From Flavobacteriaceae bacterium D16 (GTDB lineage: Bacteria; Bacteroidota; Bacteroidia; Flavobacteriales; Flavobacteriaceae), in contig JAJTJC010000036.1 in the NCBI GenBank assembly GCA_021295155.1, positions 186,001 to 250,000 of the forward strand: a stretch of 64,000 nucleotides of DNA. Reading direction: 5' to 3'. The notes under the pieces were generated by a model. It ran no database searches. It was given only the letters and a program-made list of their open reading frames with translations, and was not told where the DNA came from. Positions 1 to 64,000 of the stretch are shown here, piece after piece (position 1 is the first letter of the stretch; each line of letters opens with the position of its first letter). The position numbers were made by a program, and so were the translations under genes.

Positions 1-1098
1 AAATTTATTTGGAAGTACCGGCATAACCGATACGAAATTATTCGAACCATAAGTGTGATGTTCTTCCAGACGGCATTTGCCTTTATCATTCCGGAAATTA
101 TGGCCAGGCTAAATGGTTCCATTCCCTATTACGACCTGAAGAATATATGGCCACTTAATTACTATAATTTTGAACGCTATCGGATAAATGGGTTTATCAG
201 TTCTGGTGATATTGGTCTGGCCTTGCTCATTTTCGGAATACTGTCGGTTTTTGTTATTTCTCCTATTCTGACTTATCGCTATGGAAAGCGTTGGTACTGT
301 TCCTGGGTTTGCGGATGCGGGGGCCTGGCTGAAACTGCAGGGGATGCCTTCAGGCAGCTCAGTGACAAAACCATTAAGGCCTGGAAGATCGAACGCTGGG
401 TAGTTCACAGTATTGTCGTTTTTGTTACCCTGATGACCACAGCGGTGATTTACTCCTATTTGGGGAATGATACCAGTAAATACTGGCTTACCAAAAGCAG
501 CTTTTTAATAGGGGTTACACTCCTGCTCACCCTGGTATTTGGGTGGGCGATGCTTTTTAAACGAAAACAACTTCAAAAGGATGCACAATACGGAGCTATA
601 GGTTATTTTATAATAATCATTGCTCTTATTGGCTTGCATCAGTTTAGTGGTGAAGGGAATATTTTCCTTTTTAAATCTGAGACGCTCCGGAAATCATACG
701 GGTTTCTGATTGGCAGCATCTTTTCCGGCGTAATCGGAACGGGTTTCTATCCCATCTTTGGGAATCGGGTATGGTGCAGGTTCGGATGTCCTATGGCCGC
801 TATCCTTGGTTTTCAACAAAAATTGTTTTCCCGTTTCCGCATAACTACCAACGGAGGGCAATGTATTTCCTGCGGAAACTGTTCCACTTATTGTGAAATG
901 GGTATCGATGTGAGGGCTTATGCCCAAAAAGGGGAAAACATTGTTAGATCAAGCTGCGTGGGGTGCGGAATCTGCTCTGCCGTTTGTCCCAGGGGCGTAC
1001 TTAAACTGGAAAACGGACCCCTTGAAGGCCGCATTGAAGCCAATCAGGTGTTGTTGGGTAATGATGTAGACCTTATGGATCTTGTCAATAGCAAATAG
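1..1098 (+). CDS. 4Fe-4S ferredoxin-type membrane protein (NapH/YccM-like), 5' end cut by window
   Basis: The reading frame is open from base 1, so the gene begins upstream; 365 residues are visible. Several hydrophobic segments alternate with cysteine motifs. A CxxxCxC cluster (WYCSWVCGCGG, about bases 295-330) is of the kind seen in NapH/CcoG-type membrane Fe-S proteins. Two classical 4Fe-4S motifs lie near the C-terminus: CISCGNCSTYC (from base 862) and CVGCGICSAVC (from base 955), each followed by a further Cys or a CP. The family passes electrons across or along the membrane, but the partner is not visible here. The next gene follows after 79 bp with its own candidate promoter, so a shared operon is uncertain. 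Exact substrate unknown. Confidence 0.8.
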   Translation, partial: KFIWKYRHNRYEIIRTISVMFFQTAFAFIIPEIMARLNGSIPYYDLKNIWPLNYYNFERYRINGFISSGDIGLALLIFGILSVFVISPILTYRYGKRWYCSWVCGCGGLAETAGDAFRQLSDKTIKAWKIERWVVHSIVVFVTLMTTAVIYSYLGNDTSKYWLTKSSFLIGVTLLLTLVFGWAMLFKRKQLQKDAQYGAIGYFIIIIALIGLHQFSGEGNIFLFKSETLRKSYGFLIGSIFSGVIGTGFYPIFGNRVWCRFGCPMAAILGFQQKLFSRFRITTNGGQCISCGNCSTYCEMGIDVRAYAQKGENIVRSSCVGCGICSAVCPRGVLKLENGPLEGRIEANQVLLGNDVDLMDLVNSK

Positions 1099-1139
1099 CG
1101 CTTTTCCCGATTTGCGAACCCAGGCCGGAAGATAATTCC

Positions 1140-1147
1140 TACTTTTG
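1140..1147 (+). promoter_or_regulatory. Candidate Bacteroidota minus-7 element for the glycosyltransferase cassette
   Basis: TACTTTTG matches the TAnnTTTG consensus exactly and lies 30 bp before the start codon at 1178. A TTTG at 1111-1114 could be the minus-33 element, but the 25-bp spacer is longer than usual, so the call is tentative. Confidence 0.35.
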
Positions 1148-1177
1148 TGCCTTTCGAAATTCACCCCCCTTTGGGAC

Positions 1178-1867
1178 ATGCATGATATTCGTGTTATCAT
1201 ACCGGCCTTCAACGAGGAAAAATCCATTGCTAAAGTAATTGGAGCAATCCCTGAGACAGTAAATGAAATTATTGTAGTAAATAATAATTCCACAGACGAA
1301 ACTGCCTTAGTAGCCCGCCAAGCAGGGGCTACCGTCTTAACCGAAACCCAAATGGGCTACGGATATGCCTGCTTGAAGGGATTAAATTATGTGCAGGAAC
1401 AATCCAAAACCCCTGATATCATCGTATTTATCGACGGAGACTATTCAGATTATCCGCAGGAACTTCCCAAAGTGGTTGCTCCTATTTTAGAAGAAGGTGC
1501 GGATTTTGTGATAGGGGCCCGGGTAAAATCCCTGAGGGAAAAAGGCTCAATGACACCTCAACAGGTGTTTGGTAACTGGCTGGCCACCTTCCTCATGAGA
1601 ATCTTATACGGAGCCAAATTTAGTGACCTGGGACCCTTTAGGGCTATTCGTTACGAAAGGCTCCTGGAATTGGAAATGCAGGACAAAACCTACGGCTGGA
1701 CCGTGGAGATGCAATTGAAGGCGATTAAGCATCGTTTGGCATATGTCGAAGTACCAGTGCGTTACAAAAAAAGAATAGGCATCTCTAAAGTGTCAGGTAC
1801 TGTAAAAGGTACTATATTTGCCGGCATAAAAATATTGGGTTGGATCATTAAATACGGTTTTAAATAA
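1178..1867 (+). CDS. GT2 glycosyltransferase, polyprenyl-phosphate sugar synthase (DPM1-like)
   Basis: A 229-residue GT-A fold enzyme starting at MHDIRVIIPAFNEE, a typical GT2 N-terminus; the open frame extends upstream to 1145 without a better start. Visible motifs are VVNNNSTD after the first strand and the metal-binding FIDGDYSDYP (DxD type), followed by DLGPFRAIR and VEMQLKA. Length and lack of large C-terminal membrane domains fit the dolichyl/undecaprenyl-phosphate mannose or glucose synthase group. It lies 1 bp from the next glycosyltransferase, so they are probably co-translated. A polyprenyl-phosphate sugar made here could serve as donor for the membrane mannosyltransferase at 3443, which is inference from family roles. 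Confidence 0.85.
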   Translation: MHDIRVIIPAFNEEKSIAKVIGAIPETVNEIIVVNNNSTDETALVARQAGATVLTETQMGYGYACLKGLNYVQEQSKTPDIIVFIDGDYSDYPQELPKVVAPILEEGADFVIGARVKSLREKGSMTPQQVFGNWLATFLMRILYGAKFSDLGPFRAIRYERLLELEMQDKTYGWTVEMQLKAIKHRLAYVEVPVRYKKRIGISKVSGTVKGTIFAGIKILGWIIKYGFK

Positions 1868-1868
1868 T

Positions 1869-3353
1869 ATGGGACTCACAATTTCTTACATTGTCATTGC
1901 GATTTATAGTATCGCCCTGATCCTGATTTTTCTGTATAGTCTTGCCCAGTTAAACCTGCTGGTAAACTACCTCAGCAATAAAAGACGTAACCAGGAAGCT
2001 CCTAAATTTAATTTATTGGATCCCAAGGAAATCCCCTTCGTGACCATCCAGCTTCCCATCTACAACGAAGAGTATGTTGTGGAACGCCTACTGGACAATA
2101 TTGCTAAAATTGAGTACCCCAAAAGCAAACTGGAAATCCAGGTTCTGGATGATTCCACAGACGATTCTGTAACTGAAACGGCAGGCCGGATAAAGGCCTT
2201 GCAAGACACAGGTCTTGATATTCAACATATCTGCAGGGAGAATCGTGAGGGCTTTAAGGCAGGAGCCTTGAAAGAGGGTCTTAAAATAGCCAAGGGTGAA
2301 TTCATTGCCATATTTGATGCAGATTTTCTTCCGGATAGTGATTGGTTGAAAAAGACAGTGATCTATTTCAAGGATAAAGAAATCGGTGTGGTGCAAACCC
2401 GATGGGGGCATATTAACCGTGATTATTCTACCCTAACACGTATTCAGGCATTTGCTCTGGATGCTCATTTTACCCTGGAACAGGTAGGACGAAATTCTAA
2501 GGGACATTTCATCAACTTTAACGGTACTGCTGGAATCTGGAGGAAAGCATGTATTCTGGATGCAGGTAACTGGGAAGGAGATACATTAACAGAAGATCTG
2601 GACCTTAGCTATCGCGCTCAATTAAAGAATTGGAAGTTTAAATATCTAGAAGACGTTGAAACCCCTGCTGAATTACCTGTGGTAATAAGTGCAGCCAGAT
2701 CCCAGCAATTCCGCTGGAACAAGGGTGGGGCCGAAAACTTCAGGAAAACGGTCCTAAGTGTTATTACGTCTAAAAATATACCCTTCAAAACAAAATTTCA
2801 TGGCGTTATGCACCTGCTGAATAGCAGTATGTTCCTATGTGTATTCCTCGTGGCCTTGCTTAGTATCCCTATGTTGTATATTAAAAATAGTTTTGGCCAT
2901 ATGGGATGGATTTTTGAGGCAACCAGCTTCTTCATTGTCAGTACCATTATACTTTTTATCTGTTACTGGTTTACTTATCGCAGTATACAAGGCAGTAGTT
3001 TTGATCATTTTGTAGATTATATCAAGCTGTTTTTCACTTTTTTCTCCGTGGCACTGGGATTCTCCCTGCACAATACCGTTGCGGTGCTTGAAGGACATAT
3101 GGGCAAGCGCAGTGAATTTGTACGAACGCCAAAATTCAACATCAATAACATTACGGACAGCTGGAAAGGCAATAAATACCTTACCAAAAAGCTATCACCC
3201 AACATGATTCTGGAGTTTGGATTGATGCTTTACTTCCTCTTCGGAATGTACAGCGCTATTCCATTAAATGATTTCGGACTGTTCCCATTCCACCTTATGC
3301 TCTTCCTGGGATTTGGTTTTGTATTTTTTAAATCCCTTATGGCAAAGGCCTAA
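1869..3353 (+). CDS. Processive GT2 glycosyltransferase, cellulose/mannan synthase-like
   Basis: A 494-residue membrane glycosyltransferase. One N-terminal transmembrane segment precedes a cytosolic GT-A domain with the full processive signature: LDDSTDDS (first Asp), IFDADFLP (DxD), TLTEDLDLSYRAQ (TED base) and QQFRWNKGG (Q-x-x-RW acceptor motif). Four or more transmembrane helices follow after about residue 310. This set is known from BcsA, glucomannan synthases and related polymerases, and the product sugar cannot be read from sequence. It has no PilZ domain and no adjacent BcsB, so bacterial cellulose secretion is unlikely. It is tightly coupled to the upstream DPM1-like gene. Confidence 0.85.
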   Translation: MGLTISYIVIAIYSIALILIFLYSLAQLNLLVNYLSNKRRNQEAPKFNLLDPKEIPFVTIQLPIYNEEYVVERLLDNIAKIEYPKSKLEIQVLDDSTDDSVTETAGRIKALQDTGLDIQHICRENREGFKAGALKEGLKIAKGEFIAIFDADFLPDSDWLKKTVIYFKDKEIGVVQTRWGHINRDYSTLTRIQAFALDAHFTLEQVGRNSKGHFINFNGTAGIWRKACILDAGNWEGDTLTEDLDLSYRAQLKNWKFKYLEDVETPAELPVVISAARSQQFRWNKGGAENFRKTVLSVITSKNIPFKTKFHGVMHLLNSSMFLCVFLVALLSIPMLYIKNSFGHMGWIFEATSFFIVSTIILFICYWFTYRSIQGSSFDHFVDYIKLFFTFFSVALGFSLHNTVAVLEGHMGKRSEFVRTPKFNINNITDSWKGNKYLTKKLSPNMILEFGLMLYFLFGMYSAIPLNDFGLFPFHLMLFLGFGFVFFKSLMAKA

Positions 3354-3355
3354 TC

Positions 3356-3371
3356 ATCCATTTTGATGGAT
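3356..3371 (+). terminator. Weak hairpin after the GT2 pair
   Basis: A 6-bp stem (ATCCAT/ATGGAT) with TTTG loop begins just after the stop codon at 3353. No clean U-run follows directly (TAAGGTGTCTTTTG), so it may only be an mRNA 3' structure. Confidence 0.2.
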
Positions 3372-3442
3372 TAAGGTGTCTTTTGTATTGGTACTGTTCA
3401 GCAATTTTTCAGTTATTTGCAGGAAGACTTAACTAACTGAAC

Positions 3443-4804
3443 TTGCTGAAATCACTGCATAAATATTGGAATCTGCATAGGCTTCCTATACTGATCATCC
3501 TTGCTTCAGTTATCTTCTATTTTGTATTTGCGTATCAACTGGAACGGCAGGATTTTCCAAAACTTCTGGGACTATATCTGGCACTGTTCTTTTTTTGTTA
3601 CAAACTAATCCAATTTGAAAAATGGAATTTCAGGCTTCTTCTCTTTGCCGGACTGCTATTTCGATTGGTTTTTCTTTGGGCAGAACCCAATCTATCTCAG
3701 GACTTTTACCGCTTTCTGTGGGACGGGCACCTTTGGCTTGAGGGCGGAAACCCATACCTCTACACCCCTGATGAACTGATGGTCACGGGAGCAAGCCAGA
3801 TCCCAAATGCCTCAATACTACATGAAGGAATGGGTGAGCTAAGCGCGAGGCACTATAGCAATTACCCGCCCTTAAACCAGTTATTTTTTACCCTGGCCGC
3901 CATATGGGGAGGCAAGAGTATTATGGGAACCGTAATAGCATCAAGACTGATGCTTATTTTTGCTGACGTTGGTGTTTTCTACTTTGGGAAGAAGCTATTA
4001 CTAATCCTTAACCGTTCGCCGCATCTGATATTCTGGTATTTTCTCAATCCCTTGGTAATAATCGAACTTACAGGCAACCTACATTATGAAGGTCTGATGC
4101 TGTTATTCTTTATCTGGGCTATCTATTTGCTTGCCATCAACCAATGGATATTCGCCGCCCTGCTATTTGGGGCTTCCATCTCTATAAAATTGATTCCTTT
4201 ACTCTTCCTGCCCTTATTCTTTAAAAATCTTGGATGGATTAAAAGTCTTGCTTTTTATCTGTTGGTTTTCCTGGCAGTAGCAATTACCCTCATCCCTTTC
4301 TATACCCCAGAATTTTTCTCAAACTACACCGCTACCCTACAACTCTGGTTTTCAAATTTCGAATTCAATGCCAGTATATTTAACCTCACTAAAGCAATAA
4401 GTGCACAATTTGAGGTAAGGTCATGGGAGCTTATCAAGGTTTATGGTAAAATAACCCCCTTAATCACATTAGCAGTGTTACTTCTACTAAGCTTCTTAAG
4501 GAAAAAAAGAACGCTTTCCGTATTGCTCGAGAATATGCTCCTGGTTATATGCCTCTATTATTTTATGTCCTCCGCAGTACATCCCTGGTATGTTATTTTT
4601 CCCTTGTTTTTGGCACTATTCACGGATTATCGCTTCTCCATCCTTTGGTCTGCACTCGTAATTTTGAGCTACTCCGCCTATATGCAACCGCAGATCAGTG
4701 AATCCATGTTACTGCTGTCAATTGAATATCTTTTAGTATTTGGATTCCTGGGGTATGAATTTTTCAGATACAGGTCGCATAAACCCTTAATTCATAAAAA
4801 TTAA
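3443..4804 (+). CDS. Integral-membrane mannosyltransferase-like protein (GT-C fold)
   Basis: A 453-residue polytopic protein with roughly ten hydrophobic segments. An acidic, aromatic first loop (PNLSQDFYRFLWDGHLWLEG) contains the Asp and DG pattern typical of GT-C enzymes that use polyprenyl-phosphate sugars (GT87/PIG-M-like). Its conserved NYPPLNQLFF motif follows the second loop. The start is TTG at 3443: an in-frame stop at 3434 leaves no room for an earlier ATG, and the next ATG would remove the first membrane segments. It follows the GT2 pair by 89 bp. Together the three genes suggest a pathway that makes a lipid-linked sugar and adds it outside the membrane; the acceptor is unknown. 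Confidence 0.7.
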   Translation: MLKSLHKYWNLHRLPILIILASVIFYFVFAYQLERQDFPKLLGLYLALFFFCYKLIQFEKWNFRLLLFAGLLFRLVFLWAEPNLSQDFYRFLWDGHLWLEGGNPYLYTPDELMVTGASQIPNASILHEGMGELSARHYSNYPPLNQLFFTLAAIWGGKSIMGTVIASRLMLIFADVGVFYFGKKLLLILNRSPHLIFWYFLNPLVIIELTGNLHYEGLMLLFFIWAIYLLAINQWIFAALLFGASISIKLIPLLFLPLFFKNLGWIKSLAFYLLVFLAVAITLIPFYTPEFFSNYTATLQLWFSNFEFNASIFNLTKAISAQFEVRSWELIKVYGKITPLITLAVLLLLSFLRKKRTLSVLLENMLLVICLYYFMSSAVHPWYVIFPLFLALFTDYRFSILWSALVILSYSAYMQPQISESMLLLSIEYLLVFGFLGYEFFRYRSHKPLIHKN

Positions 4805-4813
4805 GAGGGCTTC

Positions 4814-4843
4814 TTTGTCAGTTCAACATATTTTGTACATTTG
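4814..4843 (+). promoter_or_regulatory. Promoter of the arginine leader and operon
   Basis: TTTG at 4814-4817, an 18-bp spacer, then TACATTTG at 4836-4843, a full match to the Bacteroidota TTTG/TAnnTTTG consensus. The predicted transcription start falls at about 4848-4851, on or just before the ATG of the leader ORF. The leader may therefore be translated from a leaderless or nearly leaderless mRNA. Confidence 0.6.
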
Positions 4844-4850
4844 GTGAAGC

Positions 4851-4931
4851 ATGAAAAACAATGCCAACATATCGGTTTTCCTATACGGCGTCTTTCGTCC
4901 GTTCTTTTCGCCTCGCAGCCGTCGCCCGTAA
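4851..4931 (+). CDS. Putative arginine leader peptide (26 aa)
   Basis: A short ORF, ATG at 4851 and TAA at 4929, ending in FFSPRSRRP. It contains four Arg codons (4896, 4914, 4920, 4923), three of them in the last five residues. It sits alone between a consensus promoter and the first arginine-operon gene, 87 bp before its ATG. That placement is what is expected of a leader peptide whose translation reports charged tRNA-Arg. No strong intrinsic terminator is visible downstream: there is a weak GGAAAT/ATTTCC hairpin (4950-4971) and a T5 run at about 4988. If it regulates, the mechanism may involve ribosome stalling, Rho or translational coupling. Too short for homology to be judged by eye. Confidence 0.55.
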   Translation: MKNNANISVFLYGVFRPFFSPRSRRP

Positions 4932-5018
4932 GGGTGTAATTATGTTATGGGAAATAGGTGAGTCCATTTCCGCAAAATCTTCCGATCCTTTTTAGTTTTA
5001 AGTTCAAATCGAAAAGCA

Positions 5019-5636
5019 ATGAAAATTGTAATTGCTAACGAATCTCATATAAAGTACGCTCAGATCATAAGCGATACCATTACGGAATCTGCAAAAGTTA
5101 GGGGTACCGGGATTGCCCGGCGTACACCGGAATATATCATCAAACGATTACAGCAGGGCAACGCGGTAATTGCGCTGGATGATGGCAATTTTGCCGGATT
5201 TTGCTATATCGAAGTGTGGGGCCATAAGAAGTTTGTGGCCAACAGTGGACTTATAGTCCATCCGGATTATCGCAAACAGGGCCTGGCCAAAAAGATCAAG
5301 AAAGCCATCTTTGAGCTTTCTAGAAAAAAATTCCCGGGGGCAAAGATTTTTGGGATTACTACCGGTCTGGCCGTAATGAAAATGAACTATGAACTCGGTT
5401 ACAAACCGGTGACATTCTCTGAGCTTACGGATGATCCCCAATTCTGGAAAGGTTGTCAGACCTGCAAGAATTTTGACGTCCTTACACGTACGGATCACAA
5501 GATGTGCCTCTGCACAGGGATGCTTTTCGATCCGAATGACAAAACCAAGATCAAAAAATCCAAACGGACGGGAAAATCGATACAATCCTTGAAAAAAATC
5601 AAGACCAACCTGTTCTCAAAAAAAGACGAAAAATGA
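5019..5636 (+). CDS. GNAT acyltransferase, candidate N-acyl-glutamate synthase of the arginine operon
   Basis: A 205-residue GNAT protein. The acyl-CoA site is seen in LIVHPDYRKQGLAKKIKKA (residues 78-96; Q/R-x-x-G-x-A pattern). The C-terminal part has Cys146, Cys149, Cys163 and Cys165 (CxxC...CxC), a possible Zn site, then a Lys-rich tail. It is the first gene of the arginine operon and overlaps argG by 4 bp (ATGA). No argA or argJ is present, so the step from glutamate to N-acyl-glutamate is otherwise unfilled. From memory, genetic work in Bacteroides has assigned a GNAT at the arginine locus to this role. Succinyl- rather than acetyl-glutamate is suggested by the argF' residue described below. 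The exact reaction is inference. Confidence 0.7.
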   Translation: MKIVIANESHIKYAQIISDTITESAKVRGTGIARRTPEYIIKRLQQGNAVIALDDGNFAGFCYIEVWGHKKFVANSGLIVHPDYRKQGLAKKIKKAIFELSRKKFPGAKIFGITTGLAVMKMNYELGYKPVTFSELTDDPQFWKGCQTCKNFDVLTRTDHKMCLCTGMLFDPNDKTKIKKSKRTGKSIQSLKKIKTNLFSKKDEK

Positions 5637-6823
5637 AAAAATTGGTATTAGCCTATAGTGGCGGATTAGATACTTCGTACTGTGCCCTCCACCTTTCCAA
5701 AGAAGAAGGATACGAGGTGCACGCCGTTACTGTAAATACTGGGGGATTTACTGAGGAGGAGGTATCTGATATAAAACAGAAAGCGCTAAACTTAGGCGTA
5801 AAGACTTATAAGTCCATTGATGCCGTTGACACTTTCTATGATAAAGTAGTTAAATACCTGGTTTATGGAAATGTCTTGAGGAATAACACCTATCCTCTTT
5901 CGGTAAGTGCAGAGCGCATCGTTCAGGCCATGGAGATCGTCTATCATGCAAAAGCCATAGGGGCCAGCAGTATTGCCCATGGAAGTACGGGTGCTGGTAA
6001 TGATCAGGTGCGTTTCGATATGATCTTTCAAATACTGGCACCTGAAATAGAGATTATCACGCCTATTCGCGACAAACAACTCTCACGGCAAGAAGAAATT
6101 AGCTACCTGCAGGAACAGGGTATTGACTATTCCTGGGAAAAGGCAAAGTACTCGATAAACAAAGGGCTTTGGGGCACCTCCGTGGGTGGGGATGAAACAC
6201 TTAGTTCTAACCGGGCATTACCCGATGAGGCTTTTCCTAGCCCTCTGAAAGCACAAGATCCTCAAAAAATAAGCTTAAGCTTTAAAAAAGGTGAGCTATC
6301 TGCAATGAACGGTAAATCGGGAAGCCCGGTTGAAATAATTGAAAAACTTAATGAACTGGCATCCCAATATGCCATTGGCCGCGATATTCATGTAGGCGAT
6401 ACGATCATTGGTATTAAAGGCCGAGTGGGGTTTGAAGCCGCCGCACCCTTAATCATAATTAAAGCACATCACCTTTTGGAAAAACACACCCTGAGTAAAT
6501 GGCAACAATACCAGAAAGAACAATTGGGTAATTTCTACGGCATGTTATTGCATGAAGGAAACTACCTGGATGAAGTGATGCGTAATATTGAAGTATTTCT
6601 TGAGGATACCCAGAAAAATGTCAGCGGTGACGTCTTCATTAGCCTGCATCCTTACCGATTTACACTTGAAGGGATCTCTTCAGAACACGATCTGATGAAC
6701 GCCTCCTTTGGGAGTTACGGAGAATGGAATGAAGGATGGACGGCTAACGATGCAAAAGGATTTATAAAAATCCTTTCCAATCCCGGTAAAATTACAAACC
6801 ATGTAAATCAGAATAATGATTAG
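5633..6823 (+). CDS. argG: Argininosuccinate synthase
   Basis: At 396 residues it has the family length. The N-terminus LVLAYSGGLDTSYCAL holds the ATP pyrophosphatase P-loop (SGGLDTS). AHGSTGAGNDQVRFD and the central EIITPIRDKQLSRQEE are the usual citrulline- and aspartate-binding regions. It joins citrulline and aspartate, using ATP, to give argininosuccinate in the cytoplasm. It overlaps the GNAT gene by 4 bp and argC by 8 bp, so translation is probably coupled. Confidence 0.95.
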   Translation: MKKLVLAYSGGLDTSYCALHLSKEEGYEVHAVTVNTGGFTEEEVSDIKQKALNLGVKTYKSIDAVDTFYDKVVKYLVYGNVLRNNTYPLSVSAERIVQAMEIVYHAKAIGASSIAHGSTGAGNDQVRFDMIFQILAPEIEIITPIRDKQLSRQEEISYLQEQGIDYSWEKAKYSINKGLWGTSVGGDETLSSNRALPDEAFPSPLKAQDPQKISLSFKKGELSAMNGKSGSPVEIIEKLNELASQYAIGRDIHVGDTIIGIKGRVGFEAAAPLIIIKAHHLLEKHTLSKWQQYQKEQLGNFYGMLLHEGNYLDEVMRNIEVFLEDTQKNVSGDVFISLHPYRFTLEGISSEHDLMNASFGSYGEWNEGWTANDAKGFIKILSNPGKITNHVNQNND

Positions 6824-7790
6824 GGTAGGAGTTATAGGAGGATCCGGATACACGGGTGGAGAGCTTCTCCGTTTGCTTGTTAATCATACTGAAGTACAGC
6901 TCTGTTTTGTTTTTAGTAGAACACGGGCTGGAAAGCCTGTTTCCACTGCTCATCCAGACCTTCTGGGATTAACAGACCTCTCATTTAGCGGAGAGATACA
7001 GCCCGATGTAGACTTGGTATTCCTTTGCCTGGGGCATGGAAACAGCAGAAAATTTATATTAGAACACCCATTTAGTTCGCACACAAAAATTATTGACCTG
7101 AGCAGAGATTTCAGACTCATTGAAGACCGTTCTCTTAATGGGAAATCTTTCGTCTATGGACTTCCGGAATTGAACAAAAAGCAAATTCAGCAGGCCAGTT
7201 ACATTGCGAATCCCGGTTGCTTTGCTACAGCTATTCAGTTAGCACTGCTGCCCCTGGCCAGTAAGGGACTGCTGTCTGGTGATGTGCATGTAAATGCAAC
7301 AACAGGCAGCACCGGAGCCGGGGTAATCCCATCAGAAACCACACATTTCAGCTGGAGAAACAACAACATTTCCTGGTATAAACCATTTAAGCATCAACAT
7401 TTGGATGAAATCAACCAAAGCCTGGATATGGAACAGACAAATCGCGGGCCTTTGCTATTCCTTCCTATTCGGGGAAACTTCAGCCGGGGTATTTTTGCCA
7501 CGGCTTATACGCGGTATTCGGGTGATCAGGAATCCATTCTTGATCATTTTAAAGCTTACTACCAAGAAGCTCCCTTTACACAAATCAGTGAAAGTCCTGT
7601 ATTTCTGAAACAGGTAGTCAATACCAACCAATGCCATTTACACATTCACCTGGGAGAAGGCGTATTATTGGTCACCTCTGTGATTGATAATTTATTGAAA
7701 GGAGCTTCCGGACAGGCCGTGCAAAATATGAACCTCATGTTTGGTTTTCCGGAATCAGAAGGCCTTGACCTGAAAGCAGGCGTATTCTAA
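6816..7790 (+). CDS. argC: N-acyl-gamma-glutamyl-phosphate reductase
   Basis: A 324-residue NADPH-dependent reductase. The N-terminal Rossmann motif is VGVIGGSGYTGGELLR, and the catalytic Cys135 lies in NPGCFATAIQ. The GSTGAG segment and KPFKHQHLDEI follow in the expected order. It reduces N-acyl-glutamyl phosphate to the semialdehyde. In an organism with succinylated intermediates the substrate would be N-succinyl-glutamyl phosphate. It overlaps the end of argG, and proC follows after 40 bp. Confidence 0.93.
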   Translation: MIRVGVIGGSGYTGGELLRLLVNHTEVQLCFVFSRTRAGKPVSTAHPDLLGLTDLSFSGEIQPDVDLVFLCLGHGNSRKFILEHPFSSHTKIIDLSRDFRLIEDRSLNGKSFVYGLPELNKKQIQQASYIANPGCFATAIQLALLPLASKGLLSGDVHVNATTGSTGAGVIPSETTHFSWRNNNISWYKPFKHQHLDEINQSLDMEQTNRGPLLFLPIRGNFSRGIFATAYTRYSGDQESILDHFKAYYQEAPFTQISESPVFLKQVVNTNQCHLHIHLGEGVLLVTSVIDNLLKGASGQAVQNMNLMFGFPESEGLDLKAGVF

Positions 7791-7830
7791 CAATTGCCCC
7801 ATCTTAATAACCTAACATAAAACAAGCGAC

Positions 7831-8628
7831 ATGAAAATAGCAATAATCGGAACCGGAAATCTGGGTAAATCCATAGCCAAAGGGATCCTGCACAGCAACG
7901 GGGCCACTCAAATGTATCTCACCAAAAGACACCCTGAAAGTATCCGAGATTTTGAAAAATACGGCAATGTCAAAGTCACTGCAGACAACAGGGAGGCAGT
8001 AAACAATTCAGATATCCTGATCTTCGCAGTGCAGCCAGGTCACTTCAGTGATATACTCGAGGAAACAAAGGATCTACTTACAGATAAGCATGTTATTATC
8101 TCTACCATTACAGGATTCAGTATAAGCAAGATTGAAAGCCTTATTGGAAAAGAGCATTTTATTATACGGAGTATGCCTAATACAGCGATTTCGGTCGGCA
8201 AGTCCATGACCTGCCTTTGCGGTAATGAAGCTGGTCAAAAACGAATAGAACTGGCGAAAGCCATTTTTAACCGGATGGGGCATTCCCTTGAGATTCCGGA
8301 AGAACAAATGCAGGCTGCCACTGTAATCTGTGCCAGCGGCATTGCCTTCTGGATGCGCCTGATACGGGCTACAACCCAGGGTGCTATACAACTCGGGTTT
8401 GATGCCCGGGAAGCTTCGGAGCTGGCTATGCATACCTGTGATGGGGCCGCTGGACTATTGATAGCCTCTGGCAACCATCCGGAACAGGAAATAGATAAGG
8501 TTACCACTCCCATGGGGTGTACCATTCAGGGGCTGAATGAGATGGAGCATCAAGGCCTATCTTCTTCCCTGATCAGGGGTATTGTGGCTTCATTTGAAAA
8601 GATCAATGAGTTCAAGACCAATTCATAG
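7831..8628 (+). CDS. proC: Pyrroline-5-carboxylate reductase
   Basis: A 265-residue enzyme starting MKIAIIGTGNLGKSIAKG (NAD(P) Rossmann motif). SMPNTAISVGKSMT and the C-terminal signature around SPG-type residues, here TTPMGCTIQGLNEME, are characteristic of ProC. It reduces pyrroline-5-carboxylate to proline. Its place between argC and argD inside the arginine operon is notable because proA and proB are absent here, so P5C must come from enzymes encoded elsewhere. Gap to argD is 20 bp. Confidence 0.92.
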   Translation: MKIAIIGTGNLGKSIAKGILHSNGATQMYLTKRHPESIRDFEKYGNVKVTADNREAVNNSDILIFAVQPGHFSDILEETKDLLTDKHVIISTITGFSISKIESLIGKEHFIIRSMPNTAISVGKSMTCLCGNEAGQKRIELAKAIFNRMGHSLEIPEEQMQAATVICASGIAFWMRLIRATTQGAIQLGFDAREASELAMHTCDGAAGLLIASGNHPEQEIDKVTTPMGCTIQGLNEMEHQGLSSSLIRGIVASFEKINEFKTNS

Positions 8629-8648
8629 TATACAAACGGCTTAGGAAA

Positions 8649-9776
8649 ATGAAAATATTTGATGTTTATCCGCTTTACAAAGTTACTCCGGTATCAGCCA
8701 GGGGTATCACTATTACGGATGATCAGGGAATAGAATATCTTGATTTTTACGGGGGTCATGCCGTTATATCCATTGGTCACTCGCATCCTACCTATGTAAA
8801 ACGGTTAAAGTCGCAATTAGACAAGATGGGCTTTTACAGTAATTCTGTAGCTAATCCGTTGCAGGCAAGCCTGGCTGCAAAACTCACCAAAATGGCCCAG
8901 TGTGAACAATATCAGTTATTCTTGTGCAATTCGGGGGCTGAAGCGAACGAGAATGCTTTAAAATTAGCTTCTTTCCATACAGGTAAATCCCGGGTAATTG
9001 CCTTTCATAACAGCTTTCATGGGAGAACATCCGCAGCTGTTGCCGTCACGGATAATCCTAAGATCAATGCACCTCTGAACAGCCAACATCAGGTTACTTT
9101 TCTGGATTTTGATGATCAGGAATCCCTGAAAACCGAATTATCCAAAGGCGATGTGTGCGCGGTGATCCTGGAAGCCATTCAAGGCGTTGGCGGACTGGAC
9201 CAGCCTTCACCCTCATTCTATCATTTCCTGGCTGATTGTTGTAAGAAATACAATGTAATGTTGATAGCTGATGAGGTACAATCGGGATTCGGGCGCAGTG
9301 GAAAATTCTTTGCATTCCAGCACTACAAGGTAGAGCCCGATATTATTAGCATGGCTAAAGGGATGGGAAATGGGTTTCCAGTAGGTGGGATTCTCATCCA
9401 TGAAAAGATCAAGGCCTCTTTCGGTATCCTGGGAACCACATTTGGAGGCAATCACCTGGCATGTACTGCTGTACTGGCGGTACTGGAAGTCATGGAATCC
9501 GAAAACCTGATTGCTAATGCTGCTGCTTTGGAAAGCTATTTCAGGGAAGAAGCCGCCAGGATATCCCAGGTTAAGCGGGTAAAAGGACGTGGTCTAATGC
9601 TGGGCCTTGAGTTTGATTTTAAAGTGGCCAGCTTACGGGAAAAACTGATCTATGATTACCATATATTTACAGGTGGTGCAAAGGATAAATTTGTGTTGCG
9701 GATTCTACCCTCACTGGGCGTAACCCAGGATGAACTCTATAAGTTTTTTGTCGCTCTTAAAGCCGCTCTTTCATGA
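8649..9776 (+). CDS. argD: N-acyl-ornithine aminotransferase
   Basis: A 375-residue class III PLP aminotransferase. NSGAEANENALKLA (about residues 94-107) binds the cofactor phosphate, ADEVQSGFGRSG carries Asp208, and MAKGMGNG carries the Schiff-base Lys237. It converts N-acyl-glutamate semialdehyde to N-acyl-ornithine with glutamate as amino donor. Slightly shorter than E. coli ArgD (about 406), as is usual in Bacteroidota. It overlaps the next gene by 4 bp (ATGA). Confidence 0.93.
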   Translation: MKIFDVYPLYKVTPVSARGITITDDQGIEYLDFYGGHAVISIGHSHPTYVKRLKSQLDKMGFYSNSVANPLQASLAAKLTKMAQCEQYQLFLCNSGAEANENALKLASFHTGKSRVIAFHNSFHGRTSAAVAVTDNPKINAPLNSQHQVTFLDFDDQESLKTELSKGDVCAVILEAIQGVGGLDQPSPSFYHFLADCCKKYNVMLIADEVQSGFGRSGKFFAFQHYKVEPDIISMAKGMGNGFPVGGILIHEKIKASFGILGTTFGGNHLACTAVLAVLEVMESENLIANAAALESYFREEAARISQVKRVKGRGLMLGLEFDFKVASLREKLIYDYHIFTGGAKDKFVLRILPSLGVTQDELYKFFVALKAALS

Positions 9777-10708
9777 AACATTTTACCTCTGTTTTGGATA
9801 TCCCCTCCCTGGAGGATTGGCTTAGCGAAGCAAAGGCTTTAAAGCAGCATCCTCGAAAGCATGTGCATTTGGGTGAAGGTAAAACGCTTGGGCTTTTGTT
9901 CTTCAATAATAGCCTGAGGACTCGTCTCAGTACCCAGAAAGCTGCATTGAACCTGGGGATGGATGTAATGGTGATGAATTTTGGAAAAGATGGCTGGGCA
10001 TTGGAATTTGCTGATGGTACGGTTATGAATGGAAATAATGCCGAGCACGTTAGAGAAGCGGCCCGCGTAGTTTCTCAGTATTGCGATATTTTGGGGATCA
10101 GGGCTTTTGCCCAACTTCAAGACAGGGAATTTGATGAATCGGAACCGGTACTAAATGGATTCCTGGATCATGTTAGCATCCCAATTGTCAATCTGGAAAG
10201 TGCTCTGGAACACCCCCTGCAATCTCTGGCTGATGCACTGACGCTCGAGGAACATCGCACTAAAGCAAGACCCAAAGTTGTGCTTAGCTGGACACCACAT
10301 CCCAAACCCCTGCCGCATGCTGTAGCGAATTCCTTCATCAAAATCATGCAGCGCATGCCGGTAGACCTCTCTATTGTGCATCCTGAGGGTTATGACTTAA
10401 ATAAAGATATCGTTGGACCTACACCCGTATTATTCAACCAGGAAGAAGCACTGGAAGGAGCAGATTTTGTTTATGCCAAAAGCTGGAGCAGCTATCAGCA
10501 CTATGGTCAGGTACTCACTGAGGATCCTGAATGGATGGTTAGCCTGGAAAAACTTAAGGGTGCAAAATTTATGCATTGCCTTCCTGTAAGACGAAATGTG
10601 GTGGTGGCAGATACGGTACTGGAAAGCAAACAATCACTGGTTATAGAACAGGCCAATAATCGAACCTATGCAGCCCAATTGGTTCTGAAGAAACTATTGG
10701 AACAATAA
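9773..10708 (+). CDS. argF': N-succinylornithine carbamoyltransferase
   Basis: A 311-residue transcarbamylase. The carbamoyl-phosphate motif is SLRTRLS (residues 47-53) rather than the STRTR of ordinary ornithine transcarbamylase. The 75-92 segment around WALEF and NNAEH is typical of the acetyl/succinyl-ornithine subfamily, as are HPLQSLADALT and HCLPVRRNVVV. Trp75 and Ala90 align by number with Trp75 and Pro90 of the Bacteroides fragilis succinyl enzyme. The acetyl-specific Xanthomonas enzyme has Glu92 at that place, and published mutants of that Glu to Ala, Ser, Pro or Val gain succinyl specificity. Ala90 therefore predicts N-succinylornithine as substrate, giving N-succinylcitrulline. The motif is seen; specificity is inferred. 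Confidence 0.9.
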   Translation: MKHFTSVLDIPSLEDWLSEAKALKQHPRKHVHLGEGKTLGLLFFNNSLRTRLSTQKAALNLGMDVMVMNFGKDGWALEFADGTVMNGNNAEHVREAARVVSQYCDILGIRAFAQLQDREFDESEPVLNGFLDHVSIPIVNLESALEHPLQSLADALTLEEHRTKARPKVVLSWTPHPKPLPHAVANSFIKIMQRMPVDLSIVHPEGYDLNKDIVGPTPVLFNQEEALEGADFVYAKSWSSYQHYGQVLTEDPEWMVSLEKLKGAKFMHCLPVRRNVVVADTVLESKQSLVIEQANNRTYAAQLVLKKLLEQ

Positions 10709-10714
10709 TATATC

Positions 10715-11494
10715 ATGACCCCAGAGCTGAGCATTGTTAAAATTGGCGGTAACGTTATTGAGAACCCAGGAGAATTACATCAGTTCCTTGAGCTTTTCAG
10801 TGCCCTGAAAACTCCTAAAGTGCTGGTTCATGGTGGTGGTAAAAAAGCAACAGAAGTTGGTCAAAAACTAGGATTCACTTCTAAAATAGTTGCCGGCAGG
10901 CGTATCACTGATCCTGACAGCCTGGACGTGGCCCTTATGGTATATGCAGGTCTGGTCAACAAAAAAATAGTAGGTAGCTTGCAGGCCATGAACTGTAACG
11001 CCCTGGGTTTAAGCGGTGCTGATGCTAATCTCATTCAGGCTTATAAAAGACCCATAACCAACATTGATTTTGGTCTGGTAGGAGACATTGAAGTAGTAAA
11101 CGCTAAAGCTCTGAACAACTTTCTGGACATGGGTACGGTTCCCGTTTTTTGCGCCATAACACACGACCAAAAAGGGCAAATGCTCAACACCAATGCAGAC
11201 ACGATAGCTTCTGAATTAGCAATTGCGCTGAGTACAAAATTTAAGGTGACGCTGTATTATTGTTTCGAAAAACAGGGTGTCCTATATGATAAGGATGATG
11301 ATAAATCTGTGATCCCGAATATCGATTGGCCTTTATATCAGGAACTAATATCAAAAAATGTTATATCAGATGGGATGCTACCCAAAATGGAAAACAGCTT
11401 CAGGGCTTTAAAATCGAAAGTAAAGCGCGTCTGTATTGGTAATACAAAAATGCTGCAATCGGCACCTGGACTGTATACAACCCTTACCTTATGA
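10715..11494 (+). CDS. argB: N-acyl-glutamate kinase
   Basis: A 259-residue amino-acid kinase. The N-terminus IVKIGGNVIENP and the VLVHGGGKKATEVGQKLG loop bind ATP and substrate, GRRITDPDSLDVALMV follows, and SDGMLPKMENSFRAL is the usual C-terminal motif. It phosphorylates N-acyl-glutamate (N-succinyl-glutamate if the argF' prediction holds). Only 6 bp separate it from argF' and it overlaps argE by 4 bp. It lacks the long N-terminal helix of arginine-inhibited hexameric kinases. Feedback control may therefore act elsewhere, for example through the leader upstream of the operon. Confidence 0.92.
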   Translation: MTPELSIVKIGGNVIENPGELHQFLELFSALKTPKVLVHGGGKKATEVGQKLGFTSKIVAGRRITDPDSLDVALMVYAGLVNKKIVGSLQAMNCNALGLSGADANLIQAYKRPITNIDFGLVGDIEVVNAKALNNFLDMGTVPVFCAITHDQKGQMLNTNADTIASELAIALSTKFKVTLYYCFEKQGVLYDKDDDKSVIPNIDWPLYQELISKNVISDGMLPKMENSFRALKSKVKRVCIGNTKMLQSAPGLYTTLTL

Positions 11495-12576
11495 AAAGTG
11501 AAATTCAAATACTGACGGATAAAGCCCTTGAATTACTCAAGGAACTTATTTCCACCCCCTCCTTTTCAACTGAGGAAGAAAGGACCGCTGAAATCATTGT
11601 GCTATGGCTAAATGAATTTGGTATACCAGTGAAGAAATGGCACAACAATGTATATGCCTTCAATAAATACTTCGACCCTTCAAAACCGACGCTTTTACTT
11701 AATTCGCACCATGACACGGTAAAGCCTAACAAGGCCTATACCCGAGATCCTTTTCACCCACATATTGAAGATGGCAAACTCTACGGGTTGGGAAGCAATG
11801 ATGCTGGTGGAAGCCTGGTATCGCTCCTGGCAGCCTTTGTTCATTTTTACAATTGGGAACACCTCAGTCACAACCTGATTGTGGCGGCTACTGCAGAAGA
11901 AGAGATAGCAGGTTCTAAGAGCCTGCGGGGTTTGCTTGCCCATTTACCAGAGATTGAGGTGGCCATAGTTGGGGAACCTACCTTAATGCAGTTGGCTGTA
12001 GCCGAAAAAGGACTGATCGTTTTTGATGCTGAAATCCGGGGAACACCTTCGCATGCAGCGCATCCAAATAACAATAACGCCATCTACAACAGTGTTGAAG
12101 TTCTGGAATGGTTTAAGAACTACAGGTTTGAAAGGGTTTCCGATGTGCTCGGAGAAGTAAAGCTCACTGTAACACAAATCAGTGGAGGCTCACAGCATAA
12201 CGTGGTTCCTGCCAAAATAGATCTGGTAATCGATACCCGGGTTAATGATTGTTATTCCAATGAAGAAATTGCTGAAATCCTGGCAAGAGAAGCACCTTGC
12301 GACATCAAGCCGCGTTCACTACGCCTCAATTCCTCTTCGATTAGCCAAGACCACATGCTGGTGCAGTCCGGGATAGCATTGGGAAGAGAGACCTATGGCT
12401 CACCAACATTATCAGACCAGGCAGCCCTGGATTGCCAGTCGCTGAAACTTGGGCCAGGCGATAGTACACGTTCTCATTCTGCAGATGAATTCATCTATGT
12501 TCGTGAAGTTGAGGAAGGCATTCAACTCTATATTCAATTATTGAAAAAGTTTCTGGCAAAAGAAAAAACATCATAA
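11491..12576 (+). CDS. argE: N-acyl-citrulline/ornithine deacylase, M20 family
   Basis: A 361-residue M20 zinc hydrolase. Metal and catalytic motifs appear in order: SHHDTVKP (His and Asp), GSNDAGGSLVSL (Asp ligand), TAEEEIAG (Glu base and ligand) and the dimerisation-domain segment GTPSHAAHP. In Bacteroidota the transcarbamylase works on acylated ornithine. This enzyme should therefore release the acyl group from N-acyl-citrulline rather than from ornithine. It follows argB with a 4-bp overlap, and argH starts 37 bp downstream. Confidence 0.88.
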   Translation: MKSEIQILTDKALELLKELISTPSFSTEEERTAEIIVLWLNEFGIPVKKWHNNVYAFNKYFDPSKPTLLLNSHHDTVKPNKAYTRDPFHPHIEDGKLYGLGSNDAGGSLVSLLAAFVHFYNWEHLSHNLIVAATAEEEIAGSKSLRGLLAHLPEIEVAIVGEPTLMQLAVAEKGLIVFDAEIRGTPSHAAHPNNNNAIYNSVEVLEWFKNYRFERVSDVLGEVKLTVTQISGGSQHNVVPAKIDLVIDTRVNDCYSNEEIAEILAREAPCDIKPRSLRLNSSSISQDHMLVQSGIALGRETYGSPTLSDQAALDCQSLKLGPGDSTRSHSADEFIYVREVEEGIQLYIQLLKKFLAKEKTS

Positions 12577-12613
12577 TTCGGGTCATACCGATATCACAAC
12601 AAAATACCACAAT

Positions 12614-13900
12614 ATGAAACTATGGGATAAGGGGCAAAGCACAGATAAAAAAATTGAGGCATTCACGGTTGGAAAAGACCGGGAACTAGACCTGATCCTG
12701 GCTAAGTACGATGTGCAAGCATCTATGGCTCATGCACAAATGCTGGCAAAGGTAGGACTCGTTTCTGCCGAAGAAGGAGATGCTCTCCTAAAAGAACTCC
12801 GAGCAATAGCAAAATCAATTGACGAGAGTAAGTTTACCATAGAAAAGGATTTTGAGGACATGCACTCTAAAATAGAATATCTCCTTACGGAAAAACTTGG
12901 GGATACTGGTAAAAAAATACATACCGCTCGCTCCCGAAATGATCAGATCCTGGTAGCCATGCAACTTTATCTGAAGGATGAAATAGAGTCCCTGGAGAAG
13001 GCAGTATCCGACTTATTTAAACTATTGATTCAACTGGCAGAGACCCATCAATCAGTTCTGCTGCCCGGTTATACGCATTTACAAATTGCAATGCCTTCAT
13101 CTTTCGGTTTATGGTTTTCCAGCTATGCCGAAAGCCTGATTGACGATGTCTATCTGCTAAAAGCAGCACAAAAGGTAACAGACCAAAACCCTATGGGAAG
13201 TGCAGCTGGTTACGGGAGTTCATTTGACATTGACAGGTCATATACCACGGACTTAATGAATTTTAAAACCATGAAGTATAATGTTATTGCTGCTCAAATG
13301 GGACGGGGCAAGGTAGAAAAGACCCTGTCTTTTGCAATAGCAAGTCTGGCTGGTACGCTGAGTAAGCTCGCTATGGATTGTTGTCTTTATATGAGCCAAA
13401 ACTTTAGTTTTATTTCATTTCCCGATCAATTAACCACAGGAAGCAGTATCATGCCTCATAAAAAGAATCCAGACGTATTTGAACTGGTACGGGCCAATTG
13501 TAACGTATTACAGTCCCTTCCTAATACCCTGCTGCTGCTTACCAGCAACTTGCCCAGCGGATACCACCGCGATTTGCAATTATTAAAAGAAAACATGCTG
13601 CCTGCACTGGAGACCCTGAAAAGTTGCCTGGAAATCACAACTTTCAGTATGGAACAAATTGAAGTTAAAAAGGATATACTGGAAGACCCCAAATACGATT
13701 ATCTCTTTAGTGTAGAAAACCTCAACGAACTCGTTAAACAAGGATTACCCTTCAGAGATGCTTACAGGAAACTGGGAGAAGAAATAGGTAGTGGAACGTA
13801 CCAGCCCAACAAGAAAGTGGACCATACTCATGAAGGTAGTATAGGGAACTTGTGCCTGGAGCAGATTGCCCAAAAAATGGATCGGGCACTTGAAGGATAA
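12614..13900 (+). CDS. argH: Argininosuccinate lyase
   Basis: A 428-residue fumarase/aspartase-superfamily enzyme. HTARSRNDQ (first conserved region), PGYTHLQIAMP and the signature GSSIMPHKKNPD are clear. It splits argininosuccinate to arginine and fumarate, the last step of the operon. It is a little shorter than the E. coli enzyme (457). No strong terminator follows in the 67 bp before the BLUF gene, so read-through is possible. Confidence 0.94.
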   Translation: MKLWDKGQSTDKKIEAFTVGKDRELDLILAKYDVQASMAHAQMLAKVGLVSAEEGDALLKELRAIAKSIDESKFTIEKDFEDMHSKIEYLLTEKLGDTGKKIHTARSRNDQILVAMQLYLKDEIESLEKAVSDLFKLLIQLAETHQSVLLPGYTHLQIAMPSSFGLWFSSYAESLIDDVYLLKAAQKVTDQNPMGSAAGYGSSFDIDRSYTTDLMNFKTMKYNVIAAQMGRGKVEKTLSFAIASLAGTLSKLAMDCCLYMSQNFSFISFPDQLTTGSSIMPHKKNPDVFELVRANCNVLQSLPNTLLLLTSNLPSGYHRDLQLLKENMLPALETLKSCLEITTFSMEQIEVKKDILEDPKYDYLFSVENLNELVKQGLPFRDAYRKLGEEIGSGTYQPNKKVDHTHEGSIGNLCLEQIAQKMDRALEG

Positions 13901-13967
13901 GTTTAATTTTGGAGCAGGGGGATCTCTTAAAATTTTGTACTTTTCGTAGTACTAACCAATTATTAAA

Positions 13968-14405
13968 ATGTTTGCACTCGTATACAGGTCAAGGGCCATT
14001 CCCGGTTTTGGCAGGGTACAAATACAGGAAATGCTTGAAAAGGCCCGTCCTTACAATTTAGAACAGGGTATTACCGGATGTTTGCTTTACCATCAGGGAG
14101 AGTTTTTACAATATCTTGAAGGAAATCAGATTCAAGTACTGCAGCTTTTTGACAAAATAAAAAATGACCAGCGACATACCGATATGGAGCTGATATCCCA
14201 TGGTGAACGCCCCAAAAGGTGGTTTAAGGACTGGGAAATGGCCTTTGAAGACTTTTACGGAGATAATGACCAGATTGCCTATATGAAATTGCTGGTCGAA
14301 AACCACCTTGATGAATTAGGAGAAAGTATTTCTGATCCGGCGGTGAATTCCTTTTGGGAACATGTAAGCCGTATGCTAAGCGGGGATTTACTCGCTAATC
14401 CATGA
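13968..14405 (+). CDS. BLUF-domain blue-light sensor
   Basis: A 145-residue protein made of one FAD-binding BLUF domain (residues 1 to about 95) and a short helical tail. Tyr6, Asn30 and Gln48 keep the exact spacing of the photoactive Tyr-Asn-Gln of AppA (24 and 18 residues). ITGCLLYHQGEFLQYLEG and the WEM near Trp89/Met91 complete the family pattern. With no fused output domain it probably acts through a partner protein, which is not identifiable from neighbours. It runs convergently into the pseudouridine synthase gene with 4 bp between stop codons. Confidence 0.92.
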   Translation: MFALVYRSRAIPGFGRVQIQEMLEKARPYNLEQGITGCLLYHQGEFLQYLEGNQIQVLQLFDKIKNDQRHTDMELISHGERPKRWFKDWEMAFEDFYGDNDQIAYMKLLVENHLDELGESISDPAVNSFWEHVSRMLSGDLLANP

Positions 14406-14409
14406 TCCC

Positions 14410-15249
14410 TTACTGAATCATATTTAGGTTGATTACTTCCTGAGCGGTGAGATGCCTCCAATGTCCACGAGGGAGGTCTTTTTTGGTCAGGCCTGCGAAA
14501 ATAACACGATCCAATTTTATTACGTCATATCCCAGGTGTTCAAAAATACGTCTCACGATTCTGTTCCTTCCACTGTGTATCTTAATCCCCACTTCTCGCT
14601 TAGGTGCATTTTTGATATAGCTAACCTCGTCTACTACAACGGGACCGTCTTCAAGATGCAGTCCTTCCCTGATTGATTTCAAATCTTCCGAACTGAGGTT
14701 TTTATTTAACTCCACATGGTAGATTTTACGAACACCATGTTTGGGATGCGTAAGTTTTTTCGCCAGGTCCCCGTCATTGGTGAACATTAATAGTCCCGTG
14801 GTATTGCGGTCTAATCGGCCTACCGGAAGCAAACGAGCTTTCGATGCATTAGACACCAACTCCATAACGGTGCGCCTCCCACGCTCATCACTGGTAGTAG
14901 TGATGAAGTTTTTGGGCTTATTGAGCAGGATATACTCTTTCTTTTCAGGATTGAGAAGGCGGCCATCAAAACGTACAACATCCCCTGACTTTACCTTATG
15001 CCCCATTTCGGTTATTGGTTTCCCATTTACGGTAACATTGCCAGCAGCGATATAGGTATCGGCCTCCCTGCGGGAACAAACACCACTGTTGGCCACATAT
15101 TTATTCAATCTGATAAGTCCAGAATCTGAAGCTTGCTTTGCTTGTCCACCCCGGGGCTTTGCTGAAGCCTTTGAAGGTTTTCGACCTCCTGGTTTGCCTT
15201 TATAGTTCTGACTTTTGGCTGATTTGTATTTCCCCCTGGATTTTTCCAT
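14410..15249 (-). CDS. rluB: 23S rRNA pseudouridine synthase, RluB/RsuA family
   Basis: A 279-residue enzyme. A Lys/Arg/Gly-rich disordered N-terminal extension of about 43 residues precedes an S4 RNA-binding domain (IRLNKYVANSGVCSRREAD, about 46-64). The catalytic domain has LLPVGRLDRNTTGLLMFT with catalytic Asp147. The basic N-terminal tail is common in Bacteroidota members. RluB modifies U2605 of 23S rRNA in E. coli, and the exact site here is inferred. It is transcribed alone toward the BLUF gene. Confidence 0.88.
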   Translation of the reverse strand: MEKSRGKYKSAKSQNYKGKPGGRKPSKASAKPRGGQAKQASDSGLIRLNKYVANSGVCSRREADTYIAAGNVTVNGKPITEMGHKVKSGDVVRFDGRLLNPEKKEYILLNKPKNFITTTSDERGRRTVMELVSNASKARLLPVGRLDRNTTGLLMFTNDGDLAKKLTHPKHGVRKIYHVELNKNLSSEDLKSIREGLHLEDGPVVVDEVSYIKNAPKREVGIKIHSGRNRIVRRIFEHLGYDVIKLDRVIFAGLTKKDLPRGHWRHLTAQEVINLNMIQ

Positions 15250-15300
15250 TGCATTGAATTAAGGAGGCAAAGGTAAGCAATACTGTCGGTTCTCTCGATT

Positions 15301-16263
15301 TTAACGGGGATTATCCTCTTCAGTCTTTAAGGTGGTTTGCCTTTCCCGATTGAGATGAAGTTGCGTTATATCTGGCCTTGAATAATGCCCTGCGGGATCA
15401 AAATTTTGCCGTTCTTGATAGACCTTATTGATATCCAGGTTTGCATATTGTATTCCTTCATAATCTACTATGGGTTCCAGGATCCATTCTCCATCAGGTC
15501 CGGCTACACAGGAGCCTCCATTGGCCAGATTCACCGGCGTATTCTTTTGTAAAATATCGAAGTGTGGCGTGTCTTCTGGGAAGTCAGACTGCCGCATCAG
15601 CGAAGAAACCGAAATAACATAGCTGCGGGATTCCCTGGCAATAAACCGGGTAATATCTTGTGTATTGTTCAGGTTGCCCGGCCAAACAGCAACATGCAGA
15701 TTTTCCCCCTGGGCATACAATGACGCTCTGGGCAAGGGCATCCAGTTCTCCCAGCAATTCAGTCCGCCCACAGTAAATTGTTTTAAGGGATGAGTTAGCA
15801 ACCCATGACCATCACCAGGGGCCCAGGTTAAACGTTCATCGTAGGTGGGTTGTAGTTTCCTGTGAACGGATCCTATTTTACCGTTTGAATCAATGTAAAC
15901 CAATGAGCAATACAAGCTATGACCTCCCCGATCTTTTGGTCGTTCAATAATACCCAGGTATACTGCCAAATTGAGCCTTGCAGCCAGATCACAGACCTGG
16001 TCAAGTTCTCCTGCCTCCAGGGTCACCGCATTGTGCATATAATGGGCATGCAATTCCTTATTTATCTTCAAATCCCAACCAGCACCGTTGGTGTAAGCCA
16101 GCCAAAACGGGTAACCAGGTAGAAAAGCCTCCCCAAAAACCAGCAATTCCGTTTTATTAGAGGCTGCCTCCTCCATGCAATGGAGAACCTTTTGCAGGGT
16201 AGCTATCTTATTGAGCCAAACCGGGGCAATCTGGGCCAAACCTACTTTAAGGAAATTTTGCAT
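15301..16263 (-). CDS. Nitrilase (carbon-nitrogen hydrolase)
   Basis: A 320-residue member of the nitrilase superfamily with the full catalytic triad: Glu45 in VFGEAFLPGYP, Lys136 in HRKLQPTYDERL, and Cys170 in GGLNCWENWMP. HRKLxPTxxERLxW and CWENxMP are typical of true aliphatic/aromatic nitrilases rather than amidases. It would hydrolyse a nitrile to acid and ammonia, with the natural substrate unknown. Its ATG overlaps the stop of the UbiA gene by one base (TGATG), so it is translated from the isoprenoid operon mRNA. That is unexpected for a nitrilase and may hint at a substrate. Confidence 0.88.
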   Translation of the reverse strand: MQNFLKVGLAQIAPVWLNKIATLQKVLHCMEEAASNKTELLVFGEAFLPGYPFWLAYTNGAGWDLKINKELHAHYMHNAVTLEAGELDQVCDLAARLNLAVYLGIIERPKDRGGHSLYCSLVYIDSNGKIGSVHRKLQPTYDERLTWAPGDGHGLLTHPLKQFTVGGLNCWENWMPLPRASLYAQGENLHVAVWPGNLNNTQDITRFIARESRSYVISVSSLMRQSDFPEDTPHFDILQKNTPVNLANGGSCVAGPDGEWILEPIVDYEGIQYANLDINKVYQERQNFDPAGHYSRPDITQLHLNRERQTTLKTEEDNPR

Positions 16264-17168
16264 CAGAACAACCTATTTAGTACTATATCAATGTCAATTA
16301 ACAAGATACTGAATACACCGGCTACTATGGCAAACTTAAGAATGTTGTGCAACCATACATAGTGCTTTTTCCCTTCAGCTTTCCACAATAACATAAGGAA
16401 CAAGACCATAAGCACTATACTTCCCATAAAATATAAATACATATAGCCTACATCAAAAGTGCGTATCAATAACAATGCCGGTACAAGGGTAAAGAGGATG
16501 AGCAATGAGATACTGATCTTTGAAAAAAGAGTGCCGTAGAGTATTGGGATGGTACGGTATCCCTGTGCCAGGTCACCAACCATATTTTCCAGGTCCTTCA
16601 CCAACTCCCGCGCGAGGATCAATAAGAACAGGAATACAGCATGTACAAATATGACCGTTTCGAAATTCTTGTAGTATACAAAAACGGCAAAAAAAGGAGC
16701 AATGGCCAGAGTAGCTGAAACAAAGTTGCCGAAAAAGGGGATTCGCTTCAGTTTATGGGAATATAACCAGATTCCAAAGATGTAGGCTGAGAAAAAAACA
16801 GAAGCTCGAAATGAAATATAACTACCCAATAATACGGCAAGGAAGTTGAGTACAAAATACGCCGATAATTTGGTTCGTTGGCTCACCAGACGATCAAGCA
16901 TACTTTTATGTGGTTTGTTGATCAGGTCCTTTTCCGAGTCGTAGAAACTATTAATGATATATCCGCCTGCAATTACCAGGGCCGAAGCCAGGACCAGCAC
17001 AAACAACTTAGGGTCCAGTACTACTTCCCTAATCGGCAGATCGGGAGAAAGAATAAAGAGTGAAGCCAGGTATTGTGCCAGGATTATCATCAAGACATTG
17101 TACCCTCTGACTATAGAGAATAGGCTCAACATCTTGAGCAACAAGAGTCTGTTTTTTCTACTAAGCAT
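16263..17168 (-). CDS. UbiA-type prenyltransferase
   Basis: A 301-residue integral membrane protein with about eight hydrophobic helices. The first Asp-rich motif is NSFYDSEKDLINKP (Asn73, Asp77, Asp81), and a second lies in ARELVKDLENMVGD. UbiA enzymes attach prenyl diphosphates to acceptors. Bacteroidota homologues near mevalonate genes are usually annotated as geranylgeranylglycerol-phosphate geranylgeranyltransferase, but quinone or other prenylation cannot be excluded. It lies 9 bp after the mevalonate kinase gene, fitting use of prenyl diphosphate made by that pathway. Confidence 0.85.
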   Translation of the reverse strand: MLSRKNRLLLLKMLSLFSIVRGYNVLMIILAQYLASLFILSPDLPIREVVLDPKLFVLVLASALVIAGGYIINSFYDSEKDLINKPHKSMLDRLVSQRTKLSAYFVLNFLAVLLGSYISFRASVFFSAYIFGIWLYSHKLKRIPFFGNFVSATLAIAPFFAVFVYYKNFETVIFVHAVFLFLLILARELVKDLENMVGDLAQGYRTIPILYGTLFSKISISLLILFTLVPALLLIRTFDVGYMYLYFMGSIVLMVLFLMLLWKAEGKKHYVWLHNILKFAIVAGVFSILLIDIDIVLNRLF

Positions 17169-17177
17169 AAAGGGTAC

Positions 17178-18116
17178 TTAGAAGGTATATACCACTTCAA
17201 GAGAATGCCCTTTTAGGGCACTGCGCGCTTTATCGATATCCTGAGTAAAACCTAGAATATAGCCTCCTCCTCCGGAACCACATAGCTTCAGATAGTAATC
17301 GTTAGTTTCAATACCCTGCCTCCAAAGCTGATGAAATTCTTTGGGAATCATAGGTTTGAAATGATCGAAGACCACGTGAGAAAGCTCTTTGAGGTTACTA
17401 AAGAGCGATTTGACATTCCCGCTGATAAAATCCTCCACACAGGCATCTGTATGCTTGATGAATTGATCTTTAAGCACAGTTCGGAATCCCTCATTCTTGA
17501 GTTTTTCCATGAATATCTCTACCATGGGAGCCGTTTCTCCGGTAATCCCACTATCCAGAAGGAAAACTGCTCCTGTACCCTGTAAATTCTGTGAAGGGAT
17601 GCTGGTTGATTCCACATTATCCTGGGAATTGATAAGTATGGGCAGACTGAGGTAGCTGTTCAAGGGATCGAGACCAGAAGATTTTCCATGAAAAAAGGAC
17701 TCCATCTTACCGAGTATCTCTTTGAGCCTTAATAATTTTTCCCGGGTGAGGTTTTCCAGTACGGTGATCTTGTTATAGGCATAGCGATCGTAGATAGCCG
17801 CAACCAGTGCGCCACTGCTCCCCACACCATATCCCTGAGGAATAGAACTGTCAAAATATAATCCTTGTTCAATATCGGCCTGCAGGCTTTCCAGGTCAAA
17901 GGTTAACAATTCCGGTGACTCAGTCTGAAGCCTTTCCAGATGTGAAGCAAATTTGCTAAGGCTGTGATTTGATTTTTGGGCAGTTTCGTCAGGCTCGGAA
18001 GATTTCTTCAGGGCGCCTTTGAAGAAATTATAGGGTATCGAAAGGCCTTTGGAATCCTTAATGATGCCATATTCACCAAATAACAGAATTTTGGAATAAA
18101 AGAGAGGGCCCTTCAT
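17178..18116 (-). CDS. mvk: Mevalonate kinase-type GHMP kinase
   Basis: A 312-residue GHMP kinase. The N-terminus KILLFGEYGIIK is the family opening. The ATP loop is QGYGVGSSGALVAAIYD (about residues 94-110). The C-terminal glycine motif is KLCGSGGGGYILGF. Together with mvaD 60 bp upstream and a prenyltransferase downstream, it most likely phosphorylates mevalonate. Phosphomevalonate kinase is the main alternative, and one of these two steps must be encoded elsewhere. Confidence 0.82.
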   Translation of the reverse strand: MKGPLFYSKILLFGEYGIIKDSKGLSIPYNFFKGALKKSSEPDETAQKSNHSLSKFASHLERLQTESPELLTFDLESLQADIEQGLYFDSSIPQGYGVGSSGALVAAIYDRYAYNKITVLENLTREKLLRLKEILGKMESFFHGKSSGLDPLNSYLSLPILINSQDNVESTSIPSQNLQGTGAVFLLDSGITGETAPMVEIFMEKLKNEGFRTVLKDQFIKHTDACVEDFISGNVKSLFSNLKELSHVVFDHFKPMIPKEFHQLWRQGIETNDYYLKLCGSGGGGYILGFTQDIDKARSALKGHSLEVVYTF

Positions 18117-18176
18117 AATTTTTTCTACCGCAATACTAATTCAAATTTACATTTAATTTCCAAACAGACTCCTGTC

Positions 18177-19259
18177 CTAGGAAATTATAGTGCCTTTTCC
18201 AACTTGGTCGCAAATATACTGTCCGTTTTCACAATACGCAACTAACTCATTCTTAATAAATTGTAAAACTTTCCCACTGTGCTTCCGTGGATATAGCAGA
18301 TGAACATTGGCTCCGGCGTCAAGGGTAAAGCATAGCGGTATACCGGTTTCACGCCTGAATTCCCATACTGATTCGATAATAGAAAGGGTGTTAGGTTTCA
18401 TCAGCATGAAGTAGGGAGCGCTGGTCATCATCATGGCATGTAAGGTCATCGCTTCTCTTTCCACAAGGGTAACAAACGCATCCAGATCTCCGCTAATTAA
18501 GACTTTTTTTATCTCCTTTAAATGCCTGTGGGCCTGTTTAAATCGTTGTTTGGCATAAGGATGGCCTTCCATAAGCTTATGACCAACTGTACTGCTAATC
18601 TGTTTCTGACCGCGGTGTACCAGAAGAATGGTGTCCTGATAGTCTTTGAAAACATCGGCAAGGGTATTGGAAAAAGGAATACCATATAAATCGGAACTTG
18701 CCGGTATATGTTTATTTGCTCCCCAAACTACTACACTGCCAGAAATACTCCGGCAGGCACTTCCGGAACCCAGACGAGCAAGGAAAGACGACTTCTGATT
18801 CGCGAATTGCTGGTCCATTCCAGGATGATGTCTTCTCTCCAATTCTACCAGGCTAGCAGCCAATGCCGCCATTGCGCTGGCAGATGAGGCAATGCCACTA
18901 CTATGGGGAAAGGAATTGGAAGATGAAATTTTCAGATGATACAGATTCAGAAATGGCAGGTACTTATTTGTCCTGTCAAAGAAAGTTTTCAGTTTGGGTT
19001 CAAAATCGGGTTTGGGCTGTCCTTCAAAAAGAAACTCAAAGGAACAACCATCCTTTTCCCCCGAGTTTATACTGTATGCTACGGTAGTTGTTGTGGTGCA
19101 GGTATTCAGGGTAAAACTAATGGAAGGATTCGCCGGAATCTGGTTTGGAAATTTCCCCCAATATTTGACCAGAGCAATATTACTTGGAGCCTCGGATTGA
19201 ATAATCCCGGGGACTATCGAGCTAAATGGGTCGGACGGAATAAAGTCCTTCTCAGTCAT
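18177..19259 (-). CDS. mvaD: Diphosphomevalonate decarboxylase
   Basis: A 360-residue GHMP enzyme. APSNIALVKYWGK (about 24-36) is diagnostic of this decarboxylase, SSGIASSASAMAALA (about 120-134) is the ATP loop, and the C-terminal LDAGANVHLLYP carries the essential Asp. It converts diphosphomevalonate to isopentenyl diphosphate with ATP, showing that the organism uses the mevalonate pathway, as is common in Flavobacteriia. It is the first gene of the minus-strand isoprenoid unit and diverges from tspO. Confidence 0.93.
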   Translation of the reverse strand: MTEKDFIPSDPFSSIVPGIIQSEAPSNIALVKYWGKFPNQIPANPSISFTLNTCTTTTTVAYSINSGEKDGCSFEFLFEGQPKPDFEPKLKTFFDRTNKYLPFLNLYHLKISSSNSFPHSSGIASSASAMAALAASLVELERRHHPGMDQQFANQKSSFLARLGSGSACRSISGSVVVWGANKHIPASSDLYGIPFSNTLADVFKDYQDTILLVHRGQKQISSTVGHKLMEGHPYAKQRFKQAHRHLKEIKKVLISGDLDAFVTLVEREAMTLHAMMMTSAPYFMLMKPNTLSIIESVWEFRRETGIPLCFTLDAGANVHLLYPRKHSGKVLQFIKNELVAYCENGQYICDQVGKGTIIS

Positions 19260-19276
19260 ATGGTATTGCCTTTCTG

Positions 19277-19284
19277 CAAAGATA
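19277..19284 (-). promoter_or_regulatory. Candidate minus-7 element for mvaD operon
   Basis: On the minus strand TATCTTTG matches TAnnTTTG and lies 17 bp upstream of the mvaD ATG (19259). A clear TTG minus-33 element is not seen at the usual distance, so support is only partial. Confidence 0.35.
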
Positions 19285-19353
19285 ACTTTTACGGGACTTT
19301 GCTTTGCTACCTATGGAATTATTTTACTATTTTAGAGTGCAAGCCAACCAAAA

Positions 19354-19827
19354 TTGAAAAAACAAGCCTTCTACATATCCATATCCGTGGGGGTATGTCT
19401 CCTTATTGGGTTTTTATCAGGATTTGCCACGCAAAGTTCTGTTGGTGACTGGTATACAACGCTTAACAAACCAAGTTTTAATCCCCCCAACTGGATTTTT
19501 GGCCCTGTATGGACCGTCCTCTATATCATGATGGGTGTAGCTGCAGGGATCGTGTGGTCCAAGGGATTCTATCACAAATGGGTAAAGACAGCCCTATACC
19601 ATTTTGGCTTTCAATTGCTATTCAATGCCTTATGGAGTGTCGTATTCTTCGGGTTTCAAAACCCTTTCTGGGCGCTCCTTGTCATTCTGGTGCTCATGAT
19701 GCTAATCCTTGGTACTATTCGATGGTTTAACGTCGTAAGTAAAACTGCAGCTTACCTCATGATCCCCTATTTCTTATGGGTATGTTTTGCCTCCCTTTTG
19801 AATTATCGAATCTGGATGCTAAATTGA
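19354..19827 (+). CDS. tspO: TspO/MBR family tryptophan-rich sensory protein
   Basis: A 157-residue protein with five transmembrane helices and the family pattern WYTTLNKPSFNPPNWIFGPVW, then helices with conserved Trp and Asn (FNALWSVVFF). TspO binds tetrapyrroles and related ligands in the membrane and acts in stress and light responses; its ligand here is unknown. The start is TTG at 19354, giving KKQAFYISIS as N-terminus, since no suitable ATG precedes it. Its proximity to carotenoid/isoprenoid genes is common in light-exposed marine bacteria. Confidence 0.9.
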   Translation: MKKQAFYISISVGVCLLIGFLSGFATQSSVGDWYTTLNKPSFNPPNWIFGPVWTVLYIMMGVAAGIVWSKGFYHKWVKTALYHFGFQLLFNALWSVVFFGFQNPFWALLVILVLMMLILGTIRWFNVVSKTAAYLMIPYFLWVCFASLLNYRIWMLN

Positions 19828-19951
19828 ACCCTAAACCCCTTAGTTACCCTCATTATTTAAAGCTTGGGACCGCAATACCTATTATGCAAAATCAATTAAA
19901 TGAATTACATTTAAACCACACCACTAAGACAAAACCAACTTCTACGGATTT

Positions 19952-21448
19952 ATGGACCAGTATATCTTGGCGCTTGATCAGGGAACCACAAGCTGTCGCG
20001 CTGTAGTTTTTGATAAAAACGGGCAAATCATCTCCACCGCCCAGGAAGAATTTACACAGCATTTCCCTAATCCCGGATGGGTAGAGCACGATCCGCAGGA
20101 AATCTGGGAAACCCAATCCAATATGGCCAGGAAAGCCCTAGCAAAAATGGGTATTAATCCCAGTCAGATAGTGGGCCTTGGCATAACCAATCAACGTGAA
20201 ACCGTTGTTTTGTGGGATAAAAAAACAGGACAGCCAATCTATCCGGCCATTGTCTGGCAAGATAAACGGACCTCGGATTACTGTGATGAATTGAAATCTC
20301 AGGGATACGAGGATATGATACGAAAAAAAACGGGCCTGGTAATCGACGCCTATTTTTCCGGAACTAAAGTCAAGTGGATCCTGGATCACGTAGAAGGTGC
20401 CAGGGAGAAGGCAAGATCAGGTCAATTGCTTATGGGAACCATAGACACCTGGTTGATATGGAATATGACCCAGGGTGCAAAACACATAACAGATGTAACC
20501 AATGCCTGCAGGACCCTCTTTTTTAATATAAATACACTGGATTGGGATGATGAGATCCTGGAGCTGATGGATGTTCCAAAGCAGATGCTCCCTCAAGTAC
20601 ACCAATCGAGTGAAATTTATGGTAAGAGCTCCGAAGCATTTCTGGGGGAAGCAGTACCTATTTCAGGTATAGCCGGAGATCAGCAAGCGGCCTTGTTCGG
20701 ACAGATGTGCACACAAAAAGGCATGGTTAAAAATACCTATGGTACTGGCTGTTTTATGCTTATGAATATTGGTGAAAACCCTATTGTATCCGAAAATAAT
20801 TTGCTCACTTCTGTAGCCTGGCAAATCGGGGGCAAGACCCAATATATGCTTGAAGGCAGCATCTTTATTGCCGGTGCCGTTGTACAATGGTTGCGGGATA
20901 GTCTCAAGATCATAGAAAAATCGTCTGATGTGGAATCCCTTGCCTCATCAGTTGCCGATTCCGGGGGCGTCTATTTTGTTCCAGCCTTTGCCGGCTTGGG
21001 AGCGCCACATTGGAATCAGAAAGCTCGCGGGACCTTATTTGGATTAACCAGGGGAAGCACCGATGCTCATATTGCAAGGGCAGCCCTGGAAGCAATAGCC
21101 TACCAGACCATGGATATCGTTAAAGCCATGGAAGCCGATTCAGGAATAGCCATTGGTGAACTACGCGTAGATGGAGGTGCAACGATAAACAACCTGCTGA
21201 TGCAGTTTCAGGCCGATGTACTTAACACGGTTACTGTCCGCCCTAAAGTGGTAGAAACTACAGCAATGGGCGCGGCCTTTCTGGCGGGCCTGGCGGTAGG
21301 ATATTGGTCGGATCTTGATGATATTGAAAAGATATGGGAGGCCGAAACCTCCTTCACTCCTACTTCGGATAGAAAAAACGTGGAAGATGGAATAGCCGGC
21401 TGGTATCGTGCAATAGAAGCTTTGGAATTCTGGAGCAAGTCTCATTAA
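19952..21448 (+). CDS. glpK: Glycerol kinase
   Basis: At 498 residues it has the FGGY-kinase family length. The N-terminus [18 protein letters not shown] is the phosphate-1 motif. [15 protein letters not shown] and [10 protein letters not shown] are characteristic of GlpK, and the second half has [14 protein letters not shown] and a C-terminal [12 protein letters not shown]. It phosphorylates glycerol to glycerol-3-phosphate. It lies 10 bp from the facilitator gene, forming a classic uptake and trapping pair. Gap of 124 bp upstream without a clear consensus promoter. Confidence 0.96.
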
Positions 21449-21458
21449 AATTTAGAGT

Positions 21459-22187
21459 ATGGAACCCTTTTATGCAGAAATAATAGGCACTTTTTTACTG
21501 ATACTTCTGGGATGCGGAGTTGTTGCAAACGTTGTTCTTGAAGGAACCAAAGGCAATGGCGGTGGTTGGATCGTGATAACCACAGGATGGGCCTTTGCAG
21601 TCTATATTGGTGTTTTGGTAGCGGGCCCTCACAGTGGGGCGCACATAAATCCCGCAGTCAGTATAAGTCTTGCAGCAGCAGGGGAATTTCCCTGGTCCGA
21701 TGTACCGACTTATATTGCAGCACAGTTAATAGGTGCCTTTGCCGCCGCCGCTATAGTCTGGATTATTTACAAAGATCATTTCAATGCAACTCCGGAACCG
21801 GGAAAAAAACTGGCTGTTTTTTCTACATCTCCCGCAATTAAGAACATCCCGATAAATTTGTTCAATGAGATTATCGGCACCTTTGTGCTTGTTTTTGCGG
21901 TTTTATACTTCACAGATGCAAGCCTGGAGAATACCGATCAAATAATTGGTTTAGGCTCTCTTGGCGCACTCCCGGTAGCTCTTGTGGTTTGGGGAATAGG
22001 CTTATCTCTTGGAGGTACAACTGGCTATGCGATTAACCCTGCCCGGGATCTCGGGCCTCGAATTGCCCATGCTATCCTTCCTATTAAGGGCAAAGGGGGT
22101 AGTAATTGGAATTACAGCTGGGTCCCTGTGATAGGGCCTATTATTGGCGGAGTAATTGCCGCTTTATTGTCGATCTTGCTATCCTGA
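21459..22187 (+). CDS. glpF: Glycerol facilitator (MIP/aquaporin family)
   Basis: A 242-residue channel with six transmembrane helices and two half-helices. The NPA boxes are HINPAVS (64-66) and INPARDLGPR (193-195). The Asp after the second NPAR (Asp197) marks aquaglyceroporins that pass glycerol, as in E. coli GlpF. It follows glpK by 10 bp. It ends 11 bp from the oppositely oriented glycerophosphodiesterase, so all three may serve glycerol recovery. Confidence 0.93.
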   Translation: MEPFYAEIIGTFLLILLGCGVVANVVLEGTKGNGGGWIVITTGWAFAVYIGVLVAGPHSGAHINPAVSISLAAAGEFPWSDVPTYIAAQLIGAFAAAAIVWIIYKDHFNATPEPGKKLAVFSTSPAIKNIPINLFNEIIGTFVLVFAVLYFTDASLENTDQIIGLGSLGALPVALVVWGIGLSLGGTTGYAINPARDLGPRIAHAILPIKGKGGSNWNYSWVPVIGPIIGGVIAALLSILLS

Positions 22188-22198
22188 ATTAGCTGAAA

Positions 22199-22948
22199 TT
22201 AGCGAGGTACACGTTCGGGGTAATCGCTTATGATACCATCAACTCCCATATCAATAAGTTCCTGTATGGTTTCTGGATCGTTGACTGTCCAGGTATAGAT
22301 TTTGAATCCTGCCTTGTGAATTGCTTCAATATTAGCGGAATTCAAAGAACGATAATTTGGATTGATCGCAACCGCTTTGAGCTCCTGAGCCACGGGTATT
22401 GCCTCCAGGGGATCCGACTCCGTTAGCACCGCAATCGGTATCTCCAGATTCAATTTACGCATATCCCTAAGCTCTTCCCAGTTAAAGCTTGAAATGAGGA
22501 TGTTGTCCCAGGACCAGCCTTCATCTTCAACGTAATAACTCATCATATGGTTTACCCGGTCGGCAGTTCCTGCCCCTTTTAACTCTATGTTCAGTGCTGC
22601 CTGTTTATCAATTAGTTTCACTACATCCTGAAGGATGGGAATGGGATGATTCCCGTCAAGGAGCAGACTTCTCATACTCAAAAAACTGTACTCCTCAATA
22701 TTACCTACTCCATTGGTCAGGCGTTCTACCCTTTCGTCATGAAAGACGGCAATTTCTCCCGTCCTGATTTTAAAAACATCAATTTCGATCATATCCACCC
22801 CCAGATCCAAAGCTTTCTGGATTGAAGGCAAACTGTTCTCTGTTTCGTGCCCCTTGGCACCACGGTGACCGATTACCAAATAGTCCTTCTCCATCGAATT
22901 ACAAGCTAACAAAAAAAGCAATAAAATAATTACAGAAAATTTACGCAT
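22199..22948 (-). CDS. Glycerophosphodiester phosphodiesterase lipoprotein
   Basis: A 249-residue GDPD-family enzyme. A signal peptide ends in a lipobox (LFLLAC, Cys16), so it is anchored in the periplasm or outer membrane. VIGHRGAKGHETENS carries the catalytic His28-Arg29, and IEIDVFKIRTGEIAVFHDE the metal-binding Glu/Asp and His. TVNDPETIQELIDMGVDGIISDYP is the usual end. It releases glycerol-3-phosphate from lipid head groups. It is the last gene of the alpha-glucan operon (12-bp gap) and points toward glpF, so its context suits both. Confidence 0.9.
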   Translation of the reverse strand: MRKFSVIILLLFLLACNSMEKDYLVIGHRGAKGHETENSLPSIQKALDLGVDMIEIDVFKIRTGEIAVFHDERVERLTNGVGNIEEYSFLSMRSLLLDGNHPIPILQDVVKLIDKQAALNIELKGAGTADRVNHMMSYYVEDEGWSWDNILISSFNWEELRDMRKLNLEIPIAVLTESDPLEAIPVAQELKAVAINPNYRSLNSANIEAIHKAGFKIYTWTVNDPETIQELIDMGVDGIISDYPERVPR

Positions 22949-22960
22949 GGCTTCCCTATT

Positions 22961-24832
22961 TTAATTTATCAACTTAAAAATAAAAGATTGCAGGGGTTGA
23001 AGCTCAACGGAAATTTGTCCAACTCCCTCCAAGACTTCAAGGGTATTATCCTCCTTATACAATATGTCCTGAACAGTATAGCTGCCGCCCTCTAATCCCC
23101 ATTTTTGGATTATGTGCCCGGGGATCTTCAGATCAAGATTGTAAGAACGGTCCGCATCAAAATTTGAAAGGACCACCAACTTTTCATTTTCGGACCAGCG
23201 CACATAGGACAGTACCCTGTGATCATACCCGGGAGTATGATCTTTGTTGTAAAAATGGATCTCTTCGTACGCCCCCATTAGCGCTTCACTAGCTATGGTG
23301 AAGTTCAGGAGGCGTTTATAGAAATCACGTAGTGCCTTTTCTTTTTCTGATAATTGACCTCCGTCAAATTGTTTATCATTGACCCATCGCTGATGATGGG
23401 GCACTCCGATATAATCGAAAATTGATGTTCTGGTCGGACTACCAAAACCTGCATTTTCAGCACCTGGCTCCCCTACTTCCTGACCAAAATAAATCATGGT
23501 GGGGGAGGTACTGATAGTAGCAGAAACCACCATGGCCGGCTTCCCTTTTTCGGCATCTCCAACAAAATCCGGGCTGGCTATACGCTGTTCATCATGGTTT
23601 TCAAGAAAATGGAGCATGTTATGTTCAATATCCTGCAGTCCTCTTTGAACTACCGGGATATGGTCTGTCCATCCATGCCCCTGCATGATATGCTTAATAC
23701 TATCGTACAATTCCACCTTATCGTAGAGATAGTCCATTTTTCCTTTTTTCAGGTAGTCTCTATACAAGGCTGGGTTATAGACCTCAGCGAGCAGCAAGGC
23801 ATCGGGATTACGTGATTTGATATGAGAATTCAGATAACTCCAGAATTCTACCGGCACCATTTCAGCCATGTCAAAACGGAAACCATCTACTCCCATTTCC
23901 TGCCAGTACCAGGCAATATCCCGAAATTTCTTCCAGGCCCCTGGCACATTCTTATCCTTCCAAAAAGCATAATGTGCCTGCTGATCTGTTTCCTCCATTC
24001 CCTCAGGAAGTGTATCAAAATCGTACGATCCATCCGGGCGCACACCATAGTTGATTTTTACCGTTTCATACCAATCATTGAAATCTGGTTTAGCCATTCG
24101 GGACCCATTGCCTGTCCATTTGGCAGGATTTTCATCAAAAAATCCATCAGAAAGCGGATGCTTTGCTCCACCTAATGGCACGAAATCTTCTGGAATATCC
24201 GGTACTTGAAATGCCTGGTCGGGTATGTAATAAAAATCATTATCCCTCTTATAAACTACAGTTACCTTATCATCTGCTCCAAAAGGTCTTTTCCCATCAG
24301 GTGTTGAAGCTCCCACATAATTTCGCGCCACGTGATTGGGAACAATATCAATAATTAATTTCATCCCCGCTTTGTGGGTACGCTCAATTAATTCCTGAAA
24401 TTCTTCCAGTCGCCTGGCCGGGTCCTCGGCAAGATCCGGATTCACGTTGTAGTAATCCTTTACGGCATAAGGAGATCCTGCTCTGCCTTTCACTACGTCC
24501 GGGTCATCACCCGGTATACCATATGAGCTGTAATCCGTTACCAAGGCGTGGTGGGGTACGCCCGTATACCAGATGTGTGTAACACCAAGGGCCCTGATCT
24601 CCGCTAATGCCTTATTTGAAAAATCTGAGAATTTACCTACCCCATTCTCCTCCAGCGTTCCCCAGGGAGTATTGGCGGAGTTGGTATTTCCAAAGAGGCG
24701 GGTAAAAACCTGATAAATGACTTTTTTCCTTTTCAGTTGCATCTGTTTTTCTTGTTTTTGCTCTGGATTTGTTTTCTGACTATCCCCGCAGGAAACAAAT
24801 AAACAAACCATTAAAATAATCCATATTCGCAT
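22961..24832 (-). CDS. GH13 alpha-amylase-family lipoprotein
   Basis: A 623-residue exported enzyme. The signal peptide has a lipobox (LFVSC, Cys15), then a charged linker. The GH13 regions appear in order: IIDIVPNHV (162-168), GFRFDMAEM with nucleophile Asp321, LLAEVYN with acid/base Glu350, and ENHDEQR with Asp414. A beta-rich C-terminal domain follows after about residue 530. Asp after the ENH is intact, so the enzyme should be active on alpha-glucan. It sits between a second GH13 and the GDPD gene. Probably surface-exposed or periplasmic; SusG-like by position, though it lacks obvious extra starch-binding modules. Confidence 0.9.
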   Translation of the reverse strand: MRIWIILMVCLFVSCGDSQKTNPEQKQEKQMQLKRKKVIYQVFTRLFGNTNSANTPWGTLEENGVGKFSDFSNKALAEIRALGVTHIWYTGVPHHALVTDYSSYGIPGDDPDVVKGRAGSPYAVKDYYNVNPDLAEDPARRLEEFQELIERTHKAGMKLIIDIVPNHVARNYVGASTPDGKRPFGADDKVTVVYKRDNDFYYIPDQAFQVPDIPEDFVPLGGAKHPLSDGFFDENPAKWTGNGSRMAKPDFNDWYETVKINYGVRPDGSYDFDTLPEGMEETDQQAHYAFWKDKNVPGAWKKFRDIAWYWQEMGVDGFRFDMAEMVPVEFWSYLNSHIKSRNPDALLLAEVYNPALYRDYLKKGKMDYLYDKVELYDSIKHIMQGHGWTDHIPVVQRGLQDIEHNMLHFLENHDEQRIASPDFVGDAEKGKPAMVVSATISTSPTMIYFGQEVGEPGAENAGFGSPTRTSIFDYIGVPHHQRWVNDKQFDGGQLSEKEKALRDFYKRLLNFTIASEALMGAYEEIHFYNKDHTPGYDHRVLSYVRWSENEKLVVLSNFDADRSYNLDLKIPGHIIQKWGLEGGSYTVQDILYKEDNTLEVLEGVGQISVELQPLQSFIFKLIN

Positions 24833-24839
24833 AGGTCGC

Positions 24840-26744
24840 TTATTTCAAATTACTAAGGATTAGGACCCCTCTTTTCTCCAGGGTGAGTTTCCCCTCCCAA
24901 GCTACCCTTTCTCCAGAAATAATTTCACGGAAAATTACTCCGTCAAGACCCATTTCCGCAAAACGGGTTAAATCCAGGTCTACGGCTTTTATATTCTTAT
25001 TCAGAATGAGGGCAACTGTACTGTCACCCAAATATCGGAACAGCACATAAACTCCATCCTCAGGAGCAAAATGCTTTGTTTGTCCGCTGTGGATGGCGGT
25101 TTCTTGTTTCCGAAACTGCAAGACTCGCTTCAGGAATTGCTGCATGTCCTTTTGTTCCTTTGTCAGCCCCTTAGCTCCAAAGGCATTTATGCTGTCGCCT
25201 TTCCATCCCCCGGGGAAATCAGATCGGATACGTCCATGGCTGTCCGGTTTGGCAGAATTTTCCATCAGGATTTCTGTACCATAATAGATTTGTGGTATCC
25301 TTGGAACAAACAGCAAAAAGGCAAGCGCCATCCTGGTAAGCACCGGATCTTCATTTAACTGGGTAAATACCCGATCCATATCGTGATTGTCTGCAAATAG
25401 CATCAGGTCTTTTGGGGATGCATAGTGAAAGTCATTGGCCAGGGCTTCATATAACCTGATCAAACCGGTATTCCAGTCTTCCTTTTCCAGAAGCGATTCC
25501 ACCAGGGTTTTCTGCATGGGAAAGTCCATGGAGGATTTCAAATAAGACCGGTATCCGTCCCTGTTTTGCTTTCCATGTTGCCAGTACGCTACCTGTAATG
25601 GATTATAACTCCATTCTTCTCCCACTATGGAAAAATCCGGGTATTCTGTCATGATTCTCCTTGCCCAATCGGCCATAAAATGTTTATCCGGATACGGGTA
25701 GGTGTCCTGACGTATTCCTCCGAGACCAAGGGTCTCGATCCAATAAATACTATTTTGGATGATATACGCTGCCAAATAGGGATTCTCCTGATTTAAGTCC
25801 GGCATGGCAGGCACAAACCAGCCTTTGACCATATTCTCCTTATCGAACTCGGAAGCATACAGGTCCTGATGTGTAGTCCTCCGGTGGTTTGAAGTTTTTA
25901 CTGCTTTCCCCTTTTCAAAAGCAGGCTGGTCGTTTATCCAATCGGTAAAAGGGAGGTCATCCATCCACCAGTGGTATAAGCCGCAATGGTTGGCTACCTG
26001 ATCCATAATAAGTTTTATGCCTTTTTCTCTTGCTTTATCCGCCAGTTCCCGATACTCATCCAATGTGCCGAATCTGGGGTCTACCTGGTAAAAGTCGGTT
26101 ATGGCATAACCGTGATAAGATTGCTCCGGCATATCATTTTCAAGCAGTGGACTGGGCCAGATAGCTGTAAAACCCATTTCGGATATGTAATTTAGATGGT
26201 TGATCATTCCCCGAATATCTCCCCCATGTCTGGCATAATCATCCTTTCGGCTATGGGCCTTTTCCCGCATACTGCTAACAACGTCATTGGCAGGGTTCCC
26301 ATTAGCAAAACGGTCAGGGGTAATCAGGTACAGGACATCTTCACTAGAAAAACCAGTAAATACATCGCTGTCATACCTGCGCTCCTTTAATTCATAAGAA
26401 AGGGAGGTTTGGGGTTTTCCTGTCTGATTTAACTTAAACTCAAGCTCACCAGGGGAGGTACCCTCCGGGATCACAAGATCGAGAAAGAGATAATTGGGGC
26501 TGGTCGCAGTATGTACTGCCTCAAGAGTAACCTGAGGGTGATCCAGTATTACATTCGCATTCCCGATTTTTTCCGCATGCAGCAGCAGTTGTAACTTCTG
26601 GTCTTTAAATCCTACCCACCAGTGAGGAGGTTCAATCCGATCTATCTGGGCTATACCCATATTCATAGATAAGGTAAAAACAAAGAACAGGAACCCATAG
26701 CGGGAGAGTAGAATACACCCCAGACATCCCGATCTTCTAAACAT
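24840..26744 (-). CDS. GH13 neopullulanase/cyclomaltodextrinase-like enzyme (SusA-like)
   Basis: A 634-residue enzyme with a signal peptide (about residues 1-33, cleavage after GIAQ) and an N-terminal beta-sandwich (35-118) of the cyclomaltodextrinase type. The catalytic barrel carries IMDQVANHCG (region I), GIRQDTYP with nucleophile Asp347, IVGEEW with Glu376, and ADNHDMDR with Asp455. A C-terminal domain ends in GVLILSNLK. The layout is that of periplasmic SusA, which trims imported oligosaccharides to small malto-sugars. The gene is 1 bp downstream of the GH65 gene and 7 bp from the next GH13. Confidence 0.9.
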   Translation of the reverse strand: MFRRSGCLGCILLSRYGFLFFVFTLSMNMGIAQIDRIEPPHWWVGFKDQKLQLLLHAEKIGNANVILDHPQVTLEAVHTATSPNYLFLDLVIPEGTSPGELEFKLNQTGKPQTSLSYELKERRYDSDVFTGFSSEDVLYLITPDRFANGNPANDVVSSMREKAHSRKDDYARHGGDIRGMINHLNYISEMGFTAIWPSPLLENDMPEQSYHGYAITDFYQVDPRFGTLDEYRELADKAREKGIKLIMDQVANHCGLYHWWMDDLPFTDWINDQPAFEKGKAVKTSNHRRTTHQDLYASEFDKENMVKGWFVPAMPDLNQENPYLAAYIIQNSIYWIETLGLGGIRQDTYPYPDKHFMADWARRIMTEYPDFSIVGEEWSYNPLQVAYWQHGKQNRDGYRSYLKSSMDFPMQKTLVESLLEKEDWNTGLIRLYEALANDFHYASPKDLMLFADNHDMDRVFTQLNEDPVLTRMALAFLLFVPRIPQIYYGTEILMENSAKPDSHGRIRSDFPGGWKGDSINAFGAKGLTKEQKDMQQFLKRVLQFRKQETAIHSGQTKHFAPEDGVYVLFRYLGDSTVALILNKNIKAVDLDLTRFAEMGLDGVIFREIISGERVAWEGKLTLEKRGVLILSNLK

Positions 26745-26745
26745 C

Positions 26746-29052
26746 TCATGCGTAGGTTACGGCGTTGGAGCTTAACACAAGACGTTCCCCATTTACCCGA
26801 ATAGACATTTCCTCTGCCCCTTCCAATTCAAAAGAAGAGCCAGATTTGTTGACATTTACGGTAATGATCCTGTCGCGGAAATTGATCTTAAAGGAGTAGG
26901 ACTCCCATTCACTGGGGATTCGTGGTGTAAAGGAAAGTTTGTCGTCACTTATACGCATCCCCCCGAAGCCCTCTACCAAACTCATCCAGGTGCCCGCCAT
27001 AGAGGTAATATGAAGCCCTTCCTCTACCTCTTTATTGTAATCGTCCAGATCCAGGCGAGAGGTCCTCAGATAAAACTGGTACGCCTGATCCATCCGATCT
27101 AATTTGGCGGCCTGTATACTGTGAACACAGGGCGATAAGGAAGATTCATGCACCGTAAAAGGCTCATAAAAATCGAAATGTCTTTCAAGTTCCTCCTCTG
27201 TAAAATGATCTTCAAAGAAATAGAATCCCTGAAGTACATCTGCCTGTTTGATGTAGGGCGATCTAAGGATCCTGTCCCAGCTCCATTTCTGGTTGATCGG
27301 ACGGTTAGAGCGGTCGAGATCTTCGACGGTAACCAATTCCTTATCCAGGAAACCATCCTGTTGCAGGTAAATATTGTATTCTTCGGAACGGGGAAAATAG
27401 AGATTCTCCGCAACTGTAGACCACCCTTCGGTTTCCACTGGGGTTAGTTTGGTATGACCAATAATACGGTCATAGTCATCAGAATAACCCTCTTTTACTT
27501 TTTGTAACTGTTCCAGGGTATACTGAATACACCAACGCGCTATATAATTTGTATACCAGTTATTACTTACATTGTTTTCATACTCATTGGGCCCGGTTAC
27601 CCCGAGGATAACATACTGGTTTCGCAATTTGGAGAAAGTAGCACGCTGATACCAGAATCGGGCAATACCGATCAGTACTTCCAGTCCCATTTCAGGGATG
27701 TAGGAATAATCTCCAGTATAACGATAATAGTTGTATATGGCGAAGGCAATGGCCCCATTTCGGTGGATCTCCTCAAAAGTTATCTCCCATTCGTTATGGC
27801 ATTCCTCTCCATTCATAGTAACCATGGGATAGAGTGCCGCTCCATTGTCAAACCCGAGTTTTTCAGCATTCTCAATGGCCTTCTCGAGATGGTTATATCG
27901 ATACTTTAAAAGGTTGCGAGCTACATGATAGTCTTTAGTAGCCATATAAAAAGGTATACAGTAAGCCTCAGTATCCCAATAGGTACTACCTCCATATTTC
28001 TCCCCGGTAAAACCTTTAGGGCCAATGTTCAGTCGGGAATCCGTACCCAGATAGGTCTGATTCAGTTGAAATATATTAAAACGGATGCCCTGCTGTGCCT
28101 TCTGGTCACCTTTTATCGTAATGTCACTCATTTCCCAAATCTTGCTCCAGGCATTGGCCTGTTCGGCAAGCAATTGATCAAATCCCTTATCTCTGGCAAT
28201 GGATAAGGTTTCTTTTGCTGCCTGTATCAGGGCATCGGCCTTATGATTACGGGATACGGTATAACCAGCATATTTTATAAGCTGTACTTCTTCCCCTTTT
28301 TTTGCCTTAACGGAGTATGTATGAGCTACTTTCAACGGCTCCTGGGTAAGCTCGGGTTCTACTTGCTGTTCTTCCCCGCTCTTAAACAGCAGGTTTTCCA
28401 TAAATGTGCAGGTTTCAAAATGGGTCTTCATGGTATGGGCTTCAATAAATGCCTGCTTGCCCTCTGAAACCACTTCGGTAGTATTCCAGAACTGATCATC
28501 CCAGTTACTGTCTTCGTTTTTGATTCCGCTGTCGAGATAGGGCGTGAAACTTATCTCCGCATCCTGGTTCAATGGAATAACGCTATACCGTATAGCGCCA
28601 AGTTCATCCTGTACCAGACTCAGAAAGCGCAGTACCTTAACCTCAAGCTCAATTTCATTGGGCATTGTAGCCCTGAAGCTCCTCTGATACCACCCTTCCT
28701 TCATATTCAGTTCCCGCCTGAAATCTTTGATTGCCTTACAGGTATTGAGATCCAGGGTTTCTCCATTAATTTCAACATCTATACCAATCCAGCTGGGGGC
28801 ATTAAGAACTTTGGCGAAATACTCCGGATATCCGTTCTTCCACCAACCCACGCGAGTTTTATCCGGGTAGTATACTCCCGCTATATAACTTCCCTGAAAT
28901 GTAGGGCCCGTATAACGCTCTTCAAAATTAGCTCGTTGTCCCATGGCACCGTTACCGATGCTGAAAAGACTTTCGGACGACTTTACTTGTTCTGGGTCAA
29001 ATCCTTCTTCAATAATGGACCAGTTATCCGGTTTAATATAATCCTGATTCAT
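26746..29052 (-). CDS. GH65 disaccharide phosphorylase (maltose phosphorylase type)
   Basis: A 768-residue enzyme without signal peptide. An N-terminal beta-sandwich leads to an (alpha/alpha)6 barrel. GGSTYWDTEAYCIPFY and the segment ECHNEWEITFEEIHRNG (about 417-433) hold the general acid Glu. TVHESSLSPCVHS is the phosphate-binding loop. It splits maltose with phosphate into glucose and beta-glucose-1-phosphate in the cytoplasm; kojibiose or trehalose phosphorylase is possible but less likely beside GH13 enzymes. Its ATG is directly abutted by the pgmB stop codon, and pgmB uses the product. Confidence 0.9.
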   Translation of the reverse strand: MNQDYIKPDNWSIIEEGFDPEQVKSSESLFSIGNGAMGQRANFEERYTGPTFQGSYIAGVYYPDKTRVGWWKNGYPEYFAKVLNAPSWIGIDVEINGETLDLNTCKAIKDFRRELNMKEGWYQRSFRATMPNEIELEVKVLRFLSLVQDELGAIRYSVIPLNQDAEISFTPYLDSGIKNEDSNWDDQFWNTTEVVSEGKQAFIEAHTMKTHFETCTFMENLLFKSGEEQQVEPELTQEPLKVAHTYSVKAKKGEEVQLIKYAGYTVSRNHKADALIQAAKETLSIARDKGFDQLLAEQANAWSKIWEMSDITIKGDQKAQQGIRFNIFQLNQTYLGTDSRLNIGPKGFTGEKYGGSTYWDTEAYCIPFYMATKDYHVARNLLKYRYNHLEKAIENAEKLGFDNGAALYPMVTMNGEECHNEWEITFEEIHRNGAIAFAIYNYYRYTGDYSYIPEMGLEVLIGIARFWYQRATFSKLRNQYVILGVTGPNEYENNVSNNWYTNYIARWCIQYTLEQLQKVKEGYSDDYDRIIGHTKLTPVETEGWSTVAENLYFPRSEEYNIYLQQDGFLDKELVTVEDLDRSNRPINQKWSWDRILRSPYIKQADVLQGFYFFEDHFTEEELERHFDFYEPFTVHESSLSPCVHSIQAAKLDRMDQAYQFYLRTSRLDLDDYNKEVEEGLHITSMAGTWMSLVEGFGGMRISDDKLSFTPRIPSEWESYSFKINFRDRIITVNVNKSGSSFELEGAEEMSIRVNGERLVLSSNAVTYA

Positions 29053-29709
29053 TTATATATGTACTAGTTGTTTAATAAAATCGATATCTATCTCTGTAAA
29101 ATCTTTAAAGATATGATGGGCTTCAGAGAGCACCCGAGGGTCTCCAATACCTACACTGAGCATCTTGGCTGCATTCGCCGCTTCAATCCCAGCCACCGCA
29201 TCTTCAAAGACTACGCAATGTTCTGGTGAGACTTTTAAGTCCCTGGCAGCGATCAGGAATACTTCCGGATCTGGTTTGGCCCGGGTAACTCTGGTACCAT
29301 CCACAACGGTATCAAAATAAGACAATAGATCCACTTTTTCCAATATTGGAACAGCATTTTTACTAGCCGAGCCCAAAGCCATGGGCACCTGATTTTCTTT
29401 GAGGAAATTCAAAACCCTGGGGACATCTGGCAAAATCTCGGAAGCATCCATCTTGGCAATGTAAGAAAGATAATCTTCATTTTTTTCATGAAGCCACTGC
29501 TCAAACTGTACCTTGTCTACTGTTATACCTCCCAATTCAAGCAGGATCTCCAGGCATCTGCGCCGACTCACCCCTTTGAAAGCCTCGTTCTGTTCTTCGG
29601 TAAAATCAAACCCCAGTTCATTGGCAAGATTCTTCCAGGCCAGGTAATGGTATTTGGCAGTATCGACAATTACACCGTCCAAATCAAAAATAAATCCGCG
29701 TTTCGCCAT
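29053..29709 (-). CDS. pgmB: Beta-phosphoglucomutase (HAD family)
   Basis: A 218-residue HAD enzyme, taking ATG at 29709 so that MAKRGFIFDLDGVIVD opens the protein; the longer frame to 29754 would overlap the lacI stop. Asp9 (nucleophile) and Asp11 (acid/base) lie in FDLDGV. GSASKNAVPILEKV holds the conserved Ser/Lys, and VFEDAVAGIEAA binds Mg. It turns beta-glucose-1-phosphate from the GH65 enzyme into glucose-6-phosphate. It is placed between lacI and the GH65 gene in one transcription unit. Confidence 0.93.
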   Translation of the reverse strand: MAKRGFIFDLDGVIVDTAKYHYLAWKNLANELGFDFTEEQNEAFKGVSRRRCLEILLELGGITVDKVQFEQWLHEKNEDYLSYIAKMDASEILPDVPRVLNFLKENQVPMALGSASKNAVPILEKVDLLSYFDTVVDGTRVTRAKPDPEVFLIAARDLKVSPEHCVVFEDAVAGIEAANAAKMLSVGIGDPRVLSEAHHIFKDFTEIDIDFIKQLVHI

Positions 29710-29722
29710 ATATGTTTTATGT

Positions 29723-30754
29723 CTATGTGCTATCTGTTGATTCCCGTTCCACAATACTCGCCCTTATAACCTCCGTCCGATAAACCGGTTCTTCTAAATC
29801 CTGATAATCCGCTTCTATGCGATCCACCAGCAAACGAGCGGCAGTCTCGCCCATAAGTTCCCCGTGTTGTGCCACGGAAGTCAGGGAAGGGCTGGCCAAT
29901 CTGGAAAGGATACCATCGGTAAAACCAATAACCGCCACATCTTCTGGTATGCGCTTTCCCTGATTTTGCAAATGACGCATGCTTCTTACTGCATAAATTT
30001 CATTCACGCAAAGCACCGCGTCTATATCTACCTGCTGAAAAAATCGCTCGCTTATTTTTTCCTCATCATACATGTGTGGTAAGACCAACACCAACTCTTC
30101 ATCAATTGGGAGATTGTGTTCTTTTAAAGCTTTGTAGTAACCCTCAGCTCGCTTCTCACTTACATTGAAATGTGCTTCCGAAGTTAGTAGGGCGATCCGT
30201 TTACGACCATGCTGTATCATCTTCTTTACCGCAAGGTAGGCAGCTTCAGCGTCATTGATGACTACCTTGTCGCAGGCCACTTCATCGGTTACCCGATCGA
30301 ACAAAACAAGGGGGATTCCCTGGTCCGTTACTTGTTTGAGATGGTTGTAATCCTTTTTAAGCTGGGTGCCGGCGGAGAGTGCCATAATAAACCCATCTAT
30401 ACTTCCATTTGCCAGCATTTCCATATTGATGACCTCCTTGTCAAAAGATTCATCCGAAATGCAGGCAATAACATTATAACCACATCCATTGGCATATTTT
30501 TCAATACCACGAAAAACCGTAGTAAAAAAATGGTGCACAATGTCCGGAATAATTACGCCTATGTTCTTGGTTCTTTTATTCTTGAGACTGATTGCAATGT
30601 TATTGGGGCGGTAGTTATATAACCTGGCGAATGCCTGAATCTTCTCTTTGGTATCCCTACTAATTTCATCGCTATTTTTCAACGCCTTAGAAACGGTAGA
30701 AATGGACACGTCCAGTTCTCTTGCAATATCCTTAAGTGTAATCTTTCGCTTCAA
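29723..30754 (-). CDS. LacI-family transcriptional regulator of the alpha-glucan locus
   Basis: A 343-residue regulator. The N-terminal helix-turn-helix is ITLKDIARELDVSISTVSKAL, followed by a hinge (YRPNNIAISLKNKRT) and a periplasmic-binding-protein-like sensor domain beginning IGVIIPDIVHHFF. It leads the minus-strand operon and diverges from susC, so it likely controls both. Malto-oligosaccharide-type effectors are usual for LacI/MalR regulators in such loci, but the ligand is inferred. A LacI-style palindrome lies in the shared upstream region (31014-31031). Confidence 0.92.
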   Translation of the reverse strand: MKRKITLKDIARELDVSISTVSKALKNSDEISRDTKEKIQAFARLYNYRPNNIAISLKNKRTKNIGVIIPDIVHHFFTTVFRGIEKYANGCGYNVIACISDESFDKEVINMEMLANGSIDGFIMALSAGTQLKKDYNHLKQVTDQGIPLVLFDRVTDEVACDKVVINDAEAAYLAVKKMIQHGRKRIALLTSEAHFNVSEKRAEGYYKALKEHNLPIDEELVLVLPHMYDEEKISERFFQQVDIDAVLCVNEIYAVRSMRHLQNQGKRIPEDVAVIGFTDGILSRLASPSLTSVAQHGELMGETAARLLVDRIEADYQDLEEPVYRTEVIRASIVERESTDST

Positions 30755-30785
30755 GATAAATTTATGAGAAATTCTAAGGGATGGG

Positions 30786-30808
30786 CTTTAACATAAAAGA
30801 TGTTAAAG
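30786..30808. repeat. Perfect 9-bp inverted repeat upstream of lacI
   Basis: CTTTAACAT and ATGTTAAAG are exact reverse complements separated by AAAAG, 31 bp upstream of the lacI start codon. No U-run follows on either strand, so it is not an intrinsic terminator. It differs from the CG-centred LacI-type site and may bind another dimeric regulator or form a hairpin in the lacI 5' leader. Confidence 0.55.
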
Positions 30809-30911
30809 ATATTTAAAAAAAATGGTAAAGAAATAATTATGGCGGGTATCAAGTTTTAGCATAAAGTGCCCGTTAATTGTTGCTTTAAGGTCGCTCGTCT
30901 AAAAAAAATAT

Positions 30912-30919
30912 TATATTTG
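30912..30919 (+). promoter_or_regulatory. Candidate susC minus-7 element
   Basis: TATATTTG matches TAnnTTTG. A good minus-33 TTG is lacking at 17-23 bp. If used, the susC mRNA has a 5' leader of about 200 nt containing the LacI-type palindrome. The rest of the 371-bp lacI-susC space is AT-rich and holds no ORF that I can support. A weaker alternative, TACATATG, lies at 31072. Confidence 0.35.
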
Positions 30920-31013
30920 TTCGATTTTTAGTAATAAATTCACCCCCAAATTTCGGATTACATAATTTTATTATATTATAATTACGTATCCCTTACAAAC
31001 AAAAAGTTATCAA

Positions 31014-31031
31014 CACGAAACCGTTTTCGTG
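31014..31031. promoter_or_regulatory. Putative LacI-family operator
   Basis: CACGAAACCGTTTTCGTG: 7-bp arms CACGAAA/TTTCGTG are perfect and the centre is CG, with one mismatch beside it. This is the architecture of LacI/PurR operators. It lies between lacI and susC, 95 bp before the susC ATG, the right place for control by the divergent regulator. Confidence 0.55.
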
Positions 31032-31125
31032 ATTGTTGACTTATTGTATTAAAGTGAATTAACAATTTTTTTACATATGTTTAACCTTTTGAATTTTAAT
31101 TAACTAAACTTAAAATTAACAATCT

Positions 31126-34100
31126 ATGAAGATTACGCTACTTAAAAGCTTTTTATTGGTTGGGGCAATTTTGTGCTTCGGACTGGTTGAAGCACAAGAA
31201 GTATCAGGTACGGTTACAGATGCTAATGGCCCACTGCCCGGGGCAAGTGTTGTAGTAAAAGGTACTACTACTGGTACGCAAACGGACTTCGATGGTAACT
31301 ATACACTAGACGGTGTGGATGCAAATGCTACTTTGGTGTTTAGTTACATTGGTTACAGTACACAAGAAGTACCAGTTAATGGGCGAAGTACTATTAACGT
31401 AGTGTTAGCAGAAGATGCACAGGCACTGGATGAAGTAGTTATTATTGGTTATGGTACCACTACAGTAAAGGATGCAACAGGTTCAGTTACCGCTGTTACC
31501 TCAGAAGAATTTAACGGTGGTGTTATTGCCTCACCGGAACAGTTGATCCAGGGTAAGACAGCTGGTGTGAACATTCAGCAAACAAGTGGTGAGCCAGGAG
31601 CAGGTATCCAGGTTAACATCCGGGGTTCTAACTCGGTTCGTGCAAACAACAACCCTTTATTTGTTGTTGACGGTGTTCCACTTGATGGTGGAAACACAGC
31701 GCCTGGCGGTGATACAGGTATTGGAGCAAGTACTCCAAGAAACCCGCTGAACTTCCTGAACCCGGCCGATATTGAAAGCATGAGTATTTTAAAAGATGCT
31801 TCTGCAACTGCTATTTATGGATCCAGAGGTGCTAATGGGGTTATTATAATTACTACCAAAAGCGGTAAAGGAAGTAGCGGTCCTACTTTTGAATTTTCTT
31901 CTTCCTTAAGTATTTCCACTCCTGCAAATGAATATGATCTCCTTAACAGGGAAGAATATTTGGCTGCAGTTACCCAATTTGGAGGAAATGCTGCTGCACA
32001 GGATTTTGGTTTCAATACTAACTGGCAGGACGAGGTAACGAGAACAGCAGTTTCTCAAAACCAGAACTTTTCCTATTCTCAAAACTATGGAAAAGGCAAT
32101 ATCAGGGCAACCATAGGATATGGAAAACAATTTGGTATTATTGAAAAATCCAGTCTGGAAAGGCTTACCGGAAGGGTAAACCTTACCCATCGTTTTCTGG
32201 ATGATAAATTGATTGCTAATCTTCAAACCAGTATTTCCAGGGTGAATGACGAACAGCCACCTCTTACTGGTACTGCTGGATTCCGTGGCGACCTCCTTGG
32301 AGGTGCATACTCCGCAAACCCAACCTGGCCTACAAGCCCAGATTTCGATGATGGCGGAACTCAGATAAAACCTGCCAACTTACTGGCATACAACCAAAAT
32401 GAGACCCAAACAGACAGGATCTTATTAAACGGTTCATTGGAATACAAAGTAACAGATGAGCTAACTGCGAAAGTCAATTTAGGGTATGATAAATCAGAAG
32501 GTGAGAACATTTCTGTGATAAGTCCCCTAACCTTTTCGGAAGGTCTTGAAGGCAACGGTCTTGGTTTCTACAACCAATTAAACCGTGAAAACAAGTTACT
32601 TGAGGCCACCCTTAACTGGAAAAAGGACTTTGGTAATTCCAACATTGATGTACTTGTTGGTTATTCCTTCCAGGATTTCCGTGTTTCCGGTAGGAATTCC
32701 CAGGGTCGTGGTTTCACTACCAGTGACCTCAACCAAATGGGAGAGTATCTTAGGAATACTATAAACGGAGCTGCCAGTACTATTGACGGTTCTTACCAGC
32801 AATTCTACTATGGAACCAATACTTCCGGGTTGCAGGTCAACAGACTGTTCCCGACAGTAGTTTCCGGTGAGGAAATACCATATGGCTTCAACAACACCAG
32901 GATTGCAGCAGCTTCGGCCGATGTTTTTGACAATACCGATGAATTACAATCGTATTTTGCCAGGATTAACTATTCGCTGGCTAACAAATATCTCTTCACT
33001 GGTACGATTAGAGCGGATGGCTCGTCAAAATTTGGTCCGGATAACCAATACGGTTACTTCCCTTCTGGTGCTTTTGCCTGGAAGATCAACGAGGAAGACT
33101 TTATTGGAGAAAACATCTCTACTTTAAAACTAAGGCTTAGTGCGGGTATCACAGGTAACCAGGATGGTTTAACTTACGGTAACTTCGTAGCAAGACAGCG
33201 CTTCAGTGGTCGCGGCACAAACGCTGACAATACAGTTAATAATAACGGTCTGGCCGTTGTTGCAACCGATGTGCCTGATTTGAAATGGGAAGAAACGCTT
33301 AACTTAAACGTTGGTCTTGATTTTGGTTTTGGACTGGACAGGTTAACTGGTAGTGTTGATGTATATCGAAATGAAACTACAGACGTACTGTTAAGGACTC
33401 CACCAGCAGCACCTGCACTGGATCCATTCCAGTTTGGTAATGTAGATGCGACAATCCTAAACCAGGGTATTGAGTTTGCACTGGCTTATGACTTTATCCA
33501 ATCTGAAAACACTACGTTCTCGGCTTCCTTTAATATTGCTTATAACGACAACGAGGTACAGGATTTTGCCAGTTCCATTAACACTGGTGAAATTAATGGA
33601 CAGGGACTTTCAGGTGCTTTTGCTCAACGATTCGAAGCGGGCCGTTCCATATTCTCTTATTACATGGCTGTCTTTGAAGGATTTGATAGTGATGGTTTCC
33701 CTATTTACCAGGATGTTGACGGAAATGGAGTGGGAGATCCTATAGCTGATAAGACCTTTGTTGGTGAAGATGCACTTCCTGACATTACATCAGGTCTTTC
33801 CCTGAACTTCAGGCATAAGAACTGGGATGCTTCCGCCTTCTTCTCAGGACAGTTTGGATTCTCAGTGTATAACAACACAGCAAATGGATTCTTTTCTGCT
33901 GGTTCTATCAACAATGCGCGAAACGTAACGCAAGATGTTGTAACCTCAGGAGAATCAGGAGGAGCTTCTGCCGAAGTATCCACGCGATTCCTGGAAAAAG
34001 GAGATTTTGTTAGGCTTCAGAACGCAACCATTGGGTACAATGTGCCTCTAAGCGGTGAAGGTGCTTTCAAAACCTTGAGACTGTCTCTAACTGGACAAAA

Positions 34101-34251
34101 CTTGTTCCTTATCACCGATTATAGCGGACTTGATCCTGAAGTTACCTCCGCAACGGGTGATTTCGGTTCTGGAGTACCGGCAAGAGGAATCGACTGGGCT
34201 GAATTTCCAAACCCGAGAACCATTACTTTCGGTATTAATGCATCGTTTTAA
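31126..34251 (+). CDS. susC: SusC/RagA-type TonB-dependent outer-membrane transporter
   Basis: A 1041-residue protein. The signal peptide ends at VEAQ (about 24). A carboxypeptidase-regulatory-like beta-sandwich (VSGTVTDANGPLPGASVVVKG onward, 26-100) is followed by a plug domain with EVVIIGYGTT and the SusC hallmark GSRGANGVIIITTK. A 22-strand barrel ends in FGINASF with C-terminal Phe. It imports oligosaccharides in complex with the SusD protein encoded 20 bp downstream. No N-terminal FecR-interaction (STN) domain is present, so anti-sigma signalling is unlikely and LacI control is expected. Confidence 0.95.
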   Translation: MKITLLKSFLLVGAILCFGLVEAQEVSGTVTDANGPLPGASVVVKGTTTGTQTDFDGNYTLDGVDANATLVFSYIGYSTQEVPVNGRSTINVVLAEDAQALDEVVIIGYGTTTVKDATGSVTAVTSEEFNGGVIASPEQLIQGKTAGVNIQQTSGEPGAGIQVNIRGSNSVRANNNPLFVVDGVPLDGGNTAPGGDTGIGASTPRNPLNFLNPADIESMSILKDASATAIYGSRGANGVIIITTKSGKGSSGPTFEFSSSLSISTPANEYDLLNREEYLAAVTQFGGNAAAQDFGFNTNWQDEVTRTAVSQNQNFSYSQNYGKGNIRATIGYGKQFGIIEKSSLERLTGRVNLTHRFLDDKLIANLQTSISRVNDEQPPLTGTAGFRGDLLGGAYSANPTWPTSPDFDDGGTQIKPANLLAYNQNETQTDRILLNGSLEYKVTDELTAKVNLGYDKSEGENISVISPLTFSEGLEGNGLGFYNQLNRENKLLEATLNWKKDFGNSNIDVLVGYSFQDFRVSGRNSQGRGFTTSDLNQMGEYLRNTINGAASTIDGSYQQFYYGTNTSGLQVNRLFPTVVSGEEIPYGFNNTRIAAASADVFDNTDELQSYFARINYSLANKYLFTGTIRADGSSKFGPDNQYGYFPSGAFAWKINEEDFIGENISTLKLRLSAGITGNQDGLTYGNFVARQRFSGRGTNADNTVNNNGLAVVATDVPDLKWEETLNLNVGLDFGFGLDRLTGSVDVYRNETTDVLLRTPPAAPALDPFQFGNVDATILNQGIEFALAYDFIQSENTTFSASFNIAYNDNEVQDFASSINTGEINGQGLSGAFAQRFEAGRSIFSYYMAVFEGFDSDGFPIYQDVDGNGVGDPIADKTFVGEDALPDITSGLSLNFRHKNWDASAFFSGQFGFSVYNNTANGFFSAGSINNARNVTQDVVTSGESGGASAEVSTRFLEKGDFVRLQNATIGYNVPLSGEGAFKTLRLSLTGQNLFLITDYSGLDPEVTSATGDFGSGVPARGIDWAEFPNPRTITFGINASF

Positions 34252-34271
34252 CTAGAAAAAAATTGTATATC

Positions 34272-35888
34272 ATGAAAAGAAATCAATTCAAGATTTATTT
34301 ATTGACTTTCTTGTCAGTAATAGGATTAACATCCTGTACTGATTTGGAAATAGAAGAGACCGACTCTATCATTACAGAAGGTTTCCAGGGGTTGACTGAT
34401 GCGTCTTCAACTGTAGACAACTTGTATAATGACATTGCAGGGGCCATTTCCACACAGGAAAACTTATATGCCCTAAATGAAGTTACGGGTGACGCTGCCC
34501 TTGTTCCCACAAGAGGAACAGACTGGGGAGATAACGGTAGATGGAGGGTATTGCACCAGCATGCCTGGACAAACGAACAATTGTTCATTATTAACACTTG
34601 GAACCAATGGAATGCATATCAGTTAACTGCATCTCAGGTTTTAGATCCCAGAAGTAACGCTTCTGCAGTTAATACTGGCGATGCCAGTTTTGTAAGGGCG
34701 TGGGCTGTTTGGAATATTCTGGATCTTTACGGCCAAGTACCTTTCCGTGATGTTACCTTACCTTCTTCTGCTTTGCCAGATGTTTTAACCGGAGAGGCGG
34801 CTGTTAGTCAAATCCTTACGGATGTGGACAATGCCATTGCCAATCTGCCAACAATTCCCGCTGGAAGCGGAGACGACCTTGGCAGGGCCAGTAAGTCTGC
34901 GGCAAGAATGCTAAAAGCCAAAGTACTTCTGAACAAGCATATCTATACAGGAGGTTCTCCTGATGCAGCAGATATGACGGAAGTAGTTTCCTTGGTTGAC
35001 GCCATTACTGCGGACGGATATGCCCTGGATGCTGATTATTTCGGGATTTTCCGGAATACTCCAGATTCAGAAACCATTTTTCACCTGGCCTCTGATGTAG
35101 GACCAAGGATCTGGAATGGTTTACACTACAATTCGACCTCCATTGAAAGTGGTTGGAATGGATTTAGTACCCTGGCCGAATATTACGACCTGTTTGAAGG
35201 AGATGCTGATTTTAATAATGTGGATGTTCAGGGAGGAACTCCTTTAAATAACCAGGAGCTGCGTAGAGGTGGTGTTCCACTTACTGGAGCTCCATTTACT
35301 GGGGAACCAGGTACAACTGACGAAGGCGGTTTAGAACTTGGTTCAAACGTAGGCTTTGGTTTCCTGATTAATCAGCAATACGATCTGCAGGGTAACCCAC
35401 TTAATGACAGACAAGGCGCTCCATTGACTTTTAAGAGAGAGTTCAGAGACGGTAACGGTGATATCAATTTCATCAACAATGATGAGACTACCGGTATCCG
35501 TGTTATCAAGTATCATCCTAAGTATGGTGCCCGACTGACGCATATGGTAGTATTCCGCTACGCTGATGCCCTACTGATGAAAGCAGAAGCCATCCTTAGA
35601 GGTGGAAGTAGCGCTGACGATGCCGCGGCAATCGTGAATGATCTGAGAGTTGTGCGGGGAGTTGCTGCACTAGGAACTGTAGACCTTTCTACTTTGCTTG
35701 ATGTAAGGGCTCGTGAATTATATGCTGAAGGATGGAGAAGGAATGACCTTATCCGCTTTGGACAATTTGGTAGAGATTGGCTATTTAAAGAGCCTTCTTC
35801 TGTAGGTGATGCTACTAAACAAGTATTCCCTATTCCTGGACCACAATTATTGGCTAACCCCAATTTGACACAAAATCCTGGATACTAA
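34272..35888 (+). CDS. susD: SusD/RagB-type glycan-binding outer-membrane lipoprotein
   Basis: A 538-residue lipoprotein starting at ATG 34272 (a TTG three codons upstream is less likely). The lipobox is GLTSC (Cys22). The sequence carries SusD features: a helical TPR-like N-terminal half, ARMLKAKVLLNKHIY, RYADALLMKAEAILRGG in the second half, and the ARELYAEGWRRNDLIRFGQF signature near the C-terminus. It caps the SusC transporter and binds glycan at the cell surface. A strong terminator follows immediately. Confidence 0.94.
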   Translation: MKRNQFKIYLLTFLSVIGLTSCTDLEIEETDSIITEGFQGLTDASSTVDNLYNDIAGAISTQENLYALNEVTGDAALVPTRGTDWGDNGRWRVLHQHAWTNEQLFIINTWNQWNAYQLTASQVLDPRSNASAVNTGDASFVRAWAVWNILDLYGQVPFRDVTLPSSALPDVLTGEAAVSQILTDVDNAIANLPTIPAGSGDDLGRASKSAARMLKAKVLLNKHIYTGGSPDAADMTEVVSLVDAITADGYALDADYFGIFRNTPDSETIFHLASDVGPRIWNGLHYNSTSIESGWNGFSTLAEYYDLFEGDADFNNVDVQGGTPLNNQELRRGGVPLTGAPFTGEPGTTDEGGLELGSNVGFGFLINQQYDLQGNPLNDRQGAPLTFKREFRDGNGDINFINNDETTGIRVIKYHPKYGARLTHMVVFRYADALLMKAEAILRGGSSADDAAAIVNDLRVVRGVAALGTVDLSTLLDVRARELYAEGWRRNDLIRFGQFGRDWLFKEPSSVGDATKQVFPIPGPQLLANPNLTQNPGY

Positions 35889-35909
35889 AATTTTTAAATC
35901 AATTATAGA

Positions 35910-35940
35910 AAACCCCGGCTTTTGGCCGGGGTTTTTGTTT
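35910..35940 (+). terminator. Rho-independent terminator of susCD
   Basis: A perfect 10-bp GC-rich stem (AAACCCCGGC at 35910-35919, GCCGGGGTTT at 35925-35934) with loop TTTTG, followed by TTGTTT. It lies 22 bp after the susD stop and separates susCD from the symporter gene. Confidence 0.92.
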
Positions 35941-35949
35941 ATTAACTCC

Positions 35950-35979
35950 TTTGTTTCAAATAATAAATGTCTATTTTAC
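35950..35979 (+). promoter_or_regulatory. Weak candidate promoter of the symporter gene
   Basis: TTTG at 35950-35953, an 18-bp spacer, then TATTTTAC at 35972-35979, which matches six of eight positions of the TTTG-type minus-7 box only if two mismatches are allowed. Placement just after the terminator is sensible. Confidence 0.25.
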
Positions 35980-36023
35980 ATGGATTAAACAGAGTGATTT
36001 CAAGCTAACCTGCCTAATTAACC

Positions 36024-37676
36024 ATGACTTCCGCATTTGGATTCTGGGATTATTTAATTTTTGCTGCCTATGCTTGCCTCATACTTGGGGTAGGTCTTTG
36101 GGTGTCCCGGGACAAAGCAGGACACCAAAAAAATGCCGAAGATTATTTCCTTGCAAGTAAATCACTTCCCTGGTGGGCTATTGGTGCCTCACTCATCGCA
36201 GCCAATATTTCCGCAGAACAGTTTATCGGAATGTCGGGTTCTGGCTTTGCCGTTGGCCTGGCGATTGCTTCTTATGAATGGATGGCGGCCATTACCTTAC
36301 TTATCGTTGGTAAATATTTCCTCCCTATTTTCATTGAAAAAGGCCTGTATACGATACCGGAATTTGTGGAAAAACGCTACTCTACAAACCTTAAAACGAT
36401 ATTAGCCGTTTTCTGGATTGCCCTATATGTTTTTGTGAATCTTGCCTCCGTACTCTACCTGGGCTCCCTGGCTCTGGAAACCATAATGGGTATCCCCATG
36501 ATATATGGAGTAATTGGATTATCGCTCTTTGCTGCAGCCTATTCTCTTTACGGAGGCCTTTCAGCCGTGGCCTGGACAGATGTTATCCAGGTTATTTTCC
36601 TGGTACTGGGCGGACTGGTAACCTCTTATCTTGCCCTGAACACAGTTTCGGACGGTCAGGGCATTTGGACAGGGCTTAAAACAGTATATGAAACGGTCCC
36701 GGAAAAATTTGTGATGATCCTGGACAAATCCAATCCGGAGTATAAAAACCTACCGGGCCTTGGAGTACTTGTAGGGGGGCTGTGGGTAGCCAATCTCTAT
36801 TATTGGGGATTCAATCAATATATTATTCAAAGGACTTTAGCTGCCAAATCGCTAAGAGAATCCCAAAAAGGGATTATACTCGCTGCATTCCTGAAAATAA
36901 TTATCCCCTTAATTGTTGTTATTCCCGGTATTGCCGCCTATGTGATGGTAAAAGATGCGGGGATTTTAGCTCGACTTGGAGAAGCGGGCCTTCAAAACCT
37001 GCCTTCCCTTGAGCAAGCAGATAAAGCCTATCCCTGGTTATTGCAGTTCCTGCCCGTTGGACTCAAAGGTATTGCCTTTGCAGCACTAACAGCAGCGGTG
37101 GTTTCCTCCCTGGCTTCCATGCTAAATTCTACCTCCACCATATTTACCATGGATATCTATAAGCAATACATCAACAGAAACGCTTCAGACAAAGCCACCG
37201 TAAACGTTGGGCGTATTTCGGCAGCTGTAGCACTGATTATTGCCTGCATTATGGCACCGTTATTAGGTGGCATAGACCAGGCCTTCCAGTTCATTCAGGA
37301 ATATACCGGTCTGGTGAGTCCTGGTATTCTTGCCGTCTTTATTCTGGGGTTATTCTGGAAAAAAACAACCAACAAAGGTGCAATTGTAGGTGCTTTAGTG
37401 TCTATTCCTATTGCGCTCTATTTTAAGATAGCTCCCAACGGATGGGCAGATAATGATTTATTTGTAAACCTGCCCTTCCTGGATCAGATGGGTTATACCT
37501 GTTTACTCTCCATGCTGGTAATTGTTCTGGTAAGTTTATCGCAAAATAAGGGAGTTGATGATCCCAAGGGGATCCCAATTTCAAGAAAGACCTTCGCGAC
37601 CAATCCTAAATTTAATATTGGGGCATTTGCTGTAATGATTATTATTTCAGCTATTTATGCCCTTTTCTGGAACTAA
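36024..37676 (+). CDS. Sodium/solute symporter (SLC5/SSS family), likely sugar
   Basis: A 550-residue protein with about 13-14 transmembrane helices. The N-terminus ends with GVGLWVSRDKAGHQKNAEDYFLASKSLPWWAIGASLIAAN, characteristic of SSS-family sugar transporters (vSGLT-like). SAEQFIGMSGSGFAVGL, GGLSAVAWTDVIQVI and AALTAAVVSSLASMLNS hold the conserved Na2-site Ser region. It couples Na+ entry to sugar uptake over the inner membrane. Next to the GH13/GH65 genes it may carry maltose or glucose; the substrate is inferred. Confidence 0.88.
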   Translation: MTSAFGFWDYLIFAAYACLILGVGLWVSRDKAGHQKNAEDYFLASKSLPWWAIGASLIAANISAEQFIGMSGSGFAVGLAIASYEWMAAITLLIVGKYFLPIFIEKGLYTIPEFVEKRYSTNLKTILAVFWIALYVFVNLASVLYLGSLALETIMGIPMIYGVIGLSLFAAAYSLYGGLSAVAWTDVIQVIFLVLGGLVTSYLALNTVSDGQGIWTGLKTVYETVPEKFVMILDKSNPEYKNLPGLGVLVGGLWVANLYYWGFNQYIIQRTLAAKSLRESQKGIILAAFLKIIIPLIVVIPGIAAYVMVKDAGILARLGEAGLQNLPSLEQADKAYPWLLQFLPVGLKGIAFAALTAAVVSSLASMLNSTSTIFTMDIYKQYINRNASDKATVNVGRISAAVALIIACIMAPLLGGIDQAFQFIQEYTGLVSPGILAVFILGLFWKKTTNKGAIVGALVSIPIALYFKIAPNGWADNDLFVNLPFLDQMGYTCLLSMLVIVLVSLSQNKGVDDPKGIPISRKTFATNPKFNIGAFAVMIIISAIYALFWN

Positions 37677-37787
37677 ATATGGTGACATGGATATCGAGGC
37701 CAAATACTATTTCTTTAAAGTCAGTTAAATCTGCTTCAGAACCCATAATTTGCTCATTCCTAAATAGGATAGGATAGCTGTATGTCT

Positions 37788-37795
37788 TAATTTTG
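37788..37795 (+). promoter_or_regulatory. Candidate minus-7 element before the FG-GAP block
   Basis: TAATTTTG matches TAnnTTTG, 150 bp upstream of the ATG at 37946. No minus-33 at correct spacing. An 8-bp palindrome GGTTAACC at 37864-37871 lies between it and the gene. Confidence 0.25.
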
Positions 37796-37945
37796 AGGTT
37801 CTATTTTTTGACCAGTGTTCAGGGTATAATCAGGTCGTATTACACCACTTCATTGATTGTACCGGTTAACCCGACAAGATCAACTGAACTTTTACTGGCC
37901 AATAGAATAATTATGGTTGGGTTATTCATTATCAAAGAAAATGGT

Positions 37946-40900
37946 ATGCAGATTAATCTGAAACTACTAGTAAGCACTGTTGTTTGTATCGGTCTTTTTT
38001 ATTCCTGTTCTACTGAGGAGAAATCGACTGAAAATGAAACTAAGGAAAAACTAACCTTATTTAAATTACTCCCACCCAGCAAAACAGGGATCCCTTTTAT
38101 TAACGCTATAGAAAACCAGAAGGATTTCAACATCTTTAAATACAGGAACTTTTACAATGGAGGAGGTGTAGCCATAGGAGATATCAATAATGATGGCCTG
38201 GCCGATATTTATCTGACTGGTAATATGGAGCCCAATCGCCTCTACCTGAACAAAGGGGACTTTAGCTTCGAAGATATTTCTGAAAGCGCAGGGGTTATGG
38301 GAAACAAACCCTGGTCTACAGGGGTTGTTATGGTTGACATCAATGCTGATGGACTGCTTGATATCTATGTGAGCAATGCCGGAAACATGGAAGGAAACAA
38401 CCATGATAATGATCTATACATTAACAATGGTGACCTCACCTTCACTGAAAAAGCCGCCGAATACAACCTTGCCAAAACCGGCTTTTCCACCCATGCTTCC
38501 TTTTTCGACTATGATAAAGACGGCGATCTGGATGCCTATATCCTGAATAACAGTAATATTCCGGTGAGCAGCCTGGGGTTCGCCGAGCAGCGAAAGGTAA
38601 GAGCCCAGGATTGGGAAGGGGTTCCCCATATTTTTAGGGGGGTTGGAGATATGCTGCTGCGCAATGACAATGGCACATTTACAGACGTTAGTGAAGAAGC
38701 AGGTATTTACGGAAGCCTGATTGGCTTTGGACTTGGTGTGATGGTAACTGACATCAATAAGGATTTGTATCCGGACATCTATGTTTCCAATGATTTCTAC
38801 GAGCGGGATTACCTGTATATCAATAATCAGGACGGTACCTTTACGGAGGATATCAAAAACTGGACCTCCCACCTATCCCTGTCAGCCATGGGAATTGATA
38901 TGGCCGATATCAACAATGACGGAAATGCAGAAATATTTATTACAGATATGCTCCCGGAACCCGAAGAGCGTGTGAAGTCTGTCATGGCATTTGAAAATTA
39001 TGATGTATACCGGCTAAAACAAAGCAAGGATTTCTACCAGCAGTATATTCAGAATACGCTTCAATTGAACAACGGGAACGGATCCTTTTCGGAAGTAGCT
39101 TATTTCAGTGGCGTAGATGCAACCGACTGGAGTTGGGCAGGACTGCTATTTGACATGGACAATGATGGGCTGCGTGATATTTATGTTACCAACGGGATTA
39201 TCCATGATCTAACGGACATGGATTTTACAGATTTCTTTGCCAATGAAATTATACAAAAAATGGTGGTGACCGGCAAAAAGGAATCTATTGACTCCATCAT
39301 TGCAAAGATGCCCGTTAAACCTCAACCTAATTACGCTTTCCGCAACAATGGGGATATCACCTTTGACAACGCCAACAAAGACTGGGGCTTTGAACTACCT
39401 AGCTTTTCTAACGGAGCCGCTTATGGGGATCTGGATAACGATGGCGACCTGGACCTTGTGGTGAACAATGTGAATATGGAAACCTTTGTTTATGAAAACC
39501 TCACCGATGAGCAAAGGGATCACAACTATATTAAACTTCGTTTTGAAGGCACTGAAAAGAACAAGTTTGCCATTGGAACTACAGCATTGCTTTACTATGG
39601 AGATAACATTGTATTTCAGGAGTTGATGCCATTTAGGGGGTTCCAATCTTCTATGGACTATGTCATGACCATTGGATTGGGAACCACACAACAGTTGGAT
39701 TCTCTCCGGGTCATATGGCCGGATGATCGCACCCTTTTCCTGGAAGGAACTGCCGTTAATCAAACCCTGGACTTAAAACATTCAGAAACCCTTCCGGTTT
39801 ATCAACCCCCCAAACCTGAGACCATAAAACCGCTGCTCAGGGAGCTTGGTAACAGGTCTATGATTGCCCATCAAGAAAACAACTACACTGATTTTGACTA
39901 CGAAGGACTTATTTATAAGCTGCTTTCACAGGAAGGCCCGGCCATGGCTGTAGCCGATGTCAACGGAGACGGAAATGAAGATATTTTTATCGGTGGAGCA
40001 AAAGGACAGCAAGGCATGCTTTATAAGCATCTTGGTAATGGGGTATTAAATTTTACAGAACAACCCGCACTACTGGACGATATGAATCTTGAAGATACCG
40101 CAGCCGCTTTTATGGATGCCGATGGCGATGGGGACATGGATTTAATGGTCGGCAGTGGTGGTAACCAGGTAGGGAGTGAACAAAACTATCGAGCCCGCTT
40201 GTATATCAACAATGGCAATGGAAAGTTTTCCAAATCCCCAGAGCAGCTCCCCTCTACCTTTAAAAACATTTCAGTAATCGCCCCTCAGGATTTTGATGCA
40301 GATGGGGATATGGATGTATTTATCGGCTCGCGAAGCGTGGTTGGCACCTATGGGGTAAATCCGGACCATCTATTTCTTGAGAATAATGGAAATGGGTCCT
40401 TTACAAACGCCACTGAACGACTTGCTTATGATCTAAAAGACGAAGGCATGGTAACCGATGCCATATGGGCAGATCTGGATGGCGATGGGAGAAAAGACCT
40501 GCTTACCGTATCAGAATGGGATAATCCGCGAATTTATAAGAATACTGGCAGGAGATTAACCAGAATACCGGCAACAATGGATAGCCTGAGCGGATGGTGG
40601 AATACCGTAGAAGCTGCAGATCTGGACAAAGACGGAGATCTGGACCTAATCCTCGGAAATCAGGGAGCGAATTTACATTACAAACCCACCCCTGAAGCTC
40701 CAATGCGGATTTGGGTCAATGACTTCGACAATAACGGGACTATTGAACAAATTGTAACCCAGCGAAAGAATAATAAAGACTACCCCATACACCAGAAGAA
40801 AGAACTGACCGAACAACTGGTTTCATTGAAGAAGCAGAATCTTAAGGCCTCAGAGTACGCTAGAAGGAGTATTGACGAACTTTTTCCAAAGGAAATCCTT

Positions 40901-41302
40901 GAAAGATCTATTATGAAGGAAGTGGCCTATTCAGAATCGCTTATAGCCATCAATGAAGGCGATGGTCGTTTCAGGATACAGGCCCTGCCCAACAGGGTAC
41001 AGCTTTCTTGCGTGTGTGGTATAAGTTGTGAAGATATCAATGGCGATGGTTACCTGGATTTGATTATGGGAGGAAATAATTTTGAATACAAACCCCAATT
41101 CTCCCGACTGGATGCTGGCTATGGAAATGTGCTGCTGAATGATGGGAATCTAGGATTTACCTGGCAGGATTACAAACAAAGTGGTTTCTTCATCAGGGAT
41201 GAAATCAAACACCTGAATTCATTTAAAGACAGTTCCGGAAAACGATTCCTGATAGCGGCTATCAATGACAATAAACCCAAGATTTACGCCCTGGATGAAT
41301 AA
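37946..41302 (+). CDS. FG-GAP/VCBS-repeat lipoprotein with ASPIC/UnbV domain (CRTAC1-like), copy 1
   Basis: A 1118-residue secreted protein. The ATG at 37946 is chosen because it gives a signal peptide with lipobox LFYSC (Cys21); the open frame reaches 37793 without signal features. Many Ca-binding FG-GAP repeats recur, of the form DINNDGLADIY, DADGDGDMDLM and DLDKDGDLDLI, predicting beta-propellers. The mid part (about 530-610) matches the ASPIC/UnbV domain, with FRGFQSSMDYVMTIGLG and SLRVIWPD. Function unknown; such proteins sit in SusCD loci of marine Bacteroidota. It overlaps the next, paralogous gene by 8 bp. Confidence 0.88.
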   Translation: MQINLKLLVSTVVCIGLFYSCSTEEKSTENETKEKLTLFKLLPPSKTGIPFINAIENQKDFNIFKYRNFYNGGGVAIGDINNDGLADIYLTGNMEPNRLYLNKGDFSFEDISESAGVMGNKPWSTGVVMVDINADGLLDIYVSNAGNMEGNNHDNDLYINNGDLTFTEKAAEYNLAKTGFSTHASFFDYDKDGDLDAYILNNSNIPVSSLGFAEQRKVRAQDWEGVPHIFRGVGDMLLRNDNGTFTDVSEEAGIYGSLIGFGLGVMVTDINKDLYPDIYVSNDFYERDYLYINNQDGTFTEDIKNWTSHLSLSAMGIDMADINNDGNAEIFITDMLPEPEERVKSVMAFENYDVYRLKQSKDFYQQYIQNTLQLNNGNGSFSEVAYFSGVDATDWSWAGLLFDMDNDGLRDIYVTNGIIHDLTDMDFTDFFANEIIQKMVVTGKKESIDSIIAKMPVKPQPNYAFRNNGDITFDNANKDWGFELPSFSNGAAYGDLDNDGDLDLVVNNVNMETFVYENLTDEQRDHNYIKLRFEGTEKNKFAIGTTALLYYGDNIVFQELMPFRGFQSSMDYVMTIGLGTTQQLDSLRVIWPDDRTLFLEGTAVNQTLDLKHSETLPVYQPPKPETIKPLLRELGNRSMIAHQENNYTDFDYEGLIYKLLSQEGPAMAVADVNGDGNEDIFIGGAKGQQGMLYKHLGNGVLNFTEQPALLDDMNLEDTAAAFMDADGDGDMDLMVGSGGNQVGSEQNYRARLYINNGNGKFSKSPEQLPSTFKNISVIAPQDFDADGDMDVFIGSRSVVGTYGVNPDHLFLENNGNGSFTNATERLAYDLKDEGMVTDAIWADLDGDGRKDLLTVSEWDNPRIYKNTGRRLTRIPATMDSLSGWWNTVEAADLDKDGDLDLILGNQGANLHYKPTPEAPMRIWVNDFDNNGTIEQIVTQRKNNKDYPIHQKKELTEQLVSLKKQNLKASEYARRSIDELFPKEILERSIMKEVAYSESLIAINEGDGRFRIQALPNRVQLSCVCGISCEDINGDGYLDLIMGGNNFEYKPQFSRLDAGYGNVLLNDGNLGFTWQDYKQSGFFIRDEIKHLNSFKDSSGKRFLIAAINDNKPKIYALDE

Positions 41303-44300
41303 AGCCGTGACCCTTATTAGCTTTTTACTGATCCTTGCCTCCTGCACAAGGGACGGGGAGCTTTTCCATAATCCAAGTCCATCAGAAACAGGGATTGAAT
41401 TCAAGAACGAGCTAACTCCCAGGGAAGATCTGAATATACTGGACTACCTCTATTTTTACAACGGAGGTGGTGTCGCCATTGGCGATATCAATGGGGATGA
41501 TCTGCCAGACATCTATCTGTCGGGGAACCAGGTTAAGAATAAACTTTACCTCAATAAAGGAAATCTCAAATTTGAAGACATTACGGAACAAGCCGGTGTA
41601 GCAGGGGAAAGCAGCTGGAATACGGGTGCTGTGATGGGGGATGTAAACGGGGATGGTTTACTCGATATCTATGTATGCGCCGTTGTGGGGATTAAAGGGC
41701 TTAACGGATATAACGAATTATTCATTAACAACGGGGACAATACCTTCACAGAAAGCGCTGCCCAATACGGACTTGATTTTGATACCTACAGCTCCTCGGC
41801 AGCCTTCCTGGACTATGACCTGGACGGAGACCTGGACCTCTATCTCCTCAACCACGCCGTGCATACCGAAGAATCCTATGGCCGGGCCAACTTACGCTAC
41901 AAACGCAATTATCAAACCGGGGACAAATTACTGCGTAATGACGGAGATTCCTTTACGGATGTAAGTGAAGAAGCCGGAATTTTTGGGGGAATAATTGGCT
42001 ATGGCCTTGGGGTAGCTATTTCGGATTTCAACCAGGACGGATATCCCGATATCTATGTGGGGAATGATTTCCATGAAGACGACTACTATTATCTCAATAA
42101 TGGCGACGGGACTTTTACGGATAGCCTGAAAAAATACTTTGGGCATACCACGCGTTTTTCTATGGGGAATGATGTGGCCGATCTAAATCACGACGGCTGG
42201 CCGGATTTGCTATCACTGGATATGCTTCCAGAAGAGGAGGAAGTACTTAAAACATCCGAAGGCGATGATAATATCCAGACCCAACGGATGCGCATCGATC
42301 GTTTTGGCTACCATTATCAATTTACCAGGAACATGCTTCATCTGAACCGGCCCGGTTCGTACTATGCTGAAACAGCACTTCAAAGTGGCATCGCTGCTTC
42401 TGATTGGAGCTGGAGTGCCCTTTTCGGGGATTATGATCAGGATGGAGAACAGGACCTTTTTATCGCCAACGGGATACCTAAAAGGCCAAATGATCTTGAT
42501 TATATCCGATTTGTTTCCAGTGAAGAAATAAGGAGTAAAATCAACAACACACGACTGGTAGACCAGGAAGCCCTGAACATGATGCCTTCAGGTGCGGTCC
42601 ACAACTACTATTTCAAAGGTAAAGGGGCTTCTTTTGAGGACCTTTCCCATACCATGCTGAAGAAAGATACCCTGATTTCAGGAGCAACGGCCTACGCCGA
42701 CCTGGACCTGGACGGGGACCTGGACCTGGTAACCAATAACCTTTATCGTGAAGCCAGCCTCTATATTAACCAAACCAATGAAAAGGCCAACTACCTGAAG
42801 ATAAAATTCCAAAACCCCGGACCCAATTCTTATGGGATAGGAACCAAGGTGTTCTCTTACCACAATGAGATCCTGCAATACAAAGAATTATATCCGGTCA
42901 GAGGTTTTCAAGCTTCCTCTGAACCTATTATTCATTTTGGGTATGATCAGGCAGAAATAATTGATTCCCTGAGGATAGTGTGGCCGGATGGAACCTTTCA
43001 GCTGGTTAGGGAAGTAGCAGTAAATCAAACCCTAACCCTTAGGCCAGAAAACCCCAAAATCTTTGATTATGCTTCTCTTTTGCCAAAGCATAAAAAACAC
43101 TTCAAAAAAGTGGAAGATAATCTGGGTATTGCTTACGAGCATGTAGAAGACAATTATATAGATTTTAACCGTCAGAAGCTTATCCCCTATCAAATTTCAG
43201 ACAGGGGGCCAGCCGTGGCATTGGGAGATCTCAATGGCGATGGCAGGGACGACATCTATTTTGGAGGGTCTAAATTTTACCCCTCACAGCTATACCTGAA
43301 CGCCGATTCTACCTTTGTAAGCCAGCGATACCCCGAACTTGCCAGGGATTCTATTATTGAAGAGGTAAGTGCCGTGATAGAAGATTTTAACGCCGATGGA
43401 AAAAACGATCTGTTCCTGGGAACCGGAGGAGGCGATTTTTTTGGAGAGAGTGCGCCCTTGCTGGACCAGTATCTGGTACAGGGGGAAAATGGTTTTACTA
43501 AAAGCCAACTCCCCGAATACTATGAACACGCCTCGGTGGTAAAAGCACATGATTTTGATGGTGACGGCGATTTGGATCTCTTTGTTGGAAATTATACACG
43601 CACCAACGATTTTGGGGTGATACCTCCCTCCTATCTACTTAAAAATGAAAATGGTGTTTTTGAAATCCTGGATAACAAGCTGCCTGAAAACCTCGGTTTG
43701 GTTACCGATGCCTACTGGGCAGATCTGGATGGCGACCAAAACGAAGAATTGGTAGTTGTCGGTGAATGGATGAGTCCTCGATTTTTTAAAAATAACATGG
43801 GGAACTTAACCGAAATCTTTATGTTAGAGCAGGAGATATCCGGCCTTTGGCAGGCTGTAATCCCCAGCGATATTGATGGAGATGGAGACCTTGACCTTAT
43901 CTTGGGTAACTGGGGTAACAACAATAAATTTAGGGCCTCCCAAAAGAATCCGCTAAGAATGTACTACGGGGACTTTGATTCCAACGGCAATACCGAGACC
44001 CTGGTATCTATCCCCAAAAATGGAAAATACTATCCCCTGGAAGGCCTGGAGGGTTTATCCGGCCAAATGGAAAGCCTTCGGAAAAAGTTTAACACCTACC
44101 GCAGTGTAGCCGGGAAACCGATAGAAGAAATCCTGGACAAAAAAGTGCTCCGTGAAGCAACGCTATTTGAGGTTAACGAGTTACGCTCCGGTATATTAAT
44201 GAATAACGACGGGAAGTTTTCCTTTGCTCCTTTTGGACAGGAATTACAACTTGCCCCTATAACTGCTTTTCTGTCTTACGACTTCAATAAGGATGGCAGG

Positions 44301-44537
44301 GAAGAGGTGCTGGCTGGTGGGAACTACTTTGGTGTAAAACCCTATCACGGCCGATTTGGTTCCTTTTCCGGAGCTATGATAGCCGGTAAAAATGACGTAA
44401 TTTTGGGCCATGAGATGGGGATGGACCTTTCTCAGAAATCGGTTCGCCATCTTAATGTGGTACAAATGAATGGACAGCACTATGTGCTGGTTACATTCAA
44501 CAATAGCAAAGCAGCGGTATTTCAATGGTTAAATTAA
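41295..44537 (+). CDS. FG-GAP/VCBS-repeat lipoprotein with ASPIC/UnbV domain (CRTAC1-like), copy 2
   Basis: A 1080-residue paralogue of the preceding protein, with the same order: lipobox ILASC (Cys17), repeats beginning NGGGVAIGDINGDDLPDIY, an ASPIC/UnbV segment (VRGFQASSEPIIHFGY, SLRIVWPDG), then a second set of propeller repeats and an FG-GAP near the C-terminus. The start ATG at 41295 lies inside the stop of copy 1 (ATGAATAA). The block structure DxDxDGxxD predicts Ca2+-dependent folding outside the cell. The pair probably arose by tandem duplication and has diverged widely. Confidence 0.88.
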   Translation: MNKAVTLISFLLILASCTRDGELFHNPSPSETGIEFKNELTPREDLNILDYLYFYNGGGVAIGDINGDDLPDIYLSGNQVKNKLYLNKGNLKFEDITEQAGVAGESSWNTGAVMGDVNGDGLLDIYVCAVVGIKGLNGYNELFINNGDNTFTESAAQYGLDFDTYSSSAAFLDYDLDGDLDLYLLNHAVHTEESYGRANLRYKRNYQTGDKLLRNDGDSFTDVSEEAGIFGGIIGYGLGVAISDFNQDGYPDIYVGNDFHEDDYYYLNNGDGTFTDSLKKYFGHTTRFSMGNDVADLNHDGWPDLLSLDMLPEEEEVLKTSEGDDNIQTQRMRIDRFGYHYQFTRNMLHLNRPGSYYAETALQSGIAASDWSWSALFGDYDQDGEQDLFIANGIPKRPNDLDYIRFVSSEEIRSKINNTRLVDQEALNMMPSGAVHNYYFKGKGASFEDLSHTMLKKDTLISGATAYADLDLDGDLDLVTNNLYREASLYINQTNEKANYLKIKFQNPGPNSYGIGTKVFSYHNEILQYKELYPVRGFQASSEPIIHFGYDQAEIIDSLRIVWPDGTFQLVREVAVNQTLTLRPENPKIFDYASLLPKHKKHFKKVEDNLGIAYEHVEDNYIDFNRQKLIPYQISDRGPAVALGDLNGDGRDDIYFGGSKFYPSQLYLNADSTFVSQRYPELARDSIIEEVSAVIEDFNADGKNDLFLGTGGGDFFGESAPLLDQYLVQGENGFTKSQLPEYYEHASVVKAHDFDGDGDLDLFVGNYTRTNDFGVIPPSYLLKNENGVFEILDNKLPENLGLVTDAYWADLDGDQNEELVVVGEWMSPRFFKNNMGNLTEIFMLEQEISGLWQAVIPSDIDGDGDLDLILGNWGNNNKFRASQKNPLRMYYGDFDSNGNTETLVSIPKNGKYYPLEGLEGLSGQMESLRKKFNTYRSVAGKPIEEILDKKVLREATLFEVNELRSGILMNNDGKFSFAPFGQELQLAPITAFLSYDFNKDGREEVLAGGNYFGVKPYHGRFGSFSGAMIAGKNDVILGHEMGMDLSQKSVRHLNVVQMNGQHYVLVTFNNSKAAVFQWLN

Positions 44538-44549
44538 ATCGGATCAGCA

Positions 44550-45893
44550 ATGAGGAATTTTAGTATACTGGTTCTGTTAATTTGGGTAGCTTCATGTAAT
44601 ATGAAGCAAGATCCCATAATGGTATCTGCGGAAGAATTACACAGCGCCGTTGATAAGGTAACCGATATTATGGTTCACGATATATTTTCCCCACCCGTAG
44701 CCAGCAGGATTTACGCCTATCCCAATATTGCCGCCTATGAGATCATGGTGTTGAATAATGATGGGTATAATTCCCTCTCTGGTCAGCTACGGGAATTAGA
44801 ACCCATACCAGATCCGGAAGCGGGAAAGGCTATCAACTACCCCCTGGCCGCTCTGATTGCGCACATGGATGTGAGCAGGCGTCTCATTTTTACGGAAGAA
44901 AAGATTACTGTATTTCGCGACAGCCTATACGGGATTTGGGAGGCTCAAAACCGTAAGGAATTCAACGAATCCAGGGAGTACGGTCTTGCAGTAGCTGAAC
45001 ATATCGCAGGGTGGATGGATAAAGACAATTACAAGCAGACGCGGACCATGCCCAAGTTTTCCGTGAACACGGACGATCCGTCGCGCTGGCAACCCACCCC
45101 TCCTGCCTATATGGACGGAATAGAGCCACATTGGAATAAGATCCGGCCGTTTGTTATTGACTCAGCCGGACAGTTCAAACCTACTCCTCCTCCTCCCTTT
45201 TCTATGGAAGAAGGCTCTGATTTTTACAAGGAAGTAAAAGAGGTTTACGACATCAGCAATGAAATAACTGAAAAGGGTGATGCCTCAGAGGAAATAGAGA
45301 TTGCACAGTTCTGGGATTGTAATCCCTATGTTTCCGTTACCCGCGGTCACCTTATGTTTGCTACCAAAAAGATTACTCCCGGAGCCCACTGGATTGGAAT
45401 CACAAAAATTGCAAGCAGAAAAACCAACAGCTCTTTTGACGATTCTTTATATGCCTATACGAAAGCTTCTATCGCCATGGCGGATGCCTTTATCAGTTGT
45501 TGGGACGAAAAATACCGCAGTAACCTTATACGTCCTGAAACACTGATCAACGAGCATTTTAACGACAGTTGGAAACCCATCTTACAGACTCCTCCTTTTC
45601 CCGAATATACCAGCGGACATAGCGTGGTCTCAGGTGCTGCCGCAATAGCGCTTACCGATATTTTCGGTGAGAATTTCGCTTTTGATGACGACACGGAATT
45701 ACGGTACGGTCTCCCGGTACGAAGTTTTAGTTCCTTTAATGAGGCTGCAGATGAAGCAGCTATCAGTAGAATGTACGGAGGAATCCACTACAGGACAGCT
45801 GTGGAAATTGGCGTTAAGCAAGGACGTGACCTTGGCCAATTTGTCCTGCAGCAATTGGACATGAAGAATGAATCCGCTTTAGTTGCCAACTAA
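44550..45893 (+). CDS. Vanadium-dependent haloperoxidase/PAP2-superfamily lipoprotein
   Basis: A 447-residue lipoprotein (lipobox WVASC, Cys16). The C-terminal half holds the vanadate/phosphate pocket: Lys321 and Arg328 in KYRSNLIRPE, the PEYTSGHSVVSGAAA motif with His357, and RMYGGIHYRTAVEIG with Arg407 and His413. These are the ligands shared by vanadium haloperoxidases and PAP2 phosphatases. The helical N-terminal half and length match the chloroperoxidase-like secreted group. Activity (halogenation or phosphatase) cannot be decided by eye. It follows the FG-GAP pair by 12 bp, a pairing seen elsewhere in Bacteroidota. Confidence 0.85.
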   Translation: MRNFSILVLLIWVASCNMKQDPIMVSAEELHSAVDKVTDIMVHDIFSPPVASRIYAYPNIAAYEIMVLNNDGYNSLSGQLRELEPIPDPEAGKAINYPLAALIAHMDVSRRLIFTEEKITVFRDSLYGIWEAQNRKEFNESREYGLAVAEHIAGWMDKDNYKQTRTMPKFSVNTDDPSRWQPTPPAYMDGIEPHWNKIRPFVIDSAGQFKPTPPPPFSMEEGSDFYKEVKEVYDISNEITEKGDASEEIEIAQFWDCNPYVSVTRGHLMFATKKITPGAHWIGITKIASRKTNSSFDDSLYAYTKASIAMADAFISCWDEKYRSNLIRPETLINEHFNDSWKPILQTPPFPEYTSGHSVVSGAAAIALTDIFGENFAFDDDTELRYGLPVRSFSSFNEAADEAAISRMYGGIHYRTAVEIGVKQGRDLGQFVLQQLDMKNESALVAN

Positions 45894-45897
45894 TGCT

Positions 45898-46794
45898 ATG
45901 AAGAAGATTGTTATCTCATTAGGGGTCCTTTTGGTTCTCGGCATCGTCTGGTATTTATTTCTATATCCCTACGATTATGTGGTTCGAATGCAGGTCAAAA
46001 CCTTCCCCGAGGCCATAACCCAAACCCTAAAACTTTGGGAAAGGGATAACTCCCACATGAAACTCCTGGAGAAGAACGGAACGGAATCTTTTACCATGGA
46101 ATTGTCCTTCAGCGATTCAACCCATATTTACCAGTGGGATATCCTTCCCGTTAACGATTCCCTGACGAAAATAAACGTCTTTGCAAGAGATAAAGCGCAT
46201 AGTTTGAAGAATAAGATCAGTGTTCCGTTCACCGAAACCGTATTTGAAAAACGCACTAAAAAAACACTGACGGATTTTCTGACTGTCATAAACGAACACA
46301 TTGACAACTTTAAGGTGGGTAAAGTCTTGGAAGAGCAGTTTTCAGGTAAAACCTGTCTTTGTGCTTCCAGGAATACCTCCCAGCTTGACAAAGCCAATGG
46401 GATGATGAAAGACTTCCCGTTACTGAACAATGCCATATTGAAATATCGATTGGAACCGGACGGACCACCACTTATTGAAATAACCGAGTGGAATAAGGAA
46501 GCTGACAGTTTAAGATTTAACTTTTGCTTTCCTGTTAAACTTCCGGATTCCCTACTTAATATCCCGGAATTATTCTTCAAAGAAATTCCACCCACCAAGG
46601 CCCTGAAAGCCGAGTACCGCGGAAATTATATTACTTCGGACCGGGCTTGGTACAGAATATCTGATTATGCTAAAAACAATAACATCCCCATAGCGGAACT
46701 TCCGATAGAGGTTTTCCATAATAATCCTAACTTAGGTGGTGATGCCCTGCAATGGAGGGCCGAAATCTATATTCCCCTTAAAGATGCGCGCTAG
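45898..46794 (+). CDS. Membrane-anchored SRPBCC/GyrI-like ligand-binding protein
   Basis: A 298-residue protein. ATG at 45898 follows the haloperoxidase stop by 4 bp and gives an N-terminal hydrophobic anchor (IVISLGVLLVLGIVWYLFL). The N-terminal half (about 25-150) looks like an SRPBCC/polyketide-cyclase fold. The C-terminal half ends with YRGNYITSDRAWYRISDYAKNN and AEIYIPL, resembling the GyrI-like effector-binding fold. No enzyme residues are recognised. It probably binds a small ligand at the membrane. Downstream overlap of 11 bp with the next gene suggests coupling. Confidence 0.6.
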   Translation: MKKIVISLGVLLVLGIVWYLFLYPYDYVVRMQVKTFPEAITQTLKLWERDNSHMKLLEKNGTESFTMELSFSDSTHIYQWDILPVNDSLTKINVFARDKAHSLKNKISVPFTETVFEKRTKKTLTDFLTVINEHIDNFKVGKVLEEQFSGKTCLCASRNTSQLDKANGMMKDFPLLNNAILKYRLEPDGPPLIEITEWNKEADSLRFNFCFPVKLPDSLLNIPELFFKEIPPTKALKAEYRGNYITSDRAWYRISDYAKNNNIPIAELPIEVFHNNPNLGGDALQWRAEIYIPLKDAR

Positions 46795-47638
46795 TATATT
46801 AGTAGCACTGCTCCCCATACTATTCATGATGTGCGCCCAATACGGGCAGCTAACCCCTATTGCAGACTTGCCGAAAAAGCTTAACGAAAACTCTGGAATG
46901 GTAGCTGTGGATGATGGAACTGTCTGGATCATTGAGGATAGCGGTAACCCGGACAAGATCTTCAAAGTAGATATGCAGGGGAAACTACTCAGGGAATTAA
47001 AAGTGAAGAACGCCAAGAACGAAGATTGGGAGTCCCTGGCCCAGGACAGCCTGGGTAATCTGTATATAGCAGATATCGGTAATAATAGTAACGAAAGGAA
47101 AGACCTTGTAATTTATAAACTGCCGAACCCCGACAGAGAGAAAGGGGATAAAATAGAAGCAGAACGGATCGCTTTCCATTATCCTGAGCAGAAAAAATTC
47201 CCCCCGAAAAGAAAAGACTTCCGCTATAATGCAGAAGCCCTTTTTTACCAAAATGGATTTCTATATATCGTTAATAAAGATATGACAAGGCCATTCGTTG
47301 GGGAAGCCAGAATTTACAGAGTTCCGGACAAGCCTGGGAAATACAAGGCAGAACTTATGGCCGTAATCCCAACCTGTGACGATTCGCGCCGATGTACTAT
47401 AACCGGAGCAGACCTCTCACCAGACGGCAAGACCTTGGTGTTACTGAGCTATGGACAAATTTGGGTGTTTCGAAATTTTAAGGGAAATGATTTTACCTCT
47501 GGCACAACAGAACTTATTGACCTGGGGGCTTCTACCCAACTGGAGGCTGTTACCTTCCTGGACAATACAACCCTAATCCTTTCAGATGAATGGAGTGGTG
47601 GTGCCGGCATGAATCTGTATACCTTCACCCTGAATTAG
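46784..47638 (+). CDS. Beta-propeller-like lipoprotein of unknown function
   Basis: A 284-residue protein taking ATG at 46784, which gives signal peptide ILVALLPILFMMC with lipobox Cys. Repeats such as GTVWIIEDSGNPDKIFKVD, LGNLYIADIGNNSNERKDL and GKTLVLLSYGQIWVFRNF suggest a six-bladed NHL/SdiA-regulated-type propeller. A Cys pair in CDDSRRC may form a disulfide. It is the last gene of the FG-GAP/haloperoxidase block. I do not recognise a specific family. Confidence 0.65.
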   Translation: MRASILVALLPILFMMCAQYGQLTPIADLPKKLNENSGMVAVDDGTVWIIEDSGNPDKIFKVDMQGKLLRELKVKNAKNEDWESLAQDSLGNLYIADIGNNSNERKDLVIYKLPNPDREKGDKIEAERIAFHYPEQKKFPPKRKDFRYNAEALFYQNGFLYIVNKDMTRPFVGEARIYRVPDKPGKYKAELMAVIPTCDDSRRCTITGADLSPDGKTLVLLSYGQIWVFRNFKGNDFTSGTTELIDLGASTQLEAVTFLDNTTLILSDEWSGGAGMNLYTFTLN

Positions 47639-47791
47639 CCGGATAAACAGCAAGAATAGCTCGTGTATTAGGGCATTCTTTGAATTTTTCTACGAAAGGA
47701 ATATTTCCTTTTACAGACTGCTCATCTCCGCGATTCCAGCAATGTGGCTTACAGGATCAGGGTTAAATGCAGGACCTTTAATACCAGCTTT
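47627..47791 (-). pseudogene. Relic of an unidentified gene, frameshifted
   Basis: On the minus strand the stretch 47791-47716 reads KAGIKGPAFNPDPVSHIAGI and continues AEMSS, then hits TAA at about 47713. Shifting one base at about 47715 continues as VKGNIPFVEKFKECPNTRAI and LAVYPANSG to a stop at 47627. The composition and hydrophobic pattern look like coding sequence on both sides of one lost base. It overlaps the tail of the plus-strand propeller gene by 12 bp. No start, ribosome site or family is recognised. The rest of the 308-bp gap shows nothing else but a promoter-like box. Confidence 0.5.
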
Positions 47792-47910
47792 TTGATTTCA
47801 TAGGATAGTTACGCACAGATAAAAACCAAGGGTTTGAGGCTGAAAGTTCTTACAATGTCATCAAGAAAAATAAATATCAAAATACAACATAACAAAGCCG
47901 CGTGTGATAG

Positions 47911-47918
47911 TATATTTG
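47911..47918 (+). promoter_or_regulatory. Candidate minus-7 element of the lipoprotein gene
   Basis: TATATTTG matches TAnnTTTG, 28 bp before the ATG at 47947. A 14-bp AT palindrome (47920-47933) follows. No minus-33 element at correct spacing. Confidence 0.3.
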
Positions 47919-47946
47919 AAAAATTATAATTTTAACTGTATAGTCT

Positions 47947-48654
47947 ATGACGATTAACCCTCTAATTTTGACTAAAAAGACTTTGTTAAGGTCACTCTTG
48001 ACCCTAACTATTTTCTTAAACCTGTTCAGTTGTTCCAATATCAAAATATTACACACCTGGAAATCTGAGGACCTGCCCTCCCTTAGGGCTAATAATGTGC
48101 TCGTTGTTGCCCGAACAGCGAGACCTGAGGTGCGTGAAGCCTTTGAAATGGAAATTACCAAGGAATTAAAAGCCAGAAACATAAGGGCTGTTCCCAGCTA
48201 TACTAAGTTTCCCGAATTGGATCCCGACAAGAAGATCACAGCGCAAAGAATGGAAGAGATCAAGGCTTTACTGGAAAAGGAAGGATTTAATGGAGTTGTT
48301 TTAAGCGTGGTCAAAGACTACCAGGAGCTAACCCGCTCAATTGGCGAAGGCGGATATGAAGCCTCCGTTAATTATGGCTACAGAGACTATCCTACCTATT
48401 ACGGCAATGGCTTCTACGTATATTACACCCACCCCCTGTCCTATTCAACTGAAGATATTTACGTGCCGGAATCTGAATATACCTTAACTTCAAGACTGTA
48501 TGTGCTGGAAACTTTGGCTTATAATCTGGATCAGCCGGAAGACCAACAATTACTAGCGGTGGTGCGCTCCTCCATAGAAAATCCACAGGGTGCAAAAACA
48601 ACAGCAAATGATTATGCCAAGGCAATTGCCAAAGCAGTCAATAAAAGTAAATAG
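47947..48654 (+). CDS. Lipoprotein of unknown function, paralogue of the gene at 50931
   Basis: A 235-residue lipoprotein (lipobox LNLFSC). A CsgG/LpoB-like alpha/beta domain is suggested by NVLVVARTARPEVREAFEME, followed by helix ITKELKARNIRAVPS, and GFNGVVLSVVKDYQE. A Tyr-rich loop (NYGYRDYPTYYGNGFYVYY) precedes the conserved tail RLYVLETLAYNLDQPEDQQL, LAVVRSSIENP. The same layout is seen at 50931. Function unknown; stand-alone gene between relics. Confidence 0.7.
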   Translation: MTINPLILTKKTLLRSLLTLTIFLNLFSCSNIKILHTWKSEDLPSLRANNVLVVARTARPEVREAFEMEITKELKARNIRAVPSYTKFPELDPDKKITAQRMEEIKALLEKEGFNGVVLSVVKDYQELTRSIGEGGYEASVNYGYRDYPTYYGNGFYVYYTHPLSYSTEDIYVPESEYTLTSRLYVLETLAYNLDQPEDQQLLAVVRSSIENPQGAKTTANDYAKAIAKAVNKSK

Positions 48655-48769
48655 TTAAGAAAAGAGTGAATCTTTTGTGGAATGTGTTGCACTAAAAATG
48701 GAGCAATTTGTATCCTCCTATTACATGTATGTTTGCCATAGACACAGCAGTTCTGTGTAGATAGCCCGA

Positions 48770-49321
48770 TTATTGAATTTTTACCGGATACTTTTTAAAT
48801 AGTTTTGCAACCCCTTTTGTAATTTTCTTTTTGTTTTTTTCTGGCTTTTTGTCCGATATTACCCCCTTGGAAACCGCCTGCCATACCATTTCATCAGTAA
48901 TGGTATTTATTATATCCAGAACCACAGATCCGGCAGTATAGGTCCCCACCACGATCTCTTCAGATTCCCAGTGGTAATTGCGCTGCCCAATATACATGGG
49001 AGCATCCCTGATATCAGTTTCCCTCGTTTGCTGTTCTTTGGAAATAACAACCCCAATATTGATCAGCAAATCCGGGTCTGCATTTACTTTTTGATATCCC
49101 CGTATTTCCATTTGCTTGTTGATCTCACTAATCAATAAGTTGAGGCCTTCTTCATTGGGTTTAAATTCCGGATAACTTTTAACATCTAAGCTGTAAACCT
49201 GAAAGGTTTTGAACTTGCCAAAATCAACATCTTCAGTTTTGTTGTATGAAACTAAATGCTGAGCAGAAATAAATAAGGGAGAAAGGAGGAATAAAACAAT
49301 TAATACCTTCATTTTCATCAT
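48770..49321 (-). CDS. DUF4136-like exported protein
   Basis: A 183-residue protein with a Sec signal peptide (cleavage after FISAQ). VDFGKFKTFQVYSLD, LINIGVVISKEQQTRETD and GSVVLDIINTITDEMVWQAVSKGVI are the DUF4136 pattern, and it ends in a Lys-rich tail KNKKKITKGVAKLFKKYPVKIQ. No Cys lipobox is present. DUF4136 proteins are periplasmic and of unknown role. Its neighbours are relics and two lipoproteins of similar length and probably related fold. Confidence 0.7.
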   Translation of the reverse strand: MMKMKVLIVLFLLSPLFISAQHLVSYNKTEDVDFGKFKTFQVYSLDVKSYPEFKPNEEGLNLLISEINKQMEIRGYQKVNADPDLLINIGVVISKEQQTRETDIRDAPMYIGQRNYHWESEEIVVGTYTAGSVVLDIINTITDEMVWQAVSKGVISDKKPEKNKKKITKGVAKLFKKYPVKIQ

Positions 49322-49330
49322 AATACGAAT

Positions 49331-49456
49331 TTATGTTATTGTCTCATGTTGGCAGAAGACCTTATTTTGATATGCCTTGATACCAAAATAAACTCCCCTT
49401 TTGTTGTTCAGCAAATATAGTTTTTTTGAAGCATTTGATTTGTAGATGCTGCATCG
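49331..49456 (-). other. Possible relic of an outer-membrane barrel C-terminus
   Basis: A 41-codon open stretch contains NNKRGVYFGIKAYQ, close to the last strand of the barrel relic at 51650 (NTGVYFGIEEAF). The similarity covers only six identical residues, so chance is possible. It lies in the 560-bp non-coding stretch 49322-49881 together with the sulfatase relic. Confidence 0.25.
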
Positions 49457-49574
49457 CTAGTCACTACTTGCAAAACCTTATCCACACCCAAGTACGGCTC
49501 TTATCAGGCCAAAATCTCTCCCAATTAACAATCTCCTTTAGAAAAGGGTTCCGTAATATTTTCAGGCGTATCTA

Positions 49575-49769
49575 ATGCAAAGGAATAGAAGAGATCTCCC
49601 AGGGAATCCAATCGATATTCGGAGTTTGATAGCCCATCATGCCATGACTATTGTGGCTAATATTCCAATAGCCAATGTTGGCTCCCTAAATGACAAAAAT
49701 GTTGGGTTTGTCTTGTGCAAATACAGTAAAGCACATTACTAAAAGAAGTAACTCGGGGAGTGCTTTTTT
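49575..49769 (-). pseudogene. Arylsulfatase N-terminal relic
   Basis: Minus-strand reading gives a signal peptide (LLLLVMCFTVFAQ) followed by DKPNIFVI, a TAG stop (49686-49688), then GANIGYWNIS, HNSHGMMGYQTPNIDWI, and another in-frame stop at 49572-49574. This matches the conserved start of secreted type I sulfatases (KPNI..I.GDDIGYWN...GMMGY.TPNID), including position and spacing. The metal Asp pair is degraded (GDD to GAN), and the formylglycine motif C-x-P/A-x-R and the rest of the enzyme are missing. A sulfatase in this place fits degradation of sulfated marine glycans and shows gene loss. Confidence 0.8.
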
Positions 49770-49881
49770 CGAAGTCTTAAGTCGAGTCCCATAGAGTTTT
49801 AGCCCATTCCTATAAGGTATAAGGAACATATAAATGCCCTTTATACTATAAGGTGTATATTTCTTATTTAGGCGCTAAAAA

Positions 49882-50931
49882 TCAGGCGGATTTTTGTTGT
49901 ACCCAATACGTATACAGTCGGTGTGCCAGGGCCAAAACCACAGCCCCTACAAAAAGCCCGATAATACCGTGAAGCAACATTCCTCCCAAACTACCCAGTA
50001 GGATTATGATCATTGGGGTATTTAAACCCTTGCCCAATAACATCGGTTTTAAAACATTGTCTGATAAAGCTACAGCAACAGAATATACGGCAAATAAGAT
50101 GGCAAAGGTAGGCTCTGCCATGGAAAATGCGATGAGGATGGCGGGAATCATTGTTAAAATTGCCGGCACCTGGATAATGGCTGTAACCAGGATCAGGAGG
50201 GTAAAGATCCCTGCTGCGGGCAAGCCTATAGCCTTAAACCCAATAAAGGCCAATATTGCCTGGATAAAGGCCACCAATAAAATCCCTTTTACTACACTTC
50301 GGATGGTATCCCGGGACATGATCACCATTTCCTCTCCATCTTTCCCAACTAATTTTTCAAAGAGTTGTACAGCCGATTTATATACTGATTCTGCGTGGAA
50401 CATAAATGCAAAACTGATCAAGAGTGAACCTATAAACACCAGTATGGTAGCAAGGAATCCGGTAAGTCCACTCACCAGATTTTTACTGAAGTTTAAAAGT
50501 CCCTCACGGTGCTCAGCGGTATAAACCTTTACATTCTCAGCCAGGGCTATCCACTCCCGGTACAAATCCTCTCCAATCAAAGGCCAGGATTTTACACCCT
50601 CTTCCGGTAAGGGGATTTGAAGGCTATTGTCACGGATTTGCTGAATTAACTCTTTGGTAGATTCAAAGACCGTCCCCAGGATAAAATAGGTAGGTACCAA
50701 TAACAGCGCAAGAACCCCTATGGCAAAGATCAGGGTTCCCAGCTTTTTTCTTTTCCCAAAGCGCTTAAGTAATTTTTTATATACCGGATACAGGGCAACC
50801 CCCAGGATCAGGGCCCATACTAAAATCAGCATAAAGGGTTTAAGGATGTAAAAACACCAGGCAAGCACTAAAAAAAGTAGTGCTATCCGTAATACCTGGT
50901 TAATCCCGTTATCCTTGCCGATACCATTCAT
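49882..50931 (-). CDS. AI-2E family transporter-like permease (UPF0118)
   Basis: A 349-residue membrane protein with about eight hydrophobic helices in the order of the AI-2E/PerM family: two N-terminal pairs (VLRIALLFLVLAWCFYILKP), a periplasmic middle segment (about 85-145), and the C-terminal IQVPAILTMIPAILIAFS with LKPMLLGKGLNTPMIIILLG and GIIGLFVGAVVLALAH. Family members export small molecules or act as Na+/H+ antiporters. Its ATG shares one base with the stop of the upstream lipoprotein gene (TAATG), so the two are co-translated. Confidence 0.88.
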   Translation of the reverse strand: MNGIGKDNGINQVLRIALLFLVLAWCFYILKPFMLILVWALILGVALYPVYKKLLKRFGKRKKLGTLIFAIGVLALLLVPTYFILGTVFESTKELIQQIRDNSLQIPLPEEGVKSWPLIGEDLYREWIALAENVKVYTAEHREGLLNFSKNLVSGLTGFLATILVFIGSLLISFAFMFHAESVYKSAVQLFEKLVGKDGEEMVIMSRDTIRSVVKGILLVAFIQAILAFIGFKAIGLPAAGIFTLLILVTAIIQVPAILTMIPAILIAFSMAEPTFAILFAVYSVAVALSDNVLKPMLLGKGLNTPMIIILLGSLGGMLLHGIIGLFVGAVVLALAHRLYTYWVQQKSA

Positions 50932-51611
50932 TATTCCAGGCTTTTCATTATCTGGGCCACGTACTGCCCTGCAGTCTTATACGCTTCTTTAGGGTCGTCA
51001 ATGCTGGAGGTGACAATGGCCACTAATTGATTTTCGCTGGGTTCATCCAGATTATACGCTACTGTTTCCAAAACATAGGTGGTATAGGTTCTGGTGGAGG
51101 TAGACATGGGAATATACCCGCCAAAAGAATCGTAATAGGATCCATAGGCATATGGATAGGAATAATAGTTATAGAAAGAACCATAGTAGTTGGGGTAGTA
51201 TCCGGCATAAGATGCCCCTACATAGATACCGCTACTGGACGTCCTGACGGTTTGTTGCTTATCCTTGATCACAGTCAACACCACCCCATCAAATCCCTCA
51301 CTGGCCATCAGGCTTTTGATCAGGGCAACCCGCTCTTCCGAGATCTCCCTGTTGGGATATATTTTGGGGGCTTTTTTAAAGCTTTCTGTAGCCTTTATCC
51401 CTCGCGCTTTTAAGGCATTTGCAATGTTCTCTTCGAAGGCAATGCGCGCATGGTCATTGGCTGTTCGGGCAATGACAAGGACATTTTTCTCCTTGAATTT
51501 ATCTATATTCTCCTGTTCTCCTTTCCAGGCATCCAGTACTTTAACGCTGCCACAACTCTGCAACAAAACTCCAGAGATAAGGATTACAATAATCTTCCAT
51601 TTAGTATTCAT
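50931..51611 (-). CDS. Lipoprotein with Tyr-rich loop, paralogue of the gene at 47947
   Basis: A 226-residue lipoprotein (lipobox GVLLQSC, Cys20). It shares with the 47947 protein the segments NVLVIARTANDHARIAFEEN, GFDGVVLTVIKDKQQTVRT and YVLETVAYNLDEPSENQL. Between them is a Tyr/Gly/Ser-rich stretch (from YVGASYAGYYPNYYGSFYNY onward) of about 37 residues with 16 tyrosines. Function unknown; coupled to the AI-2E permease gene. Confidence 0.72.
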   Translation of the reverse strand: MNTKWKIIVILISGVLLQSCGSVKVLDAWKGEQENIDKFKEKNVLVIARTANDHARIAFEENIANALKARGIKATESFKKAPKIYPNREISEERVALIKSLMASEGFDGVVLTVIKDKQQTVRTSSSGIYVGASYAGYYPNYYGSFYNYYSYPYAYGSYYDSFGGYIPMSTSTRTYTTYVLETVAYNLDEPSENQLVAIVTSSIDDPKEAYKTAGQYVAQIMKSLE

Positions 51612-51649
51612 AAGGCTTTTTTCTTCTTCGTTATGCCCGGCGAAGTTAA

Positions 51650-52178
51650 TTAAAAGGCTTCTTCTATCCCAAAATAGACCCCGGTATTTCCATCCTGACC
51701 AATACCGATATCCATCCGTAGATTCACATTCTCTTTTTTGTTAAAGAGGTAACGCAATCCCCCTCCAAAACTATATTTCAACTCTTTCAAACTCAGGTCT
51801 GTAATTTCGTTGCCCACATCTCCGATCCCCATAAGCGACAAAACCCAGTTTTGGGGTCACATACTGGCCGTACTCCATTTGAAAGGCAACATAATTCCTG
51901 TCCCGATAACGTCCCAGGAAGTAGCCATCACCCTTGAGGATGGCACTGTTGAAATCTATCCCATTGAAGAAGTAATTGCGCTCCAGTAAGTTGAAGATAA
52001 AATCTAGCAGCGGATCAGTGCCGCTATTGATCCGGGTTATACCCTTACCAAGGCCAACAACAACTCCCAATTGACCCTTGCGGGCAGGCTGCAAAATAGG
52101 CGAAAACTGTTTAATAAAGGGAGCCGGATATCTACTGAGATCCAACCAGGATGAGGCAACTGATATGCGATGGGCCAA
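51650..52178 (-). pseudogene. Outer-membrane barrel protein (BamA/surface-antigen type), truncated and frameshifted
   Basis: The first open frame (52178 to 51771) gives barrel-like sequence RDRNYVAFQMEYGQYVTPKL ending GFVAYGDRR. The second frame (51841 to 51650) continues the same family, GIGDVGNEITDL then FGGGLRYLFN and a C-terminal strand GVYFGIEEAF ending in Phe. Removing one base from the C4 tract at 51827-51830 joins them as GFVAYGIGDVGNE. The N-terminal half and signal peptide are missing, and the upstream space is taken by the end of the ion-channel gene. This is therefore a broken copy unless the base is a sequencing error. Confidence 0.8.
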
Positions 52179-52204
52179 TGCTAATCTGGAGTTTAATTAT
52201 CCCG

Positions 52205-52894
52205 CTATTCGCTGGTTTGTCCCCCTGAATTCTGGTTCAGCTGGTTGATAAACTTACCCACCACAATGGCGGTGATGATCACCATATAAAACTGTCCCAT
52301 CAACCCGGTTAATATAGAAGCTTTTCGAGCGAGGGAAGTTACCGGGACGATATCACCATAACCAATGGTTAACAGGGTAATATAACTGTAATACACTATG
52401 CCGTCTATAATGCCCTCTCCTGAAGTACCGATCTGCTGAATTCCCCTGAATGATCCCGGGGCAGCGGTTTCTATGGCCAGGAACATAAAAAATGCCAATA
52501 GTCCCAGGGAGATATATCCAGACATAAGTCCGATAATTACATTTTTATTAACCAACTGTGCGCGCCATACCTGCTGAATAATTTCATAGCATACAAAGCC
52601 ATAGAATAGGAAGTAAATGGCACTTTGAGCAAAAATATTGGTTTCAGTATCGATCCCAAAAACATTGCGAACAATAAAAAACCCAATGGCTAAGAGGAAC
52701 AGGGAGGTAAAAAAATAAAAAACCTTCTTGTTTTTTGAGATCAGGAGTATCCCTGCCAATAGGTTTATTAGGAAGAACAGTGGTGAAAGTGCGGTATTAT
52801 AAAAGGGTATAGGCAAAACAATATTGCCAAACAATATCAGAAGCATGCTGATAAAAAACAGCTCAAAGCGAAACGGATACAATTTGTCTTTCAT
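52205..52894 (-). CDS. Two-helix-pore ion channel (K+ channel family)
   Basis: A 229-residue membrane protein. Four to five N-terminal hydrophobic segments are followed by a pore loop with selectivity filter TIGYGD (176-181) and a last helix with VVGKFINQL. Filter sequence TxGYGD is diagnostic of K+ selectivity. It lies 22 bp after the RND permease gene, so it could be a downstream member of that operon. A link to efflux is not established. Confidence 0.85.
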   Translation of the reverse strand: MKDKLYPFRFELFFISMLLILFGNIVLPIPFYNTALSPLFFLINLLAGILLISKNKKVFYFFTSLFLLAIGFFIVRNVFGIDTETNIFAQSAIYFLFYGFVCYEIIQQVWRAQLVNKNVIIGLMSGYISLGLLAFFMFLAIETAAPGSFRGIQQIGTSGEGIIDGIVYYSYITLLTIGYGDIVPVTSLARKASILTGLMGQFYMVIITAIVVGKFINQLNQNSGGQTSE

Positions 52895-52916
52895 GTTTCA
52901 ATACTTGTTCCGCAAA

Positions 52917-55900
52917 TCAATCTTCCAATAATTGCTTATTGAATTCGTAGCTTTTATAGTTTACTTTGAACAGGATACTATAAAATGAAGGGATAAAAAG
53001 TAGCGTTATCACCGTCCCAAAAAGTAATCCTACCATAATACTTACGGCCATTCCTTCCCACATTTCGCCCCCGCTTAAGTACAAGGGAATTAATCCCAGC
53101 ACGGTGGTGAAGGTAGCCAGTAAAATAGGCCGAAACCGCTGCAAACAAGCTGCAATTACTGCATCATGGGTCGTGCGTTTCAAAACATCTTGTTCCACTT
53201 CAATCCGATCTATGAGAACAATGGCATTATTGATTACAATCCCCGCCAGAGAGATTACCCCTAAGAAAGGCATAAAACCAAAAGGTTCCTGGAATACCAG
53301 CAATCCGATAACTACTCCTATTATCCCCAGAGGAATTGTTAAGGTTACCATGGCCATCTTGCGGAAGGAATTAAACTGAATAATCAAAAGGAGCACAATA
53401 ATAAATCCTGATAGCGGAAGGTATTTGAATACGGCTCCCATATTTTCAGCAGTATTCTTGGCATCCCCGGCAAACTGATAGGTATACCCCTGAGGCCAGG
53501 ATTTCATCTCCTGTTGCAACCAGGGTGTTATTTCATTGGTTATCGCTGAGGCATTTCCTCCTTCGCGCAATTCACTGGATACATTGATGGTCCTTCGGAG
53601 GTCCAGCCGCCTGATTTTGGAATACTGCCACTGGGGTACAATACTGGCCACCTGTAACAGTGGAACACTTTTACCCGAATTCTGGGCGTATATATTCAGG
53701 GTTTCCAAAGACTCCAAAGATTGTTGCTGGCTTGCGTCACTTCGCATAAGAATGGGGATCGACTTATCATCTTCCCGGTATTCCCCGGTTTGAAAACCAT
53801 CGAGCACAGTTTGTAGTGAAGTGGCAATATCCTGACTGCTTAATCCGGCCATCTGGGCACGGTTTTGATCAACTTCTATGACAAACTTCTTACTTTTTGG
53901 CCCCCAGTCGTCTTTAATATTTTTCGTTCCGGATATCCCGGATAACCTGAGTTTTATTTGTTCAGAGATCCTGGCCAGCTCATCCGGATTTGGGCCCGAT
54001 ACCTGTATTTCAATGGGTGTCCCACCACCACCTGAAGCCAGAGTCCCAACCTTGATGTCGGCATTGGGGAAAGTGCTGAAACAAAATGCATCCAGGCGTT
54101 TGATCACCTCGATGTTGTAAATAGCATCCGAAATGTTCACCAACATATGTGCATAGCTGGAATTGGGTTCGTCAGGATTATAGCCCTGGTCGTAGGATTC
54201 CGGGCCTTTGCCTACATAGGATGACCAGTCTACTATACCATTTGGCCGTGAGGCAGTTACCTGCAGGGAATCTTTGATGAAATCTTCAATGCTCAGGATT
54301 ACCTCAGTAGTCCTTTCAATCTTAGTCCCCTGAGGCAGGTTGATGTCTACCGTAATCATATTCCGATCACTATCCGGGAAGAATATGAAGGGGATTTTGG
54401 TAAAGCCGTACAGGGAAAGGAAGAAAGTGGCAAATATACCTATGATCACCTTGTACTTATTTGCAAGGGCCCATAGGATGATATCCTTATAGTATACTTT
54501 CAGGCTTTGTATGGTACGGTCTATCAAACTTGGTTTTTTGGTCCCCTTGGGTTCTATTTTCAGGAATAAAAAGCAGAATAAGGTAATCACAGATAAGGCC
54601 ATGATCCATGATGATAACAGGGCTAGTGAAATAACCACGAAAATAGGCCCTACGATATCTCCCATGGTCGATTCTGCCAGGTAAAAGGCCAGGAATGCCG
54701 CAGAAGTGGTCAGCGTAGAGATCAGTAGCGGGGTGAAGAGTTCTGAACAGGCTTCTATTGCCGCTTTCTTAGCCGGGATCCCCGCTTCCATTTTCACCAT
54801 AACGGTTTCTGCCACCACAATGGCATTATCCACCATCATCCCCAGGGCCATAATGAGTGCTGCCAGGGTAACCTGGTTTAGACCCATGTTGATGACCCCC
54901 ATAAGCATAAGGGTCATAATCACTACAATGGGAATCAAACTGGCGATGACCATCCCTGATCTAAAGCCTAAAAAGAGGAGCATTACCGCCAATACAATGA
55001 CAATAGCCTGGATAAGATTAACAATAAAATCGGCAATCTTAACATCGATATAGGTATCCATACTGGCCAGGCGGTTTAACTCAAGTCCTATAGGCAGGCG
55101 ACTCTGCCATTGGGCCACTACAACATCCACTTCCTCTCCGAGTTTGATAATATTAGCGCCCTCTTTAAGATTTATATGCAGGGAGATCGCATCCTTGCCA
55201 TTCACCCGAACTTTTTGGGTGGGAGGATCTATATAACCCTTACGGATTTGGGTAATATCGCCCAGGTATACCTGTTCTGATCCATCACCTACGGGAATCA
55301 GCATCCGTTCTATGTCGTCAATTGAATTGAAATTCCCGGTGGGTTCCAGAATAATCCGTTCATTTTCAACATTGATCTCGCCCCCCGTACTCAGAATGTT
55401 GGTAGCGGTAATGCTATTCTGTAATTTACTGGCGGATAAGCCATACTTCTTGAGTTGTGCATTGTCGTACTCTACAAATACCCGTTCATCCTGATCGCCT
55501 CCCAGTTCTACTTTGGCAGCATCTTCAAGCTTAATCAGGTCATCCTTAATATCGTCTGCATACTCCTTCATTTCGGCATAGGAGATTCCGTCTGATATCA
55601 GGCCAACGGCAATCCCATACACATCCCCAATCCCATCATCATCCAGGTTTGGCCTTACATTCTTGGGTAATCCCTGAATTACATCCAGTTTCCTGCGAAG
55701 CCTGTCCCATACCGCTTGCAATTTCTCAGGCCCAACCTCATCTTTAAGGGTCACGGTTACCACGGAAAGTCCGGACCTTGAAGTACTGGTCACCTCTTTT
55801 AATTCCGGTAGCTCCTGGGCTTTCTTCTCCACCTTGTCAGTAACCAACTGTTCTACCCGTTCCGGACTGGCCCCGGGGAACTGGGAAATCACATTGGCAA

Positions 55901-56030
55901 CCCTTACCGTGTAAGGGGGCATGCTGTCGCGAGGTAAAGAAAAATAGAGGACAAGACCCAAAAGGATAATAGTGCCCAGTATGGTAAAGGTTATCCTGTT
56001 TTTCTCTATGGAGAACTGCGTCAAATTCAT
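52917..56030 (-). CDS. RND efflux transporter, inner-membrane permease (AcrB/HAE1-like)
   Basis: A 1037-residue RND protein with 12 transmembrane helices and two large periplasmic loops. N-terminus FSIEKNRITFTILGTIILLG, the proton-relay segment GMMVDNAIVVAETVMVKME, GIVINNAIVLIDRIEVEQDV in the second half, and GGGGTPIEIQVSG in the porter domain mark the family. It exports drugs, lipids or metabolites through the cognate adaptor and TolC, both encoded directly upstream. The substrate cannot be told. Confidence 0.93.
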   Translation of the reverse strand: MNLTQFSIEKNRITFTILGTIILLGLVLYFSLPRDSMPPYTVRVANVISQFPGASPERVEQLVTDKVEKKAQELPELKEVTSTSRSGLSVVTVTLKDEVGPEKLQAVWDRLRRKLDVIQGLPKNVRPNLDDDGIGDVYGIAVGLISDGISYAEMKEYADDIKDDLIKLEDAAKVELGGDQDERVFVEYDNAQLKKYGLSASKLQNSITATNILSTGGEINVENERIILEPTGNFNSIDDIERMLIPVGDGSEQVYLGDITQIRKGYIDPPTQKVRVNGKDAISLHINLKEGANIIKLGEEVDVVVAQWQSRLPIGLELNRLASMDTYIDVKIADFIVNLIQAIVIVLAVMLLFLGFRSGMVIASLIPIVVIMTLMLMGVINMGLNQVTLAALIMALGMMVDNAIVVAETVMVKMEAGIPAKKAAIEACSELFTPLLISTLTTSAAFLAFYLAESTMGDIVGPIFVVISLALLSSWIMALSVITLFCFLFLKIEPKGTKKPSLIDRTIQSLKVYYKDIILWALANKYKVIIGIFATFFLSLYGFTKIPFIFFPDSDRNMITVDINLPQGTKIERTTEVILSIEDFIKDSLQVTASRPNGIVDWSSYVGKGPESYDQGYNPDEPNSSYAHMLVNISDAIYNIEVIKRLDAFCFSTFPNADIKVGTLASGGGGTPIEIQVSGPNPDELARISEQIKLRLSGISGTKNIKDDWGPKSKKFVIEVDQNRAQMAGLSSQDIATSLQTVLDGFQTGEYREDDKSIPILMRSDASQQQSLESLETLNIYAQNSGKSVPLLQVASIVPQWQYSKIRRLDLRRTINVSSELREGGNASAITNEITPWLQQEMKSWPQGYTYQFAGDAKNTAENMGAVFKYLPLSGFIIVLLLIIQFNSFRKMAMVTLTIPLGIIGVVIGLLVFQEPFGFMPFLGVISLAGIVINNAIVLIDRIEVEQDVLKRTTHDAVIAACLQRFRPILLATFTTVLGLIPLYLSGGEMWEGMAVSIMVGLLFGTVITLLFIPSFYSILFKVNYKSYEFNKQLLED

Positions 56031-56059
56031 GAATTAACTGGTTTTTTGGGTCTTTATAC

Positions 56060-57142
56060 TTACTGTATTCTCACTTCCTGACCATCCAGCAGCGTTTGCA
56101 GGCCTGCTGTAGCAATTTTATCTCCGACTGAAAGTCCCTTAATAACCGTAAATCCCTGGGATGATAGATTACCAACGGAAATGTATTTCTTTTCAACGGT
56201 AACTTTGCTGTCCGATTCATTGAGTACAAAAACAAATCTACCTTCCCCGTCTTCTCCCACAGAGATTGGAGGAACCACTAAACGTTTGGCCCCATTGTTA
56301 AGAGCACCCAGATCGAAGGTAACATTGGCCGCCATTCCTGATCGGATAGCCTCAGAAGGATTGGTGACTACTATCCTTACCGGATAGGTTGCTGTATTCG
56401 CATCAACAGATGGGGAAACCTCCGTAACCACACCAGAAAAAGAGGTGTCTGTAAGGACCGGAAAATCTATTTTCACAAGCATGTCATTGGAGATCCTGGG
56501 GATAATGCTTTCAGGGAGGCCCAGGGAAATTTCCATATCGGTCCCGGCATTGAGCACGGCAATATTTTGGCCTGCATTTACATTCTCTTCAATCTCGGCA
56601 TTCACCGCAGCAATAATTCCATCTTCCGGGGCATATAGGAATCCATAACGGATCTGTTCTTGTTCAATACCTACCTTGCGTTGAGCAGACTCGAAGCTTG
56701 CCTGAGCCGTTTTATAGGAGTTTTTGGCGCTCTCGTACTCACTGAGTGATACACTTCCTTTTTCATAAAGCACCCTTGTCCGCTCCAGGCTTAGTTTGGC
56801 CGTATTCATCTGTGATTCTGCACTGTTTTGGGCAGAAACTGCAGACTCATAACCAAGGCGTGCCTGCACATTATCCAGATGGGCTAACAAATCCCCTTTC
56901 TTTACCTCTTGTCCTATCTTGATATTAAAGACTGTGATGATCCCCGAACTTCTGAAGCTCAGATTAATGATGCGCTCGGTGCGCGCCGTTCCACTGAAGG
57001 TCCTGATATTCTCTCCTCCAAAATAACCCACCTCTTCATAGAGAACCGGACGTACAGGAGCTGGCTTTTCTTCCTGCTTCTCCTTACAGGAAACCCCAAG
57101 TAGTAAAAGGCCGGAAAGGACTATTAAACTTTTATATTTCAT
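56060..57142 (-). CDS. RND efflux periplasmic adaptor lipoprotein (MFP)
   Basis: A 360-residue adaptor. ATG at 57142 is preferred over TTG at 57151 and gives lipobox LLLGVSC. The biotinyl-lipoyl motif lies in SSGIITVFNIKIGQEVKKGD and FLYAPEDGIIAAVNAEIEEN, flanking a coiled-coil hairpin (about 90-165, SAVSAQNSAESQMNTAKLSL). A beta-barrel domain with VTEVSPSVDANTATYPVRI follows, and it ends in LDGQEVRIQ. It bridges the permease and TolC. It lies 29 bp upstream of the permease gene and 21 bp after the TolC gene. Confidence 0.92.
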   Translation of the reverse strand: MKYKSLIVLSGLLLLGVSCKEKQEEKPAPVRPVLYEEVGYFGGENIRTFSGTARTERIINLSFRSSGIITVFNIKIGQEVKKGDLLAHLDNVQARLGYESAVSAQNSAESQMNTAKLSLERTRVLYEKGSVSLSEYESAKNSYKTAQASFESAQRKVGIEQEQIRYGFLYAPEDGIIAAVNAEIEENVNAGQNIAVLNAGTDMEISLGLPESIIPRISNDMLVKIDFPVLTDTSFSGVVTEVSPSVDANTATYPVRIVVTNPSEAIRSGMAANVTFDLGALNNGAKRLVVPPISVGEDGEGRFVFVLNESDSKVTVEKKYISVGNLSSQGFTVIKGLSVGDKIATAGLQTLLDGQEVRIQ

Positions 57143-57163
57143 AATCGTCAATGAGATTAATAA

Positions 57164-59500
57164 TTATTGTCTGTTTTCGGGTTGTTCCATAAATGTGTTA
57201 AACCTTGTAATAAAATCCTGATTCTCTGCTTCTGTATGCATCAGAAAATAGTAGCCCAAAAATCGTTCGAGTCGTAAACTGGCCAGCAAGTAATTATATA
57301 CCGCATTGGAACGGGCTAAACGGGAAGCCAGATAATTATTTTGCGCATCAATTAATTGCACAATGGTAACGGCGCCATTCGAATAAGCTGATTGAGTCAG
57401 GTCCAACGCTTCCTCAGCAGCTTCTTCCGAAACCTCGGATAGAGCAATATTGGATACCTCATTAATCAGTGCAAGTATGGCGTTGTTTACATTAGTTTCA
57501 ATGGACAAGTTGGTGTTGCTTTTGGCTAAATCCAGCTGTTCCTTCTGTATTATGGCAATCTGCCTGTTTATATTCTTCCTGTTCTGATCTACCAGGGGGA
57601 TGGATAAATTTAAGCCAACATTATAATTGTTCACCACGATATTGGGATTAACTCCTGCACCCCATTGGTTAAAGTTTTGGTTGTATTGACCCTGCAGAGC
57701 AAGGGTGGGTAGAAACCTCCCTGCAGAATTAAGCCTGATACTCCTTCCGATTGCCGATATATCAAAGTCTAAAGATTTTAGTTCAGGAGCATTTCGCTTG
57801 GCCTCTTCAATCAGGAAATTAACAAAAGGTTTCCTTAGGTTAGGGTCGTCAATTAAGTTCCTGATTTGGGTGTAACTGTAATTTTCAAACAAACCCTTCT
57901 CCAGTTCCACCTCATCCACATCAATATTGTAATCCACAGGATTATTGAGCAATTGATTCAGCACAAAGTACCCCTGTTCCAGCGTATTGGCTGCCTCGAT
58001 CATGAGTTGCAAATCCTGAGCCAATTCACTTCTGAACCGCAACACATCTGTCTTTCCCGACTGTCCTGCCTCAAAGTTTTCTTCCGCAATCTGCAGATTC
58101 CTTTTCGTCAGGTTTTTATTCTGAACCCTGATCTGCAGGTTCGTTTTAAGAATAAGGGCATTGAAATACGCATTAGAGGCATCAAAAATGGCATCGAGCT
58201 GTTCTGAATTATATTGCTCACGCTGAGACCCCAAAAGGTCTTTGCGGGTATTGATATTTGTATTTGCCTCTGGTGAAAAAAGCGTTTGCCTTAAGGTAAT
58301 ATTGCCATCTGTTGAATACTCTGGATTTAGCCCTTGCGATATTTCAGCTAAATCAGGATCAATATAAGTTGCAGAAGCACTGGCCGTTACATTAGGCAAA
58401 TAATTGGTCCAGGCCGACTGTACATCTTTCTCACTGAGATCCACCTCTTTTTGGCTGGTTTGCAATCCCAGATTCCGCTCCAGTACGCCAGTCATGACTT
58501 CAAATAGGTTGTACTTCTTATCCGATAGCTTTTTTTCAAACTCGCCGACAAAATCAGTCCGTGTCAGGAGGCTAAATTTGATTGGCAGCCCTATGCGTTC
58601 TGCAGTATTGTAATTAAGGGTTAGCTTTGGGTCTAACCTAATATACGTTGGCTGATCGGCCAGTTCTTCCCCACCAACGTACGCTTCTATAGTCAGGGCA
58701 ATTCTCCTAAAAAACTGATTGATATTTTCATTGGATTGGTTGGTTGCCAAAATCCCCATGTTCACATCATCCAGGGTATTGGAAGTGAATGATGGGAGTC
58801 CCAGGCGGAGAAATTCCTTCGCCAAAATATCAATATCACTGTTATTCAGGTAAAATGTTTCTGCCAGGTACACGGCATCTACATCCTGCAAATTGGAAGT
58901 AATATCGGCTACATTGTCAAAGGGAATCAGTTTATATGCTGCTTTGAGTTTTTGAATTTCATTATCAAAAAAGGAAGTGTAGGGGAAGATATCCAAAAAA
59001 GGACGTTGGATAACGATCCCAACCTTTTGAAAACCGGTTAGCTCTTTGAATGTTACCAAGTCCTTATTATAGGATCGATTGACGATCAAATACGTAAAGT
59101 TGGGAATACCCGAGGTTTCATTCGTTGTTTCAATAGATAGGAAATCCTCATTTACAGCTCCGAAAAGGATAGTGGGTTTGGGGTATTCCTCTTGTTTAGC
59201 AATGACCACATTATTAATGGGGCCAAAGGCAAGGATAATGTCAATATCAGAGGTTAGTAGCTGATTATAATTGATTTCAGCCCGTTCCATATTGAGCTCA
59301 TTAGCCAATAAAAATTCCCTTGGAAACCGAACCTCCGCATCCTCGCCAACCACTGCTTTTACCTCCTTCTTTAATTCCTCCAGCAATTGGGATAATTCTG
59401 GCTGATTTTTATCGATCAATATCCCTATATCATAGACCTTATTGGTCTGGGATATACATAGAAAAGGTAGCAGAAGAAAGCAGATCAGCAGTTTTTTCAT
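57164..59500 (-). CDS. TolC-type outer-membrane protein fused to an ABC-type substrate-binding-like domain
   Basis: A 778-residue protein (ATG at 59500 gives signal peptide LLICFLLLPFLCISQ). Residues about 20-320 resemble a two-lobed ABC-type substrate-binding protein: KVYDIGILIDKNQPELSQLL, DIDIILAFGPINNVVIAK, QKVGIVIQRPFLDIFPY, DAVYLAETFYLNNSDIDILA. From about 350 the TolC fold begins: GVLERNLGLQTSQKEVDLSE, coiled helices, and RQIAIIQKEQLDLAKSNTNL toward the end. It lacks a lipobox. Normal TolC proteins are 420-480 residues, so this is about 300 longer. It is the first gene of the RND operon. Confidence 0.85.
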   Translation of the reverse strand: MKKLLICFLLLPFLCISQTNKVYDIGILIDKNQPELSQLLEELKKEVKAVVGEDAEVRFPREFLLANELNMERAEINYNQLLTSDIDIILAFGPINNVVIAKQEEYPKPTILFGAVNEDFLSIETTNETSGIPNFTYLIVNRSYNKDLVTFKELTGFQKVGIVIQRPFLDIFPYTSFFDNEIQKLKAAYKLIPFDNVADITSNLQDVDAVYLAETFYLNNSDIDILAKEFLRLGLPSFTSNTLDDVNMGILATNQSNENINQFFRRIALTIEAYVGGEELADQPTYIRLDPKLTLNYNTAERIGLPIKFSLLTRTDFVGEFEKKLSDKKYNLFEVMTGVLERNLGLQTSQKEVDLSEKDVQSAWTNYLPNVTASASATYIDPDLAEISQGLNPEYSTDGNITLRQTLFSPEANTNINTRKDLLGSQREQYNSEQLDAIFDASNAYFNALILKTNLQIRVQNKNLTKRNLQIAEENFEAGQSGKTDVLRFRSELAQDLQLMIEAANTLEQGYFVLNQLLNNPVDYNIDVDEVELEKGLFENYSYTQIRNLIDDPNLRKPFVNFLIEEAKRNAPELKSLDFDISAIGRSIRLNSAGRFLPTLALQGQYNQNFNQWGAGVNPNIVVNNYNVGLNLSIPLVDQNRKNINRQIAIIQKEQLDLAKSNTNLSIETNVNNAILALINEVSNIALSEVSEEAAEEALDLTQSAYSNGAVTIVQLIDAQNNYLASRLARSNAVYNYLLASLRLERFLGYYFLMHTEAENQDFITRFNTFMEQPENRQ

Positions 59501-59605
59501 ATCCAGTATGGTGGTTAGTCCCGGGCTTAAGGAATAAGCAATGGCTAAATATATCAAATTTTAGGCATCCAGAACCAATCTGGAACAGATCAGATCATAC
59601 CTGGT

Positions 59606-62600
59606 TTAAAACCCAAACCCAATCGCAAAGGCAAAGCGTAGCCCGTCATCACTATTGAAGAGTGAAATACTTCCACCGATAAGATCTGCAGCATTAATAA
59701 AGAACCCTCCACCTACAGAGGTATTCCATTGTTCGCTATTGAAACCTGGGTCCAAAAGCAGGGTATCATCTACCCAAACCCGGCCTACGTCAAAGCCACC
59801 AAATAATCCTGTTTCAATGGGGAACACCCCAGTCTTTTTACGCCCGAAATTCCATCGGAGATCAGAACTTTGATAGAAGGCATTCTTTCCGGTAAACCGC
59901 TGAAACCTGTACCCCCTCAAACCATCATTGCCGCCAATACTGGCCGCCTGATAGAACTCAAAATCATCACCAAAATTAAGGTGTGCTTTAGACCGTGTAG
60001 CAAATACAAGGTCTCCGGAAGGCACCAGGCGGTAAGCAAAATCCAGGGAAGGAATCAGATACCCAAAACCATTGGAATTATCCAGGTTATGGGTATATCC
60101 CAATTGCATCCCGAATTTCATTCCCAGGGTCGGGAAAGCGGCATTATCACTATTCTGGAAAACATAAGACGCCTCGGTATTGATGAAGGATTGTTCGTTA
60201 TCCGAGGGAAAAGCCGCCGTATACGATTCTATGAACCGGCCTTCGGTTTCTTCCAATTCAAAAGACTGATAGTTTAGCCCAATATTGAAAATGCCCCCGT
60301 GTTCTCCCCGGTGAACCAATCCTGTTCCTAAACTAAGGGTTCCCAGCTTAACCCGGTTGTAATCCAGGTCAAAGTTATCCTCATCTTCTGCATTAGGGTT
60401 AAGGGTTGCGTTTCCATATCCAAAGAAATTCCTTGCATAATTAGGACTGGTGAATTTACCTCCCAAAGTCAGGTTCCAGGATCCAACGACATTGGCAAAT
60501 TCCCCCTGGTAATCGAGTTCAAAACCACTGGTAGCCGAGTAGAAAAAGCCACTTATAGTATGTTTAGAAGTAAACGGATTCCGCTGAAAACCATTTTGGG
60601 TATAGGTGTTGGTTACGCCTATCTTCAGTCCGTCATCCGGATTCCCGCCAATCCCTGGGATCAGTACATTGGAATTATACCTGGGTTTTTTATAATCGTA
60701 ATTATTGGTTTCGTAATCGTCGCGGATATGCCTGGTGCCCTTGTTCGTTTTAAAGGTGTTGGGCTTACTTTGGAAATCATACATATGGACTTTTTTACCG
60801 TTTACCACCTCATAGATATCGTTGTTAAGTCCGCCTACCAAACGTACTTTAATAAGGTCGTCCCCTTCTCCACCTACATAGAAATGGTCATCATCATCCA
60901 GGGCATAAATCCATATTTCTTTGGTATCTCTACGATTGTATACCCTGTTGTGTATCACATCTGATTTCTCTCCATCCTTAATACGATAGCCTATAACCCT
61001 GGTATCCCCATTGGGCATACGGGTAATATCGAACCAGTCGTCCTTATCCGTTCCGGTCACGATGGCATATTTATTCACCACATCGGCATACCGACCGGCA
61101 ATGTCCCTTATGTTGGCCCTTCGGCCTTTTAGCTTTTGTTTGATGTCCTCAAGGCTTGCATCCTGTACTTCTTCAGGCACCTTTTGGAATGCAGCTTCAA
61201 TAATCGGATCCGTCAAATTTTCCTGGATATAAGCCGCCTCAGCTAGCCATACCGATTTCCCGGAATTCCCTACCAGGGCAACATCCAGGGGATAGGGCTC
61301 CATATTCATCCAATCTACATTTTTTATATTCTCATCATAAGCATTTAAAAGTCGAATTGGAGGTACAAGCGCAGTGGCCAATCCCATGATAAAACCATCA
61401 TCCATCAGGGAAAAAGCCTGGTCGCGATCACGAGGTACGGGTCGGTATACCGTGGTGTCGCCTTCTTGAAATACAGCCCATCGCCATTGATCCTGGTGCC
61501 GGTCCCAGTCGCCAATCAGCATATCGAAGATCCGTGCCCGGATAAAGGCTTTTTCATCCATCTTATGCTCCTCATCTTTGCGAAGTTCATCCAACAAATC
61601 ATGAGTGCTGATCAACTCATCGGAATAGCCAAAACCAGGATTGTTTCCATGGCCATCAGCTGCCCGTTCTTCTATCATATACAAGGCATCTCCAAATTCA
61701 TCATTGAACCTACCAATAGCCTGTTGCTTAGGCACATAGTATAACTCAGGATTTGTATGAAATATCCCAACTGCGTCAGATAGGGTTCCAATCGAAAGAA
61801 AAGTATAGGGGTGAGAACCCGTGAACCCATCCATAATAAAGGCCTCAGTACCGGTACCTTTAAATTCTTCTTTTATAAACCTATCCTTAAAGGCAACAGC
61901 CTGTATATACTGTATGGCATTTTTACGGATCGCCCGCATCATAAATTCCCGCCCGTCAGGATCTTCAAATCGCAGGGAATTAGACTGATTTCCACCTCCT
62001 TTTCTAACTGGTGTCAGACCCCCAAATAAAGTATCCAGGTTTACAGTGGGGACTTCAATTTCCTTACTGAAAAGTGACCTGTATTTCTCGCCCCAAAGCC
62101 ATTCGTAAAAATTAGATTTCGAGGTTTCCGATTCCTCATAAACAGAGCTCTTTACCTTTTCGGGATAGGGCGCAAAACTAAATTGCTTCCCCTTATCCTC
62201 CTCAAACACATCTGATTCAAAAACGAGCTTGTTGTCTGCTGTATAAAAACGCACATAGGAGGAGCCGTCTTTAAAAACATCCAAACGAGCGTATCCCTGG
62301 GCTCCATAACTAAACTGGCCGTAGCCGACATTACGGGTGGGGTTGATCTTGGATCCGGATCCACTCACAATTTGCCTTAAATTCTCATCAACCAGATATT
62401 GGAGGTTATGCTCGTGACCAGATACAAATACCACCTTATTATTTTCCCTGGAAAGGGTAATGATGCGATCCTTGAATTCGGTATAGCGCTTGTGTTGTTG
62501 ATCGGCTGGTGATACCCCGCCGGTCTTACGAATTACGTTTTTTAAGGTGCCGAGGACTGGTAAAGGAGTAAGGTGTTGTTTTAAGGAGTACTGTCCGCCA

Positions 62601-63295
62601 TGTGGACCATTGGTGTAGATGGGATGGTGTATAGCCACAACCGTGGTCTTGCCCCTGGCTTTTTTGATCAGGCTTTCGTACTCATCAAAGAAACGGTTCC
62701 TGTTCCTTATTTCACAATCATCATTTATGTTGGGATACCTGTCCCATTTAGCCATGTACCATTCGGAATCTACAATGATAAGGACTACCTCATCATTGAT
62801 GTCGACCTTGGTAATCGGGCAACCGTTTTCCGGGAGGAAAGAATCTTTTCCAAGTAAATCCTCTACAAATTCTTCCTGTCGCTTTAATCCTTTGGGGCCG
62901 TCATTATACCAGTCATGATTCCCTGGAATAAAGATGATTCTCCCTTTAAAATCCTTTGCCGCACCTGCCTGGGCTTCGAGTTGATGCTCAGCGAATTCTC
63001 TGTCTTTATGTCCTTTTTTGGGCAGGCCATGCGGATAAATGTTGTCCCCGAGGTAAAGTAAGGTGCTCGTGGTTGGAGCCCGATCTATAATCTTTTCTAA
63101 ACCCATTAGTGCGGGAGACTTACCGCCCATTGGGGAATTACCGGCATCTCCAACAAGATAAAAACTATGTTCAATTGCTTTAGCAGGATATTTGGAAACC
63201 TTGGTAGGCTCTTTGTATTGGGGTTTATACGTAGCACAACCTACTACCAAACAAATGAGGGCAATGCTGTAATGTTTTCTAAACTTCAACGTCAA
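59606..63295 (-). CDS. Metallophosphoesterase / kinase-like / outer-membrane-barrel fusion lipoprotein
   Basis: A 1229-residue lipoprotein (lipobox VVGC, Cys20). Residues 44-360 are a calcineurin-like phosphoesterase with all motifs: VGDAGN (Asp50), YLGDNIY (Asp84, Asn85), IPGNHDWY (Asn126, His127), AIHHPIYTNG, and SGHEHN (His294, His296). Residues about 430-740 have FMMRAIRKN, then IGDWDRHQDQW (Asp598, Arg599, His600) and PVPRDRDQAF (621-628). This resembles the DRH and distal Asp of FAM20/HipA/PI3K-type kinases. An RTX-like GGEGDDLIKV lies at about 808. The C-terminal third is a BamA-like barrel, ending in FAFAIGFGF. Function unknown; surface-located by inference. Confidence 0.75.
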   Translation of the reverse strand: MTLKFRKHYSIALICLVVGCATYKPQYKEPTKVSKYPAKAIEHSFYLVGDAGNSPMGGKSPALMGLEKIIDRAPTTSTLLYLGDNIYPHGLPKKGHKDREFAEHQLEAQAGAAKDFKGRIIFIPGNHDWYNDGPKGLKRQEEFVEDLLGKDSFLPENGCPITKVDINDEVVLIIVDSEWYMAKWDRYPNINDDCEIRNRNRFFDEYESLIKKARGKTTVVAIHHPIYTNGPHGGQYSLKQHLTPLPVLGTLKNVIRKTGGVSPADQQHKRYTEFKDRIITLSRENNKVVFVSGHEHNLQYLVDENLRQIVSGSGSKINPTRNVGYGQFSYGAQGYARLDVFKDGSSYVRFYTADNKLVFESDVFEEDKGKQFSFAPYPEKVKSSVYEESETSKSNFYEWLWGEKYRSLFSKEIEVPTVNLDTLFGGLTPVRKGGGNQSNSLRFEDPDGREFMMRAIRKNAIQYIQAVAFKDRFIKEEFKGTGTEAFIMDGFTGSHPYTFLSIGTLSDAVGIFHTNPELYYVPKQQAIGRFNDEFGDALYMIEERAADGHGNNPGFGYSDELISTHDLLDELRKDEEHKMDEKAFIRARIFDMLIGDWDRHQDQWRWAVFQEGDTTVYRPVPRDRDQAFSLMDDGFIMGLATALVPPIRLLNAYDENIKNVDWMNMEPYPLDVALVGNSGKSVWLAEAAYIQENLTDPIIEAAFQKVPEEVQDASLEDIKQKLKGRRANIRDIAGRYADVVNKYAIVTGTDKDDWFDITRMPNGDTRVIGYRIKDGEKSDVIHNRVYNRRDTKEIWIYALDDDDHFYVGGEGDDLIKVRLVGGLNNDIYEVVNGKKVHMYDFQSKPNTFKTNKGTRHIRDDYETNNYDYKKPRYNSNVLIPGIGGNPDDGLKIGVTNTYTQNGFQRNPFTSKHTISGFFYSATSGFELDYQGEFANVVGSWNLTLGGKFTSPNYARNFFGYGNATLNPNAEDEDNFDLDYNRVKLGTLSLGTGLVHRGEHGGIFNIGLNYQSFELEETEGRFIESYTAAFPSDNEQSFINTEASYVFQNSDNAAFPTLGMKFGMQLGYTHNLDNSNGFGYLIPSLDFAYRLVPSGDLVFATRSKAHLNFGDDFEFYQAASIGGNDGLRGYRFQRFTGKNAFYQSSDLRWNFGRKKTGVFPIETGLFGGFDVGRVWVDDTLLLDPGFNSEQWNTSVGGGFFINAADLIGGSISLFNSDDGLRFAFAIGFGF

Positions 63296-63327
63296 AATTT
63301 CGTAATTTGGATCTTCAATTTTATAGT

Positions 63328-64000
63328 ATGTCGGATATACTGCAAAAAACTGAACACTACGTGGTGGATTTATTGACGAATCAACTGGATTCCAACTTTA
63401 GATACCACAACCTCAAACATACCCAACGTGTAGTTAAAAGTACCAAAGAATTATTGAATCACCATGATCTGCCGGAGGAGGAGAAGGAAGCCCTAATCCT
63501 CACAGCCTGGCTTCATGATACTGGTTATACACAGGGTAGTGAGGAACACGAAAAAAGCAGTTGTGGCATTGCCCGAAAATTCCTGAAAGAACAGGGCGTA
63601 AAGGAATCCATGATCAAAAAGGTGGAAACCTATATCATGGCCACCAAGCGGTATTATGAACCTACTTCAAAGCAAGAGGAAATCATCAGGGATGCTGATT
63701 GTTCCCATTTTGGTAAAAAGACCTATTGGGAAACTGCAGAACAACTGAAAACCGAGTTGGATCTGTTAGATATTGCCTCCTATTCAGCACAGAGTTGGTT
63801 AAAGGCCAATATTGAGATGTTCGAGAAGGAACACCAATTCTACACGGATTATGCAAAGGACAACTGGCAACCGGGCAAGGAGAAGAACCTTAGTCAACTT
63901 CACAAAGAAAGAAAGACTTTGAAGGCACTTACAAGGAAGGAGAGCTTAAAGGCCAAATATAAAAGTGAAAATCCTGATAGAGGCATTCAGACTTTGTACA
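63328..64000 (+). CDS. HD-domain protein of the Pycsar-effector type (DUF5706-like), cut by window end
   Basis: At least 224 residues with no stop before 64000, divergent from the phosphoesterase gene (32-bp gap). HD-type metal residues: His31 (LKHTQRV), His63-Asp64 (WLHDTGY) and Asp122/Asp124 (RDADCSHFG). The later part, NIEMFEKEHQFYTDYAKDNW and ESLKAKYKSENPDRGIQTLY, matches from memory the linker of Bacteroidota proteins annotated as Pycsar system effector family. These carry C-terminal transmembrane helices, which would lie beyond the window. It may act on or sense nucleotides. No cyclase gene is visible here. Confidence 0.75.
   Translation, partial: MSDILQKTEHYVVDLLTNQLDSNFRYHNLKHTQRVVKSTKELLNHHDLPEEEKEALILTAWLHDTGYTQGSEEHEKSSCGIARKFLKEQGVKESMIKKVETYIMATKRYYEPTSKQEEIIRDADCSHFGKKTYWETAEQLKTELDLLDIASYSAQSWLKANIEMFEKEHQFYTDYAKDNWQPGKEKNLSQLHKERKTLKALTRKESLKAKYKSENPDRGIQTLY

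Follow-up and report, generated by a model that had tools for sequence, protein, structure and literature searches.

A conserved Arg-rich leader with two RNA hairpins before the arginine operon of Flavobacteriaceae, a candidate arginine sensor

How is the arginine operon controlled in the Flavobacteriaceae? In the bacteria studied best, it is mostly the ArgR repressor that governs arginine biosynthesis. In this family of mostly marine bacteria, ArgR (PF01316) turned up in just one of 199 genomes, as a borderline match; it was not found in the genome of Flavobacteriaceae bacterium D16, and a Bacteroides control was positive. We analysed a window of the D16 genome (the whole stretch of 64 kb, positions counted from its first letter) in which a short Arg-rich ORF stands before the arginine genes (Table 1). 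The element to which this ORF belongs is a candidate answer to the question, given the near absence of ArgR.

The sole NCBIfam match of the first gene of the operon, which encodes a GNAT-family protein, falls far below the curated cut-off; judged by its position, the enzyme possibly catalyses the acetylating first step of arginine synthesis. The argD-like and argE-like matches also fall under their cut-offs. The operon includes proC (pyrroline-5-carboxylate reductase, 7831-8628), which links proline synthesis to arginine control.

Table 1. Features of the arginine operon and its leader in the D16 window
Feature	Positions	Strand	Description
Promoter	4814..4843	+	-33 element TTTG 4814-4817; 18-nt gap; -7 box TACATTTG 4836-4843; predicted TSS 4848
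Leader ORF	4851..4931	+	MKNNANISVFLYGVFRPFFSPRSRRP; ATG 4851, 26 codons, TAA 4929-4931; 194 leaders located in relatives
Hairpin H0, within leader ORF	4885..4902	+	ACGGCG-TCTTT-CG-T-CCGT; one bulged T; seen in MFE folds of 4848-5021 and 4881-4906
Hairpin H1	4923..4936	+	CGCCC-GTAA-GGGTG; leader stop in loop, last Arg codon in 5' arm
H1-H2 spacer	4937..4949	+	U-rich, G-poor in relatives
Hairpin H2	4950..4971	+	GGAAAT-A-GG-TGAGT-CC-ATTTCC; bulged A, two G-C pairs, UGNGU pentaloop
GNAT-family acetyltransferase, first operon gene	5019..5636	+	Pfam PF00583
argG, argC, proC, argD-like, N-acetylornithine carbamoyltransferase, argB, argE-like, argH	5633..13900	+	NCBIfam

The leader ORF and its promoter

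The comparison covers 199 Flavobacteriaceae genomes, about one per genus, searched with the GNAT protein as query. The first gene was present in 130 of them, and all 130 upstream regions were read. We added 80 named relatives, the nearest being Lentiprolixibacter aurantiacus (L031, 92% in GNAT). Counts of leaders refer to the 194 of 209 upstream regions in which the search pattern found both H1 and H2, that is, 116 of the 130 genus-level loci and 78 of the 80 named ones (two were lost to contig ends); the two sets overlap, since L002 and L031 are the same place.

A short ORF rich in Arg, with a conserved block at its end, is present at nearly all GNAT loci. All 194 located leaders have at least two Arg among their last 12 residues, 174 end in Pro followed by the stop, and 160 end in RRP-stop. 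The remainder of the peptide varies among relatives, and a few leaders have no ATG. In D16 the four Arg codons begin at 4896, 4914, 4920 and 4923, and 87 nt separate the leader stop from the first gene at 5019. The original prediction of a 26-codon leader with clustered Arg codons before the arginine operon is thus correct in its coordinates and, now that relatives have been aligned, borne out by conservation.

Fourteen loci have much shorter leaders of 8-10 residues, such as MRRIFPRRP (L123, L129, L135, L136, L138, L139, L140, L143, L151, L152, L159, L160, L163 and L189). No -7 box was found within 14 nt of the ATG in these loci, and in those for which H0 is listed (L129, L140, L159) the ATG lies downstream of it.

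The sequence of the proposed promoter, TTTG-N18-TACATTTG, is as first given, and its -7 box lies 7 nt from the leader ATG. In a TSS map of F. psychrophilum, the sigma-A TAnnTTTG box occupies -12 to -5 (PMC9723704). Placed by this rule, the D16 start site is predicted 3 nt before the ATG. The -7 box followed by an ATG is present in all 78 usable named relatives, with a spacing of 6-8 nt in 74 and a mode among relatives of 7 nt, so that a promoter directly at the ATG, as first proposed for D16, holds across the clade around this genome. In the genus-level set, a -7 box and an ATG in reach of it occur together in just 40 of 116 leaders. The suggestion of a leaderless mRNA survives in part: the start site is indeed predicted next to the ATG, but a 3-nt 5' UTR would make the mRNA nearly, not strictly, leaderless, and the arrangement is confined to those 40 leaders at the genus level.

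Two features point to selection on the reading frame and on the Arg codons. The first ATG after the -7 box, taken in any frame, opens an ORF in frame with the Arg-rich end in 77 of the 78 named relatives, which are close kin and not independent cases, and in 35 of the 40 genus-level loci having a box. The distance from ATG to H1 in the 77 in-frame named relatives is 60, 69, 72, 75 or 78 nt. Of the 94 leader Arg codons outside H1 in the 29 nearest loci, 90 are CGT or CGC; the corresponding counts are 323 of 361 across all 116 loci and, for the named relatives, 229 of 233. The background is 242 of 792 Arg codons in ORFs of at least 180 codons, a figure that may include some false ORFs and that describes the 30 nearest loci. 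From this selection on frame and codon choice we infer that the leader is translated, and the preference for CGT and CGC suggests a dependence on one tRNA-Arg acceptor, that for CGY codons.

RNA hairpins and their conservation

Three hairpins, absent from the original prediction, accompany the leader: H0 inside the ORF, and H1 and H2 at and after its end. The sequence of H0 varies among relatives. A hairpin upstream of H1 scoring at least 14 was found in 46% of 116 relatives, against 10% of shuffles and 15% of an upstream control region, in a search that does not count D16's own bulged H0.

The end of the ORF overlaps H1 in most loci. Of 116 loci, 97 have a leader stop that overlaps the loop, 3 have it in the 3' arm and 16 have it after H1 (e.g., RRPLGV-stop). 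Loop and stop codon vary, and CCC/GGG is mostly kept; the outer pair is unpaired in 36 of 105 sequences. In two loci (L026, L117) H1 is the variant CGCAC paired with GUGCG, and the pairs are retained while Pro is lost from the peptide (RRTSVRV-stop, RRTFVRA-stop). In the spacer that follows, T outnumbers A in 110 of 116 loci, and 19-22 nt separate the end of H1 from the core of H2 in 99 of 116.

H2 has both-sided changes at seven of its eight pairs among 105 sequences, around an invariant loop. RNAalifold, unprompted, returned the whole of H2 and two pairs of H1 from the alignment of these sequences (A1), and from a longer region in 87 loci it returned five H1 and eight H2 pairs, with probabilities of 0.64 to 1.0. 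The named structure pairs 91.7% of cells, against 85.4% in shuffles, and contains 81 both-sided changes, against 24; none of 500 shuffles reached either value. Further pair types were no more frequent than in shuffles (19 vs 17.9; 148 of 500 reach that count), and structures slid along the alignment show less pairing than the named one. As judged from the alignment, the covariation evidence rests on H2. Variants of H2, GAUGNGUU, occur in L118, L128, L170 and L188. A pseudoknot between the 5' arm of H1 and AGGUG of H2 was considered by eye and rejected, as variants of the two fail to change together. The idea of H2 as a general module was likewise abandoned: the other eight AGGTGNGTCC sites in the D16 genome lack the H2 stem, and the stems that flank them have at most four pairs.

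The minimum free energy fold of 4848-5021 contains H0, H1 and H2, plus an enclosing helix and, close to the gene start, a further hairpin. Across relatives, the sequence between H2 and the gene shows less structure than shuffles do (z -5.0), which counts against control by hiding of the gene start.

To follow the element through the family, we used a covariance model, R1, trained on the 105 genus-level loci of A1. These are 105 of the 115 places found by pattern; eight were dropped for length, and one false place on L185 and the place on L153, at first taken for false, were also left out. R1 matches 124 of the 130 loci before the GNAT gene at E<=0.001, and 19 of the 25 loci outside the training set, eight of which had been excluded for length alone. 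The D16 site, whose own locus is in the training set, scores 68.9 bits (E 2e-20 within the 64-kb window). This score and the recurrence across the family put the leader element well beyond chance. In L153 the element lies unusually far upstream of the gene (220-296, minus strand) and is matched by R1 despite its initial rejection.

At E<=0.1, R1 matches 138 of the 199 family genomes, and strong matches occur once per genome among the matches listed; weak second matches, where examined, mostly proved false. In a phylum sample of 395 genomes, every match better than E 1e-10 belongs to the Flavobacteriaceae; outside the family there were matches in 26 genomes, all with E of at least 4.8e-4. Nine of 13 such loci were inspected, by the starts of their ORFs only, and no arginine gene was found at them, nor at L230, a weak match inside the family. 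Of six weaker family matches one is real, L246 before argG, and four further weak ones are not at arg genes.

The element is kept before argG in L241, L242 and L246, where a different protein replaces the GNAT homologue. By Pfam, the replacement has a GNAT fold in L242, is just below the cut-off in L246 and has no match in L241. Since the element stays despite replacement of the first gene, it is tied to the arginine operon and not to the GNAT gene. The operon can do without it: in G127 (genus g127) the first gene lacks the element, and R1 has no match in at least 20 g127 genomes.

Rfam gave no match at the gathering score in the 64-kb window; a search of 4780-5080 returned three matches with E of 1.1-1.9, all far below their gathering scores. 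The early suggestion of a possibly undescribed type agrees with this result, as the architecture matches no family in the Rfam library searched.

A candidate arginine sensor and its alternatives

Is the element an attenuator of the classical, ribosome-mediated kind? It has clustered cognate codons and stands directly before a biosynthetic operon; an intrinsic terminator and antiterminator pairing were not found. On the plus strand of D16, between promoter and gene, the terminator scanner flags just the hairpin 4923-4936, with the poor tail TAATTATGTT, so the view that there is no strong intrinsic terminator here stands. Elsewhere in 4600-5300 the scanner makes two calls, one on the minus strand and one inside the first gene.

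The histidine leaders served as control: 15 were found among 21 genomes searched, 11 from the same family and four from the same order. A strict terminator test was passed by one of 116 arg leaders and by all 15 his leaders; under the loosest test, any hairpin in the leader, the counts were 21 of 116 and 15 of 15. Strong termination at H1 alone is therefore unlikely. The sole arg leader to pass the strict test is that of L126 (about 107-180, minus strand), where the hairpin is H1 with a tail. D16 has its own his leader (L256, about 1210-1321 of contig C22), VKRNNTHHHFYTCTQAR, which has a GTG start and lies before hisG. With three consecutive His codons and a long terminator hairpin followed by a T run, it is a textbook attenuator. 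Upstream of ilvD, in 10 loci (one of them cut off), there was no obvious Ile/Leu/Val leader.

Helix tests gave a similar picture. In the 15 his loci, the antiterminator formed by the leader end and the 5' arm of the terminator was recovered with z 6.0. In the 116 arg loci no excess was found for leader-H1, leader-H2, H1-H2 or spacer-H2 helices. Long-range antiterminator helices were thus rejected, bar two signals. Helices that join H1 to the stretch before the gene are weakly in excess (z 3.3, 116 loci); the commonest of them occurs in 6 of 87 loci, a set that leaves out the nearest clade and with it D16. Spacer-H2 helices, perhaps a longer H2 stem, are in excess (z 3.6) only among the 29 nearest loci.

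We consider it probable that the element is a cis-acting arginine sensor of the argG operon, which would act through ribosome stalling that controls H1. The comparisons across genomes support the frame, the codon choice, the conservation of H1 and H2, the link to the operon and the absence of a classical terminator and antiterminator; for the response to arginine and its direction, for what comes after H1 and for any part played by H2, we infer the following. A ribosome would load at the nearly leaderless start and translate toward the CGT/CGC Arg cluster that enters the 5' arm of H1. With little charged tRNA-Arg for CGY codons, it would stall on or just before this arm and block H1. When arginine is plentiful, it would reach the stop in the H1 loop and depart, and H1 could form. 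Formation of H1 would then lower expression, most likely because RNA polymerase stops or pauses for long in the U-rich stretch before H2. We take H1 as the repressive state because an ample supply of arginine should turn arginine genes off. H1 and the U-rich, G-poor sequence after it look like a weak terminator or a hairpin for pausing, and since H1 is a poor intrinsic terminator a factor would perhaps assist; NusA or NusG are possible helpers. H2 would be a separate conserved element, most likely a contact site for a protein or for the polymerase.

Some observations sit less well with ribosome stalling at H1. The core of H1 hardly varies, both-sided changes coming from just two sequences, which counts against it, and the weak helix signal that links H1 to the pre-gene stretch is left unexplained. 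H2 is the least explained part, conserved beyond what stalling needs. As a compact, well-defined RNA target, it may serve in finding a new RNA-binding factor. Tentatively, and with rather less confidence than in the sensor itself, we suggest a family-specific attenuator class without intrinsic terminator or antiterminator, in which the stalled ribosome blocks a weak hairpin and the invariant bulged H2 decides the fate of the polymerase; H2 would here, just as tentatively, recruit a dedicated factor or sense arginine directly.

The same conservation raises an alternative, in which H2, or H1 together with H2, is the sensor, binding a protein or arginine directly, and the ORF merely tunes it. It would account for the part with the most invariant loop and the best covariation, which a model of stalling alone does not need and whose stem is lacking at the other AGGTGNGTCC sites of the genome. 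We regard it as unlikely, as it leaves the clustered CGY codons and the conservation of frame unexplained, and no known RNA family in Rfam matches.

Rho-dependent attenuation, which along with translational control was among the mechanisms first suggested, is somewhat less probable still. Rho would act on the untranslated, unstructured stretch after the leader stop, and stalled ribosomes or the two hairpins would modulate it. The lack of a strict intrinsic terminator in 115 of 116 loci and the low structure between H2 and the gene fit this explanation, but the distance from H2 to the gene, 47 nt in D16, is mostly about 45-55 nt in relatives (longer in some). By what is known of E. coli, Rho would have little room to load on such lengths.

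We are more doubtful of an arrest of the ribosome by the nascent peptide, through its Arg-Arg-Pro-stop end and perhaps with free arginine as co-effector. The frequency of this end is what one would look for, but H1 as RNA forces RRP once the frame is fixed, and the rest of the peptide is variable. Moreover, stalling by the peptide end itself, as had been envisaged, gains no support from the genera in which Pro is replaced (the two CGCAC loci) or the stop is moved beyond H1 (the 16 loci), H1 being retained in both. That the ORF is there by chance beside a conserved non-coding RNA is hardly credible, for H1 alone would force its RRP end, but not its frame, its start-codon geometry or its codon choice outside H1.

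If ribosome stalling at H1 does control the operon, arginine would become one more amino acid that the leader peptides of biosynthetic operons sense; to our knowledge, no arginine-sensing leader peptide on a biosynthetic operon has been described.

Comparison with known systems

In attenuation of the pyrBI type, the leader ORF overlaps a hairpin that the ribosome blocks directly, and the signal is UTP. The overlap of ORF and hairpin is common to pyrBI and the arg leader, but H1 is a poor terminator and the signal here would be the charging of tRNA-Arg. TnaC, SpeFL and the fungal arginine attenuator peptide stall ribosomes at or near the end of a short ORF, and TnaC ends in Pro-stop. The arg leader differs from them in that its residues are set by the RNA hairpin, and some genera have others in their place.

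Another arginine-linked system is rbfL of Staphylococcus aureus, described in PMC13009471 as an arginine-sensing leader peptide on which ribosomes pause at AGG/AGA, blocking the ribosome binding site of a biofilm regulator. The arg leader, in contrast, uses CGT/CGC, and its gene start is 87 nt away.

For F. psychrophilum, PMC9723704 speaks of 'strong clues' that amino acid operons are preceded by leader peptide attenuation, and describes a conserved 5' element at hisG; its section on structured 5' leaders names pheA, hisG and others, the arginine operon not among them. The main text of PMC8632094 contains no occurrence of Flavobacteri-, Bacteroid- or argG. In the parts of the open-licence literature searched, no description of the arg leader element was found.

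The closest parallel is with attenuators of the his/trp type, of which the D16 his leader is an example: like the arg leader, they have a short ORF rich in the cognate codon before the first gene and an RNA structure that overlaps the end of the ORF. The two part at the next step, where the his leaders have a strong terminator and a detectable antiterminator, whereas the arg leader passes the strict terminator test in a single locus, shows no such antiterminator and has, in addition, the hairpin H2. With both kinds of leader in one genome, the his leader of D16 offers a clean comparison for learning how attenuation may work without an intrinsic terminator in bacteria that start translation without Shine-Dalgarno pairing.
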